A stretch of 64,000 nt of DNA from Candidatus Methylacidithermus pantelleriae (GTDB taxonomy: Bacteria > Verrucomicrobiota > Verrucomicrobiia > Methylacidiphilales > Methylacidiphilaceae), in contig NZ_CAJNOB010000002.1 of NCBI RefSeq assembly GCF_905250085.1, forward strand, positions 1 to 64,000, in the 5' to 3' direction. Below the pieces are notes generated by a model. The model had not been told where the DNA came from and ran no database searches. It was given only the letters and a program-made list of their open reading frames with translations. Both the position numbers and the translations under genes were made by a program. This document shows positions 1-64,000 of the stretch, one piece after another. Numbering within the stretch: position 1 is the first letter of the stretch; every line of letters starts with the position of its first letter.

Positions 1-776
1 CCCCACCACCAGAAGGGATCCCACCAACCCCACCCCATCCAAGGCCACCAATCCCACCACCATGGCCAGAAGTCATACGCTACAAAAGGGGGATACGCAT
101 AGGTGTATGCATAACCCGGGGAACTAAACTCACCATAATCGTATGAATACTCGTAGTACCCTCTGGAGTTGGGTCGGGTTGCCGGATAGGCCTGCCGCTT
201 CGCATGCTCAAAAGAAGTCTCCGATGGGCTCGATCCCGTGGGTGGCTGTCCCTGGGTCGTTCGCTCCTCCGTAGCTTGCTCCTGCACAGGACTGCTCAAA
301 GCATTCTGAACAATGGGAATCATCTGATTCCGGACATCGCTAGCAAAACGCTCAAAATCGTCTGCCAAGCGCCGGATTTCTTCAATCTTTTGAGCCTGCA
401 AATAGCTAACAACCTCATCAGAGGCTGCAAGATGGTGGCGGTAAGCAATCTCTTCTTTGGCTTGGTCAATTTGAGCTACTATTTCTCGAGCCTGCCTCGC
501 TTTATCCAACGCACGGCTCCCCAACTGGTCTAGCTCCTTCAAGGTAGCCTCTGTTATCTTTGCCCGATCCGGCATGAGTGATCGCGCCTGCTCAGAAAGC
601 TGCACCAGCTCCTCCCTCTGAGGGGCCTTGGCGAGCAAGCGATTGAGCGTGCGGGAGAACTCCCCTCTGGCCGCCTCCCGCTCGTCACCCTGGTACGCTT
701 GGTAAATAACCACTCCCGCAGAAAGAATAGCCAGCACTCCAGCACCTAGTAGGAGACCCAAGCGTATGGTTTTCAC
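1..776 (-). CDS. Membrane-anchored or secreted protein with Tyr/Trp-rich tail (3' end outside window)
   Basis: I read this gene on the minus strand from a GTG at 774-776, preceded by a GGAAGGG-like ribosome site; the frame stays open for about 258 codons to the window edge. Residues 5-25 are hydrophobic (signal or anchor). Residues about 30-160 are charged and helical, rich in Glu, Gln, Arg and Leu, and look coiled-coil-like. Residues 160-200 are a Pro/Ser/Thr/Gln linker. Residues 207-228 hold nine tyrosines, and residues 237-258 hold 13 tryptophans in 22 positions (for example WPWWWDWWPW). The C-terminus is not visible. I do not recognise the family. Being read as one continuous frame of even composition before the aromatic tail argues for a real gene. 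Function unknown; an envelope role is an inference from the hydrophobic N-terminus. Confidence 0.7.
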   Translation of the reverse strand, partial: MKTIRLGLLLGAGVLAILSAGVVIYQAYQGDEREAARGEFSRTLNRLLAKAPQREELVQLSEQARSLMPDRAKITEATLKELDQLGSRALDKARQAREIVAQIDQAKEEIAYRHHLAASDEVVSYLQAQKIEEIRRLADDFERFASDVRNQMIPIVQNALSSPVQEQATEERTTQGQPPTGSSPSETSFEHAKRQAYPATRPNSRGYYEYSYDYGEFSSPGYAYTYAYPPFVAYDFWPWWWDWWPWMGWGWWDPFWWW

Positions 777-1407
777 TTCTACCCTTCCTATGGGCCTTGA
801 AAAAAGATAGCCCGACCTCTTGACTGCGTCCAATGAAGGGGACTTTTCTTTATTGTGGCATCTATGGGATCATCGGCATTATAACCGATCTTCTTTAAGC
901 TTAAGCCTATTTAAAGACGCATAAAGGTAAGAGACACAGAAGGTTTTATTTCTTCTACTCTCTCTTTTTGCGCTAGCGATGCCATTGGTTGGCCGCCGAG
1001 CCAAGGAAAGACCCAGAGCTCCGTTCTAGCTTCAAATGGGTTCAAGCTAGAAGCCAGCCTTCACGTAGCAGTAACGATCATGGGAGGCTCGAACAGCGGC
1101 GCAACCCGGTTTCAAAGACCCAAATCCTTCTGACTTGGGCAAGGGAAATCTTTTTTAGTTCCTCCGGCACAAATCCGACGAGCTCTCAAAGTGCCGGCGC
1201 CAACGGAGACGCTAGGAGACCGGAAAAAACCAACGCTCCCCTTGGACCGAAACCTTCTTTTTCGGATACGCCCCGCTGTCGGTAAACAAACTCCCAAGCT
1301 ATGCGCTAAAGCTAATAAAAAGATACAGAGAGAAGCGTTTCCCACCGTCTTTGACTCGCAAAACGGCCTGCTTTTCGCTACTCTTCATACAGGAGAAAGC
1401 TCTACCC
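777..1407. other. Divergent intergenic region
   Basis: This 631-base stretch separates the minus-strand aromatic-tailed gene from plus-strand ftsH, so it should carry two divergent promoters. Apart from the inverted repeat near 880 and an AT-rich stretch with a TTAAGCTTAA palindrome near 895-905, I see no coding frame with recognisable protein features. Confidence 0.5.
872..889 (-). promoter_or_regulatory. Inverted repeat ATCGG-N8-CCGAT around a TATAAT box
   Basis: A perfect 5-bp inverted repeat brackets a minus-strand TATAAT hexamer (rc of 878-883). The next gene in that direction starts at 776, leaving a leader of about 100 bases. The -35 region is weak (a CTTAAG-like hexamer). It looks like an operator over a -10 box for the aromatic-tailed protein. 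This is pattern only, with no experimental support. Confidence 0.35.
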
Positions 1408-3384
1408 ATGCCTCAAGGAGCCAATCGCCCCCCCTCCCCCCATCGGACTCGATGGATGGGTCAGCGACCCAAACTTCCCCCCCAAGCTCCCCATCCCTGG
1501 GTGGGGCTAGCCATCCAGATCCTTCTCGCTCTGGCTTTGGTTTGGTTTTGGCAGCAGAGCTTTCATGAAGCCCGGTTTACGACCATCCCCTACAGCGAGT
1601 TTAAGAAGCTTTTGGCCCAGAAAGAAATTGCCGAGCTTTGGATCGGGCCTGATGAGATACGGGGACGCCTAGAGGGTCCCTCGGCCAAGGGAACGATCGG
1701 GAAATTCTTTCGAACGGTTCGCCTGGAAGACCCGACACTTGTTCAAGAACTCCAATCGTCGGGAGTTCGATACCAGGCCACTCGTCCAAGCTTTCTTGGG
1801 ACCCTCTTTTTTTCCTGGATTTTACCGCTCATGGTACTTCTGGGTCTCTGGGTCCTCTTTACTCGACTGGCAGGGGTGGGGGGTGGCGCTCATCCCCTCC
1901 TAAGCTTTGGGAAAAGCCGGGCGTTACTCATTAAAGGAGAGCGCACAGGGGTTACCTTTGAGGATGTGGCCGGCTGCGACGAAGCAAAGTTTGAACTTCA
2001 AGAGATTGTCGATTTTTTAAAAAACCCGGCTCGTTATCGATCCCTCGGTGCCCGAATCCCAAAGGGAGTCCTTTTAGTGGGGCCTCCCGGAACCGGAAAA
2101 ACCCTTCTGGCAAGAGCCATAGCAGGAGAGGCAGGGGTTCCCTTTTTTTCGATCAGCGGAAGTGACTTCGTAGAGATGTTCGTGGGTGTGGGCGCCGCTC
2201 GCATGCGTGACCTTTTCGCCCAGGCCAAAAAACAGGCTCCCTGCATTATTTTCATCGATGAGCTAGACGCAATCGGGCGACAAAGGGGGGCCCGAGTCAT
2301 CGTCAGTCACGACGAGCAAGAGCAGACCCTTAACCAACTCCTTGTCGAAATGGACGGGTTTAACCCCAACGTGGGGATTATCGTTCTCGGAGCCACCAAT
2401 CGTCCGGAAATTCTTGATCGGGCTCTCCTACGCCCGGGGAGGTTTGACCGGCAGGTGGTCGTCGATCTTCCTGATCTGGACGGAAGGGAAGCGATCTTGC
2501 GAGTCCATGCTCGGGGAAAACCCCTGGATAGTCACGTCGATTTGCGCAGAATCGCTCAGGCAACCCCTGGCTTTTCTGGGGCCGATCTAGCCAATCTGAT
2601 CAACGAAGCGGCGCTCCTTGCCGCGCGGCGCAACGCAAAAGCGATTACTCAAGAAGACCTGGAGGCCGCTCTGGAAAAAATCGTCGCTGGTCCGGAAAAG
2701 CGAAGCCGCCGGCTTCGAGAGGAGGAACGCAGGCGGGTGGCCATCCACGAGGTGGGACATGCGCTTGTGGCGGCTTTTAGTCCCGCTGCCGATCCTGTTC
2801 GAAAAATTAGCATCGTTCCTCGTGGCAAGGGAGCACTCGGATTTACGCTTCAACTCCCGACCGATCAGCATTATCTGGCTACGCGCAGCGAGCTTTTGAG
2901 TCGCATCCGCTGCGCCCTTGGAGGACGCGCAGCCGAAGAACTCGTGTATGGAGAGCCAAGCACAGGGGCCGAAAATGACCTCGATGTGGCCACGGTTCTC
3001 GCGCGTCAGATGGTATGTATTTATGGGATGAGCGAGAGTGTAGGACTAGCGCGTTGTGCCTCGCGAAGTCCTTCGCCTTTTTTAGGGGATCTCAACGGGT
3101 TGTGGAGTCGAGATTGCAGCGAAAAAACGGCGCAACTCATTGATACGGAGGTCAAAGCCATCCTGGAGCAGGCTATGGCGGAGGCCAAGCAAATCCTGTC
3201 GGAACACCAAAAGGAACTAGCGGACTTAGCGGAGCTTTTGCTCAAAAAAGAGACCATTGAAGGGGAAGAATTTTACCGGCTCCTCGGTCAATCACCGCCC
3301 GAACCGAGCCTGCGGCAGCAGGGGGTGGTTCTTACTTCCGAGCCTCCGGTCATTGATTCTCAACCCCTTGGAAAGCCGGATTGA
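1408..3384 (+). CDS. ftsH: ATP-dependent zinc metalloprotease FtsH
   Basis: FtsH is a membrane-bound AAA+ protease that extracts and degrades damaged or regulatory proteins. The protein is 658 residues from ATG 1408, chosen because AGGAGAAAG lies at 1391-1399; a TTG 57 bases upstream is in frame but has no such site. Two membrane segments (about 32-49 and 131-152) flank a short external domain. The AAA domain has Walker A GPPGTGKT (225-232), Walker [13 protein letters not shown] and the second region of homology ending RPGRFDRQ. The zinc motif HEVGH is at 447-451. Order and length are normal for the family. It is the first gene of the plus-strand housekeeping run and is followed 13 bases later by a thiamine-diphosphate enzyme. 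Confidence 0.96.
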
Positions 3385-3397
3385 GCCAGGACCCCCC

Positions 3398-5038
3398 ATG
3401 TCCTTACGCGTACTGGACTACTTGGTAGCGCGGCTCAAAGAGCTGGGTGTCCTTCATGTGTTCGGGATACCCGGTGATTACGTCCTTCCTGTCTACGATG
3501 CGCTCTTGGAAAAGGGGATTTCCATTGTTACCACCTGCGATGAAGAGGGAGCCGGTTTCGCTGCCGACGCCTATGCAAGGATTCGGGGAATGGGGGCGGT
3601 GTGTGTGACCTATTGTGTAGGAGGTCTTAAGGTAGCCAACACTACGGCTGGGGCGTATGCGGAAAAGTCGCCGGTGCTCGTGCTCTCTGGAGCACCTGGA
3701 ATGAAGGAACGAGAAAAAAATTCACTCCTTCATCATAAGGTCCGAGATTTTGACACCCAACGGAGAGTCTTTGAGGAACTCACGGTAGCCTGCACCCTTT
3801 TGTCGGAACCGGAAAGGGCTCCCCAAGAAGTGGATCGGGTACTTACGCAGGCACTTCGATACAAGCGTCCCGTCTACATCGAATTGCCCCGGGACACGAG
3901 TTTTGCTCCCCTCCCCTCTTCGACCCCCTTTCCACCCCCTCCGCTTGTGGTCAAAGAGCCAAGCGATCCGGAAGCGCTTGAGGAAGCCCTGGAGGAGGCC
4001 GTCACGCTCCTTACCTCTGCTCAAAAGCCTTGCCTTTTAGCCGATGTAGAAATCCATCGTTTTGGCTTGCAACAAGAGCTGGAAGAGTTTGCCCTGCAGG
4101 TAGAAATCCCCGTTGCGGCCACTCTTTTAGGCAAGTCGGTGATCGCTGAGACTCATCCCTATTACATGGGAGTTTATGAAGGGGCGCTTGGCCGGCCAGA
4201 AGTCCGCGAGTATGTGGAATCGAGCGATTGCCTTCTGATGCTGGGCGTTTTTATGACAGATATTAATCTGGGGATTTACACAGCGCAACTGGATCCGGCT
4301 CGTTGCATCTACGCGACCAGTGAAAGGCTTTCCATTCGGTACCACCGTTACGAAAATGTCACGCTAGAGGATTTCCTACGCGGCCTGCTCAAGCGCACCC
4401 AAGGTTGGAAGGCACCCCGGCGGGAGTTCCCCCGGCCTCCTGGCGAACTTTCTCTGGGAGAAGCGCGCGACCGGGTGACGGTCCGTTCTCTTTTTGGCAG
4501 GCTTAACCGGTATCTGACGGACGAAACCGTGGTCATTGCCGATGTCGGAGATGCTCTTTTTGGGGCTGCCGATCTTTTGGTCCACCAGAGAACCGAATTT
4601 TTGGGCTCCGCTTATTACGCCTCCTTAGGTTTTGCCGTGCCGGGGGCACTGGGGGCGCAACTGGCTAACGCCCGGCTCCGGCCTCTCGTTCTGGTGGGGG
4701 ATGGAGCTTTCCAGATGACCGGAATGGAGCTCTCCACCATTGCCCGTTGGGGGTTAGATCCGATTGTCCTTTTGCTCGACAACCAGGGATACGGAACCGA
4801 GCGACAGATCCGGCAGGGCCCCTACAACGAGTTATTACCCTGGAACTACTGGAAAGTGCCGGACGTTTTGGGTACCGGGCGAGCGTTTCTAGTAGAAACG
4901 AACGAACAATTGGAAAGTGCCCTCCAGGAAAGTTTTGCGGTGCGGGGAACCTTTTCCCTCATCCAGGTTCGCCTGAACCCAGAGGATCGCTCTCCGGCAC
5001 TGGCCCGGCTGGCCGAACGCCTCGCTGCCCAGCAATGA
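3398..5038 (+). CDS. Thiamine-diphosphate 2-keto acid decarboxylase (pyruvate/indolepyruvate decarboxylase type)
   Basis: A 546-residue enzyme of the pyruvate/indolepyruvate decarboxylase family, which removes CO2 from a 2-keto acid to give an aldehyde. I start it at ATG 3398 because the protein from there (MSLRVLDYLVARLKELGV) matches the usual N-terminus; the longer frame runs back into ftsH. Seen: the N-terminal pyrimidine-binding domain with the activating Glu in TCDEEGAGFAADAYAR, the adjacent His pair in LLHHKVRDFD typical of decarboxylases rather than acetolactate synthases, and the C-terminal TPP site beginning VLVGDGAFQMTG with a downstream NQGYGTE. The substrate cannot be fixed from sequence: pyruvate, indolepyruvate or phenylpyruvate are all possible. 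Its stop overlaps the nth start (ATGA), suggesting coupled translation. Confidence 0.85.
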   Translation: MSLRVLDYLVARLKELGVLHVFGIPGDYVLPVYDALLEKGISIVTTCDEEGAGFAADAYARIRGMGAVCVTYCVGGLKVANTTAGAYAEKSPVLVLSGAPGMKEREKNSLLHHKVRDFDTQRRVFEELTVACTLLSEPERAPQEVDRVLTQALRYKRPVYIELPRDTSFAPLPSSTPFPPPPLVVKEPSDPEALEEALEEAVTLLTSAQKPCLLADVEIHRFGLQQELEEFALQVEIPVAATLLGKSVIAETHPYYMGVYEGALGRPEVREYVESSDCLLMLGVFMTDINLGIYTAQLDPARCIYATSERLSIRYHRYENVTLEDFLRGLLKRTQGWKAPRREFPRPPGELSLGEARDRVTVRSLFGRLNRYLTDETVVIADVGDALFGAADLLVHQRTEFLGSAYYASLGFAVPGALGAQLANARLRPLVLVGDGAFQMTGMELSTIARWGLDPIVLLLDNQGYGTERQIRQGPYNELLPWNYWKVPDVLGTGRAFLVETNEQLESALQESFAVRGTFSLIQVRLNPEDRSPALARLAERLAAQQ

Positions 5039-5760
5039 CAGAAGGCTCCGGATCAATGGTCGTGGGCAGTCCCCCGTGGGTCAGAGAGCTTTGCAAGCGA
5101 CTCAAAGCTACCTACCCGAATAGCCGGCCCGCTTTGACCTACAACAATCCTCTGCAACTTCTGGTGGCTGCCATTCTTTCGGCCCAGACCACCGACGAGA
5201 GTGTCAATAGGGTGACGCAGAAGCTTTTTCAACGATACAAAACGGCAAGCGACTACGCCCAGGCCGACCTTGCCGAACTAGAAAAAGATCTTCGGGCGAT
5301 CGGTCTCTACCGCTCGAAAGCGCGCAACATTCAGCGCAGCTGCCAAATCTTGTGCGAAAAATATGGAGGCGAAGTCCCTCCGGATATGGAGGCGCTCCTT
5401 TCCCTTCCGGGGGTCGGACGAAAAACGGCCAACGTTGTCTTGGGCAACGGTTTCGGGCGGAACGAGGGCATTGTGGTCGACCGTCACGTCGCCCGCCTGT
5501 CCCACAGATTGGGGCTGGCAAAGGGAAACAATCCCGAAGCCATCGAACGGGAACTTATGGACAAGATTCCCCGGGAGCTATGGACGGATTTCAGTAACTG
5601 GCTTATCTGGCACGGGCGAAAGCGTTGCCGTGCGCGCTTTCCCGATTGTCGGCACTGCGAACTGGAGGATCTTTGTCCCAAGATCGGGGTCTCTCTTCAG
5701 GGTCCACCCGAAGGCCGTTCCCCCAAAAAACCGGCGCGTGCGACAACCCGTACGACCTAA
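5035..5760 (+). CDS. nth: Endonuclease III (DNA glycosylase/AP lyase)
   Basis: A base-excision repair enzyme that removes oxidised pyrimidines and cleaves the abasic site. The 241-residue protein starts at an ATG overlapping the previous stop by four bases. The helix-hairpin-helix LPGVGRKTANVVL carries catalytic Lys130, and Asp149 lies in VVDRHVAR. The [4Fe-4S] cluster motif C198-X6-C205-X2-C208-X5-C214 is complete. A basic, Pro-rich tail of about 25 residues follows the cluster. Function is confident; co-transcription with the decarboxylase is inferred from the overlap. Confidence 0.95.
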   Translation: MTEGSGSMVVGSPPWVRELCKRLKATYPNSRPALTYNNPLQLLVAAILSAQTTDESVNRVTQKLFQRYKTASDYAQADLAELEKDLRAIGLYRSKARNIQRSCQILCEKYGGEVPPDMEALLSLPGVGRKTANVVLGNGFGRNEGIVVDRHVARLSHRLGLAKGNNPEAIERELMDKIPRELWTDFSNWLIWHGRKRCRARFPDCRHCELEDLCPKIGVSLQGPPEGRSPKKPARATTRTT

Positions 5761-5782
5761 GAGCGGAGTGCCGCTTTTACCA

Positions 5783-5813
5783 AAAAAGCGAAACCGCAAA
5801 AGGAGCGCTTTTT
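5783..5813 (+). terminator. Possible intrinsic terminator after nth
   Basis: AAAAAGCG at 5783-5790 pairs with CGCTTTTT at 5806-5813, with a 15-base loop and the T-run forming part of the descending arm. It lies 23 bases after the nth stop and before fabD. The stem is A/T-rich, so strength is uncertain. Confidence 0.45.
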
Positions 5814-5874
5814 CCTTTTGACAGTGTGCAGTCCTTTGCCGCAGGGATAGCTATCTAACCGACGGAAAAGACCC

Positions 5875-6822
5875 ATGGAGATTGGACGATGTTCAAACGG
5901 GTGGGGTCTCCTTTTTGCTGGCCAAGGAGCTCAAAGGGTTGGGATGGGCAAGGACCTCTGGGAAGCCTCACCCCTGGTGCGGGACTGGTATCGGAAGGCG
6001 GAGCAAATTGCGGGACTTCCCTTGACGCGAGTTTCCTTTGAAGGACCCATGGAAGAGCTGTCGCGGACCTCGGTTTGCCAGCCAGCTCTTTACGTGCAAG
6101 GAATGGCTCTCTACTGGCTTTTGCAATCCCACTGCCCGGATTTCCCGACGATTGCCCTGGCGGGTCTTTCGCTAGGAGAATGGACGGCCCATGCGGCTGC
6201 CGGTTCGCTCGACCCGTACGAGGCTCTAGAGCTTGTCGTGCAACGAGGGCGCTGGATGGAGGAGGTAGCACAAGAAAAACCGGGAGCCATGACAGCGATC
6301 CTCGGGTTACCGTTACACGCGGTCGAGGAACTTGCCAGGAAGTTTGGAGTAGAAGTTGCCAACTATAATGCGCCCACCCAGATCGTGCTTTCGGGAAGGA
6401 AGGACCGCATCGAAAAGCTCACGCAATGGCTTCAGGGAAACAAAAGAGCCCGGGCGGTTCTTTTACCCGTCAGCGGTGCCTTCCATTCCAGTGACATGCG
6501 GGAGGTGGAACGGAAACTTTCTGGCGCCCTGGAACGCCTTTCCATTCGGCCACCGCGGTTTTGGGTCTTTTCCAACCGAACCGGAGGGATCGTTACGGAG
6601 CCTCAAGAGATCCGTCGGAGCTTGGCGGAGCAGGTTTCCCACCCAGTGTTATGGGAGGGATGCTTGCGGAAGATGCTCGAGCTTGGCATCGAACGGTTCG
6701 TAGAAATTGGTCCTGGGGGGATTCTTTGCGGTCTGGTTCGCCGGATTCACCCCAACGCCCAATGCTTGACGTACGAGAAGCTTGCCGATCTTATCGAGAT
6801 TCTCCATGTCTCTCAAGGGTAA
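5875..6822 (+). CDS. fabD: Malonyl-CoA:ACP transacylase
   Basis: FabD transfers malonyl from CoA to acyl carrier protein to start fatty-acid elongation. The protein is 315 residues. It opens with [17 protein letters not shown], has the nucleophile elbow GLSLGEW with Ser99, and the second catalytic residue His204 in SGAFHSSDM. The elbow reads GLSLGE instead of the usual GHSLGE; the serine and catalytic histidine are kept, so the enzyme should be active. The 3' end overlaps fabG by 17 bases. It is first in a fabD-fabG-acpP-fabF cluster. Confidence 0.95.
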
Positions 6823-7549
6823 GGTTGCTGTTGTCACGGGTGCCAGCCGAGGGATCGGGCGAGCCATCGCACAGGAACTCGCTCGGGAAGGGGCCCGCGT
6901 TGCCTGTGTTAGCCGTAGTCCAGAACCTTTGAACCAGACGGTCCACGAAATCCTTGCCCTGGGAGGTGAGGCCAGAGCCTATTGCGCCGACAGTACGGAA
7001 CCGGCGCAGATTCAAAAGGCGGCGCAACAAATCTTAGAGGAGATGGGTCCTGTCTACGCGCTGGTCAACAATGCAGGAATCGTTCGGGACCGGCTCCTTT
7101 TGCGAATGACCGAGGAGGACTGGGACGTGGTGATCGATACGAACCTAAAAGGGGTTTTTCACTGGACGAAAACCCTACTTAAGGGTTTTCTTTCGCAGCG
7201 AGAAGGGAGGATTGTCAACATTAGCTCGGTTTCAGCTCTTCTGGGCAATGCAGGACAGACGAACTATGCAGCTGCCAAGGCTGGGCTTTTGGGTTTTACC
7301 AAAAGCCTGGCGAGGGAGGTTGCTTCCCGAAACATCACTTGTAACGTTGTCTGTCCAGGGTTTATTGAAACCGGCATGACCCAGGGACTGGATCCGCACC
7401 TTCGGGAGAGGATTCTGGGAGCCATTCCTCTGGGAAGGTTTGGCCGACCGGAAGAAGTGGCGGGTCTGGTCTCGTTCTTGTGCGGTCCGAAGGCTGGCTA
7501 TATTACTGGTCAGACTTTCGTGGTAGACGGGGGAATGGCGATGCAATGA
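6806..7549 (+). CDS. fabG: 3-oxoacyl-ACP reductase
   Basis: A short-chain dehydrogenase that reduces 3-oxoacyl-ACP with NADPH in fatty-acid synthesis. I chose ATG 6806 ([18 protein letters not shown]) because the nucleotide-binding TGASRGIG then falls at its usual distance from the N-terminus. Length is 247 residues. The NNAG motif (88-91) and the catalytic Ser141, Tyr154 and Lys158 (YAAAK) are present. The C-terminal VVDGGMAMQ is typical of FabG. It overlaps fabD and precedes acpP by 63 bases. Confidence 0.96.
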
Positions 7550-7612
7550 AAATTGGGTTGCTAAATTGCCTCGCCGCTTCTAATTACGCCTAACCTTGAA
7601 GGAGAACGAGCC

Positions 7613-7858
7613 ATGGCGGAAAAGTCCGTAGAGGAACGTGTAAAAGAAATTATTGTGGAACAACTTGGCGTGAACCCAGAGCAGGTAACGCCGGACGCAA
7701 AATTCATCGAGGACCTGGGAGCAGACTCCCTGGATACAGTAGAACTCGTCATGGCCTTCGAGGAAGAGTTCAACGTGGAGGTACCGGACGAGGAAGCCGA
7801 AAAGCTGCAAACCGTGGGCGATGTCATCCGGTACATTGAGGAGAATATGGAGGAGTAG
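7613..7858 (+). CDS. acpP: Acyl carrier protein
   Basis: An 81-residue acidic protein carrying growing acyl chains on phosphopantetheine. The attachment site is Ser39 in [12 protein letters not shown] clear ribosome site, AAGGAGAACG, lies just before ATG 7613. Size, acidity and four-helix pattern are normal. A terminator follows 34 bases after the stop, before fabF. Confidence 0.97.
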
Positions 7859-7892
7859 AGGGGGGACCCTCCAGGGCTTCGGTGAATCCGCG

Positions 7893-7917
7893 GGCACCGC
7901 CTGCCGGTGCCTTTTTT
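7893..7917 (+). terminator. Intrinsic terminator between acpP and fabF
   Basis: GGCACCG (7893-7899) and CGGTGCC (7905-7911) form a perfect 7-bp GC-rich stem with a 5-base loop, followed directly by six T residues. It lies between the acpP stop and the fabF start and overlaps the upstream extension of the fabF frame. It would end most acpP transcripts and allow limited read-through into fabF. Confidence 0.8.
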
Positions 7918-7927
7918 CTTCCTACCT

Positions 7928-9175
7928 GTGAACACACGCCGTGTCGTGGTAACCGGGATGGGGGTGGTTGCCCCTAACGGAAACTGTGTGAAGGAATTCT
8001 GGGCCAACGTTCTGGCTGGCCGGAGTGGGATTGCGCCGGTGCGCTCGTTTGACGCCAGCCGGTTTGATTCCCAAATCGCGGGGGAAATTAAAAATTTTGA
8101 TCCCTACCCCTTTTTTCGAAATTCCAAAGATGTCCGGCGAACGGACCGGTTCGTCCATTTGGCCATGGCAGCAGCCTATGAAGCGGTCCGGCAGGCAGGA
8201 TTGGACCGGCCGGGAGAAGTGGATGCTACTCGGGCAGGGGTAATCGTGGGTTCGGGAATCGGGGGCCTCAAAACGCTCGAAGAACAGCATTCCCTTCTGG
8301 AGACCAAGGGGCCCACACGGGTATCCCCTTTCATGATCCCAAGGATGATCAATAACATGGCGTCAGGGCTGATCGCCATTGAGTTCGGCTTCCAAGGACC
8401 CAATTTTGCCGTGATTAGTGCTTGTGCGACCGCAGCCCACTGCGTCGGGGAAAGCTGGAGGCTCATCCGGGAGGGAGAAGCGGACGTGATGGTGGCGGGG
8501 GGTAGTGAAGCAGCCGTCACCCCGCTGGGCCTTTCCGGGTTTGGCATGATGAGAGCGTTAAGCGTGCGGAATCACGAGCCCGAAAAAGCCTCTCGGCCGT
8601 TTGATCGGGACCGCGATGGGTTTGTGTTAAGCGAAGGAGGCGCGATACTGGTTTTGGAAGAGTTGGAACACGCCTTGCATCGGGGCGTACCGATTCTAGC
8701 AGAAATTTTGGGGTACGGTCTTTCTGCCGATGCCTATCATATGACCGCTCCGGGCCCGGGAGGGAAGGGAGCCGCACGTGCCATGCAGAAGGCGTTGGAA
8801 AAAGCGCATCTGCCACCGGAATCCGTAGACTATATCAACGCCCATGGAACCGGGACGCCCGACGGCGACCGGTGCGAAACTCAGGCGATCAAAGAGGTTT
8901 TCGGACGCCATGCCTACCGTGTTCCCATTAGCTCCACCAAATCCATGACCGGTCACATGCTGGCTGCTGCAGGGGCAGCGGAACTGGTGGTTTGTATCGA
9001 GGCCATACGATCCGGGGTTATTCCCCCGACGATTAACCTGGATCATCCAGACCCCGAGTGCGATCTTGACTATGTGCCCCACAAAGCCCGGGAATGGCCC
9101 GTTCGGATCGCAATGAATAACTCCTTTGGCTTTGGAGGTCATAACGCCTGCCTGGTCGTGGGTTCCTGGCATTGA
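7928..9175 (+). CDS. fabF: 3-oxoacyl-ACP synthase II
   Basis: The elongating condensing enzyme of fatty-acid synthesis. The frame opens at GTG 7907, but that codon sits inside the terminator stem; GTG 7928 gives the normal N-terminus MNTRRVVVTGMG and 415 residues, so I use it. Catalytic Cys166 (ISACATAAHC), His306 (NAHGTGTPDGD) and His343 (TKSMTGHMLAAAGA) are all present. Neither start has a convincing ribosome site, so the exact start is not certain. The strong hairpin immediately upstream suggests fabF is expressed at a lower level than acpP. Confidence 0.93.
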   Translation: MNTRRVVVTGMGVVAPNGNCVKEFWANVLAGRSGIAPVRSFDASRFDSQIAGEIKNFDPYPFFRNSKDVRRTDRFVHLAMAAAYEAVRQAGLDRPGEVDATRAGVIVGSGIGGLKTLEEQHSLLETKGPTRVSPFMIPRMINNMASGLIAIEFGFQGPNFAVISACATAAHCVGESWRLIREGEADVMVAGGSEAAVTPLGLSGFGMMRALSVRNHEPEKASRPFDRDRDGFVLSEGGAILVLEELEHALHRGVPILAEILGYGLSADAYHMTAPGPGGKGAARAMQKALEKAHLPPESVDYINAHGTGTPDGDRCETQAIKEVFGRHAYRVPISSTKSMTGHMLAAAGAAELVVCIEAIRSGVIPPTINLDHPDPECDLDYVPHKAREWPVRIAMNNSFGFGGHNACLVVGSWH

Positions 9176-9212
9176 CGGGAAGGACAAGATCCGTCAAGTT
9201 GAAGGAAATTCG

Positions 9213-9440
9213 ATGAAAAAAGGGATTCATCCAGAGTACGGGGACGCCGTGATCCGGTGTGCGTGCGGTGCTGTCTATCGGACACGCTCGACCCGCCCGG
9301 ATATTCACATTGGGATTTGCGCTGCCTGTCACCCCCTTTTTACCGGCCAGCAGAAGTTTGTGGATACCGCTGGGCGGGTGGAAAAGTTCACTCGCCGCTT
9401 CGGTAAAACGACTCTTGTTGGAAGCGTCAAACGTCGTTAG
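9213..9440 (+). CDS. rpmE: 50S ribosomal protein L31 (zinc form)
   Basis: A 75-residue ribosomal protein beginning MKKGIHPEYGDAVIRCACG. Start ATG 9213 lies just after GAAGGAAATTCG. The four cysteines C16, C18, C36 and C39 are those of the zinc-binding type of L31, so this is not the zinc-free paralogue. The longer frame upstream overlaps fabF and is ignored. Confidence 0.94.
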   Translation: MKKGIHPEYGDAVIRCACGAVYRTRSTRPDIHIGICAACHPLFTGQQKFVDTAGRVEKFTRRFGKTTLVGSVKRR

Positions 9441-9656
9441 GTGTTTGGGGATTTTTCCAGGGCAGCTCTCCCTCCCGGAAAGCTTCCAAGCCCCGGAAAT
9501 TCACTGGAACGCATACCCAGAGCCTTGCGACGGAAAAGGGCCATGTCTCGTTAGGGGAAACGGCACAAGCGAGTCACCCTGCGTGGGGAATAATCGGGTC
9601 GATACGGAAAGTTCGCAAAAAGCTGAGTGGTTACCCTTGGGTTTGTGGACACGCGC

Positions 9657-10742
9657 ATGAACCTCTCGGAGCACGTCCAGCAGCTTCGCCAGCGGTATCG
9701 CGAGCTGGAGGAAGAAATTGCGCGCCCGCAGTTCTATAGCCAGCCTCTTCATGCTCAGGAAGTGCTGAAGGAACACGCGCGGATCGGTGAGCTTGTACGG
9801 GTGGGCGAGGAATGGGAGAAATGTCGGAAACAGCTCCGGGAAATGGACGAGCTTGTCCGGACCGCCGAAGATCCCGAGTTACGCCAGCTCGCAGACCAGG
9901 AAAAAGAGCGACTGCAACGGCAGGAACGAGAGCTTTCTCGCAAGCTTCTCTTGGGCCTTCTTCCCCCCGATCCGAATGAAGGGAGAAATACCATTGTGGA
10001 GATTCGAGCCGGTACGGGTGGAGAGGAAGCCTCCCTTTTTGCGGCAGACTTGTACCGGATGTATAGCCGCTACGCGGAGCGCAAGGGGTGGAGGAAAGAG
10101 GTTCTTTCCCATAGCCCTAGCGAGTTGGGAGGATTCAAGGAAGTCATCTTTCTTTTGAGCGGACCGGATGCCTACCAACGGATGCAATATGAAAGCGGTG
10201 TCCATCGCGTGCAACGGATCCCTGTGACCGAATCCCAGGGCCGAATTCATACCTCCACGGCCACGGTCGCTGTCCTTCCCGAGGCTCAAGAAGTGGACGT
10301 AGTGCTCAAACCGGAAGAGCTTCGCATTGAGGTCTGCCGTGCCAGTGGCCCGGGAGGCCAGGGGGTCAACACCACCGACTCTGCCGTCCAAATCCTGCAT
10401 ATCCCTACGGGAATGATCGTTCGCTGCCAGGATGAGAGATCCCAAATAAAGAACCGGGAAAAGGCCCTTCGCATCCTGCGAGCGCGCTTACTGCAAAAAC
10501 GCCAGCAGGAAGAATCGCAAAAGTACGCGCAGGCCCGGCGGCAACAAATTGGAACAGGCGACCGGCATGAGAAAATCCGGACCTATAACTTTCCTCAAAA
10601 CCGGGTTACCGATCACCGCCTTCGCCTCACCCTTTACGATCTGGCAACGGTACTCGATGGTGATCTCGAACCCTTGCTGGACGCCCTGGCAGAAAAAGAG
10701 GCCCAGGAACGAATCGCCGAGATACTCAAGGAAAACCGGTAA
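9657..10742 (+). CDS. prfA: Peptide chain release factor 1
   Basis: RF1 recognises UAA and UAG in the ribosomal A site and triggers hydrolysis of the finished chain. Length is 361 residues from ATG 9657; an in-frame GTG at 9627 would add ten residues but has no better context. The stop-codon reading tripeptide P-V-T (189-191, in RIPVTESQGR) is that of RF1, and GGQ (233-235, in GPGGQGVN) is the catalytic loop. The glutamine of that loop is methylated by PrmC. In many bacteria prmC follows directly; here a dead transposon lies between them. Confidence 0.96.
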   Translation: MNLSEHVQQLRQRYRELEEEIARPQFYSQPLHAQEVLKEHARIGELVRVGEEWEKCRKQLREMDELVRTAEDPELRQLADQEKERLQRQERELSRKLLLGLLPPDPNEGRNTIVEIRAGTGGEEASLFAADLYRMYSRYAERKGWRKEVLSHSPSELGGFKEVIFLLSGPDAYQRMQYESGVHRVQRIPVTESQGRIHTSTATVAVLPEAQEVDVVLKPEELRIEVCRASGPGGQGVNTTDSAVQILHIPTGMIVRCQDERSQIKNREKALRILRARLLQKRQQEESQKYAQARRQQIGTGDRHEKIRTYNFPQNRVTDHRLRLTLYDLATVLDGDLEPLLDALAEKEAQERIAEILKENR

Positions 10743-10800
10743 TGGGGTAGATAACCCCCGACCGTAAAGCCGCGGGCTTTCTTGGAGAGCGCAAGAGATG

Positions 10801-11904
10801 TCTGATCCATCCCATGCTCTGAACATCAGGCGTCTTCAGGGCCGCCCTTGGCCAATGCTCGGCGTCGTCGCCCAATCGTGGCAAATCCCGACTTGCGCTC
10901 ACGTCGCTGTGCGCCCGAAAGAACACAGTGAGGAGACTTGAACCGATGTGCTGAGCGTTTTCCCAGACCTCCACAACACAACTCGCTCTAGCTAGTGTAG
11001 GCTCGATGGGCGTACTGGACGAAGGACGCTACCTGCCGCCACGCCCCGCAGTGCTAACGGGCGCACACGCGCTTGCCGACCCTCCTCCGGTCGCGGATCT
11101 CCGTGAGGTCGTCCATCCCGATCCTGTCGACCCCGCCTCGATGGCGGCGCGGACGATCGTTCTACTCGGTTCGGGGTTCATGTACCGAATGTACCGGATC
11201 CTTTCGCCGGAGACCTGCCGCAGCCTTCCCTCTCGCGCTCTGGCTGCCGTTGGACGGAAGACGACGACACAGGGCAAGAGAGCGATCGCGCTTCTCGCGC
11301 CACTTTCCGCCGCCCAAGATTTTGCCTGTGCGTATGAGGGAGAGGTTCTTTTCCCCGACATCCACGCCCAGCATGGCGCCCGACCCAGAGCTTGCCTCTC
11401 TTCCGTCTCGACGACGAGCTTAAGATACCCCCTTCTGTCGCGAAAGACGCGTTCCGGTTCCTTCGGCCGACCGCAGGCAAAAATGCGTCTTGGGTGCTCG
11501 CCCAGACGCAGCCGGACGCTCTTGCGTCCCTCGATCGTGTAGAGCAACACACTTTCACCTTTCATGGTGTACGTAGGCTTGTTGAAGGGCACGCTGGCAT
11601 GGTCGAAGCGGTTCGCCGGAACGGGCGCGTCCTTCGTCGTGGTTCCTTATCTCTTCTCTGCCCTGGAGGCCTTGCACAGCGTAAAAATGGCGCTGCAGCA
11701 CACCTAGACACCCACCGGTGTTTGCCTAGCGCACCAGCGTGTAGGCGCGCGCTGGTGCAGGGCTACCCTGTCCCAGAAGCAGTACGAGGGCACGACGGGA
11801 ACGAGCCGGTTGCAAACGTCGGCGTAGGCGTCCGAGGAGAGGGCGGCAAGCGATCGTGTTTGCTCCGGCGTAACATCCTGTTGGATCGACGCCGTGCGCA
11901 TCAT
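10801..11904 (-). pseudogene. tnpB: tnpB remnant (RuvC-like nuclease of IS200/IS605)
   Basis: Pieces in different frames align in order to a TnpB. The N-terminal part (about 11904-11700) includes QDVTPEQTRSLAAL. The middle (11592-11380) includes FNKPTYTMKGESVLLYT. The RuvC start LGVDVGEKNLSLI is followed by GKILGGGKWREKRDR (11374-11165). After another frame change come PSRTIVRAAIEAG and, near 10920, FRAHSDVSASRDLPR, which corresponds to the zinc-ribbon end of TnpB. Several frameshifts and a small deletion near 11000 make it non-functional. The order of motifs, rather than any single one, supports the call. Confidence 0.75.
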
Positions 11905-12313
11905 GGCTCATCCTTTGGGTGAGATGGTTAGAACGCTCGATGGAACGGCGGATGATCTCCGCGCTCACTTTGGCCGCCGTCCAAAGGTAGTACGATGGCG
12001 ACCACGGCTGACCGCCCCACACCCGCGGTTCTTTACCTCGGGGAAACGCTGGAACCACCGGGTTGCCGTGACGCCCTTACGCACCTTGACGGCATCGGCC
12101 ACGGCGATGGCAACTGGGATGCCGACAAAAAGATGAATGTCATCCGGCTGGACCTCCTGGGAGATCACCGGCTAGCCAGGGTCCGCGTAGACGGCACCCT
12201 GCATCCCTCTGGTTTGCCTAGCCACCGCTCGGGGTCAATACGTCGCACCAATCCTTTGGACACCAGATCAGCTGGGAGACCGCTGGGTCGACGTCATTCC
12301 GGTTGGTGATCAT
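11905..12313 (-). pseudogene. tnpA: tnpA remnant (Y1 transposase of IS200/IS605)
   Basis: From an ATG at 12313 the frame gives QLIWCPKDW, the N-terminal HLVWCPKYR-like motif of TnpA. After a stop the same strand continues with PDDIHLFVGIP, the metal-binding His-x-His region, then GVTATRWFQRFPEVKNR. A frame change leads to VWGGQPWSPSYYLW, the usual C-terminal WSPSYF motif. These are the standard blocks of a Y1 single-strand transposase in the right order. At least one stop and one frameshift make it a pseudogene. Confidence 0.78.
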
Positions 12314-12411
12314 GTTGGTCATCCGCCATATTGTATACCCCATCGTGCGCTGTGCGCCCCCACCATTTTTCTCGCGGCGATGGAAATCGCAGGTTTCTTT
12401 GGGGAAGGCCT

Positions 12412-13236
12412 ATGAAGATCGGAGAAGTCCTTTCGCTGACCACCCAGTACCTCCACAAGCACGGGGTTGACTCACCCCGACTGTCCGCGGAATGGCTTTT
12501 AGCGGATCTTTTAGCGGTGAAACGCCTGGACCTCTACCTTCGCTTCGACCAATCCCTCCCCGAGGAGCTTTTGGAAACGCTCCGTACTCTTGTGCGGCGC
12601 CGAGCAAGAGGGGAACCGCTCCAGTATATCCAAGGATATGCTCTTTTTCGAGGGCAACGCTTCACCGTGACCCCGGCGACCTTTATCCCCCGACCGGAAA
12701 CCGAAATCCTCCTCGAGGAGATCCTCCCTTTTTTGGACCCGCAGGGTCCTCCGATTCTCGACGTAGGGACCGGGTGCGGTGTGCTTGCCATTTGTCTTGC
12801 CCAGATGTTTCCCCAGCTCACCATTTTTGGGTGTGACAAAAGCGACGCGGCTTTGGCGGTAGCCAAAGAAAACGCTCAAGGGTTAGGGAACGTAACGTTT
12901 CTCGAAAGCGATCTACTCGACGGCGCTCCCCAAATCTTCTACCAGGCCATCGTTGCAAACCTTCCCTACATCCCCACCGCCTGGATCCCCAAGCTGCCCA
13001 AGGAAATCCAATGGGAACCCGTTTTGGCTTTGGATGGTGGGCCTGATGGAATGCGCTACATTCGGGGGTTGGCGGAACAGGCTAGGGGCCGCTGCCGTTG
13101 GCTTGCACTGGAAATCGGGGATGGGCAAGCGGAACCCATACAAACTTCTTTACAAAAGCTAGGCTACCACGTAACGAAGCTAGTCGAGGATTTGCGCGGG
13201 ATTCCCAGAGTTTTGATCGCCCAGAGCTGTGCATAA
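12412..13236 (+). CDS. prmC: Release-factor glutamine methyltransferase
   Basis: PrmC (HemK) methylates the glutamine of the GGQ loop in release factors. The 274-residue protein starts at ATG 12412 with GGGGAAGG just upstream. It has the N-terminal helical domain, then the Rossmann methyltransferase fold with AdoMet motif ILDVGTGCGVLAICLA. The substrate-glutamine motif, usually NPPY, reads NLPY (183-186, in VANLPYIP). The remainder fits PrmC, so I keep the call and flag the change. Its 3' end overlaps murA by eight bases. Confidence 0.9.
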   Translation: MKIGEVLSLTTQYLHKHGVDSPRLSAEWLLADLLAVKRLDLYLRFDQSLPEELLETLRTLVRRRARGEPLQYIQGYALFRGQRFTVTPATFIPRPETEILLEEILPFLDPQGPPILDVGTGCGVLAICLAQMFPQLTIFGCDKSDAALAVAKENAQGLGNVTFLESDLLDGAPQIFYQAIVANLPYIPTAWIPKLPKEIQWEPVLALDGGPDGMRYIRGLAEQARGRCRWLALEIGDGQAEPIQTSLQKLGYHVTKLVEDLRGIPRVLIAQSCA

Positions 13237-14491
13237 GTTGGTCATTCACGGAGGCCTACCGCTCAAAGGGAAAGTCTCCATTGGGGGAAGCAAAAATTCT
13301 TCCCTCCCGATCCTTGCAGCTACGCTCTTGACCCCTGAGCCCTGTATCCTCCACGGGGTTCCGAATCTTTCGGATATTCGCTATATGCTCCAGATCTTAC
13401 AATTCCTGGGGGCAGAGGTCGAATTTTCTGACTCTACCGTCCGGGTTCAGGCCCGGAATGTTCAGCCGGAAGCGCCCTACGATCTGGTGCGGAAAATGCG
13501 AGCCTCCATTTGCGTGCTCGGTCCTCTTTTAGCCCGCTGCCACCAAGCAAAAGTTTCCTTACCTGGGGGGTGTGTGATCGGAGATCGCCCGATCGACCTA
13601 CATCTTAAGGGACTATCGGCACTGGGGGCCGAGATTCGCGTGGAAGAAGGGTACATCGTGGCCCAGTGCAAGGAACTCAAAGGAGCCAAAGTCGAACTCT
13701 ATGGAAAATTTGGGTCAACCGTTCTAGGCACGGACAATGTCCTTATGGCCGCCTCGCTGGCTCGGGGAACAACCTTGATTGAAGGGGCCGCCGTGGAACC
13801 CGAGGTGGCCGATTTAGTCGAGTTTCTCCAAAAAATGGGAGCCACCATCCGAGGAGCCGGTACTCGGGTCTTGGAAATTGAAGGGGTAGAGGAACTCCAC
13901 GGCGCCGAGCACACGGTCATCCGAGATCGAATCGAAGCTTCTACGTTCGCCGTAGCCGCAGTGATGACAGGAGGAGAGTTGCTCCTGGAAGGAGCCCCCT
14001 TCTCCCATATGGATTCTGTCCTACAGACCCTTCGGAGCTGCGGCGCCCGCTGGGATATCACGCCCAACGGAATCCGGGTTTGGACCAATGGGCCGCTGCG
14101 GGCTTTTCAATTGCAAACCGAACCCTACCCGGGTTTCCCTACCGATATGCAAGCCCAGTTCTGTGCTCTGGCGTGCGTCACCCCGGGGCGGAGCACGGTT
14201 GAGGAACGTATCTTTCCGAACCGGTTTATGCATGTTAGCGAACTCAAACGCATGGGTGCACAGATCGAACTTCTCGGCAACCGAGCAACCATTGAGGGAG
14301 TTTCTCATTTAAGCGGAGCACCGGTGATGGCTTCTGACCTTCGAGCCTCAGCGGCCCTGGTACTGGCGGGGCTAGTGGCCAAGGGAAAAACGACCGTCCA
14401 CCGCGTGTACCACATTGATCGAGGCTATGAAAACATCGATCAAAAACTCCAACAGGTCGGCGCAGAAATCCGTCGGGAAGTTGTCTCATAA
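13229..14491 (+). CDS. murA: UDP-N-acetylglucosamine 1-carboxyvinyltransferase
   Basis: MurA adds enolpyruvate to UDP-GlcNAc in the first committed step of peptidoglycan synthesis. The 420-residue protein starts at GTG 13229, overlapping prmC. Lys22 in GGSKNSSLPILA is the conserved substrate contact, and Cys115 in PGGCVIGDRPIDLHLKG is the catalytic residue targeted by fosfomycin, which is therefore present here. The RSTVEERIFPNRF and MHVSELKRMGA blocks of the second lobe are also seen. Confidence 0.96.
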   Translation: MHKLVIHGGLPLKGKVSIGGSKNSSLPILAATLLTPEPCILHGVPNLSDIRYMLQILQFLGAEVEFSDSTVRVQARNVQPEAPYDLVRKMRASICVLGPLLARCHQAKVSLPGGCVIGDRPIDLHLKGLSALGAEIRVEEGYIVAQCKELKGAKVELYGKFGSTVLGTDNVLMAASLARGTTLIEGAAVEPEVADLVEFLQKMGATIRGAGTRVLEIEGVEELHGAEHTVIRDRIEASTFAVAAVMTGGELLLEGAPFSHMDSVLQTLRSCGARWDITPNGIRVWTNGPLRAFQLQTEPYPGFPTDMQAQFCALACVTPGRSTVEERIFPNRFMHVSELKRMGAQIELLGNRATIEGVSHLSGAPVMASDLRASAALVLAGLVAKGKTTVHRVYHIDRGYENIDQKLQQVGAEIRREVVS

Positions 14492-14534
14492 CCGACCCGG
14501 CTCCGGGATCACCCTCTCCTAGCCAAAGCCATCT

Positions 14535-15074
14535 ATGCCCAGGACCAAGGCCATCTATCCCGGCAGTTTCGATCCCATCACTCTAGGACATCTCGACGTA
14601 CTGCAGCGAGCCTGTCGCCTATTTGACGAGGTCATCGTTGCCGTAGCCGTTCATACACCCAAGGCACCGCTCCTTTCGCTGGCGGAACGAGTCGAACTCA
14701 TTGAGCAGGTCATTCATCACCACTTTGGAGATGTACACCCACGTGTTATCCCCTTCGATGGCCTTACGGTCGACTTTGCGCGCTCCCAAGGAGCGTGCGC
14801 AATCGTGCGAGGTCTGCGCGCCCTTTCTGACTTTGAATTTGAATTCCAACTCGCATTGACAAACCGAAAACTCGATTCTTCTATCGAGACAGTCTTCCTA
14901 ATGCCTAAGGAGAGTTATAGCTATCTTTCCTCTTCACTCGTGAAAGAAATCTGCCGCCTAGGCGGCAGTATTGCAGCCTTTGTGCCACCTGAAGTGGAAG
15001 CCAAGTTGATCGCTCGCTTGCGTCCTTCATCCTCCCATGCCTCGAGCTCCCAGAACTCCCAAGAAAGAGAATAA
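14535..15074 (+). CDS. coaD: Phosphopantetheine adenylyltransferase
   Basis: CoaD makes dephospho-CoA from 4'-phosphopantetheine and ATP. The 179-residue protein begins MPRTKAIYPGSFDPITLGHLD, with the nucleotidyltransferase GHLD motif, and has the C-terminal YSYLSSSLVKEI block that binds ATP. IVRGLRALSDFEFEFQLA is typical of CoaD. The last 15 residues form a Ser-rich tail (SSSHASSSQNSQ). It ends the plus-strand housekeeping run. Confidence 0.95.
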   Translation: MPRTKAIYPGSFDPITLGHLDVLQRACRLFDEVIVAVAVHTPKAPLLSLAERVELIEQVIHHHFGDVHPRVIPFDGLTVDFARSQGACAIVRGLRALSDFEFEFQLALTNRKLDSSIETVFLMPKESYSYLSSSLVKEICRLGGSIAAFVPPEVEAKLIARLRPSSSHASSSQNSQERE

Positions 15075-15312
15075 CCAAGGGTGTTTCACGTAGTCGTTCC
15101 TGAACCAAGATCGATGGTCAAAAGACACGGGCTGGCCAGTGAGGCAAAGTTGAGAAAACGCTGCCGTTTCTCCCTAGAGACCACACTTGTTCATTCCAAA
15201 ATGGCACGTTCGATTTTTCTCAACGCTCCCGGATGGTTTTTTCACGTTCACAACTAACGGATAAGCCAGACAACATCTCTTTTGGGCCGGCCTTTACAAA
15301 AGGCGAGAATTC

Positions 15313-15951
15313 CTATCGACTGATAAGGTCTTCCATTTCATCGTCCACCCTTACATCGATAATATTCCACGTCACATCTGGTTTGTAATAAACAAACCTC
15401 CAACGCAAAGGCTGAAGCTCTAGACCCAGAAGATAGCTCACAACATAGATCCTTGTGCCGACCGGATAGGTGTCGTACACTTCAAAAGACTTTGCCTTTC
15501 CGTACGTAGCCATTGCCTGCTGGACTTTCTCTACCAAGGTTTTTACGTTGTCAGTTCCCTGCCCTAAGCGACTTTTCCCAAGCAGCTCCTCAAAAGCTTG
15601 TTGTATTTGACCTGAAACCAGCCGGTTAAAAAAACGTTCTAAGGGAAAACGAATTTCAGGGATCGGTGGTGTTGGGTTGGGATTGGATCGAAAGTGCATC
15701 GGGGCCACGTCTTCACGAACGCTGGGTGGAGGAAGAGTTTGAGCCCAGCTCCGGATGCCCGTCAGAGACAGAACGCTTTCCCAGATCGCAAAAGAAACAA
15801 AAAGGAGAAAGTGCGATCGGAGAAGAAACCCGGTTTTTTGGCTCTGGCCAACAACGAGCCTCCTCTGGAGACTTGGAGAGGAGATGGGCACAAAAGAACT
15901 GCTACCCAAAAAAAGGGCGTGTTTTCGATCGGAAAGTAAGAAGATCCTCAT
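15313..15951 (-). CDS. Secreted hypothetical protein
   Basis: A frame of up to 212 residues. A hydrophobic stretch (about 45-65) ends in RSWAQ, which looks like a signal peptide with cleavage after Ala-Gln; the first 35-40 residues may therefore be upstream sequence and the true start later. The mature part has a Pro-rich start, then a compact alpha+beta domain of about 110 residues (FFNRLVSGQIQQAFEELLG through WNIIDVRVDD). The helix-then-strands pattern resembles NTF2-like or DUF4019-like domains, but I cannot assign it. It faces coaD convergently across a 238-base gap in which I see nothing. Function unknown. Confidence 0.6.
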   Translation of the reverse strand: MRIFLLSDRKHALFLGSSSFVPISSPSLQRRLVVGQSQKTGFLLRSHFLLFVSFAIWESVLSLTGIRSWAQTLPPPSVREDVAPMHFRSNPNPTPPIPEIRFPLERFFNRLVSGQIQQAFEELLGKSRLGQGTDNVKTLVEKVQQAMATYGKAKSFEVYDTYPVGTRIYVVSYLLGLELQPLRWRFVYYKPDVTWNIIDVRVDDEMEDLISR

Positions 15952-16255
15952 GAGCTAACCGTTTGACGATTTGCTTTTTCGTTGTGTGGGACTTCTTTTT
16001 CGCTAGCCGCCGCTTTCCGGCAATTCTTTTGAAAAAAAGAACCAGCCGCAGACGCAGGGGCCTCGTTGCGCCCTGCAGTCATTTTCGTATGGGTTATCAA
16101 GGAGAGGTGGCTTCTGGCAATCTTCTTTTCAAGCTGGGCCTCTTTCTTTTCCCTCCTCACCGAAGCTCTTTCCTTTTGGTGCGGGCTTGCGTGCGCGTGC
16201 ACAGAAACGAAACTCTTTGCCAGGGAGGGGAAAAACCATACTCCCTTGCCTTTCC
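15952..16255. other. Intergenic region next to the IS607-like remnant
   Basis: About 300 bases between the secreted hypothetical gene and the end of homology to the second IS607-like copy. Open frames exist, but none shows recognisable protein features or is shared with the other copy. Confidence 0.4.
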
Positions 16256-16824
16256 TCAGACCATAGACAACCATTCCCAGAGATGATCCTCCGGGACGCC
16301 GGTCGAACGGTGCTGCCGACGATTCGTGTGCCGGGTTGCCGCTGGCGAAGCCCAGGTAGCACCCAGTCCCGCGTTTTCGAGGACAGAGGCGTGGGAGGGG
16401 TTGCCCATTGCCTCCCGAGGGGGCATGTGCTGGTTGCGCCGCTTTGAGTCTCTTCCGAACCCCCTCCATAGAAACGACCCCCTATACTTCCTCCGATGGC
16501 TTGCCGGTAGGGCGAAGCTGATATGACCACCATTGCGAGTGGGCACAACCGCCTCTCGCACGGACGGGCATTCGGAGAGCCCCAACCCTTTCCGAGCGAG
16601 GGCACCAGAGCGCCCCATGGGAAAAACTTGGTGCCATAACGACGCACCCAGTCGACCGCCCAATCGCAGAAGTATTGGCTGAGTCGACTTGGATCAGCTC
16701 GACTCCGGCAACCAAAAATGCCGGTTTGAGCCAACCGCGATCGCCTTGGCGCTAGGCGAAGGACGAGAGCGAGTAAGGCCAAACGTAACTTCCTCAGGTT
16801 TTTTGACCTTTGGAATTGCACGTC
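16256..16824 (-). pseudogene. C-terminal part of TnpB-related gene, IS607-like copy 1
   Basis: The minus strand aligns with 42310-42700 at both base and translated level: TRNGGxxxFxLPAS, then SFLWRGFGRDSKRR here against SFLWRKFGGDSKRR there. Further up it contains AGVELIQVDSANTSAIG, the GVEVxxVNPAYTSxIG block of TnpB-related RuvC-like proteins. Reading frames are broken. The N-terminal part of the same gene lies on the other side of the insertion sequence at 18596-19720. Boundaries are approximate. Confidence 0.7.
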
Positions 16825-18595
16825 TAGAACTTATGGAAAAGTGCGTAGGGTCTATGTGTGAATAGGTTCTCAATAAAAATTTTTTGACTGCAAAATGGCA
16901 GGTATTGCAGGCTGTAGGCATGTACGTCCGGGAAATCCGTACCCATCGCAACGGCAAGGTGTACCGGCAGGTGGTGGTTCGGGAGTCCTACCGGGTGGGC
17001 AAAAAGGTGAAGACACGGAATTTGGCCAATTTGAGCCGGCTGCCGGTCGAAACGCAGGAGGTTGTTCGGGCGAGCTTGAAAGGGCAGAAGCTTGTCCCCT
17101 TGGAGGGCTTACAGGTGGAGGAGGTGTTGGATTATGGGGGGTTAGTGGTACTGGAAGAGGCATGGCGAAGGTGGGGTCTAGAGGAAGTGCTTGCAGGCGT
17201 GAGATCGGAGCGGAAGCGGCGGTTAATCAAGGCGATGATTTTTGGGCGGATTCTTTTTCCCTCTTCGAAGTGTGCGTTGCGGAACATACCAAGGGGGACG
17301 GTTTTACCGGAACTCTGCGGGGTGGAAGAAAAGGACTTGGAGGAAGAGGAGCTGTACGGGGCGATGGATGGGTTAAACGGGGTCTGGAGCCAGGTGGAAA
17401 AGAAGCTCTATCGCGAAAATTCCCTGCGGGGGACAAGTCTTGTCCTGTATGATCTTCCCCGTGGGTACCTTGAGGGGACAAACCCGCAGGGACTAGCCCG
17501 TTACGGACACAGCCGGGACCACCGAGGGGATCCGTGCCCAGTGCTTCTTGCGATTGCGACCAATGCTCAAGGAGTTCCGATCCATGTGGAGGTTTTGCGG
17601 GCAAACCGAGCGGATTCGAAGACCCTTGTGGGGTTGCTCGTGACACTCCAACGACGGTTTGGGATCCGGGAGGCAACCTTCGTTTTTGATGGAGGAATGC
17701 AAAACCGCAGGAACTTGGCGGCGCTCAAGGAGAGAGGGCTTCCGTATGTCACTCGAACCGACCAGGAAAAGCTCCAAGAACTGGTTCGGGATCTTCCCAA
17801 AGATCGCCAGCTTTGCCTTACCGACCGGAGTCAAGTCAGAGAGGTGGAAAGCAATGGGGTTCGATATGTGATTGCTGGAGGAGAATGGCAAGCTTTCAGG
17901 GATCGGGCCCAGCGCGAAAGCCGGCTGGCTCGTGCCAAGGAGGTATTGGCCCAGATCACCAAAGGGATCGGGCAAGGAGCCGATCCGGCCAAACTGGGGA
18001 GGCGAGTCGGTTGGGTGCTCTCTCGGCTCGAAGCCCACAAATACTTTCAGTACGGGGTCGACCCTGAGGGCCGGTTCTGGTGGAAACTGAACCGGGAGCG
18101 GATCCAAGAGGACGAAGCAATCGATGGATGGTATCTCCTGGAGACGAATCTCTCCCCGCCCGAAGCTTCCCCCGCCGAGATCGTCACTCACTATAAGCGA
18201 CTCGCGGAGGTTGAATCGGCCTTTTCCCAGCTCAAAAGCTCCCTGGAACTCCGTCCCGTGTATCACTGGGGGCCGGCGACCCAAGTCCGCAATCCCATCC
18301 GCATCTTTTTCCTGGCGTACTGGCTCACCGCCCGCCTCCGTGCGGAATGGGTCTCGAAAGGCTTCCACGAAGAGGTCTCCCCAACCCTTCGTCGCCTTCA
18401 AGCCATCCGCGTAACCCGGCTTTTGTCCGAAGGCAAATGTCAGCGGCGAATGCTTTGCGAATTACCCAGAGAATTAAGCGAGCTAGTCCAAAAACTAGGC
18501 CTGCTTCCTCTCTTTTCTCACGGGCCCAAGTGGATCACGTAGGCAGGACGAAACCATTCACTCGTTGGGCTACAGTGACTTACGTTCCAACAGTG
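16825..18595 (+). mobile_element. Apparently intact IS1634/IS4-type insertion sequence
   Basis: One intact DDE transposase gene sits between the two halves of an older IS607-like pseudogene. Possible imperfect terminal inverted repeats begin near 16839 and 18581: both read inward as AAGT, then GTAG, then GTGAAT with different spacers. I could not define a target duplication, so ends are within a few tens of bases. Confidence 0.7.
16920..18542 (+). CDS. IS1634-type transposase (IS4 superfamily)
   Basis: A 540-residue transposase; ATG 16920 (MYVREIRTHRNGKVYRQVVV) is the usual type of start, and an upstream in-frame ATG at about 16893 is not needed. The DDE core is visible: first Asp in LVLYDLPRGYLEG, second in ATFVFDGGMQNRRN, and the Y-(2)-R-(3)-E-(6)-K signature in YKRLAEVESAFSQLKS. 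A long beta insertion before the Glu is normal for this group. The frame is uninterrupted and ends near the right terminal repeat, so the element may still be mobile. It has inserted into an already decayed IS607-like element. Confidence 0.92.
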   Translation: MYVREIRTHRNGKVYRQVVVRESYRVGKKVKTRNLANLSRLPVETQEVVRASLKGQKLVPLEGLQVEEVLDYGGLVVLEEAWRRWGLEEVLAGVRSERKRRLIKAMIFGRILFPSSKCALRNIPRGTVLPELCGVEEKDLEEEELYGAMDGLNGVWSQVEKKLYRENSLRGTSLVLYDLPRGYLEGTNPQGLARYGHSRDHRGDPCPVLLAIATNAQGVPIHVEVLRANRADSKTLVGLLVTLQRRFGIREATFVFDGGMQNRRNLAALKERGLPYVTRTDQEKLQELVRDLPKDRQLCLTDRSQVREVESNGVRYVIAGGEWQAFRDRAQRESRLARAKEVLAQITKGIGQGADPAKLGRRVGWVLSRLEAHKYFQYGVDPEGRFWWKLNRERIQEDEAIDGWYLLETNLSPPEASPAEIVTHYKRLAEVESAFSQLKSSLELRPVYHWGPATQVRNPIRIFFLAYWLTARLRAEWVSKGFHEEVSPTLRRLQAIRVTRLLSEGKCQRRMLCELPRELSELVQKLGLLPLFSHGPKWIT

Positions 18596-19720
18596 TCGCA
18601 GGTATGCGAACGGGATCCACTACCTAGAGCTTTGAGCTTCCTCTTGCGAAGATCGCATCCCTCACTCAAGCGACTTGCCTACTCCGGCGCAGGCCTCAGG
18701 GATCTCTTTGCACGCATCACCAAAAAAATGGCTTTGGCTTGCTCCTGGCTCTTGCCATTTAGATTCCATCCGATCCGACGAACATCCACTAGATTGCCCA
18801 ACCGGTCCGTTTCGACCAGCCCTAGATGATCCTCGTCTACGTCGATCCCGACCGATCTGGCAACGCGGCGTGTCACCCGAAAAATGGGTCCGCGGCTCGA
18901 CCCTGGCCAACACCCCGCCACCCTTTTCTATCCCGCACGAAGCGGTACCTTAGCGGGGATCCCCCCGTTTCCAAACGAGTTCCCCCCTGTCTTGGTTGTC
19001 CTGCTGACGATCCGCCTGGCGCCGGGGAGCGCCTGGAGGATCGCCTCCTCGCCGTAGGGCAAGCGCACGCCCTTTAAAAACCACGTATTGGCTCGGGCTC
19101 GCCCGTCCGTCCCGCAGTCGCAACCGCAAAAGCCGATAGACTCCCGTCGAGGGATACCGTGGCTTGCCAGGACCGGGCCGGGCGGTCCTCTCCTTCGACC
19201 CAAGCACAAGAGAACTGGCTCCTCCGCTCCGGCTTGCCAATCTCCTTCTTTCCAAGGCGGTGTAATCGGCGTAGGCGTTCTTCCAAGGGCAACTTTTTAG
19301 GGGAAGAGGCGGCGCGAACCGAGAGAGACGCGCCCGCTCGGCACTCCTGATCGGCCGGGAGCGCGTCAAGCCTGGCCCGCAGGGTGGTTAGCCGCCACTT
19401 TGTTATCCAAAACGTCCGGTTCCGGCCTCTTTTCCTCAAGCTTCCGGATGACCGTTTCGATTCTCCGGATCGGCTCCTTAGCTTCCTTCATTAGCTGCGG
19501 CTGTCTTCCACCAATCGAAGCAATCTTTCCTTCGAGCGCGAGCCAGAGGGCATGGAAGTTTCGGGCGTCCAAGCCAAACTGCGGCAGGAAGGATAGCTTA
19601 CATTTCTTGAGCGAAACCCCAGGCTAACTCTGGCAGAAAAAACTCCGCTCCACCGGCCAGCAGAGCGCCGCATCGGTGTTGAGCAACGCCCCCCTTGCTC
19701 GGGCGTCACCCGCAGCCCCC
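18596..19720 (-). pseudogene. N-terminal part of TnpB-related gene, IS607-like copy 1
   Basis: Minus-strand pieces in shifting frames run in order: LDARNFHALWLALEGKIASIG (in two frames near 19560), KLEEKRPEPDVL, LRARLDALPADQE, RRSQFSCAWVEGEDRPARS, then VTRRVARSVGIDVDEDHLGLVETDRLGNLVDVRRI near 18880-18790. The GVDVNEDH block begins the RuvC-like domain of proteins annotated as TnpB-related accessory proteins. The same blocks occur at 42890-43900. Multiple frameshifts and stops make it dead. The gene is cut here by the IS1634-type element; its remainder is at 16256-16824. Confidence 0.75.
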
Positions 19721-20115
19721 TCGGGTAAATGAAAAGAGAGAGTTTGCTTGTGCCATCGCTTCGAGCCTCTTCTTGGAACGCTTCTGCGCGGATTTCTTCT
19801 CCGGAAAGCCTCCCACACAATGAAAGGATCTTCCCATGCAGGTCATGCACGATATCGCCCGTCTTCCCATTGGGACCCACCACAAGGATAGATCGACTCT
19901 GCGCGGCCAATGCCACTTCCTGGCATTCGAAACCGGAACGCATCAGCCGGTAGCGCTACTCGACCAGGATGACGCCGACCTTCGAATCACCCACCTGCCC
20001 TACGAGCCCTCTGCGACGCGTGTTCACCGCGGAGCCGAGGTCCTTAACGGCCCTGACGATCCGCAACTTTTTGCTTGAGAGCCAACTCGGAGAACCCAAG
20101 CCAATTGTCTCTCTC
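19721..20115 (-). pseudogene. Serine recombinase (IS607-type TnpA) remnant, copy 1
   Basis: The minus strand reads RRRGLVGQVGDSKVGVILVE, a stop (TAG), RYRLMRSGFECQEVALAAQ, SRSILVV and HDLHGKILSLCGRL. This follows the IS607 resolvase pattern VVVEHRDRLxRFGFEYLE, then RxxVVVD, then DLVxDLxEVxxSFxARLYG. The N-terminal catalytic Ser region is not found. The stop falls at the residue after VE. The same order and the same stop occur in the second copy at 43966-44345. Sequence similarity between copies ends near 20115. Confidence 0.7.
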
Positions 20116-20363
20116 TTGATTCTCATTCCCTGCCATGAATAACCTTAAGTGTCCCTATCCTGTTTAGACTTTGGCAACCCCTGCTCCGATGAGACGCGTG
20201 GAGCATCCCCCCGAATCACGCCATTTTGCGGTAGACCTCCTTTCCAACAGGGCACTTTTCTCTTTGCCCCGTTCGCTCGAAGACCGGCACGTACAACGGT
20301 GAAACAAGTTAGGGCTACATTTTTTTGCGAGGCCGTGCCAGTTGTGCCATCATTCTCAATACC

Positions 20364-20732
20364 GTGATTCGAGTCAAACGGGTGTACGATCCCCCGGATC
20401 CGGCCGATGGTGTGCGAGTTTTGGTCGATCGGGTCTGGCCAAGAGGCCTAAAGAGAACCGAGCTGCAGCTGGATTATTGGTTTCCCGAAGTAGCTCCCAG
20501 TTCTCCATTACGAAAGTGGTTTGGGCACGACCCCACGAAATGGGAAGAATTCCGGCAGCGATATCAAAAGGAGTTAGAATCAGAAGAGAAAAAAGGCGTT
20601 CTTACCAAGCTTCTTCATTGGGCAAAGTCAGGGTCCCTCACGCTTCTCTACTCGGCGCGCGATCCCAAGCACAATCAAGCGCTGGTATTACGGGATTTTT
20701 TGCGGCAAAAACTTGAGCGTGGTAACCCGTAG
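20364..20732 (+). CDS. DUF488 family protein
   Basis: A 122-residue protein beginning IRVKRVYDPPDPADGVRVLVDR at GTG 20364. It has the family landmarks VDRVWPRGLKR, the KWFGHDPTKWEEF block and the C-terminal LTLLYSARDPKHNQA. DUF488 proteins are small, widespread and of unknown function. The GTG is preferred to an upstream in-frame start because the conserved part begins at once after it. It runs toward cbbY, converging with the Calvin operon. Confidence 0.85.
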   Translation: MIRVKRVYDPPDPADGVRVLVDRVWPRGLKRTELQLDYWFPEVAPSSPLRKWFGHDPTKWEEFRQRYQKELESEEKKGVLTKLLHWAKSGSLTLLYSARDPKHNQALVLRDFLRQKLERGNP

Positions 20733-20757
20733 TCCCTCTCATGGGCTTTTTTCTCCT

Positions 20758-21480
20758 TTAGTCCCGGTGCTTCAGCGCCGCTTCAGGAAAACAAAGCCTC
20801 TCGAGAAGGTCAATCGTCAAGGGTTCTAAGGTTCCTACCACGAGAACCGCACCGGGAAAGCCACTCCCAAAAGTGTAATCGTTATAAACGATCGCGCATC
20901 GAATCCCGGCGTTTCGAGCTGCCTCCAAACCCTGCGGGGAATCCTCCAAAGCCAGCACCTCATCCGGGGACAGCTTGAAAAGTTCTAGACATCTGCGGTA
21001 AAGCGGCGAATCCAGTGCCCCTTTCATCCCGGACTCCTTCCCCAGGACCGGGCAAAAAAAGGAAGCCCATTGAGGCAATCGAGCTCGCAAAAGAGCCCAA
21101 ATCTGTGCTTCATCCGAAGTCGAAACGATCCCTAGGTACATGCGCCGGCTCACGGCCTGCTCTATCAAGCGGGCCACCCCGGGACGAAGCGACAAACGAG
21201 GAACGTATTTGTTAATATAAAGTTCCCTTTTCACCGTGGCCACGCGGCGCGCCTCTTCATCCAGGCGCTCGGTGTCCCATTGAGGAAAAACCGATTGGAG
21301 CGCATGCCGAATCCGCAAGTAATTTCCCGGAATGGCCAGAAGCTTTTGAAACTCCTCCCAACTCCATCGTATGGGAAAACCACATTGCTCAAACGCCTCA
21401 TTACAAGCCGGTAAATGGCCCTCTTTTTCCGTCTCCGCTAGCGTGCCATCCACATCAAAAATGATCCCTTTGAGCGACAT
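20758..21480 (-). CDS. cbbY: HAD-type sugar phosphatase, probable CbbY
   Basis: A 240-residue HAD-superfamily hydrolase. The nucleophile motif FDVDGTLAETE (Asp9, Asp11), a Ser/Thr motif IVSTSDEAQ, and the metal-binding LALEDSPQGLEAA are present, with a helical cap between residues 15 and 85. In red-type RuBisCO clusters CbbY removes xylulose-1,5-bisphosphate, a misfire product that inhibits the enzyme. The placement as the last gene of this cbb operon supports that role. A phosphoglycolate phosphatase role is the main alternative. Confidence 0.82.
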   Translation of the reverse strand: MSLKGIIFDVDGTLAETEKEGHLPACNEAFEQCGFPIRWSWEEFQKLLAIPGNYLRIRHALQSVFPQWDTERLDEEARRVATVKRELYINKYVPRLSLRPGVARLIEQAVSRRMYLGIVSTSDEAQIWALLRARLPQWASFFCPVLGKESGMKGALDSPLYRRCLELFKLSPDEVLALEDSPQGLEAARNAGIRCAIVYNDYTFGSGFPGAVLVVGTLEPLTIDLLERLCFPEAALKHRD

Positions 21481-21539
21481 CTCCCCTCTTTGTCTTCCGA
21501 GAAGTTAACCCCGTTTCCACCGGGATTCCCATTCCCCCT

Positions 21540-22229
21540 TTACCGAGCTTGACACAACCGATCCAATTCTTCCTGGCTAACTGCATACGGTTCCGTGGTC
21601 TCGATGATCCACGATGAAAACGAGCGCAAGGGAAGACCCAGGAGAGCACAGTGCAAAAGTGCTCGTACGTACTTATGAAGCACGATAAGGAAGGGCCCTT
21701 GCGGACCCTGTTCCCAAAGTTTCGCAACCGCTCGCACGATCCTTTCCTGCGCCTGCCAGACAGGTTCCGTCGAGCCGGGCGGCAAGGGAAATTGCGAAGG
21801 ATCCTCTAGCCATCGCGCATACGGCGAAGCGGAATCCTCCAGAAGATCTTGACTCCTTTTTCCTTCCCATTCCCCAAGATCTATTTCTCGAAGGTCGTCA
21901 CAAACCACGAGCCCAATCCCGAGTCCTTTTGCGTAGAGCTCCGCTGTCTCTTTTCCCCGAGAAAGCGGGCTACAGGCGACCCATCGCAGCCCCAAAGAAC
22001 GCAGCTTGGCGAGGTTCTCTCGAGCCTCTTGCCGCCCCTCCTCGCACAGGGGAACGTCGGTGAGCCCCTGGATCCGACCTTCCAAATTCCAGCGGGTCTT
22101 ACAGTGGCGAACGATATAGAGGGGAGCTTCCACTGGCCCGTTGCGAGATAGCTGAACCTTCCCCACACGCTGAAGCCAAAGACTTTTTCGCTTTCGGACC
22201 CTAGTGCCCCGCCCCCGCAAGCCGGTCAA
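21540..22229 (-). CDS. Histidine-phosphatase superfamily protein (phosphoglycerate-mutase-like)
   Basis: A protein of up to 229 residues of the histidine phosphatase fold. The active-site motif reads [12 protein letters not shown], where the usual form is RHGET; the second histidine is in [12 protein letters not shown] rather than SHGG. The acidic proton donor region [11 protein letters not shown] is normal. The longest frame overlaps tkt by 29 bases; a GTG at 22133 ([10 protein letters not shown]) is an alternative start. In this operon it could be a phosphoglycerate mutase or a sugar/phosphoglycolate phosphatase; the changed motif prevents a firm call. Confidence 0.8.
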
Positions 22230-24228
22230 GACACGCTTTCACCGCTTCCACCACACGTGCTGGCGTGATCCCAAGCTTTTCGTAAACCACCTTGTAAGGG
22301 GCCGAAGCGCCAAAACGGTCTAGCCCAACGATCTCGCCATCCAGTCCGACATACCGCCGCCACGGCCAGCTGCGAGCAGCCTCGACGGCCACCCGAGCCC
22401 GAATCCTTGGGGGAAGAACACTCTCTCGATAGGAACGGGGCTGTTCTTCGAAAAGTTCCCAACAGGGCATGGAAACCACTCGCACCCCAATCCCCTCGGC
22501 ACGGAGCAACTCCCGTGCGGAAAGGGCAACGTGGACCTCCGACCCGCTGGCGAGCAAAATGGCTCGAAAGTCCGCATCCTCAACCAAAATATAAGCCCCT
22601 CGAACCGCTCCTTCCTGCGCAGCCAGTTGAGAACGATCCAATACGGGAACGGCTTGGCGGGTCAACACCAAGGCAACCGGGCCTTCCCTGCGGGTAAGAG
22701 CGATCTTCCAGCCAACCACCGTTTCCGTGGCATCCGCCGGTCGAAATACCCAAAGGTTAGGGATAGCCCGCAAGCTTGCCAGATGTTCCACCGGTTGATG
22801 GGTAGGACCATCCTCTCCAAGCCCGATACTGTCATGAGTAAAGACATAGATGACTGGAAGCTTCATCAGAGCCGCCAGTCGAATCGAAGGCCTCATGTAG
22901 TCGGAAAAGACCAGAAACGTGCCGCCATAGGGGCGAATGCCGCCATGCAAACAAAGTCCATTGAGGATAGCCCCCATGGCATGTTCCCGGACTCCAAAAT
23001 GAATGTAGCGCCCCGAAAAATCATCACGCCGGATAGCCTTTTCCCCCTTGGGTTGGGTGTTATTACTGGGGGTAAGGTCCCCCGAGCCTCCAATCAAATT
23101 GGGGATCCGAGGAAAGATAGCCGAAAGAACCGCACCGGAAGCCGCCCTTGTTGCCAGAGGAGCCTGCGGAGAAAAGCTGGGCAGCTCTCGATCCCAATCC
23201 GGACTCAGCTCTCCCTGCCAGATGGCCTCCCAAAGCCGCGCCAGTTCCGGAAAAGCCTGGCGATATCGCAAGTAAAGCTCGTTCCACTCTTTATGTCTCT
23301 GCCGACCCCGTTCGGCCGCTTGCCGGAAAAACTCCTTAGCTTCCTCCGGGACATAAAACTCCTCCTGCGGTAAGCCGAGTCGCTCCTTGGCCAGTTTGAC
23401 TTCTTCTACACCTAAGGGTTCCCCATGCGCCTTGGCTGAATCTTGCCGGTTGGGACTCCCAAACCCAATGTGGGTCCTGCAGGCGATAAGCGACGGCCGG
23501 GCCGTTTCCCGCCGCGCGCTTTCTAAAGCCGCCTCCACAGCTTCGGGGTCGTGTCCATCGACCCGCTGAGTATGCCATCCGTATGCGGCGAAACGCATCA
23601 AAACATCTTCGGAAAAGGCTAGTTCTGTAGGCCCGTCAATCGTCACCCTATTGTCATCATAAAGGACCACGAGTTTCCCTAAGCCGAGATGACCAGCCAG
23701 GGAGGCTGCCTCGTGTGAGATCCCCTCCATAAGGTCTCCATCACTGGCAATCACGTAGGTCCAGTGATCGACGATAGGAAAACCGGGCCGGTTAAAGTGC
23801 GTCGCCAGCCAGCGCTCCGCCAGGGCTATCCCGACAGCATTTCCGAATCCCTGGCCCAAGGGTCCGGTTGTCGTCTCCACTCCCGGAGTTAACCCATACT
23901 CCGGATGGCCGGGCGTGCGGCTTCCCCATTGCCGAAACCGTTGGATCTCTTCCAGAGGAAGATCAAACCCGCACAGGTGCAAAAGACCGTAAAGGAGCAT
24001 GCACCCATGCCCCGCAGAAAGAATAAACCGGTCTCGGTCTGGCCACTGGGGATCGGAGGGATCAAAGGAGAGAAACCGGCCCCAAAGGACAACCGCCACG
24101 TCTGCCATGCCCATCGGCATCCCGGGGTGACCCGAGTTGGCACGCTGGACCGCATCCATGGCTAAACCGCGGAGAGTATTGGCGGCGATCCGGCGTAGCC
24201 GCCCAATTTCTGCTGTTGCTCCTTTCAT
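22201..24228 (-). CDS. tkt: Transketolase
   Basis: A thiamine-diphosphate enzyme moving two-carbon units between sugar phosphates; in the Calvin cycle it makes xylulose-5-P, ribose-5-P and erythrose-4-P. Length is 675 residues. Seen: [15 protein letters not shown] near the N-terminus, [18 protein letters not shown], the TPP motif [16 protein letters not shown] ending near the DDN of [13 protein letters not shown], and the C-terminal QGEL-like pyrimidine domain with [14 protein letters not shown] and [16 protein letters not shown]. All are standard. It sits 37 bases downstream of the phosphoribulokinase gene. Confidence 0.96.
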
Positions 24229-24265
24229 GTTCCAAAAGGAAGGTTCCTCGGGTTAGCCCACGGTC

Positions 24266-25285
24266 CTACTCGTGGTTAACCGAGGTCCCGACAAACGCGC
24301 GCTGTCGCCGCAACATCCGCAAGGCATCCACGGGAGGCGCGTAGGGAACCTGCGCGTTCTCTTCATAGGCTCGAAGCAGATGATAGGCTAGCAAAAGCTG
24401 CGTTAAAGCCAGCGGGTGGCTTCTCCGTTTTTCCCCCCGGTCGACATAGACCCCCAAGCCGTCGGTCTGCAAAGGAGGGACCCCGGGGGGTAAATGCTTC
24501 CAAATCGTTTCCTCGAGCTTGGTCGCCTCTTCATCACTGACATTCCCATCAATTTCTAAAACGTCTACCGGACGATGGGTGTCCCTGGCTAATTCCAGAC
24601 GGATGGCGGAACGACCACCAGGAGGAGTGTCAAACAAATAGCTCAAATCCGGATGGGGGATGGTGGGGCGAAGGATCAACCGAACGTTCAAGTGCCCATC
24701 GCTTTCCCCAGGCCTGGCCCCCTCCGATGGATAAAACCGCACCACAATGTCCGCAAAAGCCCGTTGGGGACGAATGAAAGCCTGCGAATCATGTTCCCGT
24801 AATTCGAGTTCTTTAAGAACTTGTTCAGCGGTATATCCCCGCTTGGACGTGTCTCTCCGGATTTTCCACAGCCGGCGCAAATCCTCCGGGGGATCCAAAT
24901 ACACCTTAACATCGTAAAACTGCCGCATGACGGAAGTATAAAAACAAAGAAGCCCCTCCACGATGACAAACTGGCGAGGCACGACATACTCCGGACGGAC
25001 CAGGGTACCGTTGGAATGGTCATAAACCGGTTTGAGAATCGGTTGCCCGTAGTGTAGCCGTTCCAAATGCTGCTCGAAAATGTCCAGATAGTTACAGTCC
25101 GGATGAAGGGCAGTGATGCCAATTTGAGCCCGTTCCTTGCGATCATACTTGTGGTAATCGTCAGCACAGATTGCGGTTACCCGCTCTGGGCCCAGCACTT
25201 CCACAAGCCCATCGGTCAACGTGGACTTACCTGCCGCGCTATCTCCCACAATGCCAAGAAGAATAGGTCGTCCCACGAAGGTCAT
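24266..25285 (-). CDS. prk: Phosphoribulokinase
   Basis: It phosphorylates ribulose-5-phosphate with ATP to make the RuBisCO substrate. Length is 339 residues. The P-loop GIVGDSAAGKST is at residues 11-22; CADDYHKYDR and PVYDHSNGT are substrate-binding blocks. Sequence and size resemble the longer class II (cyanobacterial/plant-like) kinases more than the roughly 290-residue proteobacterial class I. AAAAGGA lies eight to ten bases before ATG 25285. It belongs to the cbb operon between cbbX and tkt. Confidence 0.94.
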   Translation of the reverse strand: MTFVGRPILLGIVGDSAAGKSTLTDGLVEVLGPERVTAICADDYHKYDRKERAQIGITALHPDCNYLDIFEQHLERLHYGQPILKPVYDHSNGTLVRPEYVVPRQFVIVEGLLCFYTSVMRQFYDVKVYLDPPEDLRRLWKIRRDTSKRGYTAEQVLKELELREHDSQAFIRPQRAFADIVVRFYPSEGARPGESDGHLNVRLILRPTIPHPDLSYLFDTPPGGRSAIRLELARDTHRPVDVLEIDGNVSDEEATKLEETIWKHLPPGVPPLQTDGLGVYVDRGEKRRSHPLALTQLLLAYHLLRAYEENAQVPYAPPVDALRMLRRQRAFVGTSVNHE

Positions 25286-25311
25286 CTCAGTCCTTTTCTT
25301 TTTTCTAGGGT

Positions 25312-26274
25312 TTAGGAAGCCGCTGTGACTTCCATTGCCTCCTTAAATACCCGGCTCTGACGCACGTCGGACTCGTCGATCCGCATCAGTTCCTCCCGGT
25401 TTACAAGCCCTCCTTGCCGCAAGAGCCGATTGGCCTGACGAAGTTTGATCCGGTCAAGGGCATTACGCACACTGCGCCCGTAGGAAAAATAGGGTTGCTT
25501 CATCCGTAAAACCAGATACTCGCGAAAGGCTTCCCGGGAACGTTCATCAAAGAAGTAATTTTGCTGTTGGAGCATAAGTTCGGCAATCGCCATAAGCTCT
25601 TCCACTGTGTACTCAGGAAAATCAATATGATGGGCAATCCGTGAGTGCATTCCAGGATTGGCCTGGAAAAAAACATCCATCTTCTCCTTGTACCCTGCTA
25701 AAATCACCACAAGATCGTCTCGTTTCTCCTCCATCCCCTGGAGCAGCATCTCAATGGCCTCTTGCCCGTAGTCCCTCTCATTTTCTGGGCGATACAGGTA
25801 ATAGGCCTCATCGATGAAGAGGACCCCTCCAGTCGCTCTTTTCAAAACCTCCTTGGTTTTCGGCGCGGTATGCCCAACGTATTGCCCCACAAGATCCTCG
25901 CGCGTAGCAACCACCAGGTGCCCCTTTCGGATATAACCCAGCCGGTGCAAGATGGACGCCATCCTGAGCGCAACCGTAGTCTTTCCGGTACCCGGCTTTC
26001 CCGTAAAGCACATGTGCAAAGTCGGTCGTTCCGTATCAATCCCGAATTTTTCACGTAATTTGGCAACGAGAAGACTTGCTGCAATCTCTCCAATTCTGGT
26101 TTTAACGGGTTTAAGCCCAACAAGCTCTCGGTCTAGCTGACGTAAAATTTCCTCAATTCCGGACTCTCGGTAGGCAGCATCTAGATCCACAAGGCCCGAC
26201 TCGCTGATCATTTCCTTCTCCGAACCCAAGAGTCCGACCACCGCACCAGATGCGGCCTCTTCATGGACCACCAT
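25312..26274 (-). CDS. cbbX: Red-type RuBisCO activase CbbX
   Basis: CbbX is an AAA+ ring that pulls on the RuBisCO large-subunit C-terminus to release inhibitory sugar phosphates. Length is 320 residues. Walker A GKPGTGKTT is at 92-100 and Walker B is in GGVLFIDEAYYLYRP. The pore-region RKGHLVVATREDLVGQYVG and the YGRSVRNALDR arginine-finger block are present. AGGAGGGAG directly precedes ATG 26274. Its place just after cbbS is standard for red-type operons. Confidence 0.95.
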   Translation of the reverse strand: MVVHEEAASGAVVGLLGSEKEMISESGLVDLDAAYRESGIEEILRQLDRELVGLKPVKTRIGEIAASLLVAKLREKFGIDTERPTLHMCFTGKPGTGKTTVALRMASILHRLGYIRKGHLVVATREDLVGQYVGHTAPKTKEVLKRATGGVLFIDEAYYLYRPENERDYGQEAIEMLLQGMEEKRDDLVVILAGYKEKMDVFFQANPGMHSRIAHHIDFPEYTVEELMAIAELMLQQQNYFFDERSREAFREYLVLRMKQPYFSYGRSVRNALDRIKLRQANRLLRQGGLVNREELMRIDESDVRQSRVFKEAMEVTAAS

Positions 26275-26371
26275 AACTCCCTCCTATCGATTCTCTCGCC
26301 CGTCTAGACCTATTGACCCGGTCACTGCCTCCCGGCTAGGATTCTCTTCCCTATGGTCTCCAAAAAGGAGG

Positions 26372-26809
26372 TTATCCTACACCCTTCTCGTTCCCCGCAT
26401 ACCCACGCGGACGATCTTTTGCATAGGGATGAAGCGAGTACTTGATCTGCCGATCTTGGTAATCCAACCTCTCCATGCGGAACCCAGGCTCCTCCTTCGG
26501 CCGCTGGACGATAAACGAAAGAAGAATCGTTGCCCTCGTTCGTCGGGAGTCAAAGCCAAGCACCCGAATGTAATGATTCGGGAACTCCCGCCGGCACTGT
26601 GCCAACCTTTCCATCACGGGATCGGCACTGGTAAGATCAAAGAAAGGAAGCCCATACATCTCCCAGTACACGTTGCGCGGGTGGATGTCATCCGTGTGCT
26701 CAATCGAAACCGCCCATCGGTTCCGAATACAATACTCCACCTGCGCCCGGATCTCCTCGTCCGTAAAATCGGGCAAATACGAAAAGGTGCCCTGAGTTAC
26801 TCTGATCAT
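26372..26809 (-). CDS. cbbS: RuBisCO small subunit (red type)
   Basis: The small subunit caps the L8S8 hexadecamer. I use ATG 26809 (MIRVTQGTFSYLPDFTDEEI) because AAGGAG is well placed for it; a GTG 12 bases upstream overlaps that site. Length is 145 residues. TDDIHPRNVYWEMYGLPFFDL is typical, and the C-terminal extension SFIVQRPKEEPGFRMERLD is the longer hairpin tail of red-type small subunits. It lies 33 bases after cbbL. Confidence 0.96.
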   Translation of the reverse strand: MIRVTQGTFSYLPDFTDEEIRAQVEYCIRNRWAVSIEHTDDIHPRNVYWEMYGLPFFDLTSADPVMERLAQCRREFPNHYIRVLGFDSRRTRATILLSFIVQRPKEEPGFRMERLDYQDRQIKYSLHPYAKDRPRGYAGNEKGVG

Positions 26810-26842
26810 AGAAATGCTCACTCCTTGCTCGGGGTTGTCTCT

Positions 26843-28408
<1,566 letters not shown>

Positions 28409-28470
28409 TCAGAGAGACCCACCCCTTGCTCCGCCAAGTGGCCTTTAGGTGCAATCCCTTATATGGCGAA

Positions 28471-29823
28471 TTAGCTTGCAGCTGCAAGCAGTTTTTCAAC
28501 CCCTCGGACCAATTTTTTGTCCATTTCCTCCTGGAAATTGGCAAAATCCCCAATCGCCAGAAGACTGTACAAAGTGTCTAATGCGAGCCTCTGCGGCCAC
28601 GGGCTCTCCCAATCCGGAAGCTTTCCTTTTCGAAGCTCTTGCCATTCGGACTCAGTCGGCGCATAGAAAAAGTCGCCAAACCCAGCCTCCTCAAACCGGT
28701 GGTACAAACGATCGCCGTCGCTAAGCTTCTCATATTCTTGCGTTCTCGCGTAGCTTTCCAAAAATTCCCAAAACTCCGCTTTTACCGTGAAAAGCTCTTC
28801 GATCTTTTCCCGGCTGACCCGTTCCAAAACCCTCGCCGAATATTGTAACCGGTCCGAATAATCAATCTCTGCACAAGACCGAAGCTCTTCCGCTGGGACC
28901 TCCCTTTGAGCAAGAAAATCCTTCAGTACCGTATACGGAGCGGTGTAAATGTCGCACCCAGCCGCCAACACAAACGTCTGCCACCGCCGCATGCTAGCCA
29001 CAATATTTCGTGTCGGTACCCCAAACCGCTGGCGCAACCGGCGAAGCCCCCTCTGGGTGCAAAGGACCACTTGTTCCCCTAACAGCTCCGACCCCAGACC
29101 CTGGCTAAGCCGTCCCATAAAAATGTTGGTCCGCTGAGGTGCCGCCAGGAGCGCCGCAGCCACCACCTGCCGTGTTGAGAAGGTAGCGGTAAAATTGACT
29201 CTGACCCCTTCTTTTTCGAGATCCCTGGCTACCAGAATTGTCTCCGGATGGTCCGGGCAAAAAGCCACCTTCACCAAAGCTCCCGGCACCGACCGAGATA
29301 ACGCCCGTGCAACCTCTTTGGCTGCACTTGGGTTGCCAGCTAATCCCGTATGGAGCTCTAGACTCACTTCCCAAGGCCGATCGGGCCTGTTCCAGGCCGA
29401 TTCAATCTCCCGGCCCAACCGGCCATTAAGGATCGAATAGAGGGCAATGGCAAGCTCCCCGGAACCTAGCGTCGGTTCCCAACGACGGAGATCTTCGGCC
29501 CAGCGTTCAAGCTCGCTTTCCTGGGACGTAACATACCGATCGATCACCTTTGCTACCAGGGGCTGGTTGGTGGTATTCCCATCAAGCTCCCGGTAAAGCC
29601 AGACCGTGCCCCCTTCGTTGCGGGCCACCACAAGATCAGAAAGTTCTCGGAAGTCGGCAGTGTCCGCCCAGATATGTTCCGTTCCAAGAGCCTTAAGAGC
29701 AGAAAGAAGCGGGTGGGAGGTAAATTCCACCCGGGTGAAAGGGGAAGCAGTCTCCCCATCCGTGATCCATTGGGAAAGTTTTTGCGCCAAGCCTTTGCTA
29801 ACTGCGCGTCCGAGCCCTCTCAT
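28471..29823 (-). CDS. tal: Transaldolase
   Basis: A transaldolase exchanging three-carbon units between sugar phosphates. Length is 450 residues from ATG 29823, preferred over the ATG seven bases upstream because AAGGA has proper spacing only for the inner one. Core blocks are the Schiff-base strand VKVAFCPDHPETI, then VNFTATFSTRQVVAAA and TNIFMGRLSQGL; the C-terminal region with FLAQREVPAEEL is helical. At 450 residues it is longer than the classical 320-residue type, with an extended N-terminal region and C-terminal tail. First gene of the cbb operon, it could feed ribulose-monophosphate or pentose-phosphate recycling as well as fixation. Confidence 0.85.
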   Translation of the reverse strand: MRGLGRAVSKGLAQKLSQWITDGETASPFTRVEFTSHPLLSALKALGTEHIWADTADFRELSDLVVARNEGGTVWLYRELDGNTTNQPLVAKVIDRYVTSQESELERWAEDLRRWEPTLGSGELAIALYSILNGRLGREIESAWNRPDRPWEVSLELHTGLAGNPSAAKEVARALSRSVPGALVKVAFCPDHPETILVARDLEKEGVRVNFTATFSTRQVVAAALLAAPQRTNIFMGRLSQGLGSELLGEQVVLCTQRGLRRLRQRFGVPTRNIVASMRRWQTFVLAAGCDIYTAPYTVLKDFLAQREVPAEELRSCAEIDYSDRLQYSARVLERVSREKIEELFTVKAEFWEFLESYARTQEYEKLSDGDRLYHRFEEAGFGDFFYAPTESEWQELRKGKLPDWESPWPQRLALDTLYSLLAIGDFANFQEEMDKKLVRGVEKLLAAAS

Positions 29824-29846
29824 GCGTTCCATCCTTTTTGTATTAC

Positions 29847-29875
29847 ATTCTAGTCTTCCAAAAGGAAGCCACCAA
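29847..29875 (-). promoter_or_regulatory. Predicted promoter of the cbb operon with inverted repeat in the spacer
   Basis: On the minus strand, TTGGTG (29870-29875) and TAGAAT (29847-29852) are separated by exactly 17 bases. The spacer holds a perfect inverted repeat CTTCC-TTTT-GGAAG. It lies 24 bases upstream of the tal start codon. Spacing and hexamers fit a sigma-70-type promoter; the spacer repeat could bind a regulator. Confidence 0.5.
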
Positions 29876-30418
29876 ACACTTTTCCGCGCCCCTAAAAGCC
29901 GACAAAATACCTGTCCCAGGAAATCCCGTGGACCGTGCTCTCTCTGGACCCGGTTTTACCAACGGGTTTGCTTTCCCCTACCCGGGACTGGCTCCCTGAA
30001 TTGCAGGCTGCACGATTTTGCCACAGCGGAAAGATGACAAAAGCGGTCGTTTTCCCTCCTCCCGCGAATCCTACGCCGAGGCTGCAAGCAACGCTGGGAT
30101 AAGCAAAACCGGCGACATTGGGATCCTTTTTTTAAAAAATCCTCCCCTCCTTCCCTCGTACCGACTGAAGCCTCTAGAGACTGGCCTTCTCCCTCCAAAC
30201 AACGGCAAGCCAAGCCTTCCTTGGTGGCAAAGTGTTGATGCAGACCCTTCAAACGATAATGGGTAAAAGCTCTCTTTTAACCTGTGTTCACCTTGATTCC
30301 GTGGAAGCCATGTGACCCATCCATGACCAGAGACTTTTTTCCTTGGAGCCCAGTTGACGATAGCGTAAGAAGGATGGAAATCTTTTGATTGGAAGCTCTC
30401 CTCTTTGGGCACGCGGTA
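29876..30418. other. Divergent intergenic region between the cbb operon and the DUF2147 gene
   Basis: No supported gene. It would carry any upstream regulatory sites of the cbb operon on one side and the DUF2147 promoter on the other. No cbbR-type regulator gene is adjacent. A run of seven T near 30127-30133 has no paired stem beside it. Confidence 0.45.
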
Positions 30419-30898
30419 ATGATTTGGCCACTTTGGGTCATTCTCCTTTGTTTTCCTGCTTTCCTCGGGGAACTCCACGCCGGGAGGGCAGAAGAAATGC
30501 GCGCCAATAGCCTGTCAGTAACGGGCCGGTGGATCGAATTTGACGAGGCTACAGGAAAGCCTCACATCATCATCCGGATCTTGTGTCAACAGGGTGAGTA
30601 CCGCGGGATTATTGAAAGACCCATCCAAATCCTTCCCGATGATGATCCCAAGGGGCTTTGCCGATGCTGCAAGGGGGCTTTGCACAACCAACCCATTATC
30701 GGAATGACCATCCTTTGGGGAATGAAAAAGAGCGGCCCGGGAGAGTGGTCAGGGGGGCACGTGCTCGATCCCCGGAACGGAACCATCTACCAGGCCTCTC
30801 TTCGCCTCCAAGAAAACGGGAACAAACTTTTGGTCCGCGGCTACGTCTTGTCCCCCCTTTTTGGGAGAAGCGAGGTGTGGGAACGGGTCAACCCGTAG
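30419..30898 (+). CDS. Secreted DUF2147 family protein
   Basis: A 159-residue protein starting at ATG 30419, with a signal peptide (MIWPLWVILLCFPAFLGELHAG). The mature part matches DUF2147: VTGRWIEFDEATGKPHIIIRI, a Cys pair in LCRCCKG, PIIGMTILWGM, GGHVLDPRNGTIYQASL and VRGYVLSPLFGRSEVWER. The family is found in Gram-negative periplasms and has no settled function. An upstream in-frame TTG would extend it but would spoil the signal peptide. Confidence 0.85.
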   Translation: MIWPLWVILLCFPAFLGELHAGRAEEMRANSLSVTGRWIEFDEATGKPHIIIRILCQQGEYRGIIERPIQILPDDDPKGLCRCCKGALHNQPIIGMTILWGMKKSGPGEWSGGHVLDPRNGTIYQASLRLQENGNKLLVRGYVLSPLFGRSEVWERVNP

Positions 30899-31372
30899 CT
30901 TGATCCCATGGCAGAGATCCCGGCACGCCTTTGGCACAAACCTAGAGCCCCAAAAACGCCTAGACGCGGGCATAAAAGGACTTCCAAGGAACTGCCAGTA
31001 TCGCAAAAAGAAGAACCTCCCGAAACAAGGTGGGGCAAAGGAAGAAAGGAAAAAGCGGTTTTTGTTTCTGGGAGCAATGGATCGAAACGCTACCAGAGTC
31101 TTTGTAGGGGGGAACCCTCAGGAGGATAGGCAGTCCTCCGGAGATCCTGTAAGCATGGTACCGGCGTCTTTCCAGTCGACAAACCAGCCCTTAAAAAACA
31201 AAAAAGTAAGCACGCGGTCTTTTGTAAACCAATGACCTACCGGGCCACGAAAAGGATCTTGGCATCTATCCTAGATCCTTTTTTTCCAACGCTCCTTGGG
31301 GGGGCTTTTTCAGTCCCTCGTAAGCAAAAAGAAAACCGCCTAGCTTGACCGCAAGCAAAACAACCAGCCCCA
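30899..31372. other. Intergenic region
   Basis: 474 bases without a supported gene, containing the terminator at 31251-31285. Short open frames on both strands show no protein-like features. Confidence 0.45.
31251..31285 (+). terminator. Intrinsic terminator
   Basis: AAAGGATCT (31251-31259) and AGATCCTTT (31273-31281) form a perfect 9-bp stem with a 13-base loop, running into seven T residues. It is about 350 bases after the DUF2147 gene and before the permease gene. Confidence 0.7.
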
Positions 31373-32743
31373 ATGCTTCGGCAAGATCCTCCCCACCCTA
31401 CAGCTCCCGGGCAGTCTGAAAGGGTCGATTCCTTTCCCTCCATCCCTTTTAGCAGTGCGGTAGCCCTTGTAGTAGCAGATATGATTGGCACCGGAGTCTT
31501 TACAAGCCTTGGGTTTCAATTGGAAGAACTCCACTCCGCCTTTGCCATTCTCACTCTGTGGATCCTGGGAGGTCTTCTTTCTCTTTGTGGTGCCCTATCC
31601 TATGGAGAACTCGGAGCTGCCTTTCCCCGTTCAGGCGGTGAGTACCGCTTGCTTGGACGAATTTTCCACCCAGCCCTTGGGTTTGCTGCGGGCCTTGTCT
31701 CGCTAACCGTGGGCTTTCCAGCCCCGGTTGCCCTCTCAGCGATGGCTTTCGGAGGCTATGCGGCCCGTGGTCTTGGGCTAACTCTTTCACCCAAGATTCT
31801 CGCGCTAGCCTTGGTGGTACTGGTGACCCTGGTTCACATGGGAGGAATTCCGGAAAGTGCACGCTTTCAAAACGGAGCTACCCTTCTTAAGATTGTTCTT
31901 ATCCTCTCTATGATCGTCGCAGGGATGTTGGCTCCCAAAGCCTCGGGGCTTGCCCTAGAGCCAGTCCCTGAAGAAATACGGGAATTCCTTAGCCCTTCCT
32001 TTGCCGTAGCCCTGGTCTATGTCCTTTACTCCTACGCCGGCTGGAATGCCGCCATCTACATTGCCGGTGAACTCGAAAATCCCCGCCGGCTTCTTCCTCT
32101 GGCTCTGATCACCGGCACCACCTTCGTCACCCTGCTGTACGTTCTCTTTCACGCAGTCCTCCTTTGCCTCGCACCTCCGGCGGTCTTTCAGGGGCAACTG
32201 GAGGTAGCTATGGTCGCCGGAAAACTTCTTTTCGGTCCTTGGGGAGCAAGAATCGTAGCTATTGCTTTATGCCTCGGGCTTGTGTCTTCGGTGAGTGCCA
32301 TGGTTTGGGCCGGTCCTCGAGTGGCTATGGCAATGGGAGAGGATCTCCCCCAGCTGCGATGGCTCGCGAAAAAGAATCAAGGAGGCAATCCCTCCATCGC
32401 CACAGCTCTCCAGGGGATAACGGCCTGTCTTTTTCTTCTCTCGGGAACTTTTTCTCAGGTACTTTCCTACATCCAGTGGACGTTACAACTCTGTTCCTTT
32501 TTGACGGTCTTAGGCGTGATGGTGTTGCGATACCGAGAGCCTGAGCTTCCCCGGCCCTACCGTACCTGGGGATACCCATGGACCCCTCTGCTTTTCCTTG
32601 TTGCCAGCCTTTGGGTACTCATACACCTCCTACATTCGCGTCCGATGGAATCCCTCTGCGGGGCGGCTACTCTTCTCGCCGGTGTTTTGGTCTACTACCT
32701 TCCCATCTTCAACCAGGGAGCAAGACCACCCCAAAACGTTTAG
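31373..32743 (+). CDS. Amino acid permease (APC superfamily)
   Basis: A 456-residue inner-membrane transporter with about 12 membrane segments. The first helix carries MIGTGVFTSLGF, the substrate-binding unwound GTG motif of APC carriers; GGLLSLCGALSYGELGAAFPRSGGEY is the classic second block of the family. Substrate cannot be told from sequence. A 25-residue hydrophilic N-terminus precedes helix 1. It is followed 45 bases later by a secreted hypothetical protein. Confidence 0.88.
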   Translation: MLRQDPPHPTAPGQSERVDSFPSIPFSSAVALVVADMIGTGVFTSLGFQLEELHSAFAILTLWILGGLLSLCGALSYGELGAAFPRSGGEYRLLGRIFHPALGFAAGLVSLTVGFPAPVALSAMAFGGYAARGLGLTLSPKILALALVVLVTLVHMGGIPESARFQNGATLLKIVLILSMIVAGMLAPKASGLALEPVPEEIREFLSPSFAVALVYVLYSYAGWNAAIYIAGELENPRRLLPLALITGTTFVTLLYVLFHAVLLCLAPPAVFQGQLEVAMVAGKLLFGPWGARIVAIALCLGLVSSVSAMVWAGPRVAMAMGEDLPQLRWLAKKNQGGNPSIATALQGITACLFLLSGTFSQVLSYIQWTLQLCSFLTVLGVMVLRYREPELPRPYRTWGYPWTPLLFLVASLWVLIHLLHSRPMESLCGAATLLAGVLVYYLPIFNQGARPPQNV

Positions 32744-32788
32744 GCTCTCCTTGTAGGCTTAACACTTTCTTCCTACATTGGCGGTAGA

Positions 32789-34072
32789 ATGTTTCTTTCT
32801 ATAAGGCATTGGCGGGGATGGCTTTTGGGCCTAGGCTGGTTATTCGGCAGCTTTTTCTCGTCTTGGCTGTTTGCGCAGGACCCTAACACGGTGGCACGCC
32901 TTCTGGCCGGCCTCCCGTCTGAAGGCACACCTGAGGCCGAAGCCATCATGGTCAACCCGGCTTGGGTTGCTCACGCATCCGAAATGGAACGGGCGTGGCA
33001 ATCCATGGAGCGACGCCAGCTTCTTCCCTTGCGAAACTGGGCTTTCCGTTACTTGGGGTGGGCCTCCCAATCGCCTGATCCTGTCGTCTACCCGTTTAGC
33101 GGTCCTGACATCCTCTACCCGATGGCGTTCTTTCCCAACGCCTCTGTCTACGTTCTATGTGGACTCGAGCCGGTGGGCCCGCTTCCACGTCTGGAGGATC
33201 TCCCCCCGGAGATTCTTGGATGGGAGCTAGCCCGCATCCGTCGAACGCTCGACCCTTTCCTAAAATGGAGTTTTTTCATCACAAAGGACATGCGTGTCGA
33301 GCTTAGCTCAGGCCGGATCACCGGGGTTCTCCCTGTTTTTTACCTGTTACTGGCTCGAATGGGGGCCACACTCCACCGCGTGGAATATGTATCGATCGGC
33401 CCCGACGGGAGCGTTCTCCCGGCCTCCGGTGGAAGAGCCGTAGGCGTGCGAATTACCTTTAGCCGCGGTCCGCAGCTTCAGACTCTCTACTACTTCACAG
33501 TAAATCTGGAAAACGATGCGCTTGCCAACCAACCGGGCTTTTTCCATTTTTGTCAGCGCTTACCCCGGGGTCCGGCTTTAGTGAAAGCCGCTTCCTATCT
33601 TTTGCATTCCGAAGCCTTTTCTCGGGTACGCGACTTTCTTTTGGCCCACTCGACCCTGATTGTCCAAGATGATTCGGGTATCCCCATCCGCTTCTTTCTG
33701 TCAGGACGATGGACCTTAAGGGTTTTCGGAAACTACATAGGCCCTATCCCTCTTTTTAAAAACCACTATCAACCCTTGCTGACTTCTCTTTACTTGTCGA
33801 GTAACCCCCCTCCCCTTCCGTTTGGTTTTGGCTACCAGTGGCGACCCGAACGCTCCTCCCTTATTGTGGCGACCGCCCGCACAGGTGGATCATCCCTGGC
33901 ACTAAGCCCTTCGCGCTCGTGGCGACCCTGGAACGTGCCGTCCCCTCAAAGCGAAGCGACTGGAGTCTCTCAACCTCTACCTCATCCCTTAGCAAATCCT
34001 TCCTCAGCCCGGGGAAACCCCTTGCCTTTCTGGCCTCCCGTCTTTTTCCCCTCGCCAGAGGAGGAAGAGTAA
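32789..34072 (+). CDS. Secreted hypothetical protein
   Basis: A 427-residue protein with a signal peptide (hydrophobic residues 11-29 ending SWLFAQ). The mature part starts DPNTVARLLAGLP and has a region rich in aromatic and proline residues: YPFSGPDILYPMAFFPNA, then VYVLCGLEPVGP. Later blocks include GRAVGVRITFSRGPQLQTLYYF and PIPLFKNHYQPLLTSLY. The last 60 residues are Pro/Ser-rich and end in a Glu run. I do not recognise the family, though the domain is compact and frame use is clean. It may be transcribed with the permease. Function unknown. Confidence 0.75.
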   Translation: MFLSIRHWRGWLLGLGWLFGSFFSSWLFAQDPNTVARLLAGLPSEGTPEAEAIMVNPAWVAHASEMERAWQSMERRQLLPLRNWAFRYLGWASQSPDPVVYPFSGPDILYPMAFFPNASVYVLCGLEPVGPLPRLEDLPPEILGWELARIRRTLDPFLKWSFFITKDMRVELSSGRITGVLPVFYLLLARMGATLHRVEYVSIGPDGSVLPASGGRAVGVRITFSRGPQLQTLYYFTVNLENDALANQPGFFHFCQRLPRGPALVKAASYLLHSEAFSRVRDFLLAHSTLIVQDDSGIPIRFFLSGRWTLRVFGNYIGPIPLFKNHYQPLLTSLYLSSNPPPLPFGFGYQWRPERSSLIVATARTGGSSLALSPSRSWRPWNVPSPQSEATGVSQPLPHPLANPSSARGNPLPFWPPVFFPSPEEEE

Positions 34073-34281
34073 ATAAGTAGCTACCTATCCGCCATCCCCG
34101 TTTCTTTTCAGGGAAAGAACCTTCCTACCGTTCCCTCACGCCCACCCTTTTGGGGCAGACCTTGGAGGCTAGCTTCTTGGCCAACCGTGGTGGCACAAAA
34201 CCTTACGGACGGATGTGGGAAAACCAGAGCGGTCAACCACGCCCATGGAATGGGATTAGAATGGTTAGGGATGGCATCGGA

Positions 34282-35463
34282 TCACGGGCTATCCAAACGA
34301 CCTCCCCGTTCCCTGGCCGTAACTCCAACTTCTCGGGCGGCTACAATGGCGTGTTTTTTTCGAGACGCTTTGGTAAGCGATTCTTGGCTCGCGGGAACCA
34401 AATGCTGGGCTTTTTTCGCTGAGGTCTGGAATTCCGTGCCGGAAAAGAAAAGTCGCAAAAAGTGCGCGTCGGAAAAGGAACGGTCCCACCCTTGACGCAC
34501 AATGACGAGTCCCTGCGAAGGAATCACATACATTCTCTGGGAGCCAGACCCCACCGCTGCGACTAGATCCACAGGAGCGTCCTTGCAAATACAGGCCCGC
34601 GTCCAATCCTGTTGCCACCACTTGTGGTGAAGCATCCCCTCAATGGATACCTCGCGGGCGTGCCGGAGGCTAGCCTGGCGATTGGTCCAAAAACCAATCC
34701 CAAACGCACCGTTTGCCCGAGAACCTTCAAAGCAAGCCTGCAGAAAGCGTGGTTCCACAATGGGCCTGCCCCCTCGCACCAATGCGTTTCCCAGTCGCGC
34801 CCACTGGCGAGCTGTCATAACAAAACCGGTCGCCAGGAGGGGATTTCCCTTCCCATCTTCCAGGTAACGTTGTGGCCCGAGACCCAAAGGGCGCAGTACC
34901 CTTCGTTCCAAATACTGCTTCGGGGTTTCTCCGTATCGAGCCAGCTTGACCTCGAGAAGGTGGTGAAAGACTTGAAGCGAAGACGGACCATAGAGGAAAG
35001 CAGAGCCGGGTCGAGCCACCATGGGAAGATGTAAGGCGATCCGGTCTCGATCTTCAAAGCCCGAGCCATGGAGAAAAAAACCAGGCTCCAGACCGCTGGT
35101 AAAATTTAGGAGTTGCCGGACCGTGACCTGCTTTTTGATGGGATCCCGACGCCATTCCGGTACCGAGTCGGACACTCTCTCGTCCAGTGAAAGAATTCCG
35201 TCTTGCACCGCCGCCACAGCGGCCAAAGCCCAAAATCCTTTGGTGCCACTATAGATTCGATAAGGACAATCACGGTCTGCCCGAGAGTAGTCTTCAAAAA
35301 CCACCCTCCCAGATTTAAGGATAAGAAACGCAAAACCATTGTGCTCAGCTGAATAGCGGGCGGCCTCCTTCCATCCCCTGGGAATTTCCGCGATTGCGCC
35401 TGGCGTTGATGCCCTAAAGGCTATCAATGCCCCGAACAGAGCGAAAAACCAAAACCGGTTCAT
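34282..35463 (-). CDS. Secreted serine hydrolase of the beta-lactamase/PBP fold
   Basis: A 393-residue protein from ATG 35463 (MNRFWFFALFGALIAFRAST), chosen because a signal peptide begins there; the frame extends further upstream without support. The serine motif S-x-x-K is Ser72-Gly-Thr-Lys75 in YRIYSGTKGFW. The second motif region reads FLYGPSSLQVF, giving Tyr but no Asn two residues on. LLNFTSGLEPGF is the usual block after the nucleophile. Class C-like esterases, peptidases and beta-lactamases share this pattern; the exact substrate is unknown. A perfect hairpin lies in its leader at 35542-35565. Confidence 0.82.
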   Translation of the reverse strand: MNRFWFFALFGALIAFRASTPGAIAEIPRGWKEAARYSAEHNGFAFLILKSGRVVFEDYSRADRDCPYRIYSGTKGFWALAAVAAVQDGILSLDERVSDSVPEWRRDPIKKQVTVRQLLNFTSGLEPGFFLHGSGFEDRDRIALHLPMVARPGSAFLYGPSSLQVFHHLLEVKLARYGETPKQYLERRVLRPLGLGPQRYLEDGKGNPLLATGFVMTARQWARLGNALVRGGRPIVEPRFLQACFEGSRANGAFGIGFWTNRQASLRHAREVSIEGMLHHKWWQQDWTRACICKDAPVDLVAAVGSGSQRMYVIPSQGLVIVRQGWDRSFSDAHFLRLFFSGTEFQTSAKKAQHLVPASQESLTKASRKKHAIVAAREVGVTARERGGRLDSP

Positions 35464-36397
35464 AGGGCCTGAGGCGAAGGAGCCGCAAGGAAACCTTCGC
35501 TCCATCGCCCACGGTTCTCGGTTACAAAAAAGGCTAAGGGTCCGGCAAGTCTCGAGTTTTGCCGGGCCTTTACTTTCCTTGCCCAATCCAATCTTCTTGA
35601 ATCAAAATCGGCAGAAGCTTTTGGAACATAACCTCCAAAAAACCCCGAGCTTCTTAGGTTGCTCTTACTCCTTTTTATCGAGACAAAGCTTGGCTCACAC
35701 CACGGCTTGCCGCGCGAGAGGAAAAAACGAAGATCCTCCTTTTTACCCTGGATCCACCGAAAGACTCCGAAGATATTGTGGCAGAGATTTATAAGACGGT
35801 GTTTTATTCGGTACTGTCTGACCGCTCTCTGCACCAAGCGCAATCCCTGCCCGAGCTGCCCTCCAAGCCTACTTCCCAAGCTTTCCTTTCGTTTCAGGGT
35901 CAAAAAGAAATCTCACTCTCTCGGTCAAGAGGATATTTCTCGTTTGCCAGCTATGAAGTGCTTTTCATTCTGGAAAACTTTCACAAGCAAACCGGGTATC
36001 CCCTTCCGCCATCGGACAGGAAAGAGGACGAGCCGCGCATCCACGACCTTTGAGAGTCCAGCACCTTGCCGTTTCGGTCTCGAAAGGAAACAACTGCGCC
36101 CCCTGCCGGGCCCTTTCTTTTTGTTTCGAGAAATACCAGCTCCGTGTTCGCGAAGGCTAGCAAAGGGCTTAGGATCGCGAATGTTCCCCTTCCCCGATCC
36201 GTATGACTCCCTATCGGCTGACCGTGTTTTTTTCAAAAGTTTTCCCTCGACCTCAAGTCCGGTCGGTGACGTTCACCACGACTCGTTTTTTTCCGTCTCG
36301 TGGCCCCTTCCCCCACTTGCCGCGTTCCCCTGTGACCACCCACAAGCCGGCTTCCCCGTCCAACTTTTTACACGGAAATCTTCGAAACGCCCACGCT
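35464..36397. other. Long intergenic region
   Basis: 934 bases between two minus-strand genes. Long open frames exist on both strands (for example plus 35659-36447), but their translations are Lys/Arg/Ser/Pro-rich, lack folded-protein pattern and overlap the metallo-hydrolase gene. I see only the hairpin at 35542-35565. Confidence 0.45.
35542..35565 (-). promoter_or_regulatory. Perfect hairpin in the serine hydrolase leader
   Basis: CCGGCAA (35542-35548) pairs with TTGCCGG (35559-35565) around a 10-base loop. Read on the minus strand, the stem is followed 11 bases later by a CCTTTTTT run, about 75 bases before the hydrolase start. It could be a terminator of upstream transcription or a leader attenuator. 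Confidence 0.45.
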
Positions 36398-37174
36398 TCA
36401 AAGCGAAATCCGCATCCCCTCTCGTGCCAGCCGGACCTTCCCGGTAAACCCAGCCTCGCTCGCGATTTTCTGAAGGTTCTCTTCCTGTCCAACCCACTGA
36501 TCCGGGTAATGGATCAACCATACCTCCTCCACTGGCCGACCCAACAATTCCCGAAAAAGGTCCGCTGGCTCCACATGAGCCAGTTCACAAAAAAGGATGC
36601 GCACAGGTTCCGAGACAACAGGCCGGAGATCACTTGCACACCCAAGGTCAGCGGAGTACACACAGCTACCCGATGGCCACTCGACAAGCACTCCACAACA
36701 GCAAAAACAGATCGTAGGAAAATATTTTCCAAACCGAGCTTCCCCGCTGCAAAGATGGGTCGTTCCAAAGGCCGTGAGTTCCCATTCTCCCCAGCAATCC
36801 TTTCGTCCTGGGACGATCCCCGTCCAGTGGATAGGAAAGGGAAGGATCTCAGGAAGAAGTAGACAATGCTCTAGGAGTTTTTTGAGCCCGGCGACGGCCC
36901 CGGCAGGTGCAGATACCTCCAGCGGCGTCTTTCGGTGGCGAAGCCATAGGGTTTGAACCAGTATTGGAAAATGAGCTACATGGTCACTATGCATATGGGA
37001 AAGCCAGATCCGAGACGGCACGCCTACATCCATGGCTTCCCCGACGAGCCACTGCTCTACTGGAGCACCACAGTCCAAGAGCAGGCTCTGGTTCTTGTCC
37101 CAAAGGAGAATCCCCGCATGGTTACGACCGGGTCGCGCCAGACCATCGGCGGTACCAAGGACAACCGCTTCCAT
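36398..37174 (-). CDS. Metallo-beta-lactamase-fold hydrolase
   Basis: A 258-residue protein from ATG 37174 (MEAVVLGTADGLARPGRNHAG). The metal motif HxHxDH is complete: His60, His62, Asp64, His65 in WLSHMHSDHVAHFP. Later ligands are likely His in FGTTHLCSG, Asp in VYSADLG, and His in VWLIHYPDQW. The pattern is of the RNase Z/ElaC-like or Tn3-type MBL hydrolases acting on phosphodiesters, but the diagnostic exosite is not visible, so substrate is open. It is divergent from glgE across 136 bases. No signal peptide, so cytoplasmic. Confidence 0.83.
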   Translation of the reverse strand: MEAVVLGTADGLARPGRNHAGILLWDKNQSLLLDCGAPVEQWLVGEAMDVGVPSRIWLSHMHSDHVAHFPILVQTLWLRHRKTPLEVSAPAGAVAGLKKLLEHCLLLPEILPFPIHWTGIVPGRKDCWGEWELTAFGTTHLCSGEARFGKYFPTICFCCCGVLVEWPSGSCVYSADLGCASDLRPVVSEPVRILFCELAHVEPADLFRELLGRPVEEVWLIHYPDQWVGQEENLQKIASEAGFTGKVRLAREGMRISL

Positions 37175-37310
37175 CCAGGGGATAGTATCCTTACCTTCCT
37201 CTGGGATCAACGCGGGACGTTCATTTTTTCTCTCCGATTTCCTCTGGCGACAAGCACGCACAACGCTGCCGCTTTCCCTAGCCTAAGTAGCGCCAAAGAT
37301 TGACCCCGCC

Positions 37311-39287
37311 GTGAGCAACTCCCTTACGCGTTGGTCAACACCGCCCAAAAAAGTCATTGCCATCCATCGTGTCTATCCCGAGCTCGATTGTGGCTGTTTC
37401 GCCATCCAAAGGGTTTTGGGCGAATCTATTCAGGTAGAAGCCGACATTTTCGCTCACGGGCATGACCGGCTCTTTTGTCGGCTGCTATGGCGCCATGAAA
37501 AGGAAAGCCTGTGGCATAGCACTTCCATGGAAGATATTGGGAATGACCGCTGGCGTGGAACGTTCCTGGTCGAACAATTGGGTAAGTATTGGTATACCAT
37601 TGAAGCCTGGGTGGATCGGTGGGGCAGCTGGCTCGCCGGAACGCAGCGACGTCTCCCTACAGATCCTGACTGGGCAATCGTGTGGGAGTGGGGTGCCTGG
37701 GAATTGGCACAATTTCTAGAAAGAGCCCAGCCAGAGGACCGCCGTCAGCTGGAAGAACTTCGGGAAATTCTTCTCTCTGAAAAGATTTCGCAAGAAGAAA
37801 AAATCTCTCGTGCCCAGGATCCAATACTCCATAAGATTACTCTTCGCTATCCCGACCCCGTTTGCATCACGCGTTACTGCCGGGAACTCCCCGTGCAAGT
37901 CGACCCAAAGCGAGCTCTTTTTTCTACCTGGTACGAGCTTTTTCCGCGCTCTGCGAGCCGAGTTCCCGGTCAACACGGAACCCTTCGGGATTGTGAGGCG
38001 CGCCTTGAGTATGTGGCCCGGCTCGGTTTCGATGTCCTCTACTTGCCCCCGATCCATCCCATCGGTCGAACCGCGCGGCGAGGAAAAAATAACCAGCCCA
38101 CTGCAGCTCCCGAAGATCCGGGTAGTCCATGGGCAATTGGTGACGAGACGGGAGGTCACACGGCTATTCATCCGCAACTAGGGACGCTGGACGACTTCCG
38201 GCAGCTCGTTCGGCGGGCACGCCAGTTGGGTATCGAAATTGCAATGGATCTAGCCTTTCACTGTTCTCCCGACCATCCGTACGTACGCCAACACCCGGAG
38301 TGGTTTGTCCGGTTGCCAAGCGGGCAGATTCGTTATGCGGAAAACCCGCCCAAAAAATATCCTGATATCTATCCTTTTAACTTTGAAGGGGAAGGCTGGC
38401 AAAGTCTTTGGGAAGAGTTAAAAAGGGTCGTCCTTTTCTGGGTGGAACAGGGGGTTCGGACCTTTCGCGTCGATAATCCCCATACGAAACCGTTTGCGTT
38501 CTGGGAATGGCTCCTTTCGGAAGTAAAACAATTACACCCCGATGTCATTTTTCTCTCGGAAGCTTTCACGCGACCGAAGGTCATGTACCAGCTGGCAAAG
38601 TTGGGCTTTTCGCAATCCTACACCTATTTCACGTGGCGCAATACGAAGGAAGAACTCACTTGCTACTTTGAGGAGCTGTTCCATACGGACGTTGCCGAAT
38701 TCTTTCGACCGAACCTGTGGCCGAACACCCCGGACATCTTGCATGAGTACCTCCAAAAAGGAGGGCCGCCAGCCTTCGCGATCCGACTGATCCTGGCTGC
38801 AACCCTTTCTGCAAGCTACGGGATCTATGGGCCGGCCTTTGAGGTTTGCGAACGAGAACCACGAGAACCGGGTAGCGAAGAGTATCGGAACTCGGAAAAA
38901 TACGAAATCCGTCATTGGGACTGGGATACTCCCACCCCCATTCGGGATCTCATTGCAAGGATTAACCGCATCCGGCGAGAACATCCTGCCTTGCAGCAGA
39001 ATCGTCTTTTCCGGTTCCATTGGACGGATAATCCTGCCATTTTGGCCTACAGTAAATGGACCGCCGATGGGAAAGATCGCATCCTTGTCGTCGTGAACCT
39101 CAATCCTTTTCATGTTCAGTCGGGGTTTGTGGAGGTACCGATTGAATCCTGGGGATTGCCCGCCTCGGGGTACCTGGTCGAGGACATCCTTGCGGGGATC
39201 CCGTATCATTGGGAAGGAAACCGGGGGTTTGTCATTCTGGATCCCTCCAAAACCCAGGCCCACATTCTTTGGGTGCGCGGCCCCTAA
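37311..39287 (+). CDS. glgE: Alpha-1,4-glucan:maltose-1-phosphate maltosyltransferase
   Basis: GlgE extends alpha-glucan by adding maltose units from maltose-1-phosphate. Length is 658 residues from GTG 37311. The N-terminal beta domain is followed by the family GH13_3 barrel. Nucleophile Asp388 lies in FRVDNPHTKPFAFWEW and the general acid Glu417 in IFLSEAFTRPK. PPIHPIGRTARRGKNN and the substrate block MDLAFHCSPDHPYVRQHPEWF are hallmarks of GlgE. Maltokinase follows 33 bases later, giving the donor. Neither treS nor glgB is in this window. Confidence 0.95.
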   Translation: MSNSLTRWSTPPKKVIAIHRVYPELDCGCFAIQRVLGESIQVEADIFAHGHDRLFCRLLWRHEKESLWHSTSMEDIGNDRWRGTFLVEQLGKYWYTIEAWVDRWGSWLAGTQRRLPTDPDWAIVWEWGAWELAQFLERAQPEDRRQLEELREILLSEKISQEEKISRAQDPILHKITLRYPDPVCITRYCRELPVQVDPKRALFSTWYELFPRSASRVPGQHGTLRDCEARLEYVARLGFDVLYLPPIHPIGRTARRGKNNQPTAAPEDPGSPWAIGDETGGHTAIHPQLGTLDDFRQLVRRARQLGIEIAMDLAFHCSPDHPYVRQHPEWFVRLPSGQIRYAENPPKKYPDIYPFNFEGEGWQSLWEELKRVVLFWVEQGVRTFRVDNPHTKPFAFWEWLLSEVKQLHPDVIFLSEAFTRPKVMYQLAKLGFSQSYTYFTWRNTKEELTCYFEELFHTDVAEFFRPNLWPNTPDILHEYLQKGGPPAFAIRLILAATLSASYGIYGPAFEVCEREPREPGSEEYRNSEKYEIRHWDWDTPTPIRDLIARINRIRREHPALQQNRLFRFHWTDNPAILAYSKWTADGKDRILVVVNLNPFHVQSGFVEVPIESWGLPASGYLVEDILAGIPYHWEGNRGFVILDPSKTQAHILWVRGP

Positions 39288-39320
39288 GGAAGCCGGGTCG
39301 TTCCGCAAGTAGATACCCCA

Positions 39321-40913
39321 ATGAATGGAGTCGCGGAGATTCCAGAGATTCTCCTAGCAGATAGCCCCCCGATTGCCCAACGGCCCGGAGGGGAGGAGGC
39401 GTTTCTTTCTCTCCTTCGCCAGATTCCCCTTTCGGTGTGGCAGGCGTTTCTCTCCCGAAAGCGATGGGCGGGCTTCAAAAACGAGCCGATCCGGGATGCT
39501 GGCTATCGAAGACTTTTCTGGCTGACAAGCCGAGAAAACGCCTGGGCGCTTCTCTTTTGGGAGGCAACAACACTTTCTGGAACCACCGTCACCTACTTCC
39601 TTCCCCTTTCGCTTGAGCCACAGCCAAGGATAACAGACCCCTTGTGGGAAGGCTCCTGGGCAATCGCCCGGCTGCGTTCCGCAACGAGGGTTTTTCTTTT
39701 AAGTGACGCCCTTGGTCAGGACCGTTTTTGCCAAGCCTTTCTCTGTGCGTGGTTGGAGAATACAAAATCTTCCAGCTGGGATGGGCAGAGCTGCCTGCTC
39801 TGGGAAAAGGGGTCCTCCTTCCCCCCTTCCCCGAAACTCCTTCCTGTTCAAAGACCTTCCTGGGAACAGAGCCATACTTCGCTCGTTTTCGGAAACGAAG
39901 TTTTGCTCAAATGCTACCGAAAGATCGAACCAGGTAAAAATCCAGAAGAGGAATTTGCCCACTTTTTCCACAACGCATCCCCCTGCCCTCATGTGGCCAG
40001 CTGGCTCGGTAGCGTTACCTGCCGGCTTGAGAAGGGAGGCGAACAAGGGGTTGCCATCGCTTTCGAATATCTTCCCGAGGGTAAAGACGGGTGGAGTTAC
40101 ACCCTTGAGCTTCTACGAGAATGGGTAAAGAACCCACTTCCCGAAAAGCTTGATTTATGCCGGAGTTGGGCCGGAGAACTAGGCAGGGTTCTTTTTTCCG
40201 TGCACAAGGCGCTGAGCGAAACGACCGGAAGTGAGGCTTTTGATCCAGAGCCCCTGGCTCCCCAAGAAATCAAGGATTGGAAGCAAAACCTGCAGAAGGA
40301 ATGGGAGGAGACTGTCCAGTTACTTCGTTTCGCCGAAACCAAGTTCACCCCAGAGGAAAAAGAGCTCTTGGAGCAATTTTTTTCTATTGCGCCACGGTTT
40401 TCACAAACCTTGCTCCAAGCCATTCCTCAAGACTGGCAGTGCCGAAAATGCCGCTTCCATGGAGATCTTCATCTGGGTCAAATCCTCGTCACTCCGAGAG
40501 GACTGCGAGTGCTTGACTGGGAAGGGGAACCGGACCGTCCCATTGCGGAACGACGGCGAAAAGGATGCCTTGTAAAAGATGTGGCAGGCCTTCTCCGATC
40601 CTTCTTCTACCTGGCTAGCTTTCTCGCGTACGAGGAGCAAAACAAAGTGGGCCTCTCAGAAAAAATGGCAGAGATACCCGGAGAAGTAGGGGAAGCGTTT
40701 CTGGCCCGGTATTGGGAAAAGGCTAGCCTCTTGCCAACCCTGCCCCGGGATACAGAACTGCGCAACGTTCTGCTAGGCGCCTTCTGCTGGCAAAAGGCCC
40801 TCTACGAATTGCGCTATGAATGTAACCACCGGCCTTCGTGGATTCGGATCGCGCTCCAAAGTGTCCTCTGGTACCTTAAAAGCCCTTTCGTTTCCTTTAC
40901 GAACGAGCAATAG
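39321..40913 (+). CDS. Maltokinase
   Basis: It phosphorylates maltose with ATP to maltose-1-phosphate, the GlgE donor. Length is 530 residues. The kinase-like core shows an ATP-binding Lys in EVLLKCYRKIEPGKNPE, the catalytic loop FHGDLHLGQILV and the metal-binding DWEGEPDRPIAERR. The N-terminal 190 residues form the cap domain seen in Mak/Pep2 proteins. No trehalose synthase domain is fused to it. Being directly downstream of glgE supports the assignment. Confidence 0.9.
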   Translation: MNGVAEIPEILLADSPPIAQRPGGEEAFLSLLRQIPLSVWQAFLSRKRWAGFKNEPIRDAGYRRLFWLTSRENAWALLFWEATTLSGTTVTYFLPLSLEPQPRITDPLWEGSWAIARLRSATRVFLLSDALGQDRFCQAFLCAWLENTKSSSWDGQSCLLWEKGSSFPPSPKLLPVQRPSWEQSHTSLVFGNEVLLKCYRKIEPGKNPEEEFAHFFHNASPCPHVASWLGSVTCRLEKGGEQGVAIAFEYLPEGKDGWSYTLELLREWVKNPLPEKLDLCRSWAGELGRVLFSVHKALSETTGSEAFDPEPLAPQEIKDWKQNLQKEWEETVQLLRFAETKFTPEEKELLEQFFSIAPRFSQTLLQAIPQDWQCRKCRFHGDLHLGQILVTPRGLRVLDWEGEPDRPIAERRRKGCLVKDVAGLLRSFFYLASFLAYEEQNKVGLSEKMAEIPGEVGEAFLARYWEKASLLPTLPRDTELRNVLLGAFCWQKALYELRYECNHRPSWIRIALQSVLWYLKSPFVSFTNEQ

Positions 40914-41101
40914 CAAGGGGAACGCGCTTACTGGCCAAGGGAAGGGGACATACCCGGTCTACGGTCCCGGGGTAACCCTAACGGGTCTACTCACTGCTTC
41001 GGTTTTTCCGAGCCAATCCCAGCGCCTTTGGCCTACGCGGATGCAGGAACGTATCCAAGGAGAACGGTAGCCAAACCCTCCGGCAGACGAACCAAAAGAC
41101 A

Positions 41102-42256
41102 ATGCTTTGGACCCTAGCCTTTTTGGCCCTTTGGCTGGCCCACACCCTCCCCTTAGCCTCCGGGACGGGCCCGGAAAGTTCCCGGACGCCTGCGGCTTCG
41201 GAAATTCTTCCTAGCGAATCCGTACTGCAACAGAGCCTCCTAAAAGCTCAGCCTAAAGACTGGGTCAAAGGGAACCCGGACGCTCCCCTGACTCTTGTGG
41301 AATATCTTGATTTCCAATGTCCCGCCTGCCGGAGCTATGCCCCCGTCATCCAAAGACTTCTCTCGGAGTTCCATGGACGGCTGCTCGTTGTGGTACGCCA
41401 CCATCCTTCCAACCTTCATCCCTGGGCATTTCTCGCCTCACTGGCAGCCGAAGCGGCAGGCAAAGAGGGAAAATTTTGGCAAATGCACGACCTTCTTTTT
41501 GACCGGCAATCGGAATGGTCCTCGGGCTCGGATCCTCTCTCCTACTTCGAAAGCTATGCGGCTTCTCTGGGAATTCCCAAAGAAAAATTTCGAGAGGACC
41601 TCAACGATCGTACCCTTCGCGCTAGGGTCCTAGCCGATCTATGGAGCGCTTCGATCCTCGGTGCTCATAGCATTCCGAGTTTCTTTCTCAACGGTCACAG
41701 AATACCCAATCCCAAAACGTATGACGATTTCCGAACTTTAGTTCGAGCCGCAGAGATCCAAGCCACCGCGGAGCAAGTACATGAGCACGCCGATTTTCTC
41801 GTCATGGTCGATGGCAAACCTATTGATTTTTCTCTGCCCCGCTACCAGTCTGCCCGCGGCCAGGAAAAGGATCCCAAGGTTCACCTCCACCACGGTAATG
41901 GGCATGTTCTTCATATCCACGCTCGAGGAGTAACCCTCAGCTACTTTTTTCAAACGCTGGGTATTCGGTTTGGTCCCGAAGGGATGGTCATGGACGATGG
42001 ACGGAAGTATCCAAACGATGGTGGGAGACATTGGCGTCTTTTTGTCAACGGCACGGAAAACCATCTTTTGGAGCGGTATGAACCCAAGGATCTGGATCGA
42101 ATTCTTTTGACTTACGGGCCCCTACCTCCCCAAGAAATCCAGCGTGAACTTGCCATGGTTCCCAACGACGCCTGCCTCTACTCCCACACCTGTCCAGAAC
42201 GCGGAACCCCACCGGATGAGGAATGCAGCGGGCTTTTGGGGAGCGATTGCCCGTAG
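41102..42256 (+). CDS. Secreted DsbA-like thioredoxin-fold protein fused to a His-rich domain
   Basis: A 384-residue protein with a signal peptide (residues 1-21). Residues about 50-220 are a DsbA-type thioredoxin fold: the active site is C73-P-A-C76 in DFQCPACRSY, and the cis-proline region is HSIPSFFLNG. Such proteins oxidise or isomerise disulfides in exported proteins. A second domain (about 225-340) begins VHEHADFLVMVDGKPIDFS and contains VHLHHGNGHVLHIHARGVTLSYFF. Similar His-rich segments follow thioredoxin folds in other bacteria; a metal-binding role is my inference. The last 30 residues hold four cysteines. Function of the fusion is unknown. Confidence 0.82.
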   Translation: MLWTLAFLALWLAHTLPLASGTGPESSRTPAASEILPSESVLQQSLLKAQPKDWVKGNPDAPLTLVEYLDFQCPACRSYAPVIQRLLSEFHGRLLVVVRHHPSNLHPWAFLASLAAEAAGKEGKFWQMHDLLFDRQSEWSSGSDPLSYFESYAASLGIPKEKFREDLNDRTLRARVLADLWSASILGAHSIPSFFLNGHRIPNPKTYDDFRTLVRAAEIQATAEQVHEHADFLVMVDGKPIDFSLPRYQSARGQEKDPKVHLHHGNGHVLHIHARGVTLSYFFQTLGIRFGPEGMVMDDGRKYPNDGGRHWRLFVNGTENHLLERYEPKDLDRILLTYGPLPPQEIQRELAMVPNDACLYSHTCPERGTPPDEECSGLLGSDCP

Positions 42257-42289
42257 AGGGACTGATCAAGCCTGCTCGATCTAAACCGG

Positions 42290-43965
42290 GCATCCACAAC
42301 CGTTTCTACAACTATAGATCACCATCCCCCTACCAGGGAAGATCGCCCGGGACGCCGACCGAGCAGTGCTCTCAACGATTCCGCGTGCCGGGGTCTCGCC
42401 GACAAACCCCAGGTAGCGCCCAGCGCCACGTTTTCGCAGACCGAGGCCGGGGTGGCCATCCATTACCTCTCCACCGGGGTTGCGCTGCCCGCGTCGCTTT
42501 GAGTCGCCGCCGAACTTGCGCCATAGAAACGACCATACATTCTTCGTCCAGTTGCTTGCGGGTAGGACGAAAGTGACAATTCCGCCATTGCGGGTGGGTG
42601 TCACTGCCTCTGGCACGGCTCGGCGTTCGGAGCGACCCACTCCCCTCCGGGCGAGGGCACAAGGACACGCCCTAGCTAGAACTCGCCCCGTCACGGCGCG
42701 CTTAGTTGACCGCAGCGATCACAGACGTGTAGGCCGGGTTACATTCCATCCCCTCGACCCCGGGAGCAAAAAAGCCGTCTGGAGCATCGTGATCAGCTCA
42801 GCACGCGCGAAGGAAAAGAGCGGATGGGCCCGAACGGGATCCACCGAGTCAAGCTCGAGTTTTTCGCTCGCGAAGGTCCCATCGTTCGATCACAAGCGCC
42901 TTGGCCGATTCGGCTTGGGGCCAGGGCGATCGCTTTCCCCCCCATCGCCAAGGATCGCTTTTTCTTCCTCCTTGCTCTTGCCATAGAGATTCAATCGGAT
43001 GCCGCGGATTCTCACGAGATTGCTAAAGCGGTCCGTTTCGGCCAAGGTGCAATGATCCCTCGTTTCTATCGACGCCGAGCGCTTCGGCAAGGCGGCGTGT
43101 CACCCGGGAAACGGGTCCGCGCCTCGACACTTCGCAAACACCCGTGACCCCTTCCCGTCCAGCACGAAGGGTAGCTTTACCACGCATCCCGCCCGCTTCC
43201 GGACCACTTGCGCACTCTTCATCACCCCGATGACGATCCGCCTGGCCGAGAGGGCCTGGAGGATCGCCTTCTGGCCGTAGGCGAAGCACACGCCCTCAAG
43301 AACCAGTTATCGGCAGGGGCTCCCCTATCCCTCGGGCAGCCGCAATGCTAAGCCGATAGGCTCCCCTCCGAAGAGATACCGCGGCTTGGCAGGACTGGTT
43401 GCCAGCGGTCGTGTCCCTCGAGCCGAGCACAGAGAACTGGCCGCTCCATTCCACCTGCCAATCCTTATTCCAAGCCGTATAATCCGCATAGGCGTTCTCT
43501 TCCAAGGAAAACTCTTTACGGGAAGAGGCGGCGCGAACCGAAAGAGAGACACATCCGTTCGGGACCTCTGATCGGTTAGATGAGCGTCAAGCTTGGTCAG
43601 GAAGATGGCCAGCCGCCGCTTTTTCTCGTGCAAAACGTCCGGTCGCGGCTGGTTGTCCTCGAGCTCGCCGATCGCCGTTTCCGCTCTTCTGGATCCATTC
43701 CCTAGCTTCCTCAATGAGATCGGACCGCTTTTCGCTGATCGAAGCGATCTTTCCTTTGAGCTCGGAACCCACAGGGGACGGAACTCTCGGGCGGTCAAGC
43801 CAAACCGCGGCACCAAGGATCGCTCACGCTTCTTTAGCGAAACACAAGCCAGCCCCCCAATCTGGTAGAAAAAACTCCGCTCCACCCGCCCGTAGAACGC
43901 CGCATAGGTATTAAACAACGCCCCCGCTCGACCGTCACCCACAAACGCATCGGGTTAGGGAAAAG
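42290..43965 (-). pseudogene. TnpB-related gene remnant, IS607-like copy 2
   Basis: The minus strand carries, in broken frames, the same blocks as copy 1. Examples are LGSRDTTAGNQSCQAAVS (about 43430), VTRRLAEALGVDRNEGSLHL (about 43080), AETDRFSNLVRIRGIRLNLYG (about 43040-42980), LVIERWDLRERKTRA (about 42890) and TRNGGIVTFVLPAS then SFLWRKFGGDSKRR (about 42590-42500). The GVD/ETDRFGN block starts the RuvC-like domain. At least three frame changes exist. Unlike copy 1 it is not interrupted by another element. Confidence 0.75.
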
Positions 43966-44345
43966 AGCAAGCTTCCCCCTGCGATCGCTTCGAGGACCTT
44001 CTTGGCGCATTTCTGCTCGGATCTCTTCCCCTCAAGCCTGGCACACAATGAAACGATCTTTTCGTAGAGGTCCCGCACGACACAGGGGTCATTTCCTTCG
44101 GAATCCACCACTAGGATGGATCAACTTTGCTCGGCCCACGCCCCTTCCAGCTATTCGAGGCCTAAGCGCATCAGCCGATCGCGCTACTCGACCAGGATGA
44201 CGACAACCTTCGGATCACCGACCTGCCCAACGAGCTCTCTGCGATGGCCCTTCATCCTGGAGCCGACCTCCTTGACGGCCTCGACGATCTGCAAAGCTTT
44301 CCCTGATAGCCAACTCGGAGAACCCAAGCCAATGGTCTTTCCCAA
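43966..44345 (-). pseudogene. Serine recombinase (IS607-type TnpA) remnant, copy 2
   Basis: The minus strand reads ALQIVEAVKEVGSRMKGHRR and ELVGQVGDPKVVVILVE, a stop, RDRLMRLGLE, a stop, LEGAWAEQS, a stop, SILVVDSEGNDPCVVRDLYE. This matches the IS607 resolvase C-terminal half. The first stop (TAG after VE) is at the same place as in copy 1. The N-terminal catalytic part is missing. Similarity to copy 1 begins near 44345. Confidence 0.72.
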
Positions 44346-44608
44346 TCCGGTTTTTTCATCAGCGCTTGGACACCCGCGTGGAGAAGGAAAGGCCATCGAG
44401 TGGTGCTGCAACCGAACGAACGATTAGCGTCCCGGTCGGCAACTGCTTGGCCAGAGCAGGCGAGCGCCCCTCCTTCGACATCCGCCCACCCGTCTTGGAG
44501 CAAGCGCTCTCCCGCTTGGCCGCCGCACGGAACTTGATTTTCACATGCTGCCATGAAGAGCCCTTATATGCCTCAAGATTTTTATCTCTTGGCAATCCCC
44601 AAACACCC

Positions 44609-47600
44609 CTACGTAGAGCGATCGGACCGAAAGAAAGATTGAGCTTGAACCAAAAGTTCCGGGTCGCCACCCCATGCAGCGGTACAATGTGTCCGAACCC
44701 TTTCGGTTAAAAACCGTAAGAGATAATAGGGCCCGCCAGCCTTGGGCCCGGTCCCGGAGAGCTTTTCTCCTCCAAAGGGTTGAGCCTCTACCAGCGCCCC
44801 AATCATGGGGCGGTTCACGTACAAATTGCCCACTTGTGCCCGGCGAGTGACCTCCGCAATGATCCCGTCCAACCGGGTCTCGAGCCCCAGCGTCAATCCT
44901 GTGCCCGTGGAGGCAAGCCACTCAAAAATTTTTTCCCACTCGCTCTTCTGATAACGGACAACATGAAGAATCGGTCCAAAAACTTCCTCCGTTGGGAGAT
45001 CCTCCCAAGAGACCTCCCAAGCCTCGGGAAGAAAGTAGGCTCCTTGAGGGAGGGCCGAAGGAGAGCGTGCGGCCCGGGCGAGAAGACGCCCCTTTTTTGC
45101 AAGATTTTCAGTATAACTCTCAAGCCTCCGGCAAGCGTCCTGACCAATCATGGGACCGACGTCGCTATCGAGTTCCCAAGGATCCCCGACCGAAATTTCC
45201 CGGATCGCCCCCTCTAAAAGAGGGAGAAGCACTTCGGCGATTTCCTCGGAGACAAAGAGGACACGTAATGAAGAACATCGCTGGCCCCCGCTATCAAAAG
45301 CACTCGTTATAATGTCATCCACCGCCTGTTCCGGCAGAGCCGTTCCATCCACAATCATGGCATTAATCCCACCGGTCTCTGCCAGAAGTGGGATCCAGAA
45401 GGCACCCCGCCCGGCTAGAACTTGAAAGATCTTCTGGGCAGTTCGAGTCGACCCGGTGAATGCCACCCCGGAAACTCGGGGATCCTCCAACAGAGATTTT
45501 CCAAGCTCGCTTCCACCTGGGAGAAACTGGAGTGCTTCTGGGGGAACACCAGCCTCTTGTCCCAGCTTAACAGCTAGGGCAGCAACGAGAGGGGTCTGCG
45601 GAGCAGGCTTGGCCACCACAGTATTCCCACAGACCAGAGCGGCAGCTACCTGTCCTACGAAAATGGAGAGGGGAAAATTCCACGGACTTAAACATAGAAA
45701 TACACCTCTACCCCGAAGAAAGAGCTCGTTTCGCTCCCCCGAAGGGCCTGGCAGCCGTTGCGGAAACCTTACAAGCCTCTCGGCTTCCGCTGCGTAATAC
45801 CGGCACAAATCCACCGCTTCCCGGACTTCACTGAGGGCATTGGGTACGGTCTTGCCTGCTTCTTCGACCAAAAGGGAAACCAGTGCTGGGCGTTCTTTTT
45901 CCATACGCTCTGCCCACGCTCGCAGAACACTCGCACGCTCTTCCACAGGCCTCCCCTCCCAAGAAGCAAACGCTTGGTCGGCCAGGCAAAGAGCGTCTTT
46001 GCCCAGCGAGGGCGATGCTTCCTCTACTCGGCCAATCACTCGAGACAGGTCCCGGGGAGAAAAGACCCATCGTGCCACTCCTTCCTTCGGTTTCCCTCCG
46101 ACCACCGGTCTTGCCTCCCAGGTTCGGTTTCGAAACCGGGAAGTTGCCTCCCACAACTCTCTTCGAACCAAGGGATCCGAAAGATCTGGCTCGCTAGCCG
46201 CCTTCCGCTTGGGTAAATAGATTTCGACCGGCCTGGGTAGAAGTTTCTCCTGGAGACGAGCCTCCTCTTGGAAACGGATAATGGGATCGGTGGTGAAACT
46301 TCTTTCCGCTTTTTTCCATAAGGGCAGCGAGGCCACTTGACTTGCCCCGTTTTCCAAAAGCCTGCGAACAAGGTATCCTAAAAGGTCCTTCCTTGCGCCC
46401 ACCGGGGCATAAATGCGACAGGGGATTCCTCGGTGACGAAGAACGCCTTCCAGTGGCTCCCCCATTCCATAGAGTCTTTGAGCTTCCCACGCTACGTCCT
46501 CCGGGGCAACAAACTCGAACACGGCAGCCATGGTCCATGGGTTATGGGAAGCAATCTGCACCCGGAAAGAGGGGCGTTTTTGGAAAAGAGCCTTCGCGCA
46601 GGCAAGAAAGGAGAGTTCCGTAAGTTCTTTGCGGGAAAAGACCGGGTAATCCTCTAACGCCAAACTCTGCGCTCGGCGAATCTCCCAATCCCAATAGGCA
46701 CCTTTAACGAGCCGAACCGGAAGAGTCTTCCCGGACCGTACGGCGACCCACTCCAAAAGATCAATTAAACTCCGAGCTCGTTTTTGGTAAGCTTGAACCA
46801 CAAACCCGGGGCCCGTCCATCCTTGGAGTCTTGCGTCAAACCAAAGAGAAGCGGCTAGCTCTAGCGCCAGTCCCAGCCGGTCCGTCTCTTCAGCATCGAT
46901 GACCAAGCCGCAGCCCTTCCTTTGGGCCAAGATGCATAGCTCCCTCAGTGCCGGAAGAAGCTCCCGAAAGACCCCGGCCGCATACCGATACGAAAATCGA
47001 GGATAGAGAGCCGAGAGCTTGACTGAGATCTCCCACTGCCCTTCTGGGCCACCCTCGGGAAGGGCTTCCAACGCCCGGCGATACCGTTCCCAGTGTCGTT
47101 TGGCCTGATCCCAATTCCTTGCCCCCTCTCCCAGCATATCCAGGGAGTACCGTGCCGAAAAAGAGTTTGTGGCCTTCTGGAGCGCTTCCGTTACGTCCTC
47201 CGCAAAGACAAACCGGCGAATGAAAAGAGCTAGGAGCTGCTCAGAACCCCATACAAGCACCCGATTCGTCCATGGGCCCTCCCCTAGCCGGCTAATCCAA
47301 GCACCCGATGCAATAAGAAGCCCCAAGAGGGCCACCGGAAGACTAGCGTTCTGGAACCCGCAGGCAAGCCACTGGCCTTGAGAGATTTTGTCCCGGATCG
47401 CGCGGGCAGCTAGCTCAGGATCCGTTACCCGGGACAAAATCTCGGCCAGTTGCGCCAAAAGAACGCCCTCCTTTTTGTCCAAAGAAAAGAACGCAAGCCA
47501 TTCATCGACCCAGGGAGCACGAAAAAGCCGTTTCCCCTCCTCCACAAAGGCGGCTACCCGCTGGGCCGTCCGAGAGGCGTGCTCCGGCGACCAGGAAAGC

Positions 47601-47704
47601 TCTGCAAGCAAGCGCGCGCCAATCTCAAGCTCAGGGGCTCGGGACTGGGCCCAGACTTCCTTCCAGGCCGAGCTTTCCGACAAAAATCGTGTTTCCGGCT
47701 CCAT
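44609..47704 (-). CDS. putA: Bifunctional proline dehydrogenase / L-glutamate gamma-semialdehyde dehydrogenase
   Basis: PutA oxidises proline to glutamate in two steps, first with FAD, then with NAD. Length is 1031 residues. The N-terminal proline dehydrogenase barrel has DAEETDRLGLALELAASLW and RLVKGAYWDWEIRRAQ. The aldehyde dehydrogenase half (about 500-1000) has FCLSPWNFPLSIF-type, FTGSTRTAQKIF and the catalytic Cys in SGGQRCSSLRVLF. There is no N-terminal ribbon-helix-helix DNA-binding domain, so it is a catalytic-only PutA and not a repressor. Confidence 0.94.
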   Translation of the reverse strand: MEPETRFLSESSAWKEVWAQSRAPELEIGARLLAELSWSPEHASRTAQRVAAFVEEGKRLFRAPWVDEWLAFFSLDKKEGVLLAQLAEILSRVTDPELAARAIRDKISQGQWLACGFQNASLPVALLGLLIASGAWISRLGEGPWTNRVLVWGSEQLLALFIRRFVFAEDVTEALQKATNSFSARYSLDMLGEGARNWDQAKRHWERYRRALEALPEGGPEGQWEISVKLSALYPRFSYRYAAGVFRELLPALRELCILAQRKGCGLVIDAEETDRLGLALELAASLWFDARLQGWTGPGFVVQAYQKRARSLIDLLEWVAVRSGKTLPVRLVKGAYWDWEIRRAQSLALEDYPVFSRKELTELSFLACAKALFQKRPSFRVQIASHNPWTMAAVFEFVAPEDVAWEAQRLYGMGEPLEGVLRHRGIPCRIYAPVGARKDLLGYLVRRLLENGASQVASLPLWKKAERSFTTDPIIRFQEEARLQEKLLPRPVEIYLPKRKAASEPDLSDPLVRRELWEATSRFRNRTWEARPVVGGKPKEGVARWVFSPRDLSRVIGRVEEASPSLGKDALCLADQAFASWEGRPVEERASVLRAWAERMEKERPALVSLLVEEAGKTVPNALSEVREAVDLCRYYAAEAERLVRFPQRLPGPSGERNELFLRGRGVFLCLSPWNFPLSIFVGQVAAALVCGNTVVAKPAPQTPLVAALAVKLGQEAGVPPEALQFLPGGSELGKSLLEDPRVSGVAFTGSTRTAQKIFQVLAGRGAFWIPLLAETGGINAMIVDGTALPEQAVDDIITSAFDSGGQRCSSLRVLFVSEEIAEVLLPLLEGAIREISVGDPWELDSDVGPMIGQDACRRLESYTENLAKKGRLLARAARSPSALPQGAYFLPEAWEVSWEDLPTEEVFGPILHVVRYQKSEWEKIFEWLASTGTGLTLGLETRLDGIIAEVTRRAQVGNLYVNRPMIGALVEAQPFGGEKLSGTGPKAGGPYYLLRFLTERVRTHCTAAWGGDPELLVQAQSFFRSDRST

Positions 47705-47855
47705 CTCTATCCTAAGAAGCTTTTTCCAGCACGGGCCAAAAACACTTGAGGCTTATCTGCCAAACTCTCCCCACGTTGCACCCTTTGTTGACCAAGCAAG
47801 GTAACCCAGCCATTTTGCGAACGCTTGGTTTCCAGGGCACCTTTGGGTCAAAACA

Positions 47856-48878
47856 ATGCATGTAAGCGAGTTTAGCTTCGAGCTGCCCGACGAGCTCATC
47901 GCTCCCTGCCCTTGCAAATCCAGAGCCGAGTGCCGGCTTTTCGTGTTGGATCGGAATACCCAAAGCTTTTGCCATGCCACGTTTGCTGAGCTGCCTCAAT
48001 GGATTGGTTCTGAGGATCTTCTTATCTTAAACAATTCCCAGGTCCTCCCCGCCCTCCTTGAAAGCCAAGAGTCTAGGGTCTCCTTTCTTCTTGTACAAAA
48101 AGACGCGACCGACCCAACGGTCTGGATAGCGCTCGCCTCACCCGCTAAGAAAGCACGTCCAGGGACCTCCTTCACCTTCGTCGGAAAAACTTCCCTGGGG
48201 CTTTCCCCTCCGGTCACCCGAGCCTGGGTGGTGGAAGCATGGCCAGGCGGACGGCGCAAACTCCAGTTCGAAAAACCGCTGGACCTGGCGACCTTTGGCA
48301 ACGTACCCCTTCCCCCGTACGTGCGGAAACGACGAAAGGAGCTTTCGCTTCCCCTACACCATCCGGACGATGAGACCGGTTACCAAACTGTCTATGCGTC
48401 CCAGCCTGGTTCGGTAGCTGCTCCCACGGCCGGTCTTCACTTTACTTGGGAGCTTCTCGAAAAATTTCGCTACGCATTTGTTACCCTTCATGTAGGACCA
48501 GGGACGTTTCTGCCAATCCGAAGCGAAACTATCGCAGAACATCGAATGGAACCCGAATACTTTGAAATTGGGGAGGAGCTCCGACCCTTGGCCCAACAAA
48601 GCAAAAGGCTCGTTGCGGTGGGCACAACCGTGGCTCGGGTACTTGAGTCTCGTCCAAGCCTTGAGCCTGGACCTGGATGGACCGATCTTTTCATTTATCC
48701 TCCCTACTCATTCCGTCGGGTCGGAGCACTTCTCACCAATTTTCACCTACCCCGTTCCAGCCCGCTCCTTTTGGTAAGCGCGTTTGCCGGGTGGGATCTC
48801 CTCCGGGAGGCCTACAAGGAGGCGATTCGGGAACGTTACCTTTTCTATAGCTTTGGAGATGCTATGCTGATTATCTAA
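47856..48878 (+). CDS. queA: S-adenosylmethionine:tRNA ribosyltransferase-isomerase
   Basis: QueA adds the epoxycyclopentane ring precursor in queuosine synthesis at tRNA position 34. Length is 340 residues. It opens FSFELPDELIAPCPCKSRAECRLFVLDR, a variant of the family FDFDLPEELIAQxPxxxRDxxRLLV. The centre has TVYASQPGSVAAPTAGLHFT, and the end has NFHLPRSSPLLLVSAFAG. The 150 bases between it and putA (divergent) show no further gene. Confidence 0.95.
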   Translation: MHVSEFSFELPDELIAPCPCKSRAECRLFVLDRNTQSFCHATFAELPQWIGSEDLLILNNSQVLPALLESQESRVSFLLVQKDATDPTVWIALASPAKKARPGTSFTFVGKTSLGLSPPVTRAWVVEAWPGGRRKLQFEKPLDLATFGNVPLPPYVRKRRKELSLPLHHPDDETGYQTVYASQPGSVAAPTAGLHFTWELLEKFRYAFVTLHVGPGTFLPIRSETIAEHRMEPEYFEIGEELRPLAQQSKRLVAVGTTVARVLESRPSLEPGPGWTDLFIYPPYSFRRVGALLTNFHLPRSSPLLLVSAFAGWDLLREAYKEAIRERYLFYSFGDAMLII

Positions 48879-49023
48879 TGGGGAGATCTAATGGGGAGAC
48901 TGGGCCAAGTTACATCGGCCAGCCAAAGCTCAAGGCAGTACATGGAGCCTGGACAGAAGATACGGCTTGGCCTAGCCTTGGAGCTGACGAATCGGTTACG
49001 GTAGGGCTTTCTAAGGAGGTTTT

Positions 49024-51552
49024 GTGGCCTGGCGCTATTTTCTTTCACGGGAAGTACCTTCTGAGCTCGAAGGACTGCAGGAACTGGCTCAGGATCTTCG
49101 CTGGACGTGGTCTCCCCAAGCCGATCGGATTTGGCGCCGAGTGGATAGCCAGTTATGGAACGCGACTCGCAATCCGTGGCTTATCCTTGAAGTTATATCC
49201 CAGAAACGGCTGGAAGAACTGGCGGGCGATCCTGAGTTTCGTCAAGAACTTTCCAGGCAACTCGAGGAGCGGAAACAGTATCTGGAGCGACCCACATGGT
49301 TTGACCTTCGTTACCCATCACCCGAGACTTGCGGACCGGTTGCTTACTTTAGCATGGAGTTTGGGCTTGCCGAGGCCCTTCCCATCTATTCAGGGGGACT
49401 CGGTATTTTGGCAGGGGACTTGTTAAAGGCCGGGAGCGACTTAGGAGTTCCCATTGTTGGAGTCGGTCTTCTGTACCAGCAAGGATATTTCCGGCAATCG
49501 ATCGCGCCGGACGGCCATCAGGTCGAGTACTTCCCTTTCAACGACCCTGCGCTTCTCCCGATTGTACCCCTGCGAGACCAGGATGGCCAGTGGATCAAGG
49601 TGGCCGTTGAGCTACCCGGAAGAACCCTTCATTTGAGGGCTTGGAAAGCAGTGGTCGGGAGGGTGGAACTCTACCTCCTGGACAGTAATGATCCTTTGAA
49701 CACCCCGGCGGATCGGACGATCACCGGAGTGCTCTACGGGGGAGGCCCCGAACTTCGGCTGCAGCAAGAAATGGTGCTTGGAATCGGGGGGTGGCGCCTG
49801 GTGGAATCTCTTGGGATTCGTTGTTCTGTGTGCCACCTCAATGAGGGGCACGCTGCCTTGGCAGCCATTGAGCGGGCCCACTCCTTTCTGGACGAGGAGG
49901 GGGTTTCTTTCTGGGAAGCCCTGTGGGCAACACGCGGAGGCAATCTTTTTACTACGCATACACCGGTCCCTGCGGGTTTTGACCAGTACGATCCAGCTCT
50001 TTTGGAGCGCATGCTAGGCTCGTATGTGGAAAACGAATTGAAGATCCCATTTGAGGATTTTCTCCGGCTCGGGCGACTCTGGGGGCGCAGGGACGAACCT
50101 TTTAACATGGCCTACCTTGCCCTTCGCGTCTGCTCAGCGACCAACGCTGTGAGCCGGCTTCACCAGGAAGTAAGCCGGAGACTTTTTGCTCCCCTTTTCC
50201 CTCGCTGGCCAAAGTGGGAACTACCCATCGAGGTGGTAACCAATGGTGTTCATGTGCCGAGCTGGGAACATCCGGAGGCCGATGCATTCTGGAACCGCTT
50301 TTGTAGCGAGGAACGCTGGCGAGAGCCAACCGAGGTATTGGTCGAGCAGGTCCGGAAAGCTTCCGACGAAGAGCTGTGGGAGCTGCGCAATCGCTGTCGG
50401 TGTGCTCTCATTACAGTAGCCAGAAAGCGAGCGTATCGTGCTTGTGCGTGCCGGGGGGCAGCTCCGGAGGAATTGCAACAGTGCCAATGCCTTTTTGATC
50501 CCAATACGCTCACCCTGGGTTTAGCCCGGCGATTTACGGCCTATAAACGGCCGACTCTGCTGTTGCATGACCCGGAACGATTGGTTCGTTTGATCAATCA
50601 TCCCACCCGACCGGTCCAGCTGGTAGTTGCTGGAAAGGCCCATCCGTTGGACTCAACAGGTAGAGATCTTGTCCGCCAATGGGTCCTTTTTTCCGAGCGG
50701 CCGGATGTTCGAGGAAAAGTTCTTTTTCTTGAGGACTATGATATGGAGCTAGCAGCCGAGATCGTTTGCGGGGTTGATCTCTGGGTGAATACTCCACGAC
50801 GCCCCTGGGAAGCTTGTGGTACCAGTGGTATGAAAATCCTGGCTCATGGAGGGCTTAACGTTTCCGAGCTGGACGGATGGTGGGCAGAAGCTTATTCGCC
50901 CGAAGTGGGCTGGGCAATTGGCGATAGTGGTGAACATGGAGACGACCCGGGGTGGGATGCCCAAGAAGCCGAGCAGCTATATACGCTCTTGGAAAAGGAG
51001 ATCATTCCTACCTTCTATGAACGAGACCATCGGGGAATCCCTGTCCGTTGGGTCCAAAAAATGCGGGAAAGTATGAGTCGACTCACACCCTATTTTAGTG
51101 CCAATCGAATGGTACGCGACTACGTAGACGGTTACTACACCACCCTTTCGCAGCGCTACGCAAGGCGGGCGGCCAAAGGCGGCCGGATCGCTAGGGAACT
51201 TTTCCAATGGGAACGTGAGCTTCAAAGCCACTGGAAAGGAATCCATTTTGGGCCCTTGGAGACGGAAACAGTCGAAGGCGAATATCGCTTCACGCTTCCC
51301 GTTTATCTCGATGAGATCTCGCCAGACTGGGTGGAAGTAGAGCTCTATGCGGAACCTCTCCCCGAAACTTCCGCACCGGTGATTGTCCGCATGAGTCGAG
51401 GGCAAAAACTGGTGGGATCCATAAACGGCTTTCTTTACCACGCAAGCGTGCCCGCTAACCGTCCCTCGAGCGATTTTACTCCAAGGGTGCGCCCCTTCCA
51501 TCCGGAAGCCTGCGTTCCCTCGGAAGTGACTCCAATCCTCTGGTATCGTTAG
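49024..51552 (+). CDS. glgP: Alpha-glucan phosphorylase
   Basis: It releases glucose-1-phosphate from alpha-1,4-glucans with phosphate. Length is 842 residues. Start is GTG 49024, with AAGGAGG at 49013-49019. It is of the type lacking the long N-terminal regulatory region of animal enzymes. Residues seen: SMEFGLAEALPIYSGGLGILAGD, HLNEGHAAL, and the PLP lysine in ACGTSGMKILAHGGLNVSELDGWW. A Cys-rich insert ACACRGAAPEELQQCQC lies before the C-terminal half and is unusual. It can degrade the glucan made by the GlgE pathway. Confidence 0.94.
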   Translation: MAWRYFLSREVPSELEGLQELAQDLRWTWSPQADRIWRRVDSQLWNATRNPWLILEVISQKRLEELAGDPEFRQELSRQLEERKQYLERPTWFDLRYPSPETCGPVAYFSMEFGLAEALPIYSGGLGILAGDLLKAGSDLGVPIVGVGLLYQQGYFRQSIAPDGHQVEYFPFNDPALLPIVPLRDQDGQWIKVAVELPGRTLHLRAWKAVVGRVELYLLDSNDPLNTPADRTITGVLYGGGPELRLQQEMVLGIGGWRLVESLGIRCSVCHLNEGHAALAAIERAHSFLDEEGVSFWEALWATRGGNLFTTHTPVPAGFDQYDPALLERMLGSYVENELKIPFEDFLRLGRLWGRRDEPFNMAYLALRVCSATNAVSRLHQEVSRRLFAPLFPRWPKWELPIEVVTNGVHVPSWEHPEADAFWNRFCSEERWREPTEVLVEQVRKASDEELWELRNRCRCALITVARKRAYRACACRGAAPEELQQCQCLFDPNTLTLGLARRFTAYKRPTLLLHDPERLVRLINHPTRPVQLVVAGKAHPLDSTGRDLVRQWVLFSERPDVRGKVLFLEDYDMELAAEIVCGVDLWVNTPRRPWEACGTSGMKILAHGGLNVSELDGWWAEAYSPEVGWAIGDSGEHGDDPGWDAQEAEQLYTLLEKEIIPTFYERDHRGIPVRWVQKMRESMSRLTPYFSANRMVRDYVDGYYTTLSQRYARRAAKGGRIARELFQWERELQSHWKGIHFGPLETETVEGEYRFTLPVYLDEISPDWVEVELYAEPLPETSAPVIVRMSRGQKLVGSINGFLYHASVPANRPSSDFTPRVRPFHPEACVPSEVTPILWYR

Positions 51553-51748
51553 AAGGCCTGCGGGTCGATGGATGTGAGGCTTTCCCGAGTCAGAATCCAC
51601 CGGAAAGGTCGCGTTGAACGTCTGCGCACATCCCGGTAGCTTGGCCTGGTTCTACACGTGTCCAAGTTGCCGCGGTAATCTTAGGCTTTGGGAAGGGCTG
51701 CGGGATTTGGCATTTGCTGGGATCCGAAAGTAAACGAGAGTCTTTTCT

Positions 51749-52819
51749 ATGGAGGCGTCCGTCTCAATTCTTATCCCCTTTGACCTGGGTTTTGAGCTTG
51801 CATTTGATAGGGAAGAACACCCCCGCGTGGCCCGGGAACTCTCCTGCACAACTACGGAACCGGTGAGCTTTCAAGGAGCAGTTTTCGCCGCAGGCCAAGC
51901 CAGAACCCAAATCTATAAATTTGGAGTGGGACTCCTCGAACTTTCGTTTACCCTTGAGGGCACACTACCCAAACTTGCCTCCATCGCCAATTCCGTCACC
52001 CAGATCTTTGTGGGTTCCACTCCCATCACCGAGTGGGCCTCCGCCTTCGTTCACGACTTTCTTTCTTCCGCAAGACCCCTCGCTCAGTATGAGTACGAAC
52101 AAAGGCTGGAAGAACTGGATTTTCTCCCCATTTTTTCGTTACCACCTGATACCGTTCTCGATGCCGATGCTTTCCTCGAAAAAAATTACAAAGCTCTCTA
52201 TGGTATCGTTTCCGCCGAACCCAATTATGATCTTCTTTCCCGCTTTGTCATCACCAAGGAGAAACTCGAAAACCTCGGTTATTATGAAAACGAGCTTATT
52301 CTCATCAAACGATTTGGTGCCATTATTGCCTCGGGAGAGGCCCAGATTATCCTGGACATCTTTCGGCTCACCTATGCCCTGTATTGGATGCTACGCTCCT
52401 ACAATTTCATTCTCGATGCGGAAATCAATCAAGCACAATCTCTTCTGAGCGACCTTCCTCCCTGGTACAAGTTCTGGACGATGCCGAAGCGCTATGAAAC
52501 CTTCTCAACCGAAGGGATTGACTTTGTCCGAGACAAGCTTGCGATTGTAGATTCCATTCATCAAGTACTTTCCAAAACTATCCAGATTGATTCCGACTGG
52601 CATTTGCGCACCATCTATCGTCATATCGAAAGCGAGTTTGACATTCCAGATCTCGTCAGAGCGGTGGATAAGAAGCTTGACCGAATCGACGAAGCCTATA
52701 AAAGTGCTCGAGAATTTATCGCGACCAACTTTTTTATTGCTGTTGAAATGATTCTTATTTTATCCTTCGCATGGATGGTGTTGGACACCGCACTTCTTTT
52801 TGTGATCGCGGGAAAATGA
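51749..52819 (+). CDS. Hypothetical protein with C-terminal membrane segment
   Basis: A 356-residue protein. Residues 1-120 are mostly beta-like (MEASVSILIPFDLGFELAFD). Residues 170-320 are helical and well patterned: NELILIKRFGAIIASGEAQ, RLTYALYWMLRSYNFILDAE, QIDSDWHLRTIYRHIESEFDIP. One hydrophobic stretch near the end (about 330-352) looks like a tail anchor. The layout, beta then helical then C-terminal membrane helix, recalls the RMD1/Sif2 (DUF155) family, but the family's key motif is not clearly present and I do not assign it. Base use matches neighbours. Function unknown. Confidence 0.7.
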   Translation: MEASVSILIPFDLGFELAFDREEHPRVARELSCTTTEPVSFQGAVFAAGQARTQIYKFGVGLLELSFTLEGTLPKLASIANSVTQIFVGSTPITEWASAFVHDFLSSARPLAQYEYEQRLEELDFLPIFSLPPDTVLDADAFLEKNYKALYGIVSAEPNYDLLSRFVITKEKLENLGYYENELILIKRFGAIIASGEAQIILDIFRLTYALYWMLRSYNFILDAEINQAQSLLSDLPPWYKFWTMPKRYETFSTEGIDFVRDKLAIVDSIHQVLSKTIQIDSDWHLRTIYRHIESEFDIPDLVRAVDKKLDRIDEAYKSAREFIATNFFIAVEMILILSFAWMVLDTALLFVIAGK

Positions 52820-52850
52820 GTGCTTTACGCCCAGGCTGTTGGTTCCAGGC

Positions 52851-54065
52851 TCATTGGATAAGACCGGTATTGACAACATGGAACCAGTAGCCAACGCCTG
52901 ATAGGGCTTGCGCAAAAAGAATGCTCCAAGGAAGCAAACGAGCGAGCTGGTTTCGGGATTTCTGCGACTCACCCAACCAAACCCGGAAACTTTCCAGACA
53001 GAGAATAAAAAGCGCGCAGACCGCACACCACGCGAAGTTGCCATGTTCCAAACGCTGGCCTTTTTCCACACAAGTAAGGGTCAATGCCAGCCCGGCAAGA
53101 AAAACGCACCAGGCCAAGGAAAGGTCCCCCTCCTGGAGCGAATGTTTGGGAATCGTAAAACCGATGCTCAAGGGAAGGGCGATCGAGAGTACGATTTTGG
53201 TTAACCCTACCCACCAAGTTGGCGAAAAGAGCAGGACCAAGGCCCCAGGCGCCCAATCGACTCCTTCAAATTGGCCGATCGAGTAGTACTCAGGCCGCGG
53301 ACGAGTTCTCCAAAAAAGGAGAGCCATCAAGGGAACAAAAACGCAAAGAAAGGCCCATGTCCAGTGTCGCGGAGAAGCTTTCAGGCTATCCCGGATGGTT
53401 GAGAAAAAAAACTGGCGCAACGTATCCCAGCCACCCAACAGAAGGAACCCACCCGCCCATGCCATCGCCCAGCTAGGTTTGGCAAAGATGGAGAGGCTTG
53501 TCCAGAACGCCGAACCTAGGGCTGCACCTAACCGAGGGTAATGAGGTGCCAAAAGGAGTCGCTTGCACCAGATGAAGGAGACCAGCGCAAAGGGCCGCAC
53601 CAATAGGAGGGTCGGATTATGGTAGACCGCAATGCCAATATACCCCAGATACCAGTGCCGGTCCCAGGGGAGAAAAACATAGGCGGGACTTGCAAAGCAG
53701 AGCCAGAGACTGGCAATACCCAAGGAGAGGGGAGAAGAAACCTGGGTTTCGCTGCGCAAATAGAGAAAGGAACCCAGTGCGGTGATTCCAAAAAGAGCGG
53801 ATCCCAAAGCGAGACTTGCCGCATCCCAGGGGTCAGCAAGGCCCGACCAGCGGGTCAACGTCGTGCCGCCCCACGGAGCAAGACTAGCCACAAGAATCGA
53901 CCACAAAAAGTGTGGCAGCCGCTTCCATGAATCGAGCCCGGCCACAGCCGCTACAAGAGAGTAAAAGGTAAAATCGTATCCGACCCGGATCGCTTGCTTC
54001 AGGGGCGGAATCGCGATGATAGAAGAGGCGAGAAATACCGCCAAACAAGGCCCATCACGGCGCAC
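52851..54065 (-). CDS. Polytopic membrane protein, probably GT-C-type glycosyltransferase
   Basis: A 404-residue protein with about ten hydrophobic segments. A hydrophilic loop after segment 1 contains RVGYDFTFYSLVAA, and a large loop around WDRHWYLGYIGIAVYHNPTLLL is unusual in being rich in His, Tyr and Trp. The pattern fits polyprenyl-phosphate-sugar-dependent GT-C enzymes or uncharacterised DUF2029-like proteins, but the usual Asp-Asp/Asp-Glu motif in the first loop is not clear. It is the last gene of the minus-strand surface-glycan cluster and converges on the unknown gene at 51749-52819. Confidence 0.65.
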   Translation of the reverse strand: MRRDGPCLAVFLASSIIAIPPLKQAIRVGYDFTFYSLVAAVAGLDSWKRLPHFLWSILVASLAPWGGTTLTRWSGLADPWDAASLALGSALFGITALGSFLYLRSETQVSSPLSLGIASLWLCFASPAYVFLPWDRHWYLGYIGIAVYHNPTLLLVRPFALVSFIWCKRLLLAPHYPRLGAALGSAFWTSLSIFAKPSWAMAWAGGFLLLGGWDTLRQFFFSTIRDSLKASPRHWTWAFLCVFVPLMALLFWRTRPRPEYYSIGQFEGVDWAPGALVLLFSPTWWVGLTKIVLSIALPLSIGFTIPKHSLQEGDLSLAWCVFLAGLALTLTCVEKGQRLEHGNFAWCAVCALFILCLESFRVWLGESQKSRNQLARLLPWSILFAQALSGVGYWFHVVNTGLIQ

Positions 54066-54158
54066 CCAACGTTGGGTTTTTGCGAAGAGCGTCCCTTTTG
54101 CGTTCTTCTTGGCAAGGTTGGGATTCTTTCAAGCTGCGGGCAACCTCTGCCACTCGGT

Positions 54159-54998
54159 TTAAGAAGACAAGCTTTCTCCCTGCTGAACCGGGAGGTACCA
54201 GTAATGCAACGTCACCTGGGTTTGCGCGTATAACAAGGGAGTATGACGAAGAAGGAGACGGACCATGGGAATGTTGTGGACCGAGACAACGCCATAGGCT
54301 TCTCGATGTCCAGACTCCTTAGCCATTCGCAAAAGCCAAAGAAAGCCGTAACTGCCCAGCCCGCTTCGCTGCCATGATTTTTCCGCAGCTGCCAGCACGA
54401 TCTCAGCGTCGCGAAGAATCCCTACACCAGCCATTTTAGTGTCCAAGAAAAAAGTAACAATCCGCGCCTTCGAATCGTTCAGAAGATCCAATAGCCAGTA
54501 TCCGAATCGCTGGTCAGCGATCCGTTCTGGGCAGTGGGGATCCCGGTGAAATCGATCATAGGAAAAGGCGCCTCGCAGGAGCTCTGAGGCTCCCGCTAGA
54601 TTGGGGTCCTCCGAGCTTCTCAAGAGGAAAGCCTCCAGCCGGCCACGATAACGTTTCGGTAAAAAACTTTGGGGATCCGAACAAAAAGCCGCAAGCAACG
54701 GGTGATGTTTGAGCCTCATCACAAAAGTAAAGACCGTTTCTACGTAAAAAAAACCGACCTTCTGAAGTATCCCAATGGCCTCAAGATGATCCTGGTCGCT
54801 CACCCTGGCTTGGACAAAGAACCGGGGAAGTTCCTGCTTAAGAACGGCAAGGTCACCCTCAAGCTGTACTAGCTGGGGTTGCTTCAGAAAAGACTCGGCC
54901 ACACCAAAGGCCGGCATTCCTAAATTGCGGGTTTCCCAGGGGACATACTCAAGCGACGAAAGATTAACAAAAGGCTTCTTTGTTTCCCCATGCACCAT
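54159..54998 (-). CDS. GNAT-family acetyltransferase, WecD/RffC-like
   Basis: A 279-residue protein with a C-terminal GNAT domain (KSWQRSGLGSYGFLWLLRMA is the acetyl-CoA loop) and an N-terminal half that in WecD holds the sugar-nucleotide site. The substrate is likely a 4-amino-4,6-dideoxy sugar made by the neighbouring aminotransferase. Assignment rests mainly on that neighbour: the gene lies 32 bases downstream of the WecE-like gene. If correct, product would be an N-acetyl-4-aminodideoxyhexose. Confidence 0.7.
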   Translation of the reverse strand: MVHGETKKPFVNLSSLEYVPWETRNLGMPAFGVAESFLKQPQLVQLEGDLAVLKQELPRFFVQARVSDQDHLEAIGILQKVGFFYVETVFTFVMRLKHHPLLAAFCSDPQSFLPKRYRGRLEAFLLRSSEDPNLAGASELLRGAFSYDRFHRDPHCPERIADQRFGYWLLDLLNDSKARIVTFFLDTKMAGVGILRDAEIVLAAAEKSWQRSGLGSYGFLWLLRMAKESGHREAYGVVSVHNIPMVRLLLRHTPLLYAQTQVTLHYWYLPVQQGESLSS

Positions 54999-55030
54999 TG
55001 AAAAGTATCCCCTCCTTTTGCGCTAAGACC

Positions 55031-56281
55031 CTAACGAACATTCCGTTTTTGGGAAACCCCGCTCCAAGCACGTACTACCTCTAGGATCTCCTCCTGCTCG
55101 AGATCCGATAACCCATAGTAGAGAGGAAGCCGAACCAATCGAGGACTCACCCATTCTGTCACAGGGCAATCCCCCTCTTTCCCTCCCAGCTCTCGACCTT
55201 TAGGACAAAGATGTAAGGGCTCGTAATGAGAGCAGGCAAGAATTCCCCTTGCCCGCAAGTGGCCTACAAAAGCTTGTCGCTCTTGGGGAGAAGGGAAGAG
55301 AAGGTAGAAAAGATGGTACGAAGGAAGGCAATCACTCGGAATAATGGGCAGTCGAATCCCTTGTTCCATGGCCCAAGGCCCTAGTTCCTTCATGTATCTT
55401 TCCCACAGAACTTTTCTCCGGCTCTGAATGAGCTCTCTTTTTTCGAGCTGAGCCAAAAGCAAAGCCGCCAAAAGATCCGCGGGAGCATAGCTTGATCCCA
55501 CGTCTTGCCACTGGTATTTGGAAACCTCTCCCCGAAAAAACCGCGATCGGTCCGTTCCCTTTTCCCGCACAATTTCCGCCCGTTCCGTCAAAGAGGAATC
55601 GTTCACGATTAAGGCGCCCCCCTCGCCACAGGTCAAGTTTTTCGTCTCGTGAAAGGATAAAGCCGCCAGAGACGACCATTGTCCCAAGGGGATTCCCCGA
55701 TACTGACCGAAAAGGCCATGGGCATTGTCCTCGATCACCCGTATCCCATACTCTTGCGCTAGAGCTTGAAAAGCCTCCATGCGGGCAGAGATGCCACCAT
55801 AGTGAACCACGATAATGGCACGGATCCGGTGCCGGTCAGGATGCTCGGACAAGAGCCGTTGAACACTTTCTGGATCCAGATTGAGGGTGTCCGGTTGGAT
55901 ATCGCCAAAGAGGGGAACTGCACCCCGCAAAAGAAAGGCGTTTACGGTTGATGAAAACGTAAAAGAAGGCGCAATGAAACGGTCCCCGGGTCGAACATCG
56001 GACAAAAGAGCTGCCATCTCAAGAGCTGCAGTCCCCGAGGTCGTAAGAAAGACGCGGCTGCCAGGCAGGTGCTCCTCCAAAAGAGATTGGCATTGCAGAG
56101 TGAAATATCCCCCTCCGGCAATCCACCCAAGTTCTAGTGCTTTCTCCAAGTACACCCGCTCGTTCCCGAGGAAGGAAGGCCGGTTGAAAGGAATTCGAAT
56201 CCCACGAGCCCATGGAGGTAAAAAATCCCCTGCGGAAACGGCAGCACGGTTAACAGAAATTCCCTGGATGGAAGAATTCAT
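55031..56281 (-). CDS. DegT/DnrJ-type sugar aminotransferase, WecE/RffA-like
   Basis: A 416-residue PLP enzyme from ATG 56281; this start overlaps the stop of the upstream gene by ATGA and removes an unsupported 26-residue extension. RIPFNRPSFLGNERVYLEKAL is the opening of the WecE-like type, with GWIAGGGYFTLQCQ just after. The PLP-binding lysine lies in LSFHETKNLTCGEGGAL. FLTTSGTAALEMAAL binds the cofactor phosphate. It would transaminate a dTDP-4-keto-6-deoxyhexose in surface polysaccharide synthesis. The exact nucleotide sugar cannot be fixed. Confidence 0.85.
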   Translation of the reverse strand: MNSSIQGISVNRAAVSAGDFLPPWARGIRIPFNRPSFLGNERVYLEKALELGWIAGGGYFTLQCQSLLEEHLPGSRVFLTTSGTAALEMAALLSDVRPGDRFIAPSFTFSSTVNAFLLRGAVPLFGDIQPDTLNLDPESVQRLLSEHPDRHRIRAIIVVHYGGISARMEAFQALAQEYGIRVIEDNAHGLFGQYRGIPLGQWSSLAALSFHETKNLTCGEGGALIVNDSSLTERAEIVREKGTDRSRFFRGEVSKYQWQDVGSSYAPADLLAALLLAQLEKRELIQSRRKVLWERYMKELGPWAMEQGIRLPIIPSDCLPSYHLFYLLFPSPQERQAFVGHLRARGILACSHYEPLHLCPKGRELGGKEGDCPVTEWVSPRLVRLPLYYGLSDLEQEEILEVVRAWSGVSQKRNVR

Positions 56282-57345
56282 TCCGACGAACACCACGAGC
56301 TTCCCGAGCCGTCTGGGACAGCCCGCGTCCTCACTGTACGAACTTCTTCTTTCGCGCAAACATTCTCCGTCTCCCGATACCCTCCTACCTCCTCCCGTAC
56401 AATATAGAGCGGCCTTCCCGAAAGGGCGTTATGGATCCGAGCCAGGTAAACTCCAAGGACGCCAACGGCGAAAAGTTCCAATGCGCCGGCAAAAATCACT
56501 GCTGCCAGGAGTATAGAAAACGGCCAAGACCCATCCATAGGTCCCAACACCAAAACAAAAACCCCCAGGACCAAAAGCAAGACCCCGAGCAGCCCAACTC
56601 CTTGAAGGGGAGCCGTACTGAAAGCTGTCAAAAAATCCATTGACAAAGCGATCAGCTTGCGCAGCGAATAGGCCGACCGACCGGCCCGGCGGGACTCGTG
56701 CCGAATGGCGACCCATGTGATACGCTGCGTGTTCCAGCGAAGCAACGCATCCACGCAAACCATCCCAGCCGGCCAGACAGGAAACCCATCCCGCAGCTCC
56801 GCGCGAAAAGCACGAAAAGAATTCATAAACTCGGCGTTTTCAATGACGAAAAGACGCTTCAGCACCCATCGAACCAAACCCGAGGCTGCATTCCGCCAAA
56901 AGGCATGACGCCGTACCTCTTCTTTTCCATAGACCAGGTCCCACCCTTGGCTTAAAGCTTCCAACAGTTTCGGAATCTCTTGCGGAGGATGTTGGAGATC
57001 ATCGTCCATGGTGACGATCCAGGGAAACGAAGCCTTCTTAATGCCGCAAAGAAGCGCAGCGTGCTGCCCGTAGTTACGAGCCAAACGCACGCCACGGACG
57101 CAACGAAATTGCTCCGCAAGCTGGCGAATCACCTCCCAGCTCCCATCACGACTGCCATCATCCACCAATATCAACTCATGAGAAAAATTCGCCAAAACCC
57201 CGCACACACTCTTGACAAGCTCAGGCAAGCAAGCAGAACTTTCAAAAACAGGAACCACAACCGAAACGGGTTGTCCCGGGGAATATCTTGGATCCTGGGA
57301 AGAATCCACCGTTTCCTTTGCGCAGCCGGTCAGCAATAGTCCCAC
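56278..57345 (-). CDS. Family 2 glycosyltransferase, ArnC/DPM-like, with two C-terminal membrane helices
   Basis: A protein of about 355 residues; the first start is GTG 57345, but TTG or GTG codons just inside are possible because the AGGAGG is only two bases from that GTG. The GT-A domain has VSVVVPVFESSACLPEL, the nucleotide-binding ILVDDGSRDGSWEV, and the metal motif DDDLQHPPQEIPKL. Two hydrophobic segments near residues 245-310 anchor it, as in undecaprenyl-phosphate sugar transferases. It probably loads a sugar on a lipid carrier for the neighbouring membrane proteins. Confidence 0.85.
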   Translation of the reverse strand: MGLLLTGCAKETVDSSQDPRYSPGQPVSVVVPVFESSACLPELVKSVCGVLANFSHELILVDDGSRDGSWEVIRQLAEQFRCVRGVRLARNYGQHAALLCGIKKASFPWIVTMDDDLQHPPQEIPKLLEALSQGWDLVYGKEEVRRHAFWRNAASGLVRWVLKRLFVIENAEFMNSFRAFRAELRDGFPVWPAGMVCVDALLRWNTQRITWVAIRHESRRAGRSAYSLRKLIALSMDFLTAFSTAPLQGVGLLGVLLLVLGVFVLVLGPMDGSWPFSILLAAVIFAGALELFAVGVLGVYLARIHNALSGRPLYIVREEVGGYRETENVCAKEEVRTVRTRAVPDGSGSSWCSSE

Positions 57346-57389
57346 TTCCTCCTAGCTCCTGAGGTAGGAGAATCCAGCAATAACCAAGC

Positions 57390-59032
57390 TTACGGCTGTA
57401 CCGCAAGCCCAAAGATCCGTTCTTTCCGCTCAAAAAGGCGAGCCGCCTTGCCCAAAGGGGAAGGGAAAACCTCTGCAAACGATTCTTGTATTCGCCTCCA
57501 AAGCAAAGGGTGGGTTTCGTTCATTCGAGTTTCTGCCTCTTTGCCATCGAGGCTTTTCCGTTCAAAAAGCATCCACCGCACGTTCTCCCTTTCCAGCTTG
57601 CGCCAGGTTTCGTCTTGGCTCCAGGCAAAGTCGGGAAAAAGATAGTAGATCTCCCACACTGGGGACTTTTTGCCCAGAAGGACATAGAACCCTGGGCCAT
57701 AGGGCGCAATCAGGGTATCGTTCTTTTGACCAGAGTTCGCCAAAGGAAGGAGATACATCTTCTGGATGAGTTCACCCTCTTGCCGAGGAAGCCACAGTTG
57801 ATCCTTGCCAACCCTGTAGGGAAAGAATTGCTCACGTGACAGGCTGTACTGCAGCCAAGCATTTTCTGGCCACGTGGCCCAGGCGCTCCACACCAGCAAT
57901 ACTCCGAGGGCCAACCACATGCCTAAGCGTCTCCTATTTCCTGAGAGGGTGTTCAACAACGCCGGTACAGCCACAAGGAAAGGAAAAACACCCAGCGCTA
58001 GGTGCTCTCGATCCGCCCGAGAATAGATGTAATGAAGGTACGGGAGCCCAAACGCTAGTGACGGGAGAAAGGATGGCGCAAAGGTCTTTTTGCTTTTTTG
58101 GAGAAGGAACCAGACCCAGACCAGGATGAAGAAGAACGGAAGAAATACAAAGAGCCAAGCCATCGCATAATCGGGAACTTCGTTCCAAAGGCGAGGCCAG
58201 GAAACCCGCCAGGGCCAAGGAACCGGCAATGCAAGGTTGGTCGATCCTAGCAAGAGAAGCCGCTCCATAAAATACAGGTTCCGTTCCCAATAACCGGGGA
58301 CCCAAACCAAGGCCAAAAGCATCGGCAAGTAGCCCAGCACGACTCCCCGAGAAAAGTTAATAGCAGCTTCCCAACCCTCCCTTGGCTGTTCAGCCTTTCT
58401 CCCGACCCAAAAAAGAATTCCGAAGGCTACCAGAGCGTACAGTCCATGGTTTCTACCCACCCAGGCAGCCCATCCTGTAAAGAGGCCCGCCCAAGTGGCC
58501 TGGGACCGGTTGGCATCCATTTGCCACCGGGTTGCTACCCAAAGGCCCACAAGCACCACAAGCTGGTCAATCGCACGATAAAAGGGAAAAAACCAAAGCG
58601 CCAGGATGACTCCAAAAACTCCTTTTTCGATTGCCGAGGAAAGTAGCCCCTCTGCCACTGCCAACCCACACCAAATTCCGATAGTAGTAACCACACAAAG
58701 AAAACGGCGCAGGGAAAGGATTCGTTCTCCAAAAACCTTTACCCAAGGAAGGGCCAGTGGTAACGCCCAGGATCGTAAGCCTGAAAATCACGCCCTGGGA
58801 ATTCCCCACCGGCTGTGTGAACCACTCCATACCAAAGAAAACCTTCATCTGCCGGGTTAAAGCCAACGTCCCCTTTTCCCAGGTAGAGGCAGCAGGCAAG
58901 AATCGTGGCGTAGAGAGCCCAAGCCCATTGTTTCCTGACAAAGACTGACCAGCGGTCCCGCACCTTCTCCCGAGAAAAACGCAAAGGCTCCCAGGATATC
59001 CCGTGACGCGTTCGTTTGTGCCAAATAGTCAT
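57390..59032 (-). pseudogene. Polytopic membrane glycosyltransferase-like gene split by a frameshift
   Basis: Two minus-strand frames together make one protein. The first, from ATG 59032, runs to a TAA at about 58739 and carries GFNPADEGFLWYGVVHTAGGEF and RDFQAYDPGRYHW, the first-loop motif of GT-C-like membrane transferases. The second frame continues from about 58750 as LALPWVKVFGERILSLRRF, then VVTTIGIWCGLA, and runs to 57390 with about ten membrane segments. A one-base shift near 58755-58765 joins them. It may be a true frameshift, a programmed one, or a sequencing error. The C-terminal 130 residues are soluble, with ERKSLDGKEAE. Function by family: transfer of a sugar from a lipid carrier. 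Confidence 0.7.
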
Positions 59033-59135
59033 TGGAAAATGCTCGCCCCGGCCTCCTTTATCTGCCCACTAGATCACCCTTTCTTTCCCAAAAAGCCGGA
59101 TGCTAACGCCTCCGGTGCTCTGGCTTGGACCCTTT

Positions 59136-59537
59136 CTAGCGGACCGGCCCAGTTACGAGTTGATCGAGAAGTTCGCCGGCGGCAAACAACGCAAAGAAAA
59201 GAACCAATGCAGTCGCTATCATGAGAATAAGAAGCTCCTTTTGAGGAGCTTGGGGGAAAAAAGATCTCCTTAGCTCTCGTAACTCCATGCGCCACGCAAA
59301 GGAAAGACATCCAGCCCCCAGCAAAAGACTGATAGCTTTCCCCACCGGTAACGCGATACCGGCCGGTTCAAGACCTAAAACCAAAAAAAGTCTTTGCCCC
59401 CAAAACGCCAGGGAAGAAAAAATAACTGCAAGTACCAAAAGAATTTTCATGCCCGCTCGGTGTCCTTTGGTTGCTCCATCCCGAAGGTCTTTCAGGAGAA
59501 AAATCCCCAAAACCACTGCTGGGTACTCAAATCGCAT
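59136..59537 (-). CDS. Small membrane hypothetical protein
   Basis: A 133-residue protein with four likely membrane segments (residues about 5-15, 30-50, 60-80, 105-130) and a short basic loop (WRMELRELRRSFFPQAPQKE). It lies upstream in the same direction as the frameshifted glycosyltransferase gene and may belong to that operon. I do not recognise the family. The frame is clean, and composition is that of a membrane protein, so I keep it with moderate confidence. Confidence 0.55.
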   Translation of the reverse strand: MRFEYPAVVLGIFLLKDLRDGATKGHRAGMKILLVLAVIFSSLAFWGQRLFLVLGLEPAGIALPVGKAISLLLGAGCLSFAWRMELRELRRSFFPQAPQKELLILMIATALVLFFALFAAGELLDQLVTGPVR

Positions 59538-60257
59538 TTTTCTCCAACCTCAGCCTCTTTGTGATCTAGGGAACATAGCCCATGATTCAAGCCGAGAGAC
59601 ACGTTGGCCCGCAAAACATTTCCTTAAGCCAGTGAGACGTTGGCCACCAAACTGCTGCGTGCTCCGGTTGCTTGCCACCGCAAGAAACGTCCCCTTTCGC
59701 CAATAACCGGGTAGAGGACTTTACTCCTGGCAGTGGTTGAGTCTTTCCCGTTGGCGTAGGGCGAATTTCTTTTTCGCAAAAAATGCGGTTATTCCTCCTC
59801 CCGCAGTTCCCCTTTTCCCAAGTCCGCTTACTCTCAAAAGGTAAAGACCAGCTTCCCTCGATCGACTCTACCCACGAGGAGCTCCAAGCTCCAACGACAG
59901 AGTAGACCAAATACCGCATCCCTCCTAGGCTCATCGCGTGCGGGTACCGTCGCTGGGATCTAGTGCAAACCCAAACCCGCACCCATGCGTGGCAATGCCT
60001 GTCCAACTCTTAGACGCTGATCCATACGCCAATCACCTTTTGTGGGAGCGTTAGTCCCAGCGCCGCTCTTCCGGCTTAAACACTCTCCGACAACGCGGCT
60101 CTATGCCTGGTGCTCGGATCTTCGGTTGTCACGTTTCCCAAAAGACAACCAGACGGAGCCCACAAGCAGAAGCTTCCCTCTTCTCATCCTGGATGTCATA
60201 TTGGCCGCTTTTGTCCCTCTCCCAACTAACCACTCCCAACGCGATTATCCCACCACA
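59538..60257. other. Long intergenic region
   Basis: 720 bases between two minus-strand genes. Open frames (for example minus 59587-60006) translate to Arg/Ser/Trp-rich sequence with no fold-like pattern. A repeated GAGACACGTTGGCC / GAGACGTTGGCC pair at about 59595-59645 is the only local structure I notice. Confidence 0.4.
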
Positions 60258-61199
60258 TTACTTTGCTGCGGGGTTTCGGTAGCAGCTCACCCGATGTAAC
60301 CAGCCGGTAAGCCAACGCTCCTCATGACGCTCCGGAGGCGCGTTGCGCACCCTTCTTCGTAACACCGCTTGCGCAGCCTGACAAAAGGAGCGAACCGAAG
60401 AATCGTCTCCCATCGCTTCCAGAACCTGAAGAAGTCCCCAACCCTCACCGCGATACCGCTCGGTTGGTAACGTTCCGTCTCCCTTAAAATTCACGTAATC
60501 AACGAGCGCAAAGAGGCCCTCTGGAGTTTGACTCAGAGAGAAAAAATTCCGCTCGATCCGCGGTCGAAGACCTTCGGGCGCAGCAGCCAACATCTTAGGT
60601 AGGGAACGTCGCAGCCTTTCGATAGCAAACTCGGTCTGCAAACCCACCGTGTGCGCTAACCATGACCGAAGTTCTTGCGCTTTGGGGCTTTCCTTTTCTT
60701 TCAACCATTCCTGCCGACTGTTCCAAGGACAAGGGTCTCCTACAGCTAACCATCTAGGCAAACGCACGCCTTTTCGAACGAGAAACTCGAGAAGCTCGGG
60801 GAAACTTTCTTCAAATGGACCCCGGCGGCCCTTGGGATACCAGATGAAATGCCCGATCCCCAGCGACAGGAAATCTTCCCCGGCGTTCCATTCCACAAGA
60901 CCCCGCAACTGGCCTCCCGATTCGTTTTCCCAGAGTTTCTGTCCAATCCACTGTAGCTGGCTCGACGAAAGGCTAAGAGCCCAGGCATCACAAAAAGCCG
61001 GAAAAAAGCACAGTAGGCTACACGCAAAGAGACGGGATAAGAAACTCCCGCTGGTTTTTACTGAAAAGATATTCTGTAAATTCTGCCTGTCTTCTTTGAC
61101 CCAAGAGGGATCCTTCTTCACGGCAGGTTGCGAAACATTCTCCTCACTCTTTTCTTCACTCCCCGGTTTCTCACGCTCCCGAGGACGAGTTGTCTCCAA
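60258..61199 (-). CDS. Secreted hypothetical protein, possibly lysozyme-like
   Basis: A 313-residue frame. The hydrophobic stretch LSRLFACSLLCFFPAFCDAWA (about 54-74) looks like a signal or anchor after a highly charged 45-residue lead, so the true start may be internal. The mature part begins QLQWIGQKLWENESGGQLRGL; an early Glu followed by a SGG is like the start of lysozyme-type domains. Later blocks WNAGEDFLSLGIGHFIWYP, CPWNSRQEWL and DYVNFKGDGTLPTERY are well conserved-looking. I cannot name the family; the lysozyme-like idea is an inference from the Glu/ESGG and helical pattern. Confidence 0.65.
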   Translation of the reverse strand: METTRPREREKPGSEEKSEENVSQPAVKKDPSWVKEDRQNLQNIFSVKTSGSFLSRLFACSLLCFFPAFCDAWALSLSSSQLQWIGQKLWENESGGQLRGLVEWNAGEDFLSLGIGHFIWYPKGRRGPFEESFPELLEFLVRKGVRLPRWLAVGDPCPWNSRQEWLKEKESPKAQELRSWLAHTVGLQTEFAIERLRRSLPKMLAAAPEGLRPRIERNFFSLSQTPEGLFALVDYVNFKGDGTLPTERYRGEGWGLLQVLEAMGDDSSVRSFCQAAQAVLRRRVRNAPPERHEERWLTGWLHRVSCYRNPAAK

Positions 61200-61380
61200 A
61201 AAAACGCTCTTCGGAGCGCTTAACCCTATTGAAAAAAGGCAAACGAAAAAAAGCGCAAACAGAAACGGTTTTTCTATTGAAGGGAAAGCCCTTCTCTTTT
61301 TAGGTTTTGCCCGCGTCTTTGCGTGCCGGAATGCGCCGAACCCAAACGCAACCTGTTAAGAAGGGAGGAGGAGTTTTTGC

Positions 61381-62892
61381 ATGCTTTTCCACAAGAGTTA
61401 CATTCCGGCACTGTGGCGCCGAACGACCTGGCGCCAGGCAGTTGCAGCGTTCCTTGCGTCTATCGTCCTGAGTTTGTGGACGACTCTTTACTCTGAAACG
61501 GCACAGGTGGCTGTCCCTACCTCTGGCACCAGTGTCCCTCCTCTGGAACAAAGGGTTCGCGGGCTAGAAGCCTATCTCAGCAATAGCGATCCAACGGGAA
61601 CTCCTAGTGAGGGGTCCATTGGTCCTGGGCATAACGCCTGGATGATGGCATCGTCAGCACTGGTTCTCTTCATGACCCTTCCGGGTTTAGCTCTTTTCTA
61701 TGGAGGGCTGGTTCGGTCCAAGAATGTCCTTTCGATTCTGGCCCAGTGTTTGGGAATAACGGGGCTTGTCACGATTTTGTGGTGGGTAGCGGGTTACAGT
61801 CTTGTTTTTGGGACGAGCTTTCAAAGCCCGTTTTTAGGAGGAGCGGAACACTTTTTCCTCAAGGGGGTGACCTCCCGCCCTAACCCCAGTTATTCCTATT
61901 GGGTCCCCGAAACGACCTATGCCATGTTCCAGCTTATGTTTGCCATCATCACACCGGCTCTGATGATTGGGGCGATTGCCGAGCGGACCAAATTCGTGGC
62001 AGTACTGCTTCTGGTGGGACTATGGATGTTCCTTGTGTACTTTCCTTTGGCCCACATGGTTTGGGGAGCCACCGGTCTTCTCAATGGAGTTTGGAATCCC
62101 CGGTGCGCGGTGCCGGCTATCGACTTTGCCGGAGGCACCGTGGTGCACATGTCGTCCGGATGGTCGGCTCTTTTGCTGTGTCACCTTGTCGGAAAACGGC
62201 TGGGGTATGGGAATGAACCCATGCCGCCGCATAATCTTGTTCTTACGATGACGGGAACAGGAATGCTCTGGGTCGGCTGGTACGGATTTAACGCCGGCAG
62301 CGCAGTAGCGGCTGACGGGATTGCCGCAAACGCCTTTCTTACAACCACGTTGGCCACCGCGGTGGCGTCCTTTTCATGGGCCCTTTTGGAATACGCGTTG
62401 CGAGGCAAAGCTAGTCTTCTAGGTTTTTGTAGCGGTGCGGTCGCGGGCCTCGTGGCCATCACCCCGGCGTGCGGGTTTGTCGAAGCTAATGGTGCCATGG
62501 TCATTGGGGCGCTGGCAGGCGTGGTGTGCTACTTTGCTTGTGTCAAGCTAAAGAAGGCCCTTGGTTACGACGACGCTCTTGATACTTTCGGGATCCACGG
62601 AGTAGGTGGGTCGCTCGGAGCCTTTCTTACGGGTGTCTTTGCCACCAAGCAGGCAAACCCCAACCTCATTGGAGATGCAGCGACCAAAAATGGGTTGGCT
62701 CGTCTGGTCACCGAGGGCGGGCTTTGGGTGGCCCAGCTCGAGGCCATGCTACTTACCGTACTTTTGGCCTTGGTGGGAACCTTGGTCGCCGCCTTCGTCG
62801 TCCGTTCTACCGTAGGACTCCGGCCGGCAATCGAGGAAGAAATCACGGGACTTGATACGACAGAACACGGCGAAGAAGGCTACGTGCTCTAG
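61381..62892 (+). CDS. amt: Ammonium transporter
   Basis: Amt conducts ammonium across the inner membrane. Length is 503 residues; GGAGGAGG precedes ATG 61381. The N-terminal 75 residues include a signal-like helix and a short linker before the first Amt helix (HNAWMMASSALVLFMTLPGLALFYGGLVR). The pore histidines lie in VHMSSGWSAL and FGIHGVGGSLGAFLTG, both present. The EGGLWVAQLEAMLLTVL end is normal. The C-terminal tail is acidic. No glnK/glnB gene is adjacent in the window. Confidence 0.95.
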   Translation: MLFHKSYIPALWRRTTWRQAVAAFLASIVLSLWTTLYSETAQVAVPTSGTSVPPLEQRVRGLEAYLSNSDPTGTPSEGSIGPGHNAWMMASSALVLFMTLPGLALFYGGLVRSKNVLSILAQCLGITGLVTILWWVAGYSLVFGTSFQSPFLGGAEHFFLKGVTSRPNPSYSYWVPETTYAMFQLMFAIITPALMIGAIAERTKFVAVLLLVGLWMFLVYFPLAHMVWGATGLLNGVWNPRCAVPAIDFAGGTVVHMSSGWSALLLCHLVGKRLGYGNEPMPPHNLVLTMTGTGMLWVGWYGFNAGSAVAADGIAANAFLTTTLATAVASFSWALLEYALRGKASLLGFCSGAVAGLVAITPACGFVEANGAMVIGALAGVVCYFACVKLKKALGYDDALDTFGIHGVGGSLGAFLTGVFATKQANPNLIGDAATKNGLARLVTEGGLWVAQLEAMLLTVLLALVGTLVAAFVVRSTVGLRPAIEEEITGLDTTEHGEEGYVL

Positions 62893-62916
62893 GGGCATTT
62901 GGCCGGCCGAGTGCCC
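62893..62916. terminator. Possible bidirectional hairpin between amt and glcF
   Basis: GGGCA (62893-62897) pairs with TGCCC (62912-62916), with a palindromic GGCCGGCC inside. It fills the 25-base gap between two convergent genes. There is no T-run, so it may act only as an RNA end-protecting stem. Confidence 0.3.
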
Positions 62917-62917
62917 A

Positions 62918-64000
62918 TTACGGTGCGTGTCCTCCAGCGAGGGCTTCGCAGAGAAACTCCGACAAATGGACGACACGGACATCGGTGATGCCGACTTCAA
63001 CCAGGCCGGCTTCTATTTGATACATGCAGCCGGGGTTGGTGGTTACCACACACCCAGCCCCGGTTGTCCGAATGTGGTTAATCTTTCTTTGCTGTAGCCG
63101 GCGAGCCATGGCGGGCTGCACGAGGTTATACACGCCAGCACTTCCGCAACAAAGCTCGGCTTCGGGCAACTCGACAAAACTAGGACCGGCAACCATTTGT
63201 ACGATCCTTTTGGGTTCTTCGCGGACGCGCTGAGCATGAGCCAAATGGCATGCCTCATGGTAGGTAACCCGGTAAGGAGGCGGCTTGACCCCGCGTAACA
63301 GCTTGTCAATCCCATGCTGGTCAAGCCAAACACTAAGATCATAAACCTTTTCTGAAAACAAGCGGGCACGGGCCGCCCAAGCCGCCTCCCCTCGTAAAAG
63401 CTCTCCGTATTCTCGAAGAATCGATCCGCATCCTGCTGCGGTCACGACGATTGGCAAACCACCCGCGGCTTCCCAGCTGGTTAGATTCCGTTTGGCTAGC
63501 TCTCGTGCCCGGGCCAACTGCCCTGAATGAGCATGCAAAGCCCCGCAACACACTTGTCCTTTCCAGCAATCAACCGTGAAGCCAAGGCGATTTAAGATGT
63601 GAATTGCCGCTTGATTGATAAACCCGCTCACCGATTGCGTAACGCAACCGTGAAACAGAGCGATTTTTCCTTTTTCCGGGAAAGCGGGAGCTCGGTCTGG
63701 AAGATGATGGGTGCCCATACGCCGCGGCACCAGGCGAAGCGACTCCCGTAAACTCTGCGGCAGAAGCCGTTCCAGGGCGGTTCCTCGAACCCAATTGCCG
63801 AGCCGTACGGCGGTTCGCAGGGCCCAAGGACGCGTGAAAAGGAATGAAGGACCCCAATGGGCCCACAAGGAACCTACAAAAGAATGAGCATGCGACGCGC
63901 CCCACCGTTCTCGCGCTTGTTCAAGAAGTTTTCCGTACGGAACCCCGCACGGGCATGCCACTTCGCATGCCCGGCAATCCAAGCAGAGATCCAAGTGTCC
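62918..64000 (-). CDS. glcF: Glycolate oxidase iron-sulfur subunit (5' end outside window)
   Basis: The Fe-S subunit of the GlcDEF glycolate oxidase, passing electrons from glycolate to the respiratory chain. The visible part starts GHLDLCLDCRACEVACPCGVPYG, the second of two ferredoxin-type [4Fe-4S] motifs. It then has CCG-type blocks VCCGALHAHSG and LCCGSAGVYNL, plus TYHEACHLAHAQ, typical of the CCG-domain (HdrD/GlcF) family. The frame is open to the window end, so the gene is truncated at its 5' side. Glycolate comes from phosphoglycolate, the RuBisCO oxygenase product, which fits the cbb operon in this genome. Confidence 0.92.
   Translation of the reverse strand, partial: GHLDLCLDCRACEVACPCGVPYGKLLEQARERWGASHAHSFVGSLWAHWGPSFLFTRPWALRTAVRLGNWVRGTALERLLPQSLRESLRLVPRRMGTHHLPDRAPAFPEKGKIALFHGCVTQSVSGFINQAAIHILNRLGFTVDCWKGQVCCGALHAHSGQLARARELAKRNLTSWEAAGGLPIVVTAAGCGSILREYGELLRGEAAWAARARLFSEKVYDLSVWLDQHGIDKLLRGVKPPPYRVTYHEACHLAHAQRVREEPKRIVQMVAGPSFVELPEAELCCGSAGVYNLVQPAMARRLQQRKINHIRTTGAGCVVTTNPGCMYQIEAGLVEVGITDVRVVHLSEFLCEALAGGHAP

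Follow-up and report, generated by a model that had tools for sequence, protein, structure and literature searches.

What kind of protein carries a tyrosine-rich segment followed by an even denser tryptophan-rich one? The first bases of the DNA analyzed here raise this question. This window spans bases 1 to 64,000 of contig C2 in the 71-contig, 2,459,655-base assembly of Candidatus Methylacidithermus pantelleriae, the third genus of the Methylacidiphilaceae (PMC8170126). The minus-strand frame at 3-776 is open throughout and encodes 258 residues from GTG 776. It contains 9 Tyr in 22 residues (207 to 228) and 13 Trp in 22 residues (237 to 258). A preliminary description of the locus had reported this clean frame and these densities, and our residue counts agree with it exactly. 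The binomial P value is about 6e-16 for the Trp density and about 2.5e-9 for the Tyr density, and the rest of the window's 56 putative genes reach at most 5 Trp or 4 Tyr per 22 residues. The runner-up in Trp density, with 5 Trp in 22 residues, is a 434-aa frame at 57393-58694 on the minus strand. GTG 776 is more likely to be the start than TTG 833, because AGGAAGGG precedes it on the coding strand and the resulting VKTIR aligns with the MKTMR of a full-length paralogue on contig C34. The features are collected in Table 1.

Table 1. Features of the aromatic-tail gene in the window
Feature	Position	Strand	Basis or remark
Aromatic-tail gene, 5' part (258 codons)	3..776	-	Truncated where contig C2 ends; start GTG 776, TTG 833 possible
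N-terminal TM/signal-anchor helix (predicted), residues 6-26	699..761	-	Kyte-Doolittle; AlphaFold2 helix 6-50
Helical body, residues 27-161, predicted three-helix bundle	294..698	-	AlphaFold2 pLDDT; invariant columns
Low-complexity linker, residues 162-206	159..293	-	Low model confidence; poorly conserved among relatives
Tyr-rich segment, residues 207-234, 10 Tyr	75..158	-	Composition
Trp-rich segment, residues 237-258, 13 Trp	3..68	-	Composition and alignment; cut by contig end

Base 1 of the window is the end of contig C2. Therefore, the aromatic stretch lies in the middle of the protein and not at its C terminus. The two segments are not successive C-terminal tails, as had first been thought, but are followed by a region rich in Asn, Ser, Arg, and Phe and then by Gly-rich repeats with GGGFHR at their end. 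When the paralogue's tail was used as a query against the genome, it brought up an orphan C-terminal frame with which contig C16 begins (bases 2-505, plus strand). This frame ends in GGGFHGGGFGGFHGGGFHR, with GGGFHR as the end motif, and is 38% identical to the end of the paralogue (E 1e-33 when compared with that sequence alone and with low-complexity filtering switched off). It is the sole orphan C terminus found, and the C2 frame is the sole truncated N terminus. We infer that the two are probably parts of one gene, with the C16 frame as the missing 3' end. The C2 and C16 ends do not overlap. The Trp/Gly-rich middle, about 130 to 140 residues as judged from the paralogue, was found in no contig of the assembly, and the assembly break seems to fall in Trp/Gly-rich DNA. 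The C-terminal GGGF(H/R) repeats would lie beyond the part of the gene in the window and would belong to it through this putative join with C16.

The full-length paralogue on contig C34 of the same genome has 647 aa, including 44 Trp. A tail-less paralogue of the N domain (182 aa; C34 8111-8656, plus strand) lies 110 bases upstream of it on the same strand. This arrangement suggests that the N domain can function without a tail, and the tail-less protein is perhaps a partner. In Methylacidiphilum, all five genomes have a single orthologue of 441 to 448 aa (for example, NZ_LXQB01000052.1, bases 1572-2903), found at E 7e-12 to 8e-17 in an independent single-sequence search. The homology covers the N-terminal TM and helical domain (E 6.8e-77 for the window copy, by a profile that includes that copy itself), and the aromatic columns of the Tyr/Trp-rich region that follows are aligned in seven sequences. 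The Trp-rich segment of the window aligns with PWWWSWWPWWGWGWW of the paralogue and with PYWWAPLWYPWxGWGWG of the orthologues. Identity to the window protein is 62% for the C34 paralogue and 33 to 36% for the other relatives, which suggests that the full-length pair may have arisen within the Methylacidithermus lineage. All six full-length copies retain the aromatic segment, which the preliminary description had named as support for its reading. A Trp run created by a frameshift or misassembly in the last 150 bases, a concern in that the contig does stop at window base 1, is almost certainly not the explanation, because these six relatives share the Tyr-then-Trp region in frame, one of them in the interior of contig C34 and the others in five further genomes, and four of the six sit in single-contig genomes.

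We found no convincing relatives in the seven genomes of the sister genus (g3, presumably Methylacidimicrobium), and a profile search of 62 genomes in all gave none elsewhere in the order. Across the phylum, the N-domain profile found none that was convincing among 388 sampled genomes, and the tail profile likewise none among 338. This N-domain profile also had weak matches at class and phylum level (L033-L037). They lack an aromatic tail, and by eye they resemble a histidine kinase, a flagellar hook-associated protein, and further proteins of helical type; therefore, we attribute them to chance coiled-coil similarity. The sister-genus match of the tail profile, L044, is a Gly-rich frame (E 0.07), and the sister-genus matches to a GGGF(H/R)R-stop pattern fall within other genes or antisense to them. 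In six other Verrucomicrobiota genomes, a WPWWWxW codon pattern never fell in a matching reading frame of at least 90 aa. Plasmids gave no match. Wherever a genome carries the aromatic-tail gene, no other gene was found to end in GGGFHR, a pattern that speaks against a general sorting signal. Pfam-A and NCBIfam gave no match above the curated cut-offs, and none of the sub-threshold helical matches fits the family, so the earlier impression that no named family applies holds. Literature searches returned no paper combining "tryptophan-rich" and Methylacidiphilum, and broader searches of the envelope literature returned nothing. As far as these tools reach, the family is undescribed and narrowly distributed.

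All full-length copies keep the N-terminal TM helix, the helical body, the Tyr/Trp region, the Gly/hydrophobic alternation, and the GGGFHR end. The complete order is TM helix, helical body, linker, Tyr-rich segment, Trp/Gly-rich region with Gly/hydrophobic alternation, Asn/Ser/Arg/Phe-rich region, and GGGF(H/R) repeats. Residues 6 to 26 are the sole part with a Kyte-Doolittle mean above 1.6 over 19 residues. The hydrophobic N terminus of the preliminary description is thus a predicted TM helix, and hydropathy shows no second such helix in any copy. AlphaFold2, with alignments of only two sequences each, predicted a confident helical bundle followed by a low-confidence tail. The pLDDT is mostly above 90 in the helical body, which supports a helical body, described earlier as coiled-coil-like, and the body has 21 invariant columns in an alignment of eight relatives. 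Foldseek found no match at E 0.001 or better among solved PDB structures. VIA Z scores of up to 11.3 to assorted unrelated helical bundles are within the stated background for helical models, and a sequence search of solved structures gave nothing convincing.

The aromatic region and the Gly tail are under purifying selection. Between Methylacidiphilum species, the aromatic region has a dN of 0.010 to 0.097 and a dN/dS of about 0.04 to 0.08; dS is saturated in the diverged pairs, and in this region it rests on the non-Trp residues, since only one codon encodes Trp. In the most diverged pair (G003 and G009), the dN of 0.097 in the aromatic region is below the 0.208 of the N domain and far below the 0.623 of the part between the aromatic region and the Gly tail. 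The tail is basic (pI 10-11) and free or nearly free of Cys, and acidic residues are scarce in the Methylacidiphilum tails. The Methylacidithermus copies differ from these in spacing and in having an acidic Asp/Tyr-rich part. The paralogue has 44 Arg and 0 Lys in the tail versus 16 Arg and 5 Lys in the body. This Arg-over-Lys bias is significant in five of the seven copies, the exceptions being the window fragment and the G005 copy. Relative to the other copies, Trp and Arg are up and His is down in the paralogue.

The aromatic-tail gene stands alone. Across a gap of 631 bases is a divergent gene for an FtsH-type AAA protease (ATG 1408 to 3384, plus strand) with FtsH_ext, AAA, and Peptidase_M41 domains. 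Downstream of the C34 pair lie ABC transporter genes, and upstream, at a distance of some kilobases, an rRNA operon. Two Methylacidiphilum settings compared in full are identical, with an L,D-transpeptidase gene on one side together with a flavodoxin-type reductase gene that is not common to Methylacidithermus. Because the settings differ between the genera, the neighbors say little about function. Convergent to the Methylacidiphilum orthologue is a Pfam-less gene for 218 to 246 aa (L014 9609-10262, minus strand; L018 5855-6592, plus strand) with a conserved MDYKHF start.

From these features we infer, with a probability of roughly 0.4, a protein with its anchor in the inner membrane, an exported bundle of helices, and an Arg/Gly/aromatic tail that associates with itself and serves as a scaffold or tether in the envelope. 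The single N-terminal signal-anchor helix would hold the protein in the inner membrane, with the N terminus inside and the C terminus outside. The helical bundle of about 130 residues would project into the periplasm, where it probably oligomerizes, possibly also with the tail-less paralogue. The bundle would display the long low-complexity tail with its Tyr-rich, Trp/Gly-rich, Asn/Ser/Arg/Phe-rich, and GGGF(H/R) parts. The tail would most likely act through many weak aromatic and cation-pi contacts and through (Gly-X)n beta pairing, so as to stick to itself and to envelope surfaces. In favor of this model are the single N-terminal hydrophobic helix, the confident bundle followed by a low-confidence tail in the structure predictions, the retention of the tail by each of the six full-length relatives and by the C16 frame, the purifying selection on the tail, its Gly/hydrophobic alternation with low-confidence predicted strands, its basic, Cys-poor, and mostly Arg-biased composition, and the tail-less paralogue. 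Against it count the weak positive-inside signal of the Methylacidiphilum copies, the lack of a significant Arg bias in two copies, and the solitary position of the gene; the N-terminal helix might also be removed as a signal peptide instead of serving as an anchor. The envelope location put forward in the preliminary description is plausible from the N-terminal helix, the one feature that points to it.

The main rival is that the Trp/Gly region is a membrane-inserting module, whose Gly/hydrophobic strands with interfacial Trp and Tyr enter the outer membrane, so that the protein links the two membranes. Trp and Tyr enrichment is typical at membrane interfaces. The Gly/hydrophobic alternation is stronger than in shuffled versions of this region (P at most 0.0006), and the full-length model has three short strands in this stretch (234-240, 245-252, and 260-265). 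However, confidence is below 50 for nearly all of the strand residues, the strands are too few for a barrel of their own, and no stretch of the tail reaches TM hydropathy. We consider outer-membrane insertion rather unlikely. Metal binding and oxidative chemistry are less likely. Methanotrophs need copper. In an acidic habitat rich in metals, the His and aromatic residues of the tail could bind a metal such as copper or iron, either to supply it or to detoxify it. The Methylacidiphilum copies, with 13 to 17 His and GGGFH repeats, fit such a role, but the full-length paralogue has only 8 His, the repeat His being largely replaced by Arg (FRGG instead of FHGG). The near absence of Cys, and the failure to find the family in the seven genomes of the presumed methanotrophic sister genus, also make metal binding improbable. 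Less probable still is that the Tyr-rich segment, by virtue of its Tyr density, hardens the envelope as a site of oxidative dityrosine cross-linking or relays electrons through its aromatic residues, since no peroxidase, oxidase, or cytochrome gene lies beside any copy and there is no cofactor motif. The initial idea of an extracellular binding or electron-rich structure likewise finds no specific support, given that no known cofactor domain was found and that the repeats of the paralogue show the His-to-Arg change.

A membrane-anchored protein with a low-complexity tail is a kind already known. DUF3300 proteins are exported and have a low-complexity tail ending in Gly-rich repeats and Arg. 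Our family is like them in this tail, but its N-terminal domain differs, and five family members gave no Pfam match to DUF3300 at E up to 1. TolA/TonB-type envelope-spanning proteins have an N-terminal membrane anchor and a helical or extended periplasmic part, and the family resembles them in both respects. However, it has no Pfam similarity to them, no C-terminal folded domain, and no adjacent Tol or Ton genes. Another kind is the sticker-and-spacer low-complexity proteins of condensates, for which aromatic residues have been described as stickers (PMC12677899). The family shares with such proteins Gly/Ser/Asn spacers, putative aromatic and Arg stickers, and few Lys. Unlike them, it is bacterial, membrane anchored, and dominated by Trp in one segment, and it is not homologous to them.

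The anchored, self-associating tail could take a more specific form, which we regard as speculative and unlikely: a lineage-specific periplasmic sticker-and-spacer scaffold, in which the membrane-anchored Trp/Tyr/Arg/Gly tail would form a condensate or beta-rich gel in the envelope of extreme acidophiles. The locus belongs to an apparently undescribed conserved family of two genera of volcanic acidophilic methanotrophs, in which an exceptionally dense Trp segment is kept by selection. Should the tail indeed self-associate outside the cytoplasm, condensate- or silk-like sequences would have in this family a bacterial counterpart adapted to acid.
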